Shown one piece after another: positions 1 through 39,899 of a stretch of 39,899 nucleotides of DNA. Both the position numbers and the translations under genes were made by a program. Below the pieces are notes generated by a model. That model ran no database searches and was not told the origin of the DNA. It was given only the letters and a program-made list of their open reading frames with translations. How positions within the stretch are numbered: the stretch's first letter is position 1; the number at the start of each line of letters is the position of its first letter. The stretch is from Flavobacteriaceae bacterium (GTDB lineage: Bacteria; Bacteroidota; Bacteroidia; Flavobacteriales; Flavobacteriaceae): NCBI GenBank assembly GCA_002707745.1, contig PANU01000026.1, positions 1-39,899 of the forward strand. Reading direction: 5' to 3'.

Positions 1-244
1 CATTGGCTCCGTTGCTTTCTCCTTGTATTAATTGAGAACCATTTCTCAAATATATACTAGCCTGGGTAGTAGGATCTACCGTGTTTTCAACTAGTTCTAT
101 TTCATCTTCGACAAAAAGAACCTGATCATTCACGTAAATGTAAGAGTCTGACGGGGTACCACTGGTATTGGGCGCAACATATAATTGAGCCATCGACATA
201 GCCGAAACAAGCAGTGTAGCTGGGATAAGTAGTAGGTGTTTCAT
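1..244 (-). CDS. Partial CDS, N-terminus of a secreted protein (MKHLLLIPATLLVSAMSMAQLYVAPNTSGTPSDSYIYVNDQVLFVEDEIELVEN...), runs off the window
   Basis: Open reverse frame from ATG at 244 to the window edge; Sec signal peptide ending in AMSMAQ. Confidence 0.75.
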   Translation of the reverse strand, partial: MKHLLLIPATLLVSAMSMAQLYVAPNTSGTPSDSYIYVNDQVLFVEDEIELVENTVDPTTQASIYLRNGSQLIQGESNGAN

Positions 245-418
245 AAGTTGGTTTTTTATAGCAACGCTTTGGGGGAAAGCGTTACTTTTCCGCGTTAAAT
301 TTAAAAATAATTTTATTACTAACATAATATTCAGGCAAGTTTTATAAAGTTTTAAGTATAAATGTGTTAGCGTTTGTTAATGTAATTTTCAATTTATAGT
401 TTATTTTTGCTTTTTTAT

Positions 419-961
419 ATGAAAAAAGGTGATACAGTTTCTGCTATTGATGAACCCATATCCGGGGTTGTAATTTCTATTGAAGGAAATGAAGTTTTTG
501 TGGAAACAGCCGATGGTTTCCCAATGACATTTCAGAAGAATGAGTTAATTGTTGAAGGCACATTTTTAAAGAAAAATGTAGCTACAAATAACATGGCCGC
601 GCTTCTTTCAGAAAACGAAATTAAGCCTAAAAAGAAAAAGAGAACTATAAAGCCAAAAGAGCGGAACATTCCTCCAATGGAGGTAGATCTGCACATTCAT
701 AAATTAACCGGGGCAAGACATCTTTCTAATTACGATATGTTAACCATACAATTAGATACGGCAAAACGGCAATTGGATTTTGCTATTAAAAAACGCATTC
801 CGAAAGTTATTTTTATCCACGGGGTCGGGGAAGGGGTTCTAAAAACGGAGCTGGAATACCTTTTTAGACGTTACGATGCTGTAAAATTTTATGAAGCAGA
901 TCCCAGAAAATATGGCTCCGGTGCTACCGAGGTGTATATTGTGCAAAATACTACATCGTAG
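419..961 (+). CDS. Smr/MutS2 C-terminal domain-containing protein (DUF2027-like)
   Basis: C-terminal EVDLHIHKLTG...FIHGVGEGVLKTELEYLFRRY...YGSGATEVYI is a typical Smr domain; ATG at 419 preferred over the TTG at 407; TATTTTTG box at 402-409. Confidence 0.85.
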   Translation: MKKGDTVSAIDEPISGVVISIEGNEVFVETADGFPMTFQKNELIVEGTFLKKNVATNNMAALLSENEIKPKKKKRTIKPKERNIPPMEVDLHIHKLTGARHLSNYDMLTIQLDTAKRQLDFAIKKRIPKVIFIHGVGEGVLKTELEYLFRRYDAVKFYEADPRKYGSGATEVYIVQNTTS

Positions 962-1829
962 GGAAAGCTGGTGTAATTAAGGTGGTTCCTGTTGCGAAAT
1001 TAGTAATGTTTCCAAAGTCCAGACTTTCTTGTGTTATTTCTTCTTCTCCATTAGAAAACACAGCATTGTTAACAAACAGCACTACGCTACTAACAAAATC
1101 ATAGGAGTGTTCAATATAAAATTCAATAGGAGTTTCTACTTCAATTTCAGGGTTTAGGTAATCGGCACCAACAGCAGGATCTGTAATATTATTCTGTGGA
1201 TTTGGATCATCTTTGGTAGCTTCGTTTCTTGTTGGTACGCCATCACCATCGTCATCTTTGTCCAGGTAATTTGGTGTACCATCTCCATCTGTGTCTATCG
1301 GGTTATTGGGATCGCCTCCAATTTCTTGGGCAGTAGGTACGTTGTCTCCATCATCATCAAAATCGTAGTAGTCTAATAACCCGTCCATATCTGTGTCCAG
1401 GGTACTTTCTATATCTTCCTCTATATTATCGTTGTCGTTAAATACAGCAGTTACCAGTAAGGTGGCAGTGCCATCTGGTGCAAAATAATCCTGTAGCACG
1501 GTAGGAGAGGTTGGTGGAATGCTGTTGCAAAAATATCCAGCATCGGGAGCTGTGTTATAGGTTCTGTAGTTTAAAAAGGTAGTAGTTCCATCCAATGCAA
1601 ATTGTAACGAATCAGTTTCAGCAAAAACAGCATCTTCTGCATTTATTTGAAGGGAAAGGCTTTCATTGCTTTCAGTATTAATTTTAAAAAACACCAAACT
1701 ACTGGCACCTTCACAAAATTGTAGGCTGGCATCCTCAAAGTTAAAACTGGTTACCAGCACATCTCCATCGTCACATGAACTAACCAGAATTGCCAGTAGT
1801 ACAAAAGCACGTAAATTCTTCATAAGCAT
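951..1829 (-). CDS. Lipoprotein with thrombospondin type-3-like calcium-binding repeats
   Basis: Signal peptide with lipobox LVSSC followed by acidic DDGD; repeats DTDMDGLLDYYDFDDDGDNVP / DTDGDGTPNYLDKDDDGDGVP. Confidence 0.8.
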   Translation of the reverse strand: MLMKNLRAFVLLAILVSSCDDGDVLVTSFNFEDASLQFCEGASSLVFFKINTESNESLSLQINAEDAVFAETDSLQFALDGTTTFLNYRTYNTAPDAGYFCNSIPPTSPTVLQDYFAPDGTATLLVTAVFNDNDNIEEDIESTLDTDMDGLLDYYDFDDDGDNVPTAQEIGGDPNNPIDTDGDGTPNYLDKDDDGDGVPTRNEATKDDPNPQNNITDPAVGADYLNPEIEVETPIEFYIEHSYDFVSSVVLFVNNAVFSNGEEEITQESLDFGNITNFATGTTLITPAFPTM

Positions 1830-1996
1830 AGTAGTTTACTAGGGTAAAGTAACATAATTCTTTGCAATTTAGCATTACTTAATTTTATATAAAAATGTAT
1901 TTTTGCTCGTGTTATAATTCCTATACACAAATTTAATACAATCAGGGTACATTAATTAGGGGTTATACGTTTCTATATAAAGATTATTAAATCCAT

Positions 1997-3145
1997 ATGA
2001 AAAAAGTATATTTCGACAGCGCTGCTACAACCCAATTACGAAGTGAGGTAATTCGTTGTATTTCTGAAGTATTAAAAACAGAATACGGCAACCCCTCATC
2101 TACCCATGCTTATGGGAGATCGGCAAAGTCCTTACTGGAAAATGCCCGTAAAGAAATTGCCAAACACTTAAATGTTACAGCAGCCGAAATTATTTTTACA
2201 TCTGGTGGTACCGAAGCCGATAACCTTATTATAAATAGCTGTGTGCGTGATTGTGGCGTGACCCGAATTATTTCAAGCAAAATTGAACACCACGCTGTAC
2301 TTTATGCTATTAATGAGATGAAGGAAAAGCACAATATTACAGTAGATTATGTGCAACTGGACGAATGTGGACAGGTAGATTATGAACATCTAGCACAATT
2401 GCTTAGCAACACTACACATAAAACCCTGGTAAGTTTAATGCACGTTAACAATGAGGTTGGTAATGTTCTGGATATAAAAAAAACAGCCCAGCTTTGTGAA
2501 AAATACGGAGCGCTTTTTCATAGCGATACTGTACAATCTGTGGGGCATTATGAAGTAGATTTTGCTGAAGTCCCGGTACATTTTGCAGCCGTTGCAGCAC
2601 ATAAATTTCACGGTCCTAAAGGTGCTGGTTTTGCTTTTGTGCGTAAAAACACAGGCTTAAAGCCCCTTATTTTTGGCGGGGCTCAGGAAAGAGGACTCCG
2701 TGCAGGTACCGAAGCAGTATATGCCATTGCCGGTATGGCCGAAGCGTTAAAAATTTCCTATCAAAACCTTGAAAAGGAACGCGCCTATATTACCGATCTT
2801 AAAAATTATTTTAAAGAACAACTCACAACTGAAATTCCCGGAGTAAAGTTTAACGGTTCCTGCGACGATAATGATCGTAGTACCTATACCTTATTGAATG
2901 TTTGCCTACCCATCCCGTCAGAGAAAGCAATGATGTTGCTGTTTCAACTCGATTTACATGGGATTGCTTGTTCCAAAGGTAGTGCCTGTCAAAGTGGAAG
3001 CTCTAAAGGGTCGCATGTGTTAACCGAAATACTTTCCGAAGAGGATATGAAAAAACCCTCTATTCGATTTTCTTTTTCAAGTTTTAATACGAAAGAGGAG
3101 GTAGATTATGTAGTAGGCGTTTTAAAAACCTTTATTGACGGATAG
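1997..3145 (+). CDS. Cysteine desulfurase family protein (NifS/IscS-type aminotransferase class V)
   Basis: FDSAATTQLRSEV, GNPSSTHAYGR, SGGTEADN, AAHKFHGPKGAGF (PLP lysine), GSACQSGSSKGSHVL (active-site Cys region). Confidence 0.93.
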   Translation: MKKVYFDSAATTQLRSEVIRCISEVLKTEYGNPSSTHAYGRSAKSLLENARKEIAKHLNVTAAEIIFTSGGTEADNLIINSCVRDCGVTRIISSKIEHHAVLYAINEMKEKHNITVDYVQLDECGQVDYEHLAQLLSNTTHKTLVSLMHVNNEVGNVLDIKKTAQLCEKYGALFHSDTVQSVGHYEVDFAEVPVHFAAVAAHKFHGPKGAGFAFVRKNTGLKPLIFGGAQERGLRAGTEAVYAIAGMAEALKISYQNLEKERAYITDLKNYFKEQLTTEIPGVKFNGSCDDNDRSTYTLLNVCLPIPSEKAMMLLFQLDLHGIACSKGSACQSGSSKGSHVLTEILSEEDMKKPSIRFSFSSFNTKEEVDYVVGVLKTFIDG

Positions 3146-3205
3146 CACCTTCCGCGCTCAAGTACTGCTGAAATTTAGTATCTTCGGGATATTAAAATTT
3201 CAGTA

Positions 3206-3721
3206 ATGCAACCCAAACAAATTTCAGATAAAGAATTCAATAATTATTATAAGGGCTATGTAAACAAAGCCCTTGGCAAATCTTTACTGCAAGGTTTGGC
3301 TGAAGGCATGTTGGAAACTCATGCTTTTTTTGAAGCCATCCCTAAAGAAAAGGAGGAATACCAGTATGCAGAAGGCAAATGGACTCCCAAAGAAATATTA
3401 CTGCATTTAATAGATACCGAACGTGTTTTTGCGTACCGGGCGCTTTTTTTTGCCCGGGCAACCCAGGTAGAGCTAAAAGGTTTTGATCAGGATGAATTTG
3501 CCTTAAACTCCAATGCTAATAAAAGGAGCATGGAGGATTTATTGGAAGAATACATAGCTGTGCGAACTTCCAGTGTTGTATTGTTTACTTCCTTTTCTGA
3601 AGAAATGTTACAGCAAATGGGGGTTGCAAGTAATTTTCCGCTTTCTGTAAGAGCTGCGGGCTATATTATTTGTGGTCATGAAAAACATCATACGGCCATA
3701 CTACAGGAACGCTATTTATAA
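3206..3721 (+). CDS. DinB family protein
   Basis: KWTPKEILLHLIDTERVFAYRALFFAR ... GYIICGHEKHHTAILQERYL is a DinB/YfiT-like pattern with His ligands. Confidence 0.9.
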   Translation: MQPKQISDKEFNNYYKGYVNKALGKSLLQGLAEGMLETHAFFEAIPKEKEEYQYAEGKWTPKEILLHLIDTERVFAYRALFFARATQVELKGFDQDEFALNSNANKRSMEDLLEEYIAVRTSSVVLFTSFSEEMLQQMGVASNFPLSVRAAGYIICGHEKHHTAILQERYL

Positions 3722-4678
3722 ATGCAAATCTTTACACTTCTTAAAAAAACGTATCTAAGCTGGGATAAAAACGATCCCTGGGCGCAAAGTGCTATTGTAG
3801 CATATTATGCGCTATTTTCTCTTCCCTCCTTATTAATGATTACAGTATATGTGGCGGGTGTTTTTTTAGGGCCCGAGGCAGTACAAGGAAAAATTACAGC
3901 CGAAGTTGGCGGGTTAATAGGGAAGGACAGTGCTTCGGCTATTGAAGAAATGATTGCCAATGCGGCACTGGAAAACAGTTCGACCCTTACTGTCATCATT
4001 GGAGTGGGAATGTTGATTTTTGGAGCCACGGGGGTTTTTTATCAGCTTCAAAGAACATTAAATACAATTTGGAGTGTCCGTTCAAAAAAAGTAACTATTA
4101 TAAATACTTTAAAAAGACGTGCAACTTCTTTTGGGGTAATTATAGCTATTGGTTTTTTATTACTTATTTCTTTATTTCTTTCGGCTATAGTTTCACTGTT
4201 TAGTGAATTAATAGCAACCTATTATACAAAGCTTTCTTCTGTAGTTGTTGAAATACTAAATTTTATTGTAACTGAAATTTTTATACTTTCTTTATTCGCC
4301 ACGATATTTAAAGTGTTGCCAGATGTTCATATAAAATGGAAAACTACCTTACTTGGTGCCCTGGTGACTTCCTTGTTGTTTCTGGTGGGGAAATATGTAT
4401 TAGGATTCTATTTTAGTCAAGCGGACCCCGGGTCGGTGTACGGTGCGGCAGGTAGCGTTGTTTTAATCTTATTATGGGTGTATTATACCTGTCTTATTTT
4501 GTTTTTTGGTGCCGAGTTTACCGTAAACTGGGCATTGTTAAAAGGAATAAAAGTGGAGCCTACCTCCAACGCAACCTTCTCTTACCAAAAGGAACTGGTA
4601 GCACTTCGGAACTATAAAAAGAAAATTGAAGAGGAGAAAAAAAATGCAAAGGAATTAGCCAATAACTCTTCTTCGTAA
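3722..4678 (+). CDS. YihY/virulence factor BrkB family membrane protein
   Basis: AQSAIVAYYALFSLPSLLM, GATGVFYQLQRTLNTIWSV, YGAAGSVVLILLWVYYTCLILFFGAEFT; start codon directly abuts the DinB stop. Confidence 0.92.
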   Translation: MQIFTLLKKTYLSWDKNDPWAQSAIVAYYALFSLPSLLMITVYVAGVFLGPEAVQGKITAEVGGLIGKDSASAIEEMIANAALENSSTLTVIIGVGMLIFGATGVFYQLQRTLNTIWSVRSKKVTIINTLKRRATSFGVIIAIGFLLLISLFLSAIVSLFSELIATYYTKLSSVVVEILNFIVTEIFILSLFATIFKVLPDVHIKWKTTLLGALVTSLLFLVGKYVLGFYFSQADPGSVYGAAGSVVLILLWVYYTCLILFFGAEFTVNWALLKGIKVEPTSNATFSYQKELVALRNYKKKIEEEKKNAKELANNSSS

Positions 4679-4785
4679 AACATTAACAAACTTTAGTATA
4701 AGCTTAATACGCAATCCTTGGCTTTGGGTGGGTTGCGACGTATATTGTTATAAATAAATTAGTAATTAAAACAGATAGAAAGATT

Positions 4786-5334
4786 ATGGAAAAGAAAATA
4801 GCAATAGTTGCAACAAACGGATTTGAAGAAAGTGAATTAACGTCACCTAAGAAAGCTATGGAAGCAGAAGGTTTTACCGTAGAGATAGTGAGTGAAAAGT
4901 CGGGTACCATAAAATCATGGAGCGACGGAAACTGGTCTAACGATTACCTGGTAGATAAAACCTTAGATTCGGTTTCTGCAAAAGATTACAATGCTCTGGT
5001 ACTTCCGGGCGGAGTTATTAACCCAGATAAGTTAAGAAGAAACGAAGATGCCCTTTTATTTATACGCGACTTTTTTAAGCAGGAAAAGCCTGTTGCCGCA
5101 ATTTGCCACGCCCCGTGGACCTTAATTTCGGCCGATGTAGTAAAAGGTAGAAAAATGACATCTTTCGAGTCTATTAAAGACGACCTGATTAATGCAGGTG
5201 CTAATTGGGTAGATGAAGAGGTTGTAGTAGATTCAGGGTTTGTAACCAGTAGAAATCCTGACGATTTGCCCGCATTTAATTCAAAATTAATTGAAGAAAT
5301 TAAAGAAGGTAAACATAAAGAACAACACGCCTAA
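4786..5334 (+). CDS. Type 1 glutamine amidotransferase / DJ-1/PfpI family protein
   Basis: KIAIVATNGFEESEL, LVLPGGVINPDKLR, VAAICHAPWTL (nucleophile elbow). Confidence 0.92.
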   Translation: MEKKIAIVATNGFEESELTSPKKAMEAEGFTVEIVSEKSGTIKSWSDGNWSNDYLVDKTLDSVSAKDYNALVLPGGVINPDKLRRNEDALLFIRDFFKQEKPVAAICHAPWTLISADVVKGRKMTSFESIKDDLINAGANWVDEEVVVDSGFVTSRNPDDLPAFNSKLIEEIKEGKHKEQHA

Positions 5335-5350
5335 TAAAACGGTGTACTAT

Positions 5351-5384
5351 AAAAAAAGAGGCTCATTGTGGAGCCTCTTTTTTT
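5351..5384. terminator. Bidirectional Rho-independent terminator between convergent genes
   Basis: aaaaaaagaggctc-attgtg-gagcctcttttttt, 14-bp perfect stem. Confidence 0.9.
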
Positions 5385-5415
5385 ATATACAGTTGGAAGT
5401 TAAAAAATGTACAGA

Positions 5416-5709
5416 CTATTCTTCTTCGTCCAGATGCTTTTTAGCATCCAGGTCTACAATAGCTTCCTGGTAATCGTCATTGTCGTAATCGTCCTCTTCA
5501 AATGCGGCCATACTGTTTTCAAGTTTAGTACTTACCTTAACTAAATAAATAGTGTCGTCTGTACGAACTTCAACAGCTTCTACAGTTTCATTCTGGGCAT
5601 TTTTAAACTTAATGATGTGATCGTCATCATATCCATAAGGATATTTATCTACCAGCATCGAGAGTATTTCCGGGGTTAGTTTTCTAAAATCTACAATTAC
5701 GCGTTTCAT
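5416..5709 (-). CDS. Conserved hypothetical protein, acidic C-terminus
   Basis: MKRVIVDFRKLTPEILSMLVDKYPYGYDDDHIIKFKNAQNE...; ATG at 5709 preferred to the track start at 5757. Confidence 0.75.
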   Translation of the reverse strand: MKRVIVDFRKLTPEILSMLVDKYPYGYDDDHIIKFKNAQNETVEAVEVRTDDTIYLVKVSTKLENSMAAFEEDDYDNDDYQEAIVDLDAKKHLDEEE

Positions 5710-5774
5710 TATAAAAGTTTGATGATTTGTTATTTCGTTTGGGTAAATGTAAAACACTTACCAGTAACTCAAAA

Positions 5775-6851
5775 TTAATTTTTGAAATTTTTATAAAATT
5801 TAAATGCGCTACGTATCAGGTTATTATCCACTTGTTGGTCTATAGCGTAGCGATTAAAGTCTTCAAGAAGGACAAAATTTACGTTTCCATGGGTGTTTTT
5901 CTTGTCAAATTTTAAAAGCTGAATGATGGCTTCAATATCTTTTTCGGTAAAATTATATTTTTTATACAGTGTAAGTAAGGTTTGGGTAATGTTGTTTAAT
6001 TTTTCCTTTGGAAATCCTTTTAGTTCAGCCGAAAGATAGGTAGCCAAAAGCATTCCAATTGCAACAGCTTCTCCGTGTAAAAGCGGTTCTTTTTTTGGGT
6101 TTTCAAGACAATAGGATTCTATAGCATGCCCCAATGTATGTCCGTAGTTCAGTGTTTTTCGAAGGTTCTTTTCGGTGGGGTCTTTTGTAACTATACCGTT
6201 TTTAATTTCTATAGATTCCCAGATGTATTTTTCGGCTGAAGTGGTGTGTGAAACATCAAAATTCTGTAATGCATTCCAGTAGTCTTCCGAAGCAATGAGC
6301 CCGTGTTTTAGCATTTCAGCAAAACCAGACTTAACTTCGGCCTCTGGCAGGGTTTTTAAAAAATCTATAAAAACAAAAACAGCTATAGGATTTTGAATGA
6401 CACCTATCTGATTTTTTAAATGTCCCAGATCTACTCCATTTTTACCACCAACCGAGGCATCTACCATGGCCAATAGTGAGGTAGGGATGTTTATAAAATT
6501 AATTCCCCGCTTAAACGTACTGGCTACAAATCCACCCAAATCGGTTACAACGCCTCCGCCAAGATTTATGAGTAAACTATTTCTATCTGTTTCCAAATCG
6601 CTTAACTGTTGCCAAACATGAGTGCAGGTTGTAATAGTTTTGTGAGTTTCTCCTGCAGGGATGGTAATAATTTGGTATGCCAATGTAGCCGGAAACTGAC
6701 TTTTAAAATACGGCAAACAATATTTTTTGGTATTGTTATCTACTAAAAGTACAATTTTTGAAGGTTTTTTCTGTTCTAAAATTTCTCGGAAAACATCCCA
6801 GGCCTGAGTGCCACAAAAAACCGATCCGCTTTCTTTTTTTATTTTTTTCAT
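5775..6851 (-). CDS. aroB: 3-dehydroquinate synthase
   Basis: GGGVVTDLGGFVASTFKRGI, NIPTSLLAMVDASVGGKNGVDLGHLKNQIG, LNYGHTLGHAIES, LLHGEAVAIGM. Confidence 0.95.
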   Translation of the reverse strand: MKKIKKESGSVFCGTQAWDVFREILEQKKPSKIVLLVDNNTKKYCLPYFKSQFPATLAYQIITIPAGETHKTITTCTHVWQQLSDLETDRNSLLINLGGGVVTDLGGFVASTFKRGINFINIPTSLLAMVDASVGGKNGVDLGHLKNQIGVIQNPIAVFVFIDFLKTLPEAEVKSGFAEMLKHGLIASEDYWNALQNFDVSHTTSAEKYIWESIEIKNGIVTKDPTEKNLRKTLNYGHTLGHAIESYCLENPKKEPLLHGEAVAIGMLLATYLSAELKGFPKEKLNNITQTLLTLYKKYNFTEKDIEAIIQLLKFDKKNTHGNVNFVLLEDFNRYAIDQQVDNNLIRSAFKFYKNFKN

Positions 6852-6940
6852 ACGTTTTATGGGAGCCTTTATTAAGTTTGATTTGTGAATGTTCTTGCGT
6901 GGGTAAATCTACTTATATTTGCGCATATTTTTCTCCAAAT

Positions 6941-8113
6941 ATGACCAGAAATCCTATTTTCAATAATACCGAAACTGCTTTTAAGTTAAAGACAGATTCG
7001 CAATTAGAACGCGCTTATTTTCTTTTTAAAATGATTGCCAATGAGCCTTTGGTACGTATTGGTACTGCTGCAACAAAACTAGCCCTTAACTTGCATTTGC
7101 CTGTGGAAGGGTTAATTCGTTCAACGGTTTTCGATCATTTTTGCGGGGGAATAAACGAACAAGATTGTATGCCGGTGGTAGATAGCTTGCATGAAGTTGG
7201 AATGCACTCTGTATTAGATTTTTCGGTAGAAGGAAAAGAAGAAGATGCCCAGTTTGATGCTACATTAGCAAAGGTAATCGAGTTAACAAAGTTTGCGGAA
7301 CATAAAGAAGCAATGCCATTTTCAGTTTTTAAACCTACGGGCTTGGGACGCTTTAAAATCTGGGAGAAAGTTTCAGCAAAACAACCGCTTACCGAATTGG
7401 AAGAAAAACGCTGGCAGCGCATACAGGAAAGGTACGATACTGTATGCAAAATCGCACATTACTGTTCCATTTCGTTATTGATAGATGGTGAAGAATCCTG
7501 GATGCAGGATGCCGCAGACGAGCTGTGCGAAGCTATGATGCAAAAATACAATACGGAAACCCCTATTGTTTTTAACACCCTACAATGCTATCGCTGGGAT
7601 AGACTGGATTATTTAAAAAATGCTCATAAACGAGCCAAAGAAGGAGGGTATAAATTAGGCTTTAAGGTAGTGCGTGGTGCTTATATGGAGAAAGAAAACG
7701 ATCGCGCCGAAGAAAAAGGCTATCCAACACCTATATGTGCCAGCAAACTAGCAACCGACGATCATTTTAATGCGGTAATGCAATATATCCTGGACAACCT
7801 TCAGGACATTTCACTCTTTTTAGGGACGCATAATGAAAACAGCAACTATCTGGCTATGGAAATTATTGATGCAAAGGGGTTAATGAAAAACGACTCCCGT
7901 ATTTGGTTTGGCCAATTATACGGCATGAGTGATCACATAAGCTATAACCTTGCCGAAGCTGGTTTTAATGTAGCAAAATATATCCCTTTTGGTCCTGTAA
8001 AGGATGTAATGCCCTATCTAATTAGACGTGCCGAAGAAAACACCTCTGTTGCCGGACAAACCAGCCGCGAACTTACCTTGCTTAAACGTGAAAAAGAACG
8101 CAGGGGAATTTAA
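6941..8113 (+). CDS. Proline dehydrogenase family protein
   Basis: FSVFKPTGLGRF, KVVRGAYMEKENDRA, GTHNENSN, FGQLYGMSDHISYNLAEAGFNVAKYIPFGPVKDVMPYLIRRAEEN; ATG at 6941 used (track ORF is over-extended upstream). Confidence 0.93.
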   Translation: MTRNPIFNNTETAFKLKTDSQLERAYFLFKMIANEPLVRIGTAATKLALNLHLPVEGLIRSTVFDHFCGGINEQDCMPVVDSLHEVGMHSVLDFSVEGKEEDAQFDATLAKVIELTKFAEHKEAMPFSVFKPTGLGRFKIWEKVSAKQPLTELEEKRWQRIQERYDTVCKIAHYCSISLLIDGEESWMQDAADELCEAMMQKYNTETPIVFNTLQCYRWDRLDYLKNAHKRAKEGGYKLGFKVVRGAYMEKENDRAEEKGYPTPICASKLATDDHFNAVMQYILDNLQDISLFLGTHNENSNYLAMEIIDAKGLMKNDSRIWFGQLYGMSDHISYNLAEAGFNVAKYIPFGPVKDVMPYLIRRAEENTSVAGQTSRELTLLKREKERRGI

Positions 8114-8296
8114 ATGGCATGCTATACATTTGGTATTGTAAATTGACTACACTTTAATTTTTTTGTAAAGAGATGTGTTTTTTTGAAAATTTATACAGTA
8201 TTAATTTTTGGCTGCAAATTGTAACATTCCTTTAATCTCTTCAACTCATACATAGCAAAACCAAAAGCAAGCTATTAAATTCTTAAACACAAAATA

Positions 8297-9097
8297 ATGA
8301 ATGCACACGAAATAGATTACAAAATCTACGGCGAAGAAATGCAATACGTAGAAATTGAACTGGATCCTAATGAAGGCGTTATAGCCGAGGCCGGAAGCTT
8401 TATGATGATGGACGATGGCATAAAAATGGAAACCATCTTTGGAGATGGCTCTGCCAATGACAAAGGCTTTATGGGGAAAATTTTTGGTGCCGGTAAGCGT
8501 TTACTCACTGGGGAAAGCCTGTTTATGACAGCTTTCTATAATGTAGCTGTTGGAAAAAAACAGGTGAATTTTGCGTCGCCATATCCAGGAAAAATTATTC
8601 CAATAGACCTAACACGTTTTGGAAATAAGTTTATATGTCAGAAAGACGCTTTTTTATGTGCAGCTAAAGGCGTTAGTATTGGAATTGAGTTTTCAAGAAA
8701 ACTGGGACGTGGCCTTTTTGGTGGTGAAGGTTTTATCATGCAAAAACTTGAAGGGGACGGCATGGCATTTGTACACGCCGGAGGTACTACAGCTACTAAA
8801 GAATTGGCTCCTGGTGAAAAATTAAAAATAGATACAGGCTGTATTATTGGTTTTGACCACACCGTTACCTACGATATTGAGTTTGTGGGAGGTATTAAAA
8901 ACACACTTTTTGGGGGAGAAGGGCTGTTTTTTGCAACATTAACCGGTCCTGGAACTGTGTTTGTGCAATCACTTCCATTTAGCAGGCTGGCTAAAAGAGT
9001 CTGGGCATCTGCGCCTCAGGGAGGGGGCAAGGATAAAGGAGAAGGTAGTATACTAGGTGGCTTAGGTGATCTTTTGGACGGAGATAACAGGTTTTAA
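8297..9097 (+). CDS. TIGR00266/AIM24 family protein
   Basis: MQYVEIELDPNEGVIAEAGSFMMMDDGI..., glycine-rich GLFGGEGFIMQKLEGDGMAFVHAGG. Confidence 0.9.
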   Translation: MNAHEIDYKIYGEEMQYVEIELDPNEGVIAEAGSFMMMDDGIKMETIFGDGSANDKGFMGKIFGAGKRLLTGESLFMTAFYNVAVGKKQVNFASPYPGKIIPIDLTRFGNKFICQKDAFLCAAKGVSIGIEFSRKLGRGLFGGEGFIMQKLEGDGMAFVHAGGTTATKELAPGEKLKIDTGCIIGFDHTVTYDIEFVGGIKNTLFGGEGLFFATLTGPGTVFVQSLPFSRLAKRVWASAPQGGGKDKGEGSILGGLGDLLDGDNRF

Positions 9098-9223
9098 TCT
9101 ATAATAACTTATTAACAAGCTTATTTTTTTAAAAGATTTTTTATATCTTGAAGCAGTTTAAATCATAAAAATAATTTGCTTATAGAAAAATACTACCTAA
9201 CCTAATTAATACCGAATTTTACT

Positions 9224-9421
9224 ATGGCTAGAGCAATGTATGACTACACCAAAGCTGTTTTAAAAAAAGTTAGTTTTGATGTAAACTTATTCTGTAAAGA
9301 GTTGAAAAAGGCGATGGAGCGATTACTTCCTTACGAAATTGAGGAACTTAAATTATGGGTAGATGCACTTATAAAACAGAATCCTCAACTAAATCAATGT
9401 TTAATATACTTAAATCCCTAA
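9224..9421 (+). CDS. Small conserved hypothetical protein (65 aa)
   Basis: Independent ORF with its own downstream terminator; the ARAMYDYTKAVLKKVSFD start looks like a recurring flavobacterial family. Confidence 0.65.
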   Translation: MARAMYDYTKAVLKKVSFDVNLFCKELKKAMERLLPYEIEELKLWVDALIKQNPQLNQCLIYLNP

Positions 9422-9424
9422 AAG

Positions 9425-9454
9425 AAAACCCTGCTACTTTGCAGGGTTTTTTTT
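9425..9454 (+). terminator. Rho-independent terminator of the 65-aa ORF, overlapping the 3' end of the LysR gene
   Basis: aaaaccctgc-tacttt-gcagggttttttttt-type hairpin with T-tract. Confidence 0.88.
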
Positions 9455-10378
9455 AGTGGGACTTATAATTTCGATGTCCTGAAAAGTAATGGCTCCTCTT
9501 ACTACCCCTGCTATGGTGTCGTATAATGCATTTATAATTTGAAGTTTTAGTTCACTGGTACTATATAGTAAACTAACTTCGCGCGAGGGTAATGGTTTTT
9601 TAAAGTGCTTTAAATTCTCTTTACCTTCCATATCCAGTGTATGCAAATACGGTAACAGAGTCATTCCCAGACCTTCGTTGCTTAACTTTATTAATGTTTC
9701 AAAACTTCCACTTTGTAACTGAAAAGATTGATTGTTATTTAATTTTGACGTCTTACAAAGGTTTACCACCCCATCCCGGAAACAATGCCCATCTTCAAGT
9801 AATAAAATATCTTCAATTTCTAAATCTGACGTTTCAATTTCTTTTTTACTGGTTAATCTGTGCGTTTTTGGAATGTATCCTACAAAGGGTTCATAATACA
9901 GTGCACGCTCCTTAATTTTTTCCTGATAAAGCGGAGTTGCAGCAATAGCAGCGTCTAGGTGGTTGTCGCTTATTTTTGATATAATTTCGTCTGTAGTTAA
10001 TTCTTCAATTTTTAACTGAACTTTGGGATGTCGTTTTGTAAACGTTCGTAAAAACATGGGTAGCAGTGTAGGCATAATGGTAGGAATGATTCCCAATTTA
10101 AACTCTCCGCCTATAAATCCCTTTTGCTGGTCTACTACATCTTGCATTCTATCGGCTTCGTTTACGATACTTCGTGCCTGGGTTACTATTTTCTTTCCAA
10201 TTTCGGTAAGTTCGATAGGTTTTTTACTCCGGTCAAAAATTAATATATCCAGCTCATCCTCCAGTTTTTGAATTTGCATACTTAGCGTGGGTTGCGTGAC
10301 AAAAGTCTTTTCGGCCGCTTTAGTAAAGTTTTGATGTTCGGCTACTGCGAGTACGTATTTTAGCTGGGTAATGGTCAT
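9434..10378 (-). CDS. LysR family transcriptional regulator, OxyR-like (hydrogen peroxide-inducible genes activator)
   Basis: MTITQLKYVLAVAEHQNFTKAAEKTFVTQPTLSMQIQKLEDEL HTH; DGHCFRDGVVNLC resembles the OxyR redox Cys loop. Confidence 0.9.
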   Translation of the reverse strand: MTITQLKYVLAVAEHQNFTKAAEKTFVTQPTLSMQIQKLEDELDILIFDRSKKPIELTEIGKKIVTQARSIVNEADRMQDVVDQQKGFIGGEFKLGIIPTIMPTLLPMFLRTFTKRHPKVQLKIEELTTDEIISKISDNHLDAAIAATPLYQEKIKERALYYEPFVGYIPKTHRLTSKKEIETSDLEIEDILLLEDGHCFRDGVVNLCKTSKLNNNQSFQLQSGSFETLIKLSNEGLGMTLLPYLHTLDMEGKENLKHFKKPLPSREVSLLYSTSELKLQIINALYDTIAGVVRGAITFQDIEIISPTKKNPAK

Positions 10379-10511
10379 TTTAAAGTACGGTTTTAGAACT
10401 ACTGGATACTAAAGAAATCTACTTGTTTCAGTAGAAAAAGAGTACATCAAAGATACAAATACTATCAATAAAAACTATTTAAAAATTAAACTTTAAAGGT
10501 TTTGGTTATTT

Positions 10512-10545
10512 AAAAGGTCAAATACTTAAGATTTGACCTTTTTAA
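10512..10545. terminator. Rho-independent terminator downstream of the DUF2141 gene
   Basis: aaaaggtcaaat-acttaag-atttgacctttt, 12-bp stem flanked by A and T runs. Confidence 0.85.
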
Positions 10546-10581
10546 AGTGTAGCATTTTGTTTTTAGATGTATGCGGTTTGG

Positions 10582-11007
10582 TTACATAATAATTTCCATT
10601 TCAACCGGGGTAGTAGTTACAGTGAATTTAGCGTCTTTCCATTGCGGAGGACCAAAGCTCATCACATTGTTGGAAACCCCATAATTTTCTTTTGGCATGC
10701 CGCTGGTTTCAAAATCCATTATTTTATTGCTATTGGTGTCGTGAAAAAGTGTGATTCCGTATTCTCCCGGAGCTACGTTTGTAAAAGTTACCGTTGCTTT
10801 TCCGTTTTCAATAGTACTGCTTAGCCCATCTAAGGGAGCGGCCTTCATAAAAGTAGCTTCGTTATAAAGGGCAACTATTATTTCGCCCGTATTGGTTTTT
10901 ACAGGAACGGTTACGGTAATGGTTGTTCCTTCGGTTTTACCGGCATCTTGTGCGTTTAAAAAAGATAGGGTAAGAGCCAGAACGATTGTAGTAAAGATAG
11001 TTTTCAT
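10582..11007 (-). CDS. DUF2141 domain-containing secreted protein
   Basis: MKTIFTTIVLALTLSFLNAQ signal peptide; GEIIVALYNEATFM, NVAPGEYGITLFHDTNSNKIMDFETSGMPKENYGVSNN is a DUF2141 pattern. Confidence 0.88.
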   Translation of the reverse strand: MKTIFTTIVLALTLSFLNAQDAGKTEGTTITVTVPVKTNTGEIIVALYNEATFMKAAPLDGLSSTIENGKATVTFTNVAPGEYGITLFHDTNSNKIMDFETSGMPKENYGVSNNVMSFGPPQWKDAKFTVTTTPVEMEIIM

Positions 11008-11207
11008 AATATTTAGTTTAAAGTGTTTACTTGTTTTGAACACTTCAAAAGTGAGAAGAACACATGCTAATAAAAATTGAAATCTACCCAACTGTTGTTT
11101 TTTACTGATGAAATGTTGAATTAGTTGGTAGGCAGGCGGACTATTTTGCTTGCCCTTTTTATTGAATGATTTTGGAACAACGTAACACTTCAGTTAGTTT
11201 TCTTCGT

Positions 11208-11391
11208 TTACGGTTTCAGTTTAAAAACTGGAAGGATTAAAATAGGAGTCAATCGCTGAAACCACGCCATCATTAATGCTAATCCAACTATTATTTGATA
11301 ATACCCAATAAAATTTTAGTAAAAACCTGTTTGGTACATGCTTTCAAAAAATAGCCCCACAGGCGAAAGTGATTTTTGTGACCTAAGTTTT
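11208..11391 (-). pseudogene. Probable remnant of a DoxX-like membrane protein gene
   Basis: Reverse frame reads KSLSPVGLFFESMYQTGFY*NFIGYYQIIVGLALMMAWFQRLTPILILPVFKLKP*, with an in-frame TAA at 11318-11316 and no start codon/N-terminal part. Confidence 0.5.
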
Positions 11392-11816
11392 ATTTTTTTA
11401 TCCTTTTCTGCTGAAAAATCATATACCCAATGAGCAAGATCGTTAAAAGAATTACAAAAGGCAGAAACCAGAGACCAAGAGATTTCATTGTCCCCAGCGC
11501 AATTAAAACATTGGCAACCCCTATATATGTAGTTAAAATCATGACATATAACCCTATAATTTCAGCGAAGAGTGGTGGTTGCTTCTTTTGTTTGGGCATA
11601 TATGAGGCACCTCTTGTAATTGCAAAAATAATCAACAAGTTAATAAGGTTCAAAATTGGAAGCAACCAAATAGTGCTTTTATTGCCAAAACCATGCTTTT
11701 CCTGCAGCATTAAAATGTATAGGGATTTGTTCTGGTAATTGTGCATAATAGAATGCTGGAAACAGAAATGAGAGCAGGACCAGGGCGAGTATACTAATTC
11801 TAAGTGTTGTTTTCAT
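11390..11816 (-). pseudogene. DUF1648 domain-containing membrane protein, frameshifted
   Basis: ATG at 11816 gives MKTTLRISILALVLLSFLFPAFYYAQLPEQIPIHFNAAGKA|WFWQ*; the continuation GFGNKSTIWLLPILNLINLLIIFA... lies in another frame. Adding 2 nt at ~11693 restores NAAGKADGFGNKSTIWLLPILN. Confidence 0.85.
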
Positions 11817-13144
11817 AGGAGTCCTTTGGCTTTTATTTCAAGATACTTATTAATAGTATTTACGGTAAGGTCTTCAGGAGCTGTTAAAACAGTTTGTATA
11901 CCGCGTTGCTGTAACTCACGCACCATTACTTTTTTATCATACTGAAACTGCTCTGCAATGGTTTTATCAAAAATATCAGGAATGGTATGGGCTTGGGTTT
12001 CGCTTAGCTTTCGGAGTTCTGTGTTTTCAAAAAAGATAACTACCAAGACGTGTTTTTTAGCAATTGCCTGTAAGTAGGGAAGTTGTCTGTGTAGGGATGA
12101 AATATGTTCAAAATTGGTATATAATAATAACAGGCTTCGATGATTAATACGTCTGCGAACCATAGCCTGTAAGGCTCCAAAATCTGAATCTAAATATTTT
12201 GAGTCTATATTATACAGTGTATCCAGAATGTTGTTAAGGTAGGTTTTTTTAGCCTGAGCAGGTAAAAAACTCCCTATTTTATTACTGAAATCTACTAAGC
12301 CAACTTTATCATTTTTCTTTAATGCAATATTACTAAAGGCAAGAGTACTGTTAATGGCATAGTCTATTAATTTCAATTCATTAAAGGGCATTTTCATAAC
12401 GCGGCTGGTGTCAATAACACTGTATACAGGTTGCATTTTTTCATCCTGAAACTGATTTACCATTAACCGTGCGTGTTTTGCAGTTGCTTTCCAGTTTACC
12501 GTGCGCACGTCGTCACCTACAACATATTCTTTTATTTGCTCAAACTCCATGGTGTGACCAATCTTCCTGATTTTTTTAAGTCCTATATGCGACAACCTGT
12601 TATCTATAGCGAGGAAGTCATATTTTTTCATCTGAATAAAAGAAGGATATACTTTCACCATTTGCTCTTTATTGAAGGTAAAACGCCGTCTTACCAATCC
12701 AATTACAGAAGTTACATATAGGTTTAAATTTCCGAAGACATATTCTCCACGTTCCACAGGGCGTACCATATAGGGATACGTGCGCCGCTGTTTTCCTTCA
12801 ACTTTAATAGCTTGAAAGAAATCCCGTTTCTGAAACTGTACGGGTAGTTCGTCTACAATTCCAACTGTAACTGTGAAAGCATACTTGTTTTCCAGCTGAA
12901 GAAGAACTTCATTTTCATCGCTATTTGAAAATTTTTCGGGTAAATGCCTGCTTCCTCTTAGACCTTTAGTACTATACAACATTGAAATTTCCAGCAACAT
13001 AAAAACCACGACACCCAATAACAGTACCCATGTAATTCCGTACAGTTCTAACCACCAATTTGAAATGATGAACAGTACCGATAACACGGCAAGCACGTAG
13101 AAAAAACGTGGTGTTAAGTAAAGCGATTTAAAGAAACTGATCAT
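11813..13144 (-). CDS. DUF58 domain-containing protein
   Basis: EFEQIKEYVVGDDVRTVNWKATAKHARLMVNQFQDEKMQPVYSVIDTSRVM is the DUF58 signature. Confidence 0.93.
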   Translation of the reverse strand: MISFFKSLYLTPRFFYVLAVLSVLFIISNWWLELYGITWVLLLGVVVFMLLEISMLYSTKGLRGSRHLPEKFSNSDENEVLLQLENKYAFTVTVGIVDELPVQFQKRDFFQAIKVEGKQRRTYPYMVRPVERGEYVFGNLNLYVTSVIGLVRRRFTFNKEQMVKVYPSFIQMKKYDFLAIDNRLSHIGLKKIRKIGHTMEFEQIKEYVVGDDVRTVNWKATAKHARLMVNQFQDEKMQPVYSVIDTSRVMKMPFNELKLIDYAINSTLAFSNIALKKNDKVGLVDFSNKIGSFLPAQAKKTYLNNILDTLYNIDSKYLDSDFGALQAMVRRRINHRSLLLLYTNFEHISSLHRQLPYLQAIAKKHVLVVIFFENTELRKLSETQAHTIPDIFDKTIAEQFQYDKKVMVRELQQRGIQTVLTAPEDLTVNTINKYLEIKAKGLL

Positions 13145-14160
13145 TACCTCGGTATTTCAATGCTTTGGGCAATCATATCGATCACGGTTTCTGGGGTCAT
13201 GCCTTCCATTTCACGCTCTGGCGAGAGGATGATGCGGTGGCGCAATACAGGAGCCAGGCTTCTTTTTACATCGTCAGGAGTTACAAAATCCCGTCCGTTG
13301 ATGGCAGCAAAAGCCTTGGAGGCGTTCATAATTGCCAGCGATGCTCTTGGGGAACCTCCCAGGTATAAATGTGGGTGATTTCTGGTTTTGTCTACCACCT
13401 GCGCTATGTAATTAAATATTTTATCTTCAATGAGTATTTCCTGAACCTGCCCGCGAAACTTCTTTAAATCTGTAGCACTTAGCACGCCTTCAATTGCATC
13501 CTGCGGCACAGCCAACTTGCGATCGTGGTGTGTTTTTAAAATAGTAACTTCTTCTTCCAGTTTTGGGTAGCCCACCTTTATTTTGAAAAGAAAGCGGTCT
13601 AATTGTGCTTCTGGCAGGGCATAGGTGCCTTCCTGTTCTACAGGGTTTTGGGTTGCCAGCACCATAAAAGGGTATTCCATGGTGTATTTGGTGCCATCCA
13701 TAGTAATTTGGCGCTCTTCCATAACCTCAAAAAGTGCAGCTTGTGTTTTAGCGGGCGCACGGTTAATCTCGTCAATTAAAATAACATTGCTAAAGATAGG
13801 GCCCTTTTTAAACTCAAACTCTGAAGATTTCATATTCAGGATTGAAGTTCCCAACACATCACTGGGCATTAAATCTGGCGTAAACTGAATTCTGCTAAAA
13901 TCGGTTTTCAGGGTTTTGGCAAATAACTTTGCGGTGATGGTTTTTGCTATTCCCGGTACGCCCTCTATTAATAAATGACCATTTGCCAGCAATCCAACTA
14001 CAAGCAATTCAATAAAGTCTTCTTGCCCAATAATTATTTTACGTAATTGAGCTTTTATAGCATTTACAGAGGTTTTTAATTCTTCCAAGGGAATGCGGTT
14101 ATTAAACTGTAGCTCTTCGTTCTGTTGAGGGGGGATTGGGTTTTCTTCAGGATTTTCCAT
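13144..14160 (-). CDS. MoxR family AAA+ ATPase
   Basis: LLIEGVPGIAKTITAKLFAKTL (Walker A-like), VILIDEINRAPAKTQAALFEVMEE, LATQNPVEQEGTYALPEAQLDRF. Confidence 0.95.
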   Translation of the reverse strand: MENPEENPIPPQQNEELQFNNRIPLEELKTSVNAIKAQLRKIIIGQEDFIELLVVGLLANGHLLIEGVPGIAKTITAKLFAKTLKTDFSRIQFTPDLMPSDVLGTSILNMKSSEFEFKKGPIFSNVILIDEINRAPAKTQAALFEVMEERQITMDGTKYTMEYPFMVLATQNPVEQEGTYALPEAQLDRFLFKIKVGYPKLEEEVTILKTHHDRKLAVPQDAIEGVLSATDLKKFRGQVQEILIEDKIFNYIAQVVDKTRNHPHLYLGGSPRASLAIMNASKAFAAINGRDFVTPDDVKRSLAPVLRHRIILSPEREMEGMTPETVIDMIAQSIEIPR

Positions 14161-15364
14161 CTGTTTTTTGTTTATAGGTGGTAATATTTTTATTCAGTTT
14201 TGAAAGTATTTCTGGTGTAATGGCAGGCTGATGCTGTATTTGTTCCATAAAAGTAAACAAAGTGGTGGTATCTTCCAGTGTATTGCCGCTTCGGGCCGCT
14301 ACGGCTTTAAAGAAACGGGTATTTAATTGCTCGGTAGGAATTCTTAATCGGGTGCGAATGTATTCCATAAACAGCGTAATTTGCTTATCGGCAATAGCTT
14401 TATAGTCTTTTTGGTCATAATACATTCCTGCAATAGTACGGGTGTATTCAAAAGTTTTGTTGGCAGGAGGAAGTACGATGGGTATTTTTCGTTGTTTTCG
14501 TTTCCCTTCAAATAAAACAAATAATAAAGCACCAATAAGCATTGTATAATAGGCCCATTTAAGGTATTTGTTATTCAGTAAAATATATAATGGCGACGTT
14601 TCAATGGGCTTTCCGGATTTATAATGGTTGTCCCAATACACGAGTTCCTGCTCATTAATATAGGACAGTACCCCTTCGGTATACCCGGCATTGTCTTTTT
14701 CTAATAAAAAATAATTGGTAAATGTTTCAGGTTGTAGGTGCAGAAAAAGCGTTCCATTTCCAAAAGGAGCTTTTATAAAATTGGGTTTTGGGTTGCTTAT
14801 TGTTAGGGTGTCATTGTATACCTGCGTTACCCCTAAAACTGTTTGATGTAAAGTGTCTAGCTCATAAAAAGTACCAATATTAAGATCGCGTTCTATACGG
14901 TATGGCTGTGCAGATGTTAAGTTTTTGTTGGTAAGCTCCAGCATTGGCTGGGTGCCAAAGGTTTTAAGGCTGTATTCTGTATCTGTTTCCAGTGCCAGGG
15001 TATCCAGCAGTTCTCTGTTGAATCCGTGGGAAGCTATAAAAACGGTATTGCCTTTTTCAGTCCAGCGTAGTAATTTGTTCAGTTCTTCTCCATATATATT
15101 TACATAATTATTTAAGAAGAAATAGGTTCCCTGTATGGTAGTATCGTTTAAAACTTCAAAAGGAGGACGGTCTGTTTCAATGAAATTTTCATCTAGCTTT
15201 TCCTGTAATAAGTCGTGTAATACGTATGTGCCAAACGGAATTTTATCCACCCTGCTATAGCTTTGAAACCAATTAACAGGTTGCGGTTTGGTGGCTTCTA
15301 CATACACCAGTAGTGCCAGGATGCCCAGCAATGAAAAAACGCCTATTTTTTGCAGTTTGGTCAT
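14147..15364 (-). CDS. DUF4350 domain-containing protein
   Basis: SYSRVDKIPFGTYVLHDLL..., TM segment, position upstream of MoxR in an overlapping operon. Confidence 0.85.
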   Translation of the reverse strand: MTKLQKIGVFSLLGILALLVYVEATKPQPVNWFQSYSRVDKIPFGTYVLHDLLQEKLDENFIETDRPPFEVLNDTTIQGTYFFLNNYVNIYGEELNKLLRWTEKGNTVFIASHGFNRELLDTLALETDTEYSLKTFGTQPMLELTNKNLTSAQPYRIERDLNIGTFYELDTLHQTVLGVTQVYNDTLTISNPKPNFIKAPFGNGTLFLHLQPETFTNYFLLEKDNAGYTEGVLSYINEQELVYWDNHYKSGKPIETSPLYILLNNKYLKWAYYTMLIGALLFVLFEGKRKQRKIPIVLPPANKTFEYTRTIAGMYYDQKDYKAIADKQITLFMEYIRTRLRIPTEQLNTRFFKAVAARSGNTLEDTTTLFTFMEQIQHQPAITPEILSKLNKNITTYKQKTDGKS

Positions 15365-16149
15365 GAGGATTTTGGGATACTACGTTCTAGGTGAATGAAA
15401 ATTGTTTGTGCTTTATTAAAATCGGTTTCGGTTACCGTAAAGTTTCCATACCAGATATAATCGTAAATATTGGTTGCTTTTCTAAAACCAGTATTTAATT
15501 TTTCTGAAGTAATTTCAGCAAAGTAATCGCTGTTGGTCTTGTCAAATTCATATTCAATAAGTTCGGCTTCGGTAAGACGTTTTAGTACTAATAGGTAATA
15601 ATAACGCACTGCCAGACGATACTTTTTTTTCTGAATGGCTTTGTCTATTAATTTTTGAATATCCCGCGTTTTGATAATTTCTTCCTCTTCGGTAAAAAAG
15701 ACATCTGGTGTTGCTTTAGATTTCATAAGCTTGGCGCCGGGATTCAGTTTATAAAACAGCCAGACTATAAAACCAATAAGCACCGCCAGAATAATATAGG
15801 GAAGTACATGAATTACAAAGCCCCACAAAGTACTTCCTTCGGCATTGGGCATGATCCATTCCCAAAACGAACGCCACACCCGACCTAACCAGCTAAAAAA
15901 CCGACTAACCTGGTCGCCAATCCAGCCCGTGAACTGTTTCCACCAATTATCGGTTTCTTTGGGTGGTTTGTAATTAAAATCGGGATTGTTTTTAAAACCT
16001 TCAATCTTATCTTTGTTTAATGAGAGCGGTGTTTTTGGGCTATTGGTGTCGTACCGAACTATTTTTTCTTTAAGAGGGGCAATACTGTCCTGAGCTGAGG
16101 TAATTTCAGCTACAAAGAAAAAAAGTACAATGAAAAGTATTCTAAGCAA
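15361..16149 (-). CDS. DUF4129 domain-containing protein
   Basis: Signal peptide, GWIGDQVSRFFSWLGRVWRSFWEWI, central TM, C-terminal KKKYRLAVRYYYLLVLKRLTEAELIEYEFDKTNSDYFAE; ATGA overlap with the DUF4350 gene. Confidence 0.87.
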   Translation of the reverse strand: MLRILFIVLFFFVAEITSAQDSIAPLKEKIVRYDTNSPKTPLSLNKDKIEGFKNNPDFNYKPPKETDNWWKQFTGWIGDQVSRFFSWLGRVWRSFWEWIMPNAEGSTLWGFVIHVLPYIILAVLIGFIVWLFYKLNPGAKLMKSKATPDVFFTEEEEIIKTRDIQKLIDKAIQKKKYRLAVRYYYLLVLKRLTEAELIEYEFDKTNSDYFAEITSEKLNTGFRKATNIYDYIWYGNFTVTETDFNKAQTIFIHLERSIPKSS

Positions 16150-16530
16150 TCCTTATTTTATTGTCAATGCCTGAAATAAGTTGATCATTTTCGGTTAGAA
16201 AATTCTAATCAAAGATGGCAAATTTAAATGATTTAAAAAAAGAGTTTTTACACCAGAGACACCAGTACTTTAAAAAACAAATTTCCGGATTGCTAGAAAC
16301 TATATTTTTTTAATATAGCACCCTTACCGCCAGCTATTTTACTTGTTTATGGATGGTTACTATGTGATAAGCCTGTACGTTTATACTTTTTAAACAGTAA
16401 GAACTAAGGGATGGAAAAATGGTATTTTTAACAGGATATCTGCTATTGTAAAGGAATTATATGGTACCTACACAGTGGGATATAAGGGAATATTTTAAAA
16501 TGGTACTTCGTAAATCTACAATCAAAATAG

Positions 16531-16538
16531 TACCTTTG
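16531..16538 (+). promoter_or_regulatory. Putative Bacteroidetes -7 box (TACCTTTG) upstream of lpdA
   Basis: TAnnTTTG match 27 nt upstream of the start codon. Confidence 0.5.
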
Positions 16539-16564
16539 CATTTCACATCAAAAAAACACTAAAT

Positions 16565-17965
16565 ATGTCTAAATACGACGTTGCAGTAATAGGTTCTGGT
16601 CCTGGAGGATATGTAGCAGCAATCCGTTGCGCACAGTTAGGTATGAAAACCGCAATTATTGAAAAATATAATACCTTAGGAGGTACTTGTCTTAATGTAG
16701 GCTGTATTCCAAGTAAAGCACTTCTGGATTCTTCGCACCATTATGAAGAAGCCATCCATCATTTTGAAGCGCATGGTATTGAAATTCCAGGTGAGGTGAA
16801 GCTCAATTTTAAGAAAATGATTGAGCGCAAGGCTGCCGTAGTAGATCAAACTACCAAAGGCATCGATTTTTTGATGAATAAAAACAAAATTGATGTATTT
16901 ACCGGAATGGGTAGTTTTAAGGACGCTACTCATATTACAATAGATGGGGAGAAAAAACAGACCATTGAAGCTACAAATACCATTATTGCTACCGGGAGCA
17001 AGCCAGCTAGCTTGCCTTTTATTGAACTGGACAAAGACCGTATTATTACTTCAACCGAAGCCTTGAGCCTAAAAGAAATTCCAAAGCATATGATTGTGAT
17101 TGGAGGAGGCGTTATTGGCCTCGAATTGGGTCAGGTGTACCGCAGACTGGGAGCTGAGGTTTCCGTGGTGGAGTATATGGACCGTATTATTCCAACAATG
17201 GACAGTGCACAGAGCAAGGAATTAACCAAGGTGATGAAAAAGCAAGGGGTTAAATTTTATGTTTCGCATAAAGTTTCAGCTGTTGCCAAAAAAGGAAAAG
17301 AAGTAACGGTAACTGCAACCGATAAAAAAGATAAAGAAGTAACCTTTACAGGCGACTATTGTTTAGTTTCAGTAGGAAGAAGAGCCTATACAGATGGGTT
17401 AAAAGCAGAAAATGCAGGTGTAAAAATTACCGAACGAGGCCAGGTGGATGTAAATGAACATTTACAAACCAATGTTAAAAATATTTACGCTATAGGCGAT
17501 GTGGTACGAGGAGCCATGCTGGCACATAAAGCAAGCGAAGAGGGATCTCTAGTAGCCGAAATTATTGCCGGACAAAAACCACATATAGATTATAATTTAA
17601 TCCCAGGGGTGGTTTATACCTGGCCAGAAGTTGCCAGTGTGGGTAAAACCGAAGAACAACTAAAAGAAGCCAAAGTTGAGTATAAAAGTGGGCAGTTTCC
17701 AATGCGTGCCTTGGGAAGAAGCCGTGCCAGTGGAGATACCGACGGATTTATAAAAATTTTAAGCGATAAAAAAACAGATGAGGTTTTGGGAGTCCACATG
17801 GTTGGAGCCCGCGCAGCCGATCTTATTGCGGAAGCAGTTGTGGCTATGGAGTTTCGGGCAAGTGCCGAAGATATAGCACGTATGAGCCATGCGCACCCAA
17901 CCTATGCAGAAGCTGTAAAAGAGGCCGCTTTAGCAGCTACCGACGATAGAGCATTGCATATTTAA
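16565..17965 (+). CDS. lpdA: Dihydrolipoyl dehydrogenase
   Basis: GSGPGGYVAAIRCAQLGMKTAIIEKYNTLGGTCLNVGCIPSKALL, HAHPTYAEAVKEAAL. Confidence 0.96.
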   Translation: MSKYDVAVIGSGPGGYVAAIRCAQLGMKTAIIEKYNTLGGTCLNVGCIPSKALLDSSHHYEEAIHHFEAHGIEIPGEVKLNFKKMIERKAAVVDQTTKGIDFLMNKNKIDVFTGMGSFKDATHITIDGEKKQTIEATNTIIATGSKPASLPFIELDKDRIITSTEALSLKEIPKHMIVIGGGVIGLELGQVYRRLGAEVSVVEYMDRIIPTMDSAQSKELTKVMKKQGVKFYVSHKVSAVAKKGKEVTVTATDKKDKEVTFTGDYCLVSVGRRAYTDGLKAENAGVKITERGQVDVNEHLQTNVKNIYAIGDVVRGAMLAHKASEEGSLVAEIIAGQKPHIDYNLIPGVVYTWPEVASVGKTEEQLKEAKVEYKSGQFPMRALGRSRASGDTDGFIKILSDKKTDEVLGVHMVGARAADLIAEAVVAMEFRASAEDIARMSHAHPTYAEAVKEAALAATDDRALHI

Positions 17966-17986
17966 ATTTAACATGAAAATAAGCCC

Positions 17987-18022
17987 AGTACCATCTCAAA
18001 CTTTTTGAGATGGTACTTTTTT
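17987..18022 (+). terminator. Rho-independent terminator of lpdA
   Basis: agtaccatctcaaa-ctt-tttgagatggtact followed by ttttttt; 14-bp perfect stem. Confidence 0.92.
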
Positions 18023-18026
18023 TTCA

Positions 18027-18034
18027 ATACCTTC
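18027..18034 (+). promoter_or_regulatory. Putative -7 box TACCTTCG for pabB, with TTTG at 18004-18007 as candidate -33
   Basis: TTTG-N19-TAccTTCG; the TTTG lies in the 3' arm of the lpdA terminator. Confidence 0.45.
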
Positions 18035-18041
18035 GTGTGTG

Positions 18042-19331
18042 ATGCGCGTAACCAAAAAAAAATCTGCAAATCTTACTCCGCTGTTAAAGCAACAATTGTT
18101 ATTGTGGGCAAGCCAGTTTGAAGAAGTAGCCTGGCTGGACAGCAATGCCTATCTTCAAAATCACGGCTCCTATCAGGCGCTTCTTGCCGTAGATGCCTTT
18201 ACAGCGATAAAAACAGATTATTACAATGGTTTTAAAAAACTGGACGAATACCAGCAACTTACCAGGGACTGGTTGTTTGGCTATTTAAGTTATGACCTTA
18301 AAAACGATGTAGAGCGGCTTACTTCCAATAACTTTGATGGTCTTGGTTTTCCAGACTTGTATTTTTTTCAACCCAAAAAAATCTTTCTTTTTTCTGAAAC
18401 TGAAGTTGAAATGCACTACCTGGCTATGGTAGATGATGAGCTGGAGACCGACTGGGAGGAAATTTTACAAACTGAAATTTTACAAACCGAAACCACTTCT
18501 GAAGCACTAAAAATAAAGCTCCGCACTTCAAAAGATAGCTATGCCGAAAAAGTTGCGCATATGCTTCAACATATAGAACGCGGGGATATTTATGAAGCTA
18601 ATTTTTGTCAGGAATTTTATGCCGAAAACACTACTATCAACCCAGAGCAGGTTTTTTTTTCGTTAAATAATATTTCTAAACCTCCGTTTGCCACCTATTT
18701 AAAACTGGATTCCCACTATGTACTTTCAGCTTCTCCGGAGCGGTATCTCAAAAAGACGGGAAGCACCCTAATTTCACAACCTATTAAAGGAACCGCTAAA
18801 CGATTACAAAATGCGGTAAGCGATAAGGAAATGGCAAGTGCATTAGCCAATGATCCCAAAGAGCGTAGCGAGAATATTATGATTACAGATTTGGTGCGTA
18901 ACGACCTCTCACGTATTGCCAGAAAAGGTACAGTTACTGTTGAGGAGCTTTGCGCTATCTATACTTTTGAGCAGGTACACCAAATGATTTCAACCATTTC
19001 CTGTGAAGCTAAACCCGAATTTTCACCTGTGCAACTTCTTAAAAATACCTATCCCATGGGGAGCATGACGGGGGCTCCTAAAATAAGCGCTATGAAAATT
19101 ATAGAACAACTGGAAGATGCCAAAAGAGGAGTGTATAGTGGTACCATAGGCTATTTTGCCCCTAATGACGATTTCGATTTTAATGTGGTTATTCGAAGTA
19201 TTTTGTATAATAAGGCAAATCAGTATGTGAGTTTTTCGGTGGGAGGTGCTATAACTTCCAAGTCTACCATAGAAGCCGAATATGAGGAATGCCTACTAAA
19301 AGCCAAAGCTATGCGAAGCGTTTTGGAATAA
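18042..19331 (+). CDS. pabB: Aminodeoxychorismate synthase component I / anthranilate synthase component I family protein
   Basis: HIERGDIYEANFCQEF, SPERYLKKTGSTLISQPIKGTAKR, DLVRNDLSRIARKGTVTVEELCAIYTFEQVHQMIST, TYPMGSMTGAPKISAMKIIEQLE. Confidence 0.9.
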   Translation: MRVTKKKSANLTPLLKQQLLLWASQFEEVAWLDSNAYLQNHGSYQALLAVDAFTAIKTDYYNGFKKLDEYQQLTRDWLFGYLSYDLKNDVERLTSNNFDGLGFPDLYFFQPKKIFLFSETEVEMHYLAMVDDELETDWEEILQTEILQTETTSEALKIKLRTSKDSYAEKVAHMLQHIERGDIYEANFCQEFYAENTTINPEQVFFSLNNISKPPFATYLKLDSHYVLSASPERYLKKTGSTLISQPIKGTAKRLQNAVSDKEMASALANDPKERSENIMITDLVRNDLSRIARKGTVTVEELCAIYTFEQVHQMISTISCEAKPEFSPVQLLKNTYPMGSMTGAPKISAMKIIEQLEDAKRGVYSGTIGYFAPNDDFDFNVVIRSILYNKANQYVSFSVGGAITSKSTIEAEYEECLLKAKAMRSVLE

Positions 19332-19448
19332 CCTTAGCGTCAGGACTTTTGTACAGCTTAAAAAGCTGATATTTTAAAAAAAAACATCAAATTAATACGG
19401 TATGTTTTGTCATTTCATTAGTTGTATATTTTAATGCATAAACGGTGT

Positions 19449-19506
19449 TTATGTACTTTAGACAACATAAATATACTTTATGTATTCTTGACAACATAAA
19501 TTTTAT
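19449..19506. repeat. Two imperfect ~29-bp tandem repeats with an internal TTTATGT...ACATAAA palindrome
   Basis: TTTATGTACTTTAGACAACATAAATATAC / TTTATGTATTCTTGACAACATAAATTTTA directly upstream of the satD-like gene. Confidence 0.8.
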
Positions 19507-19527
19507 ATATTTGTAAAAAATAGTATA

Positions 19528-20214
19528 GTGAATTATTCGGTAATTTCGGGAGATATTATATCCTCAACCAGTTTAGGTAGTGGGGATAAGCAAATTCTAG
19601 AAGCACATCTACAAACGTTACTAGAAACGCTGAAAGAGCATTTTAACAGTTATGGACGGGTGCTTAAAGGCGACTATCTGGAGTGTGTAATCCCTAACGC
19701 AGCAGAAGCGCTACGGGTATGCCTGGCCATAAAGAGTTACGTAAAAACCATTCCTATTTCAGAAAAATCGCTTAAAAGAGATAAAAACAGAGCTAAATTA
19801 TTTAAAGAATACGGAGTACGTCTGGCTATTGGCTATGGCACGTTAGACAGGTACGATCCTGCAAAAGGAGTGATAGACGGGGAGGCTATTTATTATTCTG
19901 GGCGTAAAATTAGTAGTAAATCTACCCACGACAAAGAGCGGGTGGTAATTAAAAACACCATGTTTTTTATGTCTAAAGACGAAGTCATGAATAAAAAATG
20001 GACCGCTATACTAGAATTATTAGATGTGCTTTTTACTAAAGCTACCCAGCGTCAGTGTGAGGTTGTGTATTTAAAACTACTGGGAAATAATGAGGACGCT
20101 ATTGCCAAAAAACTGGGCATAGACCAGTCTGTTGTAAATCGTCACTCTACAAACATTGGATGGAACGCCATAGAAACGGCCGTTTCGTATTTTAACGAGT
20201 CTCTTACCGAGTAA
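19528..20214 (+). CDS. SatD family protein with C-terminal helix-turn-helix
   Basis: GTG start; YSVISGDIISSTSLGSGDK N-terminus; RQCEVVYLKLLGNNEDAIAKKLGIDQSVVNRHSTNIGWNAIETAV resembles an HTH. Confidence 0.82.
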   Translation: MNYSVISGDIISSTSLGSGDKQILEAHLQTLLETLKEHFNSYGRVLKGDYLECVIPNAAEALRVCLAIKSYVKTIPISEKSLKRDKNRAKLFKEYGVRLAIGYGTLDRYDPAKGVIDGEAIYYSGRKISSKSTHDKERVVIKNTMFFMSKDEVMNKKWTAILELLDVLFTKATQRQCEVVYLKLLGNNEDAIAKKLGIDQSVVNRHSTNIGWNAIETAVSYFNESLTE

Positions 20215-20216
20215 TT

Positions 20217-20954
20217 ATGGAAATAAACACTTTTTTAGCATTACAATTCCTGGCACACGTATTGGCCGATTATTTTTTGCAGACACAAAAAATGGCCCGT
20301 GAAAAAAATGACCTCGGATTTAAGAGCAGGTTATTACCATGGCATGTTTTTATGGTTTTTGTATGTTCCTGGGTGCTATCCTTCCAGATCGAGTTTTTTG
20401 TAGGGGCTGGTATTATTGCAATACTTCACTATGTTATAGACGGATTTAAGGCTCAAGCCAATAGACATTCCAAGTTATGGAAATATGCTTTTTTTATAGA
20501 TCAGGTCTTACATATACTGGTTCTTGTGGTGGTGTCGCTATTTTTTAAAATATATCACGGCTTACAACCACTTTTTGAAATCCCTGTTTCTGCAACCGTT
20601 ATAGCTATAGTTACAGCGTATTTAATTTGTTTAAGACCTGCCAACATTTTTATAAAAGAAGTATTTAGATCTTCACAAATAGATGTAGCCATTGCCGAGC
20701 AGGAAAAAGCTGAAATACTGGATGGCACAGACGAACTCCCAAATGCAGGGAAACTTATTGGTATTCTGGAACGTATTTTAGCACTTACTTTTATACTCAT
20801 TGGACAATACCACGCTGTTGGATTTTTAATTGCCGCCAAGTCTATACTAAGATACAAAGACACAGACACCCTTAAAACAGAATACGTCCTCATTGGAACC
20901 ATGCTAAGCTTTGGTATTGCCGTAGTTTTAGGTATTTTAGCGGGAGCTATTTAA
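20217..20954 (+). CDS. DUF3307 domain-containing membrane protein
   Basis: LALQFLAHVLADYFLQTQKMAREKN, LHYVIDGFKAQ, GRLIG-like segment AGKLIGILERILALTFILIGQYHAVGFLIAAKSILRY. Confidence 0.9.
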   Translation: MEINTFLALQFLAHVLADYFLQTQKMAREKNDLGFKSRLLPWHVFMVFVCSWVLSFQIEFFVGAGIIAILHYVIDGFKAQANRHSKLWKYAFFIDQVLHILVLVVVSLFFKIYHGLQPLFEIPVSATVIAIVTAYLICLRPANIFIKEVFRSSQIDVAIAEQEKAEILDGTDELPNAGKLIGILERILALTFILIGQYHAVGFLIAAKSILRYKDTDTLKTEYVLIGTMLSFGIAVVLGILAGAI

Positions 20955-20959
20955 ACCTA

Positions 20960-22279
20960 ATGCTTTCAGAATTTAAAACACACCTTGCAGCCAATTTTCC
21001 TTTTATGGAAAACTCACAAATACTCATCGCTTGTAGCGGTGGACTGGATAGTGTGGTGTTAACGCAGCTACTTTTTAAGCTGAAATATAACATAGCCATT
21101 GCCCATTGTAATTTTTCATTACGTGGCAAGGAAAGTGATGAAGATGCCCTTTTTACAGAAAATGTAGCCGAAATTCTCGATATTCCCTTTCATTCCGAAA
21201 CTTTTAATACCAAAGCCTACGCAAAAGAACACAAGCTCTCTACACAAATGGCAGCACGGGAGTTGCGCTATGTGTGGTTTCAGGAAGTTGCCAAAAATTT
21301 TAACTATGCCTACATTCTAACTGCGCATCATGCCGATGACGATTTAGAAACATTTTTTATTAACCTCTCTCGTGGAACGGGGTTACGGGGGTTAACAGGA
21401 ATTCCTAAGCAAAATGAAAAGGTGGTTAGACCCTTACTCAATTTTTCCAGAGATGAAATTTTAACCTATGCAAAAGAAAATAATTTGTATTGGCGGGAAG
21501 ACAGTAGCAACACGAAAACCGATTATTTACGTAACCAGTTGCGGTTAGAAGTCCTGCCTGGCTTTAAAAAAGTTACCGATAAACCGCTTCAGAATTTCAG
21601 GAAAACACAAGAACATTTACAGGCATCACAAGCGCTGGTAGAAGATTATATGGCGTTGGTATATAATTTGGTGATTTCAGAAATTGAGGAAGGTTATAGT
21701 ATTAATGTCGCTAAAATTTCAGAATTACCCAATACCGAAGCCGTACTTTACGAGTTATTACATCCTTTTGGGTTTTCTGCCTGGGAAGATGTTGTTAATT
21801 TGTTGCAGGCACAAACCGGAAAAGAAGTTTTTTCTGCTTCGCATAGGTTACTTCGCAACAGAAATGAGCTTATTTTGACGGAAATTGTGGAAAATTCAGA
21901 AAAAAATGAGTTTTTCATAAAAAAAAATCAACAACAAATTAACAACCCAATCCAACTAAGCCTTATTCCTACCGAAAAAATAGGGCATATTGATACTACT
22001 ACCGTTTACGTAGATGCAGACAAACTAAACTATCCTTTGCAACTTAGAAAATGGCAGGAGGGTGACGTTTTTCAGCCTTTCGGGATGAAAGGAAAGAAGA
22101 AATTGAGTAAGTTTTTTAAAGATGAAAAGTTATCTTTGGTCGCCAAACAAAAAGTGTGGCTACTTTGTAGCGACAACCAGATTGTTTGGGTTGTTGGCCA
22201 TCGGTTGGATGATCGATTTAAAATTACACAATTAACAAAAAGTATTTTAAAAATCTCTTACAAACCTACTAATTTATGA
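20960..22279 (+). CDS. tilS: tRNA(Ile)-lysidine synthetase
   Basis: ILIACSGGLDSVVLTQLL, AHCNFSLRGKESDEDALF, LTAHHADDDLETFFINLSRGTGLRGLTGIP, C-terminal KGKKKLSKFFKDEKL. Confidence 0.95.
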   Translation: MLSEFKTHLAANFPFMENSQILIACSGGLDSVVLTQLLFKLKYNIAIAHCNFSLRGKESDEDALFTENVAEILDIPFHSETFNTKAYAKEHKLSTQMAARELRYVWFQEVAKNFNYAYILTAHHADDDLETFFINLSRGTGLRGLTGIPKQNEKVVRPLLNFSRDEILTYAKENNLYWREDSSNTKTDYLRNQLRLEVLPGFKKVTDKPLQNFRKTQEHLQASQALVEDYMALVYNLVISEIEEGYSINVAKISELPNTEAVLYELLHPFGFSAWEDVVNLLQAQTGKEVFSASHRLLRNRNELILTEIVENSEKNEFFIKKNQQQINNPIQLSLIPTEKIGHIDTTTVYVDADKLNYPLQLRKWQEGDVFQPFGMKGKKKLSKFFKDEKLSLVAKQKVWLLCSDNQIVWVVGHRLDDRFKITQLTKSILKISYKPTNL

Positions 22280-24246
22280 AGAAGGTATTTTCTCTGTTTG
22301 CACTTACGGTTTCATTACTACTAAGCACAGCTGGCTTTTCACAAATTTTTGAACCCGTAAAATGGAATACGGAAATTGAGGACCTGGGTGATGGAACATT
22401 CAATTTAATAATGAAGGCAACTATAGACGATGGCTGGTATTTGTATTCTCAAAATGTTCCTGACGGTGGTCCTATCCCTACAGCATTTACCTTTACTAAC
22501 GAGGACGGTGCTTTTGAGGTGCTGGGAGAAACCCTTGAGAGCGAAGGAAAAACTAAGTTTGACAAGGTTTTTGAGATGGAATTAACCACGTTTACAAATG
22601 AAGCCACCTTTACACAAAAGATTAAGCGGCTAGATGGCGGAGTTACTAACATAGCCGGGATAGTAGATTTTCAGTCTTGTGATGATGAGAAATGTATTTT
22701 TGAAATGGCAGACCTTTCTTTTGATCTTCCAAAAGGGAAAGAATCTGTTGCAGACAAGAAAGATACTGAACAAGCTGCCGATTTAGATGACGATGAGGAC
22801 GAAAGCGATAGAGGGCTTTGGGCAATTTTCTTTTTAGCGTTCTTTTCAGGATTTGCAGCCTTGTTAACCCCTTGCGTATTTCCAATGATTCCTTTAACGG
22901 TAAGTTTCTTTACAAAACAAAGTAAGACCAGGGCTGTAGGGGTTAAAAATGCCATCCTATACGGGGTATTTATCATTGTAATATACGTGCTGTTAGGTTC
23001 TATGGTTACCGCTATCTTTGGATCGGACGTGTTAAACGAACTGTCTACTTCGGTATGGTTTAATGTGGTGTTCTTTATTTTACTGGTTGTTTTTGCGATC
23101 TCCTTCTTAGGAGCTTTTGAAATTACACTACCGCAATCCTGGGCCAATAAAGTAGACAACAAAGCCAATAAAGGGGGGATTGTAGGTATCTTTTTTATGG
23201 CACTGGCACTGGCCATTGTTTCTTTTTCTTGCACAGGACCCATTGTTGGTGGATTATTAGTAGAAGCTGCCTCAAAAGGAGGCTTGGCACCTATTATTGG
23301 AATGTTAGGGTTTTCATTAGCCATCGCATTACCGTTTACGCTATTTGCTATCTTCCCGGGATGGTTAAATTCGCTTCCTAAAAGTGGCGGCTGGTTAAAT
23401 ACAGTAAAAGTGGTGTTAGGGTTTTTAGAACTGGCATTTGCCTTTAAGTTTTTATCACAGGCAGACCTGGTGTTGCAATTGCATTTGTTGGAAAGAGAAG
23501 TGTTTATAGCCATCTGGATTGCTGTTTTTGGAGCCTTGGCATTATACCTTCTTGGAAAAATACGATTACCGCATGATGGTCCGCTTACACATATCTCAGT
23601 AGGTAGGTTGTTACTTGGTCTATTAACCTTATCATTTGTTATATATATGGTTCCCGGACTTTGGGGCGCTCCGTTAAAACTTATAAGTGCATTTCCCCCA
23701 CCATTGGACTATAGCGAATCCCCGTATGGTGTTGGGTATACAAAACTGGGAGGTGGCTCTGCGGCGCTTGGCGCAGAAGTACTACCAGATGGAGGCCATT
23801 TAATGGCGCCACACGATATTTTACATTTTTACGATTACGAGAAAGGATTAAAATATGCCAAAGAAGTGAACAAACCTGTTATGATAGATTTTACAGGCTG
23901 GGCGTGTGTAAACTGCCGTAAAATGGAGCAAAATGTATGGCCAGAGCCTGGTGTATTAAGAATTTTAAAAAATGAAGTGGTGCTTATATCATTGTATGTA
24001 GATGAAAAACGTGATCTGCCCGAAGAAGAACAATACGTAAGTCCTGAAACAGGTAAAAAAATTAAAACTATTGGTAATAAATGGAGCGATTTTCAGATTA
24101 AAAGATATCAGACAAATGCCCAGCCTTATTACGTTTTAATGGATCACAATGAAAAAAATCTTGTAAAGCCGGAAGATTATAACCCAGATGCCGAAGCATA
24201 TGAAGCCTGGTTGAAAAGAGGGGTAGAAGCTTTTAAAAATCAATAA
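22276..24246 (+). CDS. DsbD-like thiol:disulfide interchange protein (cytochrome c biogenesis TM domain plus thioredoxin fold)
   Basis: LLTPCVFPMIPLTVSFF, SFSCTGPIVGGLLVEAA, MIDFTGWACVNCRKMEQNVW; ATGA overlap with tilS. Confidence 0.93.
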   Translation: MKKVFSLFALTVSLLLSTAGFSQIFEPVKWNTEIEDLGDGTFNLIMKATIDDGWYLYSQNVPDGGPIPTAFTFTNEDGAFEVLGETLESEGKTKFDKVFEMELTTFTNEATFTQKIKRLDGGVTNIAGIVDFQSCDDEKCIFEMADLSFDLPKGKESVADKKDTEQAADLDDDEDESDRGLWAIFFLAFFSGFAALLTPCVFPMIPLTVSFFTKQSKTRAVGVKNAILYGVFIIVIYVLLGSMVTAIFGSDVLNELSTSVWFNVVFFILLVVFAISFLGAFEITLPQSWANKVDNKANKGGIVGIFFMALALAIVSFSCTGPIVGGLLVEAASKGGLAPIIGMLGFSLAIALPFTLFAIFPGWLNSLPKSGGWLNTVKVVLGFLELAFAFKFLSQADLVLQLHLLEREVFIAIWIAVFGALALYLLGKIRLPHDGPLTHISVGRLLLGLLTLSFVIYMVPGLWGAPLKLISAFPPPLDYSESPYGVGYTKLGGGSAALGAEVLPDGGHLMAPHDILHFYDYEKGLKYAKEVNKPVMIDFTGWACVNCRKMEQNVWPEPGVLRILKNEVVLISLYVDEKRDLPEEEQYVSPETGKKIKTIGNKWSDFQIKRYQTNAQPYYVLMDHNEKNLVKPEDYNPDAEAYEAWLKRGVEAFKNQ

Positions 24247-24255
24247 ACAGAAACT

Positions 24256-26100
24256 ATGAAATATAAACTTTCAGTAGTAATTGTCCTCTTTTTTGTTGCA
24301 TTCACTTTTGCTCAAACCCCAGATTACGTACAAATTAATTATAGTAAATCTGAAACGTATATTACCATGCGGGACGGCACTAAGTTGTTTACGTCTATTT
24401 ATTCCCCTAAGGATACCTCAAAAACATATCCTATTTTATTTCAAAGAACGCCGTATAGTTGCAGACCTTACGGAGAAGACCAGTTTAAGTCTAAAATTGG
24501 CCCTAATGAGTTTATGATGAAGGAAGGCTACATTGTAGTATATCAGGACGTGCGTGGCCGTTGGATGAGTGAGGGAACCTACGACAATATGCGCCCTTAT
24601 ATCCCCAACAAAAAAGGGACACAATTTGACGAAGCAAGCGATACCTACGATTCTATAGACTGGATGGTAAAAAATATCCCGAATAACAATGGTAATGTAG
24701 GTACGTGGGGAATTTCATATCCTGGTTTTTATGCTACTTATTCCTTATTAGATGCACATCCAGCGTTAAAAGCGGCATCTCCGCAAGCGTGTATTGGCGA
24801 TTTCTATTTTGACGATTTTCATCATAATGGCGCGTATTTATTAAGTTATTGGCGTGCAACGGCTGTATTTGGATATGAAAAAACAAAACCTACCAAAGAA
24901 GCCTGGTATAGTTTCCCGGAACTCGGTACTGAAGATCAATATCAATTTTTCTTAGATGCTGGCCCGCTTTCAAATCTGGACGAATATTATAAGGAAGACA
25001 ATGTGTTCTGGACACAGTTAAAAGAGCATCCTAATTATGATGAATTCTGGCAAAAACGTGGGATTATTCAACACTTAAAAAATATTAAACCCGCCGTAAT
25101 GGTGGTAGGAGGGTTGTTTGATGCCGAAGACCTGTACGGTCCTTTTGAAACCTACGAGAAAATTGAAGAAAACAGTGCCAATTACAATACTGTAGTTTTT
25201 GGTCCCTGGAGTCACGGGGACTGGGCGCGAAATAAAAAACGTCAAGCCATTGGAAATGTATATTTTGGAGATGATATTTCTACTACGTACCAACGGGATA
25301 TTGAAACCAAGTTTTTTAAACATTTCTTAAAGGATGGTGGAAAAGGAAAGCCAGATTTAGCCGAAGCCTATATGTTCGATTCGGGTAATTTAGCGTGGAA
25401 AGAATATACTCAGTGGCCTCCCAAAAATACTGAAAAGAAAACCTTTTGGCTACAAAATAACCAACGCTTAAATCCTTTTGCTGAACGGAGCTACACCTTT
25501 GAAGAGTTTGTAAGTGACCCTAAAAAACCTGTTCCGTATTCAGAAGATATTAAAATGGTGTTTACCCCAAGAAAATTTATGACAGACGACCAGCGGTTTG
25601 CAGCAAGACGTCCGGATGTCCTGGTGTTTGAAACCCCTGTTTTAACCGAAGATATCACCTTAGCCGGCGAAATTCTTGCAAAGCTAAACGTAGCTACTAC
25701 AGGAACCGATGCCGATTGGATTGTAAAAGTTATAGATGTTTTTCCTGCAGATGCCAAGGATACCGAAGAAACCCAGGCATATCTTAAAATGGGTAACTAT
25801 CATATGATGGTTCGTAGCGAAGTGATGCGTGGCAGGTACCGAAACAGTTTTAGCAAACCAGAACCCTTTGTACCCAATCAAAAAACTTCCGTAAACATAA
25901 AATTGCAGGATGTGCACCATACATTTAAAAAGGGACATAAACTTCAAATACAAGTGCAAAGTACCTGGTTTCCTTATATAGATTTAAATCCGCAGACTTA
26001 CGTAGAAAATATTTTTAAGGCAAAGGAAGAGGATTTCAGCAAACAAACACACAAAGTTTTTAACGATTCTTCCATAGAATTTACGGTGCTTCCCAACTAA
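24256..26100 (+). CDS. CocE/NonD family hydrolase (X-Pro dipeptidyl-peptidase superfamily), secreted
   Basis: Signal peptide ...FVAFTFAQ; YITMRDGTKLFTSIYSPKD, VYQDVRGRWMSEGTYDNMRPY, VGTWGISYPGFYATYS, FGPWSHGDW. Confidence 0.92.
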   Translation: MKYKLSVVIVLFFVAFTFAQTPDYVQINYSKSETYITMRDGTKLFTSIYSPKDTSKTYPILFQRTPYSCRPYGEDQFKSKIGPNEFMMKEGYIVVYQDVRGRWMSEGTYDNMRPYIPNKKGTQFDEASDTYDSIDWMVKNIPNNNGNVGTWGISYPGFYATYSLLDAHPALKAASPQACIGDFYFDDFHHNGAYLLSYWRATAVFGYEKTKPTKEAWYSFPELGTEDQYQFFLDAGPLSNLDEYYKEDNVFWTQLKEHPNYDEFWQKRGIIQHLKNIKPAVMVVGGLFDAEDLYGPFETYEKIEENSANYNTVVFGPWSHGDWARNKKRQAIGNVYFGDDISTTYQRDIETKFFKHFLKDGGKGKPDLAEAYMFDSGNLAWKEYTQWPPKNTEKKTFWLQNNQRLNPFAERSYTFEEFVSDPKKPVPYSEDIKMVFTPRKFMTDDQRFAARRPDVLVFETPVLTEDITLAGEILAKLNVATTGTDADWIVKVIDVFPADAKDTEETQAYLKMGNYHMMVRSEVMRGRYRNSFSKPEPFVPNQKTSVNIKLQDVHHTFKKGHKLQIQVQSTWFPYIDLNPQTYVENIFKAKEEDFSKQTHKVFNDSSIEFTVLPN

Positions 26101-26215
26101 AACCTTAGAAGAACATAACGTACTGGTAGTAAAGATAATGAATGCCTCTTCTTCGGAGAGGTCTGGATTGGTTTGTGGGCAATTCTGGCTGCGGACAGTA
26201 ATTCTGGGTATGTTA

Positions 26216-26246
26216 TAAAAAAAGCGTCCCTTAAAAAAGAGACGCT
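26216..26246 (-). terminator. Terminator-like hairpin whose U-tract is on the minus strand
   Basis: Minus strand reads agcgtctcttttttaagggacgctttttttata; 10-bp stem with one mismatch. The plus-strand reading has no 3' T-tract. Confidence 0.65.
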
Positions 26247-26465
26247 CATAACAAACCTAACTTAGTGATTAATTTATGTAGTATATACCAAACTTTTTAT
26301 CCCCACAAAAAGAAAAGTAATATACTATTCACTAATTCACATCAAATATAATGAGAGATTTTCAATTGGCATATACGTACATACACGTATTTTTTTGGTG
26401 TAACCTTATCTTAATATAGCCTATGGAGGTTGTACAACATACATAAATAGAGTAGCTTTACAGCA

Positions 26466-27452
26466 ATGAGTGCAACTATAAAAAAAATTGCGGTTCTTAC
26501 CAGTGGTGGTGATGCACCAGGGATGAATGCTGCTATAAGAGCTGTAGTACGGTGTTGTACTTTTCATAACCTGGAATGTGTAGGGGTATACCGTGGCTTA
26601 CAAGGGTTAATTGAAAACGATGTTACACCACTGGGTCCCAGAAGCGTAAAAAACATTATTAACAGAGGAGGAACTTTTTTAAAATCGGCCAGATCTAAGG
26701 AGTTCAGAACCAGAGAAGGGAGAGAAAAAGCATTTCAAAATCTGCAAAATGAAAGTATTGACGCGCTTATAGTTATAGGCGGCGATGGTACCTTTACAGG
26801 AGCAAAGATCTTTAATGAAGAATACAGCTTCCCAATAATTGGTTTGCCAGGGACCATTGATAATGATATAAATGGCACCGATTTTACGATTGGGTACGAC
26901 ACAGCGCTGAACACGGTTGTGGAAGCCATTGATAAAATAAGAGATACAGCAAATTCTCATAACCGCTTGTTTTTGGTGGAGGTGATGGGAAGAAATGCTG
27001 GCGATATAGCACTAAATGCCGGAATAGGTGCCGGAGCTGAAGAAATCCTAATACCTGAAGAAGATTTAGGACGGGATAGGTTAGTGGCATCTTTAAAACG
27101 CAGTAAAAAAGCAGGTAAAACTTCCAGTATTGTAGTGGTTTCAGAAGGTGACCAGATAGGGAAAAATATTTTGGGCTTAGCAGCGTATATCCAGGAAAAT
27201 TTAAACGAATACGAAGTAAAAGTAACCGTCCTTGGACATATTCAACGTGGCGGAGCTCCTAGCTGTTACGACCGTGTTTTGGCAAGCAGGCTAGGTGTTG
27301 CAGCTGTAGATGCGCTGTTAGCAGGAAAACGAGATGTAATGATAGGCATTAAGCATGGCAAGGTAGTAGCCGTACCTTTTGCTGAAACTTTAACGGGCAC
27401 AAATGAAATAGATAAAGATTTAATACGAGTGGCAGACATTACTTCGTTATAA
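26466..27452 (+). CDS. pfkA: 6-phosphofructokinase
   Basis: KKIAVLTSGGDAPGMNAAIRAVVR, VIGGDGTFTGA, GLPGTIDNDINGTDFTIGYDTALN, VTVLGHIQRGG. Confidence 0.97.
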   Translation: MSATIKKIAVLTSGGDAPGMNAAIRAVVRCCTFHNLECVGVYRGLQGLIENDVTPLGPRSVKNIINRGGTFLKSARSKEFRTREGREKAFQNLQNESIDALIVIGGDGTFTGAKIFNEEYSFPIIGLPGTIDNDINGTDFTIGYDTALNTVVEAIDKIRDTANSHNRLFLVEVMGRNAGDIALNAGIGAGAEEILIPEEDLGRDRLVASLKRSKKAGKTSSIVVVSEGDQIGKNILGLAAYIQENLNEYEVKVTVLGHIQRGGAPSCYDRVLASRLGVAAVDALLAGKRDVMIGIKHGKVVAVPFAETLTGTNEIDKDLIRVADITSL

Positions 27453-27553
27453 AATATTAGGAACCTTCCGCCTAAACAGCATAAAAGCTGAAATGTGGAA
27501 GCAAAAGGTAATTAATTGGAACAAAAAAACACCCGCTTTTGCGGACATAAAAG

Positions 27554-28549
27554 ATGATAAAAACAGGAATTAATGGCTTCGGAAGAATAGGCAGATTAGC
27601 TTTTAGAGTAGCCTCACAACGAGACGATGTGGAAATAGTCGCTGTAAATGATTTATTGGACGTAGACCACTTAGCGTATTTACTGGAATTCGATTCGGTA
27701 CACGGGAAATTTCCAGGGGAAGTTTCAGTAAAAAATGGAAACTTAGTAGTGAATGAAAAAACGATTCGGGTAACTGCTGAAAAAGACCCGGCAAATCTTG
27801 CCTGGGATAAGGTTGATGCCACGATGGTAATGGACTGTACCGGAATTTTTAAGGAAATAGATACAGCACAAGCACACCTGAAAGCAGGAGCAAAAAAAGT
27901 AGTGATTTCGGCACCCTCCAAAACAGCTCCTATGTTTGTAATGGGTGTAAATCATACCGACGTTAAAAAATCGGATACCTTAATTTCAAATGCTTCCTGC
28001 ACTACCAACTGTTTAGCCCCAATGGCAAAAATTATTGATGATGCCTTACATATTGAGGAAGGGTTAATGACCACGGTACATTCGGTAACTGCTACACAAA
28101 ATACGGTAGATCAGCCTTCCCGAAAAAACTATAGAATTGGACGTAGTGCCCTCGCCAATATTATACCAACAACAACAGGAGCAGCCGTTGCAGTAACCAA
28201 AGTAATTCCTGCCCTGGAAGGTAAACTTACCGGAATGGCGTTCCGGGTGCCCACGGTAAATGTTTCGGTGGTAGACTTAACAGTGCGCACAAAAAAACCT
28301 GCTAGTTATGAGGAGATAAAAAAAATCTTTAAAAATGCTTCGGAAGGATCATATAAAGGGGTAGTAAGTTATACCGAAAAAGCAGTTGTTTCCCAGGATT
28401 TTGTAAGCAATCCACATACTTGTAATTTTGATGCAGAAGCCGGAATTGCATTAAATGAAAACTTTTTTAAGCTAATAGCCTGGTACGATAATGAGTATGC
28501 TTATTCGGCAAAACTTGTAGAACTAACAGCCTACGCGGCCAACTTGTAA
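27554..28549 (+). CDS. gap: Type I glyceraldehyde-3-phosphate dehydrogenase
   Basis: [49 protein letters not shown]. Confidence 0.97.
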
Positions 28550-28550
28550 T

Positions 28551-29414
28551 ATGGTACTATTTACAGACGGAGGTTCTACAAAATGTGATTGGGTACTTTT
28601 AAATGCCAAAGGGAAAAAGATATTGCAAACACAAACACTGGGTCTTAACCCAACTGTTATTTCTCCTGAAGAACTGGAAAGCAGAATCCTGTACAATCCT
28701 CAGTTACGTGAGATAATGATGGAAGTAGAAAAAGTGGATTTTTACGGTGCTGGTTGTGGTACCAAAACGCCCAGAAATGTACTGCATCAAGTATTAAAAG
28801 AGCTGTTTTCTAACGCTGCTGTTACCGTACAGGAAGATCTGGCAGCGGCAGTGTATGCCGTAACTACACTGCCTGGAATTATTTGTATTCTGGGAACGGG
28901 TTCCAACAGTTGTTTTTTTGATGGAACACACATACACAGCCCCATTCCCGCATTGGGGTATAGTATCATGGACGAGGCAAGTGGTAATTACTTCGGAAAA
29001 CAATTGCTGCGGGATTATTTTTACCAGAAAATGCCCACCCATCTTGCCGAAAAATTTGAAGAAAATTTCAATCTGAATGCAGACGAGATTAAAGTAAACT
29101 TATACCAAAAGTCTAATCCCAATGCCTATCTGGCCTCATTTGCACAGTTTATTTTTACTGAAAAATGTGCCGACCCATATTTTAAAGCATTACTGGAAGA
29201 GGGATTGGAGCGTTTTATCCAAGCCAGAATATTAACTTTTAAAGAAGCACGGAATTTTCCTGTTCATTTTATTGGAAGTATAGCTCATTTTAGTAAAGAA
29301 ATAATTGAAAATTGCTTTGCCAGATATGGGCTCCACTTAGGAAATGTGGTACAACGCCCTATGGATGGCCTGGTAACGTATTACCAACAAAAAATACAGT
29401 CTTCTAAGCACTAG
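28551..29414 (+). CDS. BadF/BadG/BcrA/BcrD-type ATPase / N-acetylglucosamine kinase-like protein
   Basis: LFTDGGSTKCDWVLL phosphate-1 motif, CILGTGSNSCFFDG, ALGYSIMDEASGNYFGKQLLRDYF. Confidence 0.87.
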   Translation: MVLFTDGGSTKCDWVLLNAKGKKILQTQTLGLNPTVISPEELESRILYNPQLREIMMEVEKVDFYGAGCGTKTPRNVLHQVLKELFSNAAVTVQEDLAAAVYAVTTLPGIICILGTGSNSCFFDGTHIHSPIPALGYSIMDEASGNYFGKQLLRDYFYQKMPTHLAEKFEENFNLNADEIKVNLYQKSNPNAYLASFAQFIFTEKCADPYFKALLEEGLERFIQARILTFKEARNFPVHFIGSIAHFSKEIIENCFARYGLHLGNVVQRPMDGLVTYYQQKIQSSKH

Positions 29415-29500
29415 TACAGAGTTGTTTGCAAGATAAAGTTACAAGAGTTGCAGGGAAGGGGATTTTGGATATGTTATACTGAAAAATTAAACCACCATAA

Positions 29501-29592
29501 TATTTTCGTTTTTCTATTATCGTTTTTCTATTTTCGTAACCACAAATTGAAATGATAATTGAAATCATTATTGCAATTGAAATTGAAAATAA
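29501..29592. repeat. Short direct repeats upstream of pgi
   Basis: tattttcgtttttctattatcgtttttctattttcg, then aattgaaatgataattgaaatcattattgcaattgaaattgaaaa. Confidence 0.7.
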
Positions 29593-29616
29593 TAAAATCG
29601 TAATTCACACGTACAA

Positions 29617-31173
29617 ATGTCGTTATTGCCAAAAATAGATCCTACTACAACCAAAGCCTGGCAGGCATTACAAGTGCATTATGAGGCTACGAAAGATATT
29701 CATATAAAAAATCTGTTTGCAGAAGATGCTAATCGAGGAGATGATTTTGGGATGTTCTGGAATGATTTTTTTGTAGATATTTCAAAAAACAGAATTACTG
29801 CTCAAACACGGGATTTATTGCTTCAGCTGGCTGAAGAAGTACACTTAAAACAAGCAATTACTGCTCAGTTTCAAGGCGAAAAAATAAACGAAACAGAAAA
29901 CAGGGCAGTCTTGCATACGGCATTACGCGATTTTAGTACTATGAAACCTGAAGTGACTGCCTGCCTTCAAAAAATGCAGGAGTTTTCAGATAAAGTTAGC
30001 AATGGAAACTATAAAGGTGCCACTGGAAAAGCAATAGACACCCTTGTAAACATTGGTATTGGTGGAAGTCATTTGGGTCCAGAAATGGTGTACGAAGCTT
30101 TGGCAAGCTATAGAAAAGGCATTCAACTTCATTTTATTTCAAACATAGATGGAGATGCGGTGCAGGAAACGCTAAGAGCTGTTAATCCTGAGACGACCTT
30201 GTTTGTAATTGTTTCAAAAAGTTTTACCACCAATGAAACGCTTGTAAATGCAGCATTTGTTAAACAGTGGTTTGTTGATAAACTTTCAGCAAAAGCAGTG
30301 GAAAAGCATTTTATTGCAGTTTCAGCAAATAGGGAAGAAGTAGCATCTTTTGGAATTTCAGAAGAAAAAACTTTTCCAATGTGGGATTGGGTAGGAGGCA
30401 GGTTCTCTTTATGGAGCGCCGCAGGACTTTCAGTTTGTTGTGCTATTGGGTATAAAAATTTTGAAGCCTTGCTCCAAGGTGCCTATGAAATGGATCAACA
30501 TTTTGCAACGGCACCATTTCAGGAAAACATTCCTGTTACTTTAGGACTTCTTTCGGTATGGTATAACAATTTTTATAACTGCGAAACCGAAGCTGTTATT
30601 CCCTATTGCCAGGCATTACATAAATTGGTTCCATACCTGCAACAGGCAATTATGGAAAGCAATGGAAAAACAACAGACCGAAATAATAAAAAAATAACAT
30701 ACCAAACAGGAACTATTGTATGGGGAGCAACAGGAACCAATGCCCAACACGCCTTTTTTCAATTATTACACCAAGGAAGTAAACTTATTCCTTCAGATTT
30801 TATTTGTTTTACCAACCCATTAGGAGATGCCACAAAAAATCACGAAATACTGATGGCAAATTGTCTCGCGCAAACCGAAGCTTTAGCAAAAGGTAAAGTA
30901 CAAGATGCTGCGATGCCCTATAGTGCTTTTTCTGGAAATAAGCCCAGCACGTCTGTTTTTATAAAATCCTTAACCCCTAAAAACTTGGGAAGCTTGATAG
31001 CGATGTATGAACATAAAATATTTGTACAAGGAATTGTATGGAATATTTTTAGTTACGACCAATGGGGAGTGCAATTGGGTAAAGAAGTAGCAAGTGCTAT
31101 TTTACAAAATGAACCCCTGTTGCATGGTAAAAACGCAATGCAATTTTACAGAAAACTAAAAAAATACGATTAA
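29617..31173 (+). CDS. pgi: Glucose-6-phosphate isomerase
   Basis: VNIGIGGSHLGPEMVYEAL, SKSFTTNETL, WDWVGGRFSLWSAAGLS, QWGVQLGKEVA. Confidence 0.97.
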   Translation: MSLLPKIDPTTTKAWQALQVHYEATKDIHIKNLFAEDANRGDDFGMFWNDFFVDISKNRITAQTRDLLLQLAEEVHLKQAITAQFQGEKINETENRAVLHTALRDFSTMKPEVTACLQKMQEFSDKVSNGNYKGATGKAIDTLVNIGIGGSHLGPEMVYEALASYRKGIQLHFISNIDGDAVQETLRAVNPETTLFVIVSKSFTTNETLVNAAFVKQWFVDKLSAKAVEKHFIAVSANREEVASFGISEEKTFPMWDWVGGRFSLWSAAGLSVCCAIGYKNFEALLQGAYEMDQHFATAPFQENIPVTLGLLSVWYNNFYNCETEAVIPYCQALHKLVPYLQQAIMESNGKTTDRNNKKITYQTGTIVWGATGTNAQHAFFQLLHQGSKLIPSDFICFTNPLGDATKNHEILMANCLAQTEALAKGKVQDAAMPYSAFSGNKPSTSVFIKSLTPKNLGSLIAMYEHKIFVQGIVWNIFSYDQWGVQLGKEVASAILQNEPLLHGKNAMQFYRKLKKYD

Positions 31174-31269
31174 AACAGTAATTAGTTGATAAATACACAG
31201 CTTTTTGCTTTTAAAATTAGTATTAGTTTAATAACATTGCAATTCATCTTTTTTAATTAAAAATAAACT

Positions 31270-33747
31270 ATGAAAAAAAGTAACATGTTGTCGTTTCTTT
31301 TTATGTTTTGTGTAGCTTTTGGGTTTGCACAAACAGATGCAGAACGAAGAGAAATTATTAGTAATTACGATCTTGATGCACTGTCAGAAATGGAAGCGCA
31401 ATTTGCAGCTACTTTTGCTGCCGAAAAAGCCGAAGCACTTGCATTGGCAGCTATCTACGGATGGCAAGAATTTATTGAATTGGAAAATGGCGGGCAAGCA
31501 GAACTCGTAGGTGTATTTGCATCTGGAGCACCTATTTACTACCAAACCGATAATCCTGAAGGAGCCATTACAACCCGAACCGATAAAGTACATACTGGCG
31601 GTGGCGCTGGTCTGGATCTAAACGGAGAGAATATGGTTGGGGGTATCTGGGATGGAGGTCGTGTTCGTGAAACACACGAACTTATAGGAGGCCGTGCCGA
31701 CCAAATTGATGGTACAACAACTATTAGCAACCACTCTACTCACGTAGCAGGAACCATGATTGGAACTGGTGCGGTGAATGGCGGTAATGCTAAAGGGATG
31801 GCACCTATGGCTTCACTTTTAGCACATTCATTTAATAATGATGAAGCCGAAATGACGGCAGCAGCAGCAGCAGGGTTATTAGTTTCTAACCACTCTTATG
31901 GTATTCCGGCTGTTAGCCAATCTGGAAATCCAGTAGATTTGTACTACCTTGGGTATTACGATTCTAATGCAAGAGATCTGGATGCAATAGTGTACAACGC
32001 ACCATTTTATTTACCTGTTTGTTCTGCAGGAAATGACGGTCAAGCCGGAATAAACAATACGGGAAGGTATGACTATTTAACCGATAAAAGTGTTTCAAAA
32101 AATTCTGTGGTTGTAGCAGCAGTAAACGAAGTATTAAACTATACAGGTCCTAATAGTGTGAACATGTCTAGTTTTAGTAGCTGGGGACCTACAGATGACG
32201 GAAGAGTAAAACCAGATATTTCTGCGAAGGGAGTTAATATGTTTTCTGCTACAGGAACCTCAAACACTGCTTATGGGAATATGAATGGAACCTCTATGGC
32301 TGCTCCAAATACTTCTGGAAGCCTTATGTTGTTACAGCAACATTATAATGACCTTAACGGAAACTTTATGTTAAGTTCAACACTTAGAGGCGTAGCATTA
32401 CATACCGCAGACGAAGCAGGATTTGATCCAGGACCAGATTTTCGTTTTGGATGGGGATTGCTTAACATCGAAAGAGCTGCAGAGGTTATTTCTAATAACG
32501 GTACTAGTTCTCTCATAATTGAAGAAACCCTGGCACAAGGTGATGTTTATACTATTACAGTACAATCTGATAATATTAACGATTTAATAGCCTCTATTAC
32601 CTGGACAGATCCTGCAGGAACTGTACCTCCTCCAGGAAATGAAGATGCATTTATCCCAGCTTTAGTAAATGACCTGGATTTACGTGTATCTCAGGATGGC
32701 GGAGCTACTTTTATGCCATGGAAACTTGATGCGGCTAACCATGCTGAAGCAGCAACTACTGGCGATAATTTTGTAGATAATATTGAAAAAATTGAAGTAG
32801 GTGGAGCTTCTGGAGAATACATTATCAGAATTTCTCATAAAGGAGCCATCACGAATGCAACACAAGATTTTTCACTAATTGTAAGCGGTATTGCTGTAGA
32901 AGATTACAGAGTATCTACGCACGATGGGGTTGAAATAGTTTGTGACGAGGATATTACAGCTTCTTTTATTGTAGATATGCTGTTTGAAGATGGTTTTAAC
33001 GATACTGTTAATTTTACAACTGAAGATTTACCTGCAGGAGTAAATGCAACTATTGTTCCTTCAACCTTAACTACCAGTGGTGCTGCAGTTGTAGCGCTTA
33101 CAGGAATTGAACCTTTAGCTCCGGGTGACTACCAGTTTAAAGTGGTAGCAACAGGAACATCACAAACTGTTAATTTGTATCCAGTACTAAGTATTGCAGA
33201 AGGAGATTTGGAAGCAGTAGCTCTAAACATCCCTGCAAATGACGCTGTGGCAATTCCAACAGAAGTTGTTTTTGAGTGGGACGAAGTTGGTGCTACCAAC
33301 TCGGTACAATACGAATTTGAGTTAGCAACAGACGAAGCATTTACAGTGCTAGTTGCTTCAAGTACTACAACCCAGCCTACAACTACGGTTTCCAACTTAA
33401 ATGAAGGTACCGAGTATTTCTGGAGAGTTCGTGGAATAAATGATTGTGATGAAGGAGACTTCTCAGACACATTTAATTTTACGACAGAAGGTGTTTTAGG
33501 TATTAACGAAACTACCATTGCAGGTTTAGTTGTATATCCTAACCCTACTTCAGGGATGTTAAATGTTACAGCTGCAGCACAAGTAACCTCTGTTGAAGTA
33601 TTAAATATTTTGGGACAAACCTTGTTGAACCAACAAATAGGTGCAACACAAGCACAAATAGACCTTTCTGCCTTAGCTGCAGGAAACTATTTTGTACGCG
33701 TGCAAGCCGAAGATGCTGCTACAGTAATTCAAATTGTGAAGAAATAA
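31270..33747 (+). CDS. S8 family serine peptidase with fibronectin-like region and type A T9SS C-terminal sorting domain
   Basis: Signal peptide; catalytic WDGGR, HSTHVAGTM, MNGTSMAAPNTSG; C-terminal VVYPNPTSGMLNVTA...VEVLNILGQTLLNQQ...LAAGNYFVRVQ...IVKK. Confidence 0.95.
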   Translation: MKKSNMLSFLFMFCVAFGFAQTDAERREIISNYDLDALSEMEAQFAATFAAEKAEALALAAIYGWQEFIELENGGQAELVGVFASGAPIYYQTDNPEGAITTRTDKVHTGGGAGLDLNGENMVGGIWDGGRVRETHELIGGRADQIDGTTTISNHSTHVAGTMIGTGAVNGGNAKGMAPMASLLAHSFNNDEAEMTAAAAAGLLVSNHSYGIPAVSQSGNPVDLYYLGYYDSNARDLDAIVYNAPFYLPVCSAGNDGQAGINNTGRYDYLTDKSVSKNSVVVAAVNEVLNYTGPNSVNMSSFSSWGPTDDGRVKPDISAKGVNMFSATGTSNTAYGNMNGTSMAAPNTSGSLMLLQQHYNDLNGNFMLSSTLRGVALHTADEAGFDPGPDFRFGWGLLNIERAAEVISNNGTSSLIIEETLAQGDVYTITVQSDNINDLIASITWTDPAGTVPPPGNEDAFIPALVNDLDLRVSQDGGATFMPWKLDAANHAEAATTGDNFVDNIEKIEVGGASGEYIIRISHKGAITNATQDFSLIVSGIAVEDYRVSTHDGVEIVCDEDITASFIVDMLFEDGFNDTVNFTTEDLPAGVNATIVPSTLTTSGAAVVALTGIEPLAPGDYQFKVVATGTSQTVNLYPVLSIAEGDLEAVALNIPANDAVAIPTEVVFEWDEVGATNSVQYEFELATDEAFTVLVASSTTTQPTTTVSNLNEGTEYFWRVRGINDCDEGDFSDTFNFTTEGVLGINETTIAGLVVYPNPTSGMLNVTAAAQVTSVEVLNILGQTLLNQQIGATQAQIDLSALAAGNYFVRVQAEDAATVIQIVKK

Positions 33748-33769
33748 AAACACGCTTATATTTTATACG

Positions 33770-33800
33770 AAAAACCTTCGCCTAACGCGAGGGTTTTTCT
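33770..33800 (+). terminator. Rho-independent terminator of the S8 peptidase gene
   Basis: aaaaaccttcgc-ctaac-gcgagggtttttct with one G-T wobble. Confidence 0.85.
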
Positions 33801-33874
33801 ATTTTTAGACTTCAACAATATAGGGTGTTTAAGACCTTGTGATACGCCCAGCAAATTAACTAAAACCAAAAGCA

Positions 33875-34249
33875 ATGAGTGAACAAGACAAAAAAATTAG
33901 TTTAGCAACCGCACAAACCTGGACGCAGGAATGGCGTTCGGTAGAGAGTGACTACAACAGCCACAACGAGTGTAATGCCTTTTTAATCCCAGTACAGGAT
34001 TTGCAGGGCGTTCTCGCAGAAATTGGAGCCAACCCAGGAGACGATGCCTGTGTACGTGCTTATTTAGGGGTTGATCCAAGTACCAACGAAGAAAAATTGA
34101 TCATTGTAGGGACCCAAAAAGATAGAAACGGGGTGTATAGGGATCTTTTACCCAATGCAGCCGATGGCGATGGGGGTGACGGAAATAGTATCTGGGATTT
34201 TACGAAGGCTTGTCCGCCTATGTGCGACGACAGGAGTTCTTTAAATTAA
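33875..34249 (+). CDS. Conserved hypothetical soluble protein (124 aa) ending in CPPMCDDRSSLN
   Basis: No signal peptide or TM; recognisable blocks ECNAFLIPVQDLQGVL, CVRAYLGVDP, KLIIVGT, NGVYRDLLP, CPPMCD. Confidence 0.8.
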   Translation: MSEQDKKISLATAQTWTQEWRSVESDYNSHNECNAFLIPVQDLQGVLAEIGANPGDDACVRAYLGVDPSTNEEKLIIVGTQKDRNGVYRDLLPNAADGDGGDGNSIWDFTKACPPMCDDRSSLN

Positions 34250-34256
34250 TTGTTTG

Positions 34257-34886
34257 ATGTCGGAGATTCCTATTTATTTAGGTGATATACAAGTTTTACT
34301 GGCATTAATTCTAGCTGTGATTTATTTTATAGGCTTTTCAAAATACGGAAAGGCCTATAAAATTTTCACCTTATATTTAGCAGTTATCGCCATAATTCAA
34401 TTGATAACTTTTTATTATGCACTTTATAAGTGGAACAATATTTTCTTTTTTCACTTTTATTTTATTAGTCAGTTTATTTTTATGTCGTTGTTTTATTACA
34501 ACCTACTGAAAAATAATTTTATTCTTTTAATACTGGGATTAGGTCTTGTAGTAATAAGTGCTCAATTTGTTTTGGATCCCACAATTTTCTATGAATATAA
34601 TACCTATGGTGTTAGTTTAACACAAAGTATAATAGTATTATACGCTATAATTTATTATTATAGATCTTTGTCTGTTGCTAATCCTTTTATGCTTATAAAC
34701 ACAGGAGTGCTACTGTATTTTATAACGAGTATTTTATTTTTTGCTTCCGGAAATCTGTTCTTGCATCCAGATATACCAAAGGAAACCAAACGATACATAG
34801 GGCTTATTAACCAATTTCTCTACTTTGTTTTCCAGGTTCTGATTTTTTTAGAATGGTACCGCAATTATCGGATAAAGAAAGTGTAG
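34257..34886 (+). CDS. Multi-pass (~7 TM) membrane protein, paralogue A
   Basis: Seven hydrophobic segments; shared motifs GFSKYGKAYKIFT, FMSLFYY, GVSLTQSIIVLYA, TSILFFASGN, FLEWYRNYR. Confidence 0.82.
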   Translation: MSEIPIYLGDIQVLLALILAVIYFIGFSKYGKAYKIFTLYLAVIAIIQLITFYYALYKWNNIFFFHFYFISQFIFMSLFYYNLLKNNFILLILGLGLVVISAQFVLDPTIFYEYNTYGVSLTQSIIVLYAIIYYYRSLSVANPFMLINTGVLLYFITSILFFASGNLFLHPDIPKETKRYIGLINQFLYFVFQVLIFLEWYRNYRIKKV

Positions 34887-34990
34887 CAATTTTTTGCCGG
34901 TTTTTTACAATTAAATAAAGCCATTTTTCTCATTAAAGACTATAATTTTCTTTCGCACTTGCTCTTTAAAACACATTTTTAGCAAAATTG

Positions 34991-34998
34991 TATCTTCG
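34991..34998 (+). promoter_or_regulatory. Putative -7 box TATCTTCG upstream of paralogue B (long leader)
   Basis: aaaattgTATCTTCGctc; same octamer at 35774 and 3179. Confidence 0.4.
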
Positions 34999-35094
34999 CT
35001 CTATAGCAACATACAATTCAGAAAGTGGAAATAAAAGTATCAATTTTACATATAGTGGACTGTTTCAGCTTAAGGAATAAAGCATAGTGAATTT

Positions 35095-35733
35095 ATGGAA
35101 GGAGAACTTTTAATTAGAGACTTATTAATTCTTCCATCACTTGTTTTACCAATTTTGTACCTTATTGGATTTACGAAGCATGGTAGGGCTTACAAGGTAT
35201 TTACAGCTTATTTAACCTTTATCGCTATACTACAGTGTATTCTGGTGGTGTATGCTTTATATAAGGAAAACAATCATTTTTTATTCACCTATTATTTTAT
35301 TGGGCAATTTTTATTTATGTCCCTCTTTTATTATTTTTTACTGAAAAAAAAATGGATATGGTGGGTAATGGTAATTGTTTTAATAGCTTTAGGTTTTCAA
35401 TACATTTTAGCCCCTGCCAGCTTTATAAACTTTAATAGTTTTGGAGTAAGTATTACACAGAGTATTATTGTGCTATATGCTTTGTTATATTACTACAAGT
35501 GCTTATCTGAAAAAGCCATTTTTCTATTGTTGAATACGGGAATTCTTTTTTATTTTTTAACCAGCATTTTATTTTTTGCTTCTGGGAATTTAATGTTGGA
35601 TTTAAATTTACCGCAACAAACGTTACTGCAATTTGAATATATAAATGATTTTTTATACCTGACTTTTATGCTATTGATATTTCTGGAATGGTATCGTAAT
35701 TATCGCCCAAAAAAACATAAGAAAACTACTTAA
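35095..35733 (+). CDS. Multi-pass (~7 TM) membrane protein, paralogue B
   Basis: Alignable to 34257-34886 along its length: GFTKHGRAYKVFT, FMSLFYY, GVSITQSIIVLYA, TSILFFASGN, FLEWYRNYR. Confidence 0.85.
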   Translation: MEGELLIRDLLILPSLVLPILYLIGFTKHGRAYKVFTAYLTFIAILQCILVVYALYKENNHFLFTYYFIGQFLFMSLFYYFLLKKKWIWWVMVIVLIALGFQYILAPASFINFNSFGVSITQSIIVLYALLYYYKCLSEKAIFLLLNTGILFYFLTSILFFASGNLMLDLNLPQQTLLQFEYINDFLYLTFMLLIFLEWYRNYRPKKHKKTT

Positions 35734-35773
35734 TTCCTCTTTCTTCACAACCTCACAAATAAAGGTAAAATCG

Positions 35774-35781
35774 TATCTTCG
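35774..35781 (+). promoter_or_regulatory. Putative -7 box TATCTTCG immediately upstream of the histidine kinase
   Basis: aaaatcgTATCTTCGtcctaATG; box ends 5 nt before the start codon. Confidence 0.45.
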
Positions 35782-35786
35782 TCCTA

Positions 35787-36587
35787 ATGCAAAATAACCT
35801 GGCCGAAGAAATACAAATTATCCCCATCATTCTTATTGGTATCTCTCTTTTGATATTAATGAGCGCCGCTATTGTTCTGTTTTTCTACCTTTCACGAAAA
35901 AAAATTGTAAAAACCGAACTGGAAAAAGCAACCCTGGAGATTCAGCATCAAAGAGAAATGCTGCAAACCACATTGCTAACCCAGGAAGATGAGCGCAAAC
36001 GCATTGCCCAGGACTTGCACGACGACATAAGCAGTAAGCTTAATATTGTTTCCCTGCATGCCAGTCTCGTACGAGAGGAAGGAATTACCCCACAGGAAGC
36101 AAATACCCTGGGTGCTAAAATTGCAGGGATTACTACCACCGTACTTGAAAGCTCGCGGCGCATTGCCCATGCACTCTTGCCCCCTTCTTTGGAAAAATTT
36201 GGCTTGGTGGCTGCCCTTGAAGAACTTTGTGACCAACTTGAAAGTTCAAAAAAATATGAAATAACCACCGTATTTCAATATGAAGAAGAAATCCTTCCTA
36301 AAGACCATGAGTTGCATGTATTTAGAATTGTACAGGAGCTTATTAACAATACTGTAAAATATGCCGATGCAAAAACTGTTAACCTCTCCTTGCAGTCTAC
36401 CAAAAACACCTTACATTTACACTACGAAGACGACGGAAACGGATTTGACCTTTCAGAAGGTAAAAAAGCAAAAGGATTAGGGTTGTCGGGAATTAAAAAC
36501 CGCGCTGCTATTATTGGAGCAACAATTAGCCTGCAATCCCAGCCTCAAAAAGGAATGTCCCTAGACGTTGTTAAACAGTTAACCTAA
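35787..36587 (+). CDS. Sensor histidine kinase (HisKA_3 / NarX-LiaS-like), one N-terminal TM, no evident sensor domain
   Basis: DERKRIAQDLHDDISSKLNIV H-box; ELINNTVKYADAKTV N-box; DDGNGFDL; KGLGLSGIKNRA. Confidence 0.93.
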   Translation: MQNNLAEEIQIIPIILIGISLLILMSAAIVLFFYLSRKKIVKTELEKATLEIQHQREMLQTTLLTQEDERKRIAQDLHDDISSKLNIVSLHASLVREEGITPQEANTLGAKIAGITTTVLESSRRIAHALLPPSLEKFGLVAALEELCDQLESSKKYEITTVFQYEEEILPKDHELHVFRIVQELINNTVKYADAKTVNLSLQSTKNTLHLHYEDDGNGFDLSEGKKAKGLGLSGIKNRAAIIGATISLQSQPQKGMSLDVVKQLT

Positions 36588-36598
36588 ACCTACTTATT

Positions 36599-37267
36599 TT
36601 GATTATAAAAGTTGCCCTTGCAGATGATGAGGAGCTATTTCGTGCGGGTATTGCGCTTATCCTATCCAGGGATCCGGAAATAGAAGTGGTTTACCAGGCG
36701 GAAAATGGCCAACAACTGCTGGATTTTCTAGAATCACAGTCTGACCTCCCGGATATTGTGGTAACCGACATAAAAATGCCTGAACTTAACGGAGTAGAAG
36801 TAACTAAAGTGCTTCGGAAAAAATACCCTGAAATAGGGGTAATAGCCCTTACCACCTATAATACAAAGCCTTTTATTAGAAACATGATAAACGTTGGAGC
36901 TAGTGCATATCTGGTTAAAAATTCGGCACCTGCACATATGGTTCACACGGTAAAACAAGTGTTTCATAATGGTTTTTACTACGATAAATATGTGATGGAA
37001 GTACTTAACACAAGGCATTCTAAAGTAAGTGAAGAAAAATCCGCATACGATGCCGATTTCCTTACCGATCGCGAAACGGAAGTACTAACCCTTATTTGTC
37101 AGCAATACACAACTGCCGAAATTGCAGAGAAACTTCATATTAGTCCGCGTACCGTAGAAGTACATCGTAAAAATTTATTGGCAAAAACAGCTGTTAAAAA
37201 TATTGCGGGATTGGTAGTGTTTGCTATTCAAAATGCCTTAGTTGCACCTTTTGAGGTAGAAGCATAA
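36599..37267 (+). CDS. LuxR/NarL family response regulator
   Basis: TTG start; VALADDEELFRAGIALIL receiver, VVTDIKMPELNGVEV, LTDRETEVLTLICQQYTTAEIAEKLHISPRTVEVHRKNLLAKT HTH. Confidence 0.94.
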   Translation: MIIKVALADDEELFRAGIALILSRDPEIEVVYQAENGQQLLDFLESQSDLPDIVVTDIKMPELNGVEVTKVLRKKYPEIGVIALTTYNTKPFIRNMINVGASAYLVKNSAPAHMVHTVKQVFHNGFYYDKYVMEVLNTRHSKVSEEKSAYDADFLTDRETEVLTLICQQYTTAEIAEKLHISPRTVEVHRKNLLAKTAVKNIAGLVVFAIQNALVAPFEVEA

Positions 37268-37362
37268 GAGTACCAGGTTTTAAAATTTCAGAAATTAGTT
37301 GAACCCTCAATTCCATTTCATGGTAGAGAGCTTTTTTCAGTTACATAAAACTGGCTTGTATT

Positions 37363-38256
37363 TTAATTTATCTCCTGAGTGGTGTCTCGTGCTCCAATAT
37401 TTTCAATAGTCTCTATAGTCCCTGTAAAATGTTTCTTTTCGTTTAAATTGAAATAAATAAACCCCGTAGTAAGAACAATAATTACATACAATACGTATTG
37501 TACCAGTAAAGCAATGCCGTTTAGGGCAATATAAATGCCATCGAACATAGAAGTGGGGTCTGATGTGTACGTTTCGGCCACTGTGAGCATTTTAATGAAA
37601 AAGTAGATATACTGTGGGATTTGGGCGATCATTATAATAACATAATACAAAATAAACATCACTAAAAGAGTAGCAAAGGTAATCCACCATTCTCCTTTTA
37701 TAAGTTCAAAACTATAACTAATGCTATCGGATATGCTGCGTTTTTCAAACACTAAAATTCCATAGGTAGTTGCTAGAACTACACCCAGGTAAATCCCTGG
37801 AGCTACGCATACTACAAAACCAAAACCAATAATTAATCCTGTTAGCAAACTCATCCCCATCAGCTTCCAGAAGTCTTTTTTTACACGAGCAATTACTTCT
37901 TTTTTATTTATTTCGCCACCATTTTGTATATAGGATTGTATACTGTGCATTACGGTGCCATACATCAGTCCGTAATACGCAACACCCGATAGAATCATTA
38001 ACAGGAGCGATAGTATAACAGAGAAGCCAAAATTGGTGTCTCCATATAAAAAGGGATTTGTTTCAAAAGCCCCAAGGGAGCCAAAAACTGTTTGCATATA
38101 AAACACATAGGCTACAACCAAAAGAATAAGGGCAGGACCGGCAATACGAAATATTAAACCAAAGAGAGGTTTCCACTGCAAACGAATAAACTTAAAGGTG
38201 TCCCCCAAAATGGCTCCTAAATCGCGTTGTTTTTTAAATTGGATGCTATCCTGCAT
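37363..38256 (-). CDS. Multi-TM hypothetical protein (DUF4013/DUF975-like)
   Basis: QKRDLGAILGDTFKFIRLQWKPLFG N-terminus and ~6 TM segments; upstream neighbour is SpoIIM. Confidence 0.75.
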   Translation of the reverse strand: MQDSIQFKKQRDLGAILGDTFKFIRLQWKPLFGLIFRIAGPALILLVVAYVFYMQTVFGSLGAFETNPFLYGDTNFGFSVILSLLLMILSGVAYYGLMYGTVMHSIQSYIQNGGEINKKEVIARVKKDFWKLMGMSLLTGLIIGFGFVVCVAPGIYLGVVLATTYGILVFEKRSISDSISYSFELIKGEWWITFATLLVMFILYYVIIMIAQIPQYIYFFIKMLTVAETYTSDPTSMFDGIYIALNGIALLVQYVLYVIIVLTTGFIYFNLNEKKHFTGTIETIENIGARDTTQEIN

Positions 38257-38283
38257 AATCGTGTAAAATGTTTAATAGTTGGT

Positions 38284-39276
38284 TTAGGTGAGTTCCGGTC
38301 TGTTGGGTTTGTCGAATTGTAACCGTAACTTTCGTTTTAGCTTTAGAGGGTATATAACATAGTAAAATACTATAAATGCCAAGGAACTCCCTATAATAAA
38401 AATGGCCAGCCAGTCTGGCATTTCGGTATGTCTGGTTACAAAGCCCTCCAGAAAGCCGGCAATTATAAAAAACGGAATGGTGCTTATTAAAATTTTAACC
38501 CCATCTTTGGCACCTCTTACAAAAGATTGTACCCGGGAATAGGTGCTAGGAAATAAGATACTGTTGCCCAAAACCAGCCCGGCACAACCGGCTATAATTA
38601 TGACTGAAATTTCAATGGTTCCGTGAATCCAAATCGTTCTGGCACTTTCCCACAACAATCCCTGGTCGTAAAAAAAGTATTGAAAGGAGCCCAGCATAAT
38701 GGCATTACGCATTATAATAAACAAGGTTCCCAAACTTAAAAACAAGCCAAAAGCAAATGCCATAAGTGCCACTCGAATGTTGTTAATGGTGATTCCCAGG
38801 GACATATTCAGCGCATTCATTTCTTTATACACGCGCATAGGATCGCCGTCTTCTATATTTTGAAGGGTCATATTAACATAACCGTCTCCTAAGATTAAAC
38901 GCACAAAATCTCCGTTGGTAGCTGCCGAGTAGGCGCCCACAACCGTAAAAATAGCAAAGGTTACAAATGCAATAAGCAGTTGTTTTTGGTATTGAGCAAA
39001 AAACAGTGGAAATTCTTTGGTGTAAAAAGTGATAAGCCGTTTTCGGGATTCGCGTTTGGTTTTATAAATTTTTTGATGCGCCAGTACCGATATCCCATTT
39101 AAATACATTAATGTATTGCTTTTGGGGTAAAAAGTCTGGGCGTAACTAAGGTGATCTGTAATTTCTACGTACAACGCGCTTAACTCATCTGGAGAAACTT
39201 GAATATTATTCCGTAGAACATTTTCAAATCTTAGCCATTTGTCTTTATTTTGTTTCGCAAAAGCGGCTTCGCGCAT
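38284..39276 (-). CDS. Stage II sporulation protein M (SpoIIM) family membrane protein
   Basis: MREAAFAKQNKDKWLRFENVL, LYVEITDHLSYAQTFYPKS, NNIRVALMAFAFGLFLSLGT, WIHGTIEISVIIIAGCAGLVLG. Confidence 0.92.
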   Translation of the reverse strand: MREAAFAKQNKDKWLRFENVLRNNIQVSPDELSALYVEITDHLSYAQTFYPKSNTLMYLNGISVLAHQKIYKTKRESRKRLITFYTKEFPLFFAQYQKQLLIAFVTFAIFTVVGAYSAATNGDFVRLILGDGYVNMTLQNIEDGDPMRVYKEMNALNMSLGITINNIRVALMAFAFGLFLSLGTLFIIMRNAIMLGSFQYFFYDQGLLWESARTIWIHGTIEISVIIIAGCAGLVLGNSILFPSTYSRVQSFVRGAKDGVKILISTIPFFIIAGFLEGFVTRHTEMPDWLAIFIIGSSLAFIVFYYVIYPLKLKRKLRLQFDKPNRPELT

Positions 39277-39309
39277 ACGTAGCAGGTTTTTTTCAAAGAA
39301 ACATATTTA

Positions 39310-39899
39310 ATGGATAATTTTCAAATAGAAACAGCGCAAAATGTCAACATTGCGCAAAACGTTGGGGGAGTAGGAGAACGGGTGTTGGCTTTTATTGTAG
39401 ATTATTTTATTATTTTTTGCTACATCTTCGTGGTATCTATTGCTATTTCAGCCTTACCCTTAGATAGCGATTATATGCTAATTGTGTATATGACCGCGGG
39501 TTTGCCCATTTTTACATACAGTTTGTTGTGGGAAACGTTCTGGAACGGAAGAAGCCCTGGAAAAGCACTTATGAAGCTGCGCGTTGTAAAACTGGATGGG
39601 TCTAAACCTGCATTTTCAAATTATTTTATTCGTTGGTTATTGCGCATTATAGATGTAACTATAACAAGCGGAGCACTGGCACTTGTTACGGTGTTGTTAA
39701 ATGGAAAAGGCCAGCGGTTGGGAGATATAGCCGCAGCTACTACTGTAATTACCGAAAAGAAAACCATGAGTCTTTCCCAAACCCTGGTTTTAGATTTGCC
39801 GGATGACTACACTCCAAAATATCCCCAGGTTACCGTTTTTACCGATGCAGAAATGAGTACTATTAAAACGCTTTTCTGGGAAGCAAAATACAAAGGAAA
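39310..39899 (+). CDS. RDD family membrane protein, partial (runs off the window)
   Basis: GGVGERVLAFIVDYFIIF, WETFWNGRSPGKALMKLRVVKLDGSKPAFSNYFIRWLLR, GQRLGDIAAATTVI. Confidence 0.93.
   Translation, partial: MDNFQIETAQNVNIAQNVGGVGERVLAFIVDYFIIFCYIFVVSIAISALPLDSDYMLIVYMTAGLPIFTYSLLWETFWNGRSPGKALMKLRVVKLDGSKPAFSNYFIRWLLRIIDVTITSGALALVTVLLNGKGQRLGDIAAATTVITEKKTMSLSQTLVLDLPDDYTPKYPQVTVFTDAEMSTIKTLFWEAKYKG

Follow-up and report, generated by a model that had tools for sequence, protein, structure and literature searches.

The window analysed here is the whole 39,899-nucleotide stretch of contig PANU01000026.1 (assembly GCA_002707745.1, Flavobacteriaceae bacterium). It possesses five consecutive plus-strand genes which encode a small protein (SP), two seven-transmembrane (7-TM) proteins, a histidine kinase (HK) and a response regulator (RR). 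The genes and associated features are as follows.

33769-33799, plus strand: intrinsic-terminator-like stem-loop of the S8 peptidase gene that lies upstream; delimits the module on its 5' side
33875-34249, plus strand: SP, 124 aa, C-terminal CPPMCD tail, no signal peptide; proposed to partner or regulate the 7-TM protein
34257-34886, plus strand: TM1, 7-TM protein of 209 aa, paralogue of TM2; proposed receptor subunit
34991-34998, plus strand: Bacteroidota -7-like element TATCTTCG, 5' of TM2; weak, by consensus only
35095-35733, plus strand: TM2, 7-TM protein of 212 aa; proposed receptor subunit
35774-35781, plus strand: Bacteroidota -7-like element TATCTTCG, immediately 5' of HK; weak, by consensus only
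35787-36587, plus strand: HK, HisKA_3 histidine kinase with one N-terminal TM and without sensor domain
36599-37267, plus strand: RR, NarL/LuxR-type response regulator with receiver and GerE domains; its TTG start is uncertain

A preliminary description of the window, made without database searches, had placed these genes between the terminator of the S8 peptidase gene and a convergent operon. This was confirmed, as the open reading frames are found at the coordinates listed and the next gene after RR (37363-38256) is convergent. The terminator, which had been put at 33770-33800, was also found, though the scan for terminator-like stem-loops gave three such sites against 2.6 expected by chance. 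An in-frame TAA is present 18 nt 5' of the SP start codon. The SP-TM1 and HK-RR gaps are tight (7 bp and 11 bp respectively) while the TM1-TM2 and TM2-HK gaps are not (208 bp and 53 bp), and the TM and HK genes frequently overlap in relatives. Transcription of SP-TM1-TM2-HK-RR as one unit in the window strain is likely by inference, in the absence of expression data. It is not shown, because one TATCTTCG promoter-like element is positioned in the TM1-TM2 gap and another just before HK. As for an operator or regulon motif, the upstream regions of 12 relatives gave no clear inverted repeat apart from terminators, and only a TATTTTTA-like element was shared.

HK matched the Pfam families HisKA_3 (6.5e-10) and HATPase_c (7.7e-10), with the phospho-histidine at residue 78 and intact N and G boxes. 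RR matched Response_reg (2.1e-23) and GerE (5.7e-17), and the VVTDIKMP stretch, which meets the test for a phosphoacceptor aspartate, is present in the pair. HK and RR thus show the sequence features of a two-component system, namely a phosphoacceptor histidine domain with HATPase and a receiver with aspartate. The kinase had been described as having a single N-terminal TM and no obvious input domain, which holds for the window HK, with about 10 residues outside the membrane; an N-terminal TM is also present in all 67 complete related modules compared. Only 2-23 residues (median 10) precede the N-terminal TM in each of the 67, so the module kinases have no extracellular sensor. Hydropathy gave one TM in 59 of them, and the spacing from the TM to the phospho-histidine is exactly 41 residues in most.

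Conservation of the gene unit across Bacteroidota

To follow the two unnamed families, profiles of SP and 7-TM were built from relatives first matched with the single window proteins and then refined, and 396 Bacteroidota genomes were searched with them. SP was found in 53 of the 396 genomes (29 of 172 genera) and 7-TM in 65 (35 genera), together representing about a dozen families and more than one class. Already with the window proteins as queries, the order SP-TM-HK-RR was recovered with different flanks in the same genus, in another genus of the family and in Ichthyobacteriaceae. A 7-TM gene lies directly downstream of SP on the same strand in 58 of 69 SP matches and is adjacent in 60. For most of the remaining SP matches, either the contig ends there or a diverged 7-TM-like open reading frame occupies the expected place. 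In the fetched loci, SP is followed in order by TM, HK and RR in 68 of 80 occurrences, and three more are cut by contig ends. Genomes often carry multiple paralogous systems.

The preliminary description had set its own test, according to which the association would be fortuitous unless homologues were repeatedly found beside HK/RR genes. The test was passed. Of 110 7-TM matches, 101 are followed on the same strand, at a distance of up to 2.6 kb, by a kinase-model match, and 89 by both HK and RR. Among 411 control genes, which were taken from outside the modules at the same loci and scored for a non-module kinase in that position, the count was 4 (Fisher p ~1e-91). This p value is overstated since related genomes are not independent; the contrast of the two counts stands without it. 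Of the nine exceptions, two precede hybrid kinases which the model missed, one recognised by Pfam (locus L197) and the other by its sequence (L244). Isolated 7-TM genes occur in a few cases (L169, L170 and L027). The flanks differ between lineages and include glycolytic, replicative helicase/asparagine synthetase, tail-collar-like, tRNA-synthetase and UvrC regions, among others (gene names assigned by reading the sequences). The trees of SP, TM, HK and RR correlate (mirror-tree r 0.74-0.94). This correlation is confounded by species history, and the signal is gone in the most divergent half of pairs.

The kinase which follows the 7-TM gene is not always of one class. Besides HisKA_3 kinases, some of them with an inserted PAS domain (L193, L200, L203), HisKA_2 with LytTR (L168, where the 7-TM has no recognisable SP), HisKA (L177, L183) and a PAS-HisKA-receiver hybrid (L197) were observed. 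SP, 7-TM, HK and RR therefore form a conserved and repeatedly relocated gene unit, in which the SP-7TM pair is placed upstream of several kinase classes; this much is shown by sequence. Since the same gene order recurs across much of Bacteroidota, the four genes very probably represent an undescribed signalling system, and there is little doubt that they work as a functional unit.

The 7-TM and SP proteins

TM1 and TM2 are 55% identical, in agreement with the claim of two tandem multi-TM paralogues. The claim needs one correction, as the second copy is a lineage trait which arose by at least two separate duplications, and most relatives have a single copy. No third copy was found in the source genome, a draft assembly of a marine bacterium that is about 82% complete. 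Neither protein matched a Pfam family even at E=1, and NCBIfam, PHROG and PADLOC gave nothing above cut-off. The AlphaFold2 model of TM2 is a seven-helix bundle (pLDDT 91.7, pTM 0.88). Positive charge is concentrated in loops 1, 3 and 5 and the C-tail (mean K+R 2.5, 2.9, 1.9 and 3.1, against 0.5-0.9 on the opposite side), and for this reason an N-out/C-in topology is assigned; the seven helices and their orientation are thus predictions from the model and the loop charge. Among the polar residues best conserved within the membrane, several occupy the bundle's outer half (N60, H/N65, Q/E71, Q47, N114, N165 and N184). Foldseek gave weak matches to rhodopsin- and GPCR-like bundles (best TMq 0.60, E ~0.5), and owing to this weakness common descent with rhodopsins or GPCRs is not claimed. 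A sequence search of the PDB returned no match for SP or 7-TM, and no transporter or protease family match recurred among the 7-TM proteins. The open frames of the 110 7-TM matches do not exceed 290 aa, and judged by this length none is a 7-TM/HK fusion of the Rosetta-stone kind.

The window SP is equally without a Pfam match at E=1 or an NCBIfam, PHROG or PADLOC match above cut-off, and no meaningful match in these collections was obtained for diverse SP and 7-TM homologues. SP homologues share a core of approximately GIRxYxG...LVxVGVDxxGxD and a C-terminal tail CPPxCDxxSxLN. In several Flavobacterium SPs the Cys-containing tail is replaced by RPSPPY, and as both cysteines are lost there, the tail cysteines are dispensable. 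The CPPxC/SPPY tail was counted in 60 of 68 HMM-positive proteins of the SP slot, in 8 of 21 HMM-negative ones and in 1 of 782 flanking open reading frames. The pattern was defined after viewing examples, so the ratio of these counts is descriptive. Several further HMM-negative slot proteins carry a looser proline/cysteine-rich C-terminal variant. The model of SP is alpha/beta with moderate confidence (pLDDT 78) and looks like a folded domain, with no fold match in the PDB.

SP had been described as soluble, which holds for the window protein and only partly elsewhere, as some homologues are lipoproteins or membrane-anchored. No leader is present in 72 of 80 recognised SPs, the window SP included, while the other 8 have an N-terminal lipoprotein, anchor or signal sequence, as do several unrecognised slot proteins (L175, L181, L212, L215, L227, L229). 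From sequence alone, the body of the proteins with such N-termini is inferred to lie outside the cytoplasm. The leaderless SPs may either act inside or exit by another route, and the two alternatives are unresolved.

Two other identities for SP were considered and rejected. Phage or plasmid cargo found no support in SP searches, as the window SP had no match in IMG/VR and one relative had none in PLSDB. A heme-binding role through the CP motif was dropped because of the cysteine loss in several Flavobacterium.

Relation to known systems

By analogy, the nearest functional precedents are LiaFSR-like three-component systems and fusions of a 7-TM receptor with a kinase, of which BtsS is one. LiaFSR and VraTSR of Firmicutes resemble the module in having a separate membrane protein, a HisKA_3 kinase without extracellular domain and a NarL-type regulator; in the former, LiaF inhibits LiaS (PMC7191749). 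They differ in having no known SP-like partner and in phylum, and the module 7-TM also pairs with kinases other than HisKA_3. LiaF itself is not known to form a 7-TM bundle. A HAMP domain and two TM helices are present in LiaS (PMC7191749), whereas the window HK has one TM and no HAMP match, and it scored 112 bits against the LiaS model, for which the cut-off is 450. With no LiaF-family match for TM1 or TM2 in Pfam or NCBIfam and a kinase that is not LiaS-type, membership of LiaFSR was rejected.

BtsS, of the LytS type, has the N-out/C-in arrangement too, and its helices bind the ligand through residues at their periplasmic side (PMC10653868). This receptor and the 7TMR-HISK and 7TMR-DISM proteins share with the module seven helices, an outside N-terminus and coupling to a kinase. 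Kinase and 7-TM part form one polypeptide in these receptors, whereas the 7-TM protein of the module has a separate gene wherever seen. The window proteins had no Pfam match to a 7TMR family at E up to 1, and 7TMR-DISM_7TM (PF07695) matched 2 of 33 7-TM members without significance (best E 0.0011). Membership of 7TMR-DISM/7TMR-HISK was rejected, as a significant sequence match and fusion are both lacking.

Kinases of the UhpC-UhpB-UhpA and BceAB-BceS systems rely on a partner membrane protein, and UhpB is a HisKA_3 kinase. The sensing partner there is a transporter (MFS or ABC), while the 7-TM family to which the module partner belongs is not of any known transporter type. Microbial rhodopsins and GPCRs resemble the 7-TM proteins in seven helices and N-out/C-in topology (PsFAR rhodopsin, TMq 0.60, prob 0.98) and differ in that identity is only 13%, E is ~0.5 and a PDB sequence match is absent. 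TM2 has no lysine in helix 7 (residues 174-203), and rhodopsin membership was rejected as helix 7 of the window proteins lacks the retinal lysine. The module also departs from agr-type quorum sensing, which needs a polytopic AgrC-like kinase; the module kinases have a single TM with a median of 10 residues outside. By definition the module is a two-component system with accessory input, in which the family features of LiaF/LiaS, 7TMR-DISM, rhodopsin and agr are not met. The earlier remark that no named system has this composition agrees with the family searches, and no published description of the module was found in the open-licence literature searched (subscription papers were outside the scope).

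Proposed mechanism and rival explanations

The preferred reading is a split-receptor two-component system, in which a 7-TM sensor and its SP partner drive a sensorless kinase. This is considered likely (probability about 0.7), and it is inferred from sequence features with no experiment or complex model behind it. A signal, or the SP tail, would bind the N-out/C-in 7-TM protein, which has conserved polar residues in its outer half. Within the membrane, the 7-TM protein would contact the single TM helix and signalling linker of the kinase, and the contact would switch the kinase/phosphatase balance of HK. Phosphorylation of the NarL-type regulator by HK would then change transcription. Less certain is the part of SP, which may act as a specificity partner whose proline/cysteine-rich C-terminal tail touches the 7-TM protein.

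The preliminary description had proposed that the 7-TM proteins, and perhaps the small protein, supply the signal input of a split receptor. An exchangeable input fits the observation that the SP-7TM unit stays constant while the classes of kinase and regulator change, and the exchange of kinases supports the proposal; the 7-TM/HK contact, the signal and the role of SP remain inferences. A role of the 7-TM protein as input or direct regulator of the kinase is highly probable, with the contact itself inferred, and a sensor is favoured over a brake. The inferred role of SP as specificity partner of 7-TM is only slightly favoured, and the idea that its tail is the contact element is less likely than not. 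Several points count against the split receptor. A leaderless SP (72 of 80) must somehow meet the outer face of 7-TM, and the membrane side of SP is unresolved. An essential tail cysteine is excluded, no 7-TM/HK fusion was found, some 7-TM genes are alone, the Foldseek matches are weak and the mirror-tree signal is lost in the more divergent pairs.

Among the rivals, a LiaF-like brake survives best, though it is unlikely. Here the 7-TM protein would bind no ligand and would hold an intramembrane-sensing kinase off until membrane or envelope stress releases it, with SP as a modulator. In its favour, the layout is that of LiaFSR (membrane accessory, HisKA_3 kinase without extracellular domain, NarL regulator) and several kinase classes are paired, as could be the case for a general regulator. 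Against it, a binding pocket seems the better explanation of the polar residues conserved in the outer half of a GPCR-like bundle, divergence of the SP slot with conservation of the tail suggests specific recognition, and a LiaF-type match is absent in Pfam and NCBIfam.

A bolder form of the receptor idea is doubtful and not excluded. It regards the 7-TM proteins as stand-alone GPCR-like receptors on which the CPPxC/SPPY tail of the partner encoded by the neighbouring gene would act as agonist or antagonist; the variable partner body would sense a cue and present or withdraw the tail, and the receptor would drive interchangeable sensorless kinases.

That SP and 7-TM are instead outputs, either as targets or as cargo with its exporter, is very unlikely. 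In the agr-like version, 7-TM would process or export SP and the kinase would sense the product. The gene order of the module, in which a small protein precedes a polytopic membrane protein, HK and RR, recalls the agr gene set, and the conserved C-terminal tail and the multiple paralogous systems per genome also speak for this reading. However, AgrC is polytopic, and the module kinase lacks any extracellular or multi-TM sensor that could detect a product; SP seems to be folded (pLDDT 78) and can be a lipoprotein, and no protease or transporter family match recurs for 7-TM. Finally, a fortuitous neighbourhood of unrelated genes held together by local synteny, to which the upstream glycolytic genes conserved in close relatives might point, is all but excluded and was rejected on the neighbourhood statistics (101/110 against 4/411), as the unit survives with different flanks in about a dozen families.

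A visible sensor is missing from many bacterial kinases, and what feeds them is usually unknown. For one class of such kinases, the split-receptor unit offers a concrete, phylum-wide candidate answer, namely a seven-helix receptor encoded apart from the kinase and accompanied by a partner protein. Kinases of at least three classes are paired with the 7-TM unit, which genomes often carry in several paralogous copies. The unit would supply naturally occurring input modules that can be swapped, and a model for control of a kinase by a receptor in trans. Two unnamed protein families, SP and 7-TM, thereby gain a testable role.

Kinase variants paired with seven-helix proteins

Among the loci from other Bacteroidota genomes (L-numbers), kinases other than plain HisKA_3 were found tied to units of the seven-helix membrane protein (7-TM) at L168, L177, L183, L193, L197, L200 and L203. 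The unit is mostly small protein (SP)-7TM, and the kinase types are HisKA_2+LytTR, HisKA, PAS-HisKA hybrid and PAS-HisKA_3. These seven loci support the split-receptor argument, and each of them merits separate study.

Genes within and around the module

Additional and upstream genes are as follows.

L094:4122-4880, (-): lipoprotein-like SP relative, 252 aa, an additional gene between 7-TM and histidine kinase in a Flavobacterium module
window 26466-31173: consecutive phosphofructokinase, GAPDH, N-acetylglucosamine-kinase-like and glucose-6-phosphate isomerase genes, upstream of the module
window 31270-33747: S8 subtilase, a secreted protein whose C-terminal domain is a sorting signal for type IX secretion (Por_Secre_tail, 5.8e-14)

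The SP relative appears to contain two SP-like repeats, the last with a CPPC end. The glycolytic-type row is kept in close relatives, and the S8 peptidase between it and the module is inserted in only some genomes. Tail-collar-like proteins (MSTEPFIGEIKIFGF...), frequently encoded in tandem, adjoin the module divergently in several Flavobacterium (L084, L085, L087, L089, L094) and one other family (L100); they are possible regulon members.

Solitary and multiplied 7-TM homologues

Three Flavobacteriaceae homologues (L169, L170, L027) have no neighbouring kinase or SP; they may act as receptors on their own or work with kinases encoded elsewhere. Genomes G221, G306, G089, G445 and G182 of the 396-genome sample possess four or five 7-TM paralogues each, three of them in tandem at locus L173, and such genomes form a ready-made natural set for specificity tests.
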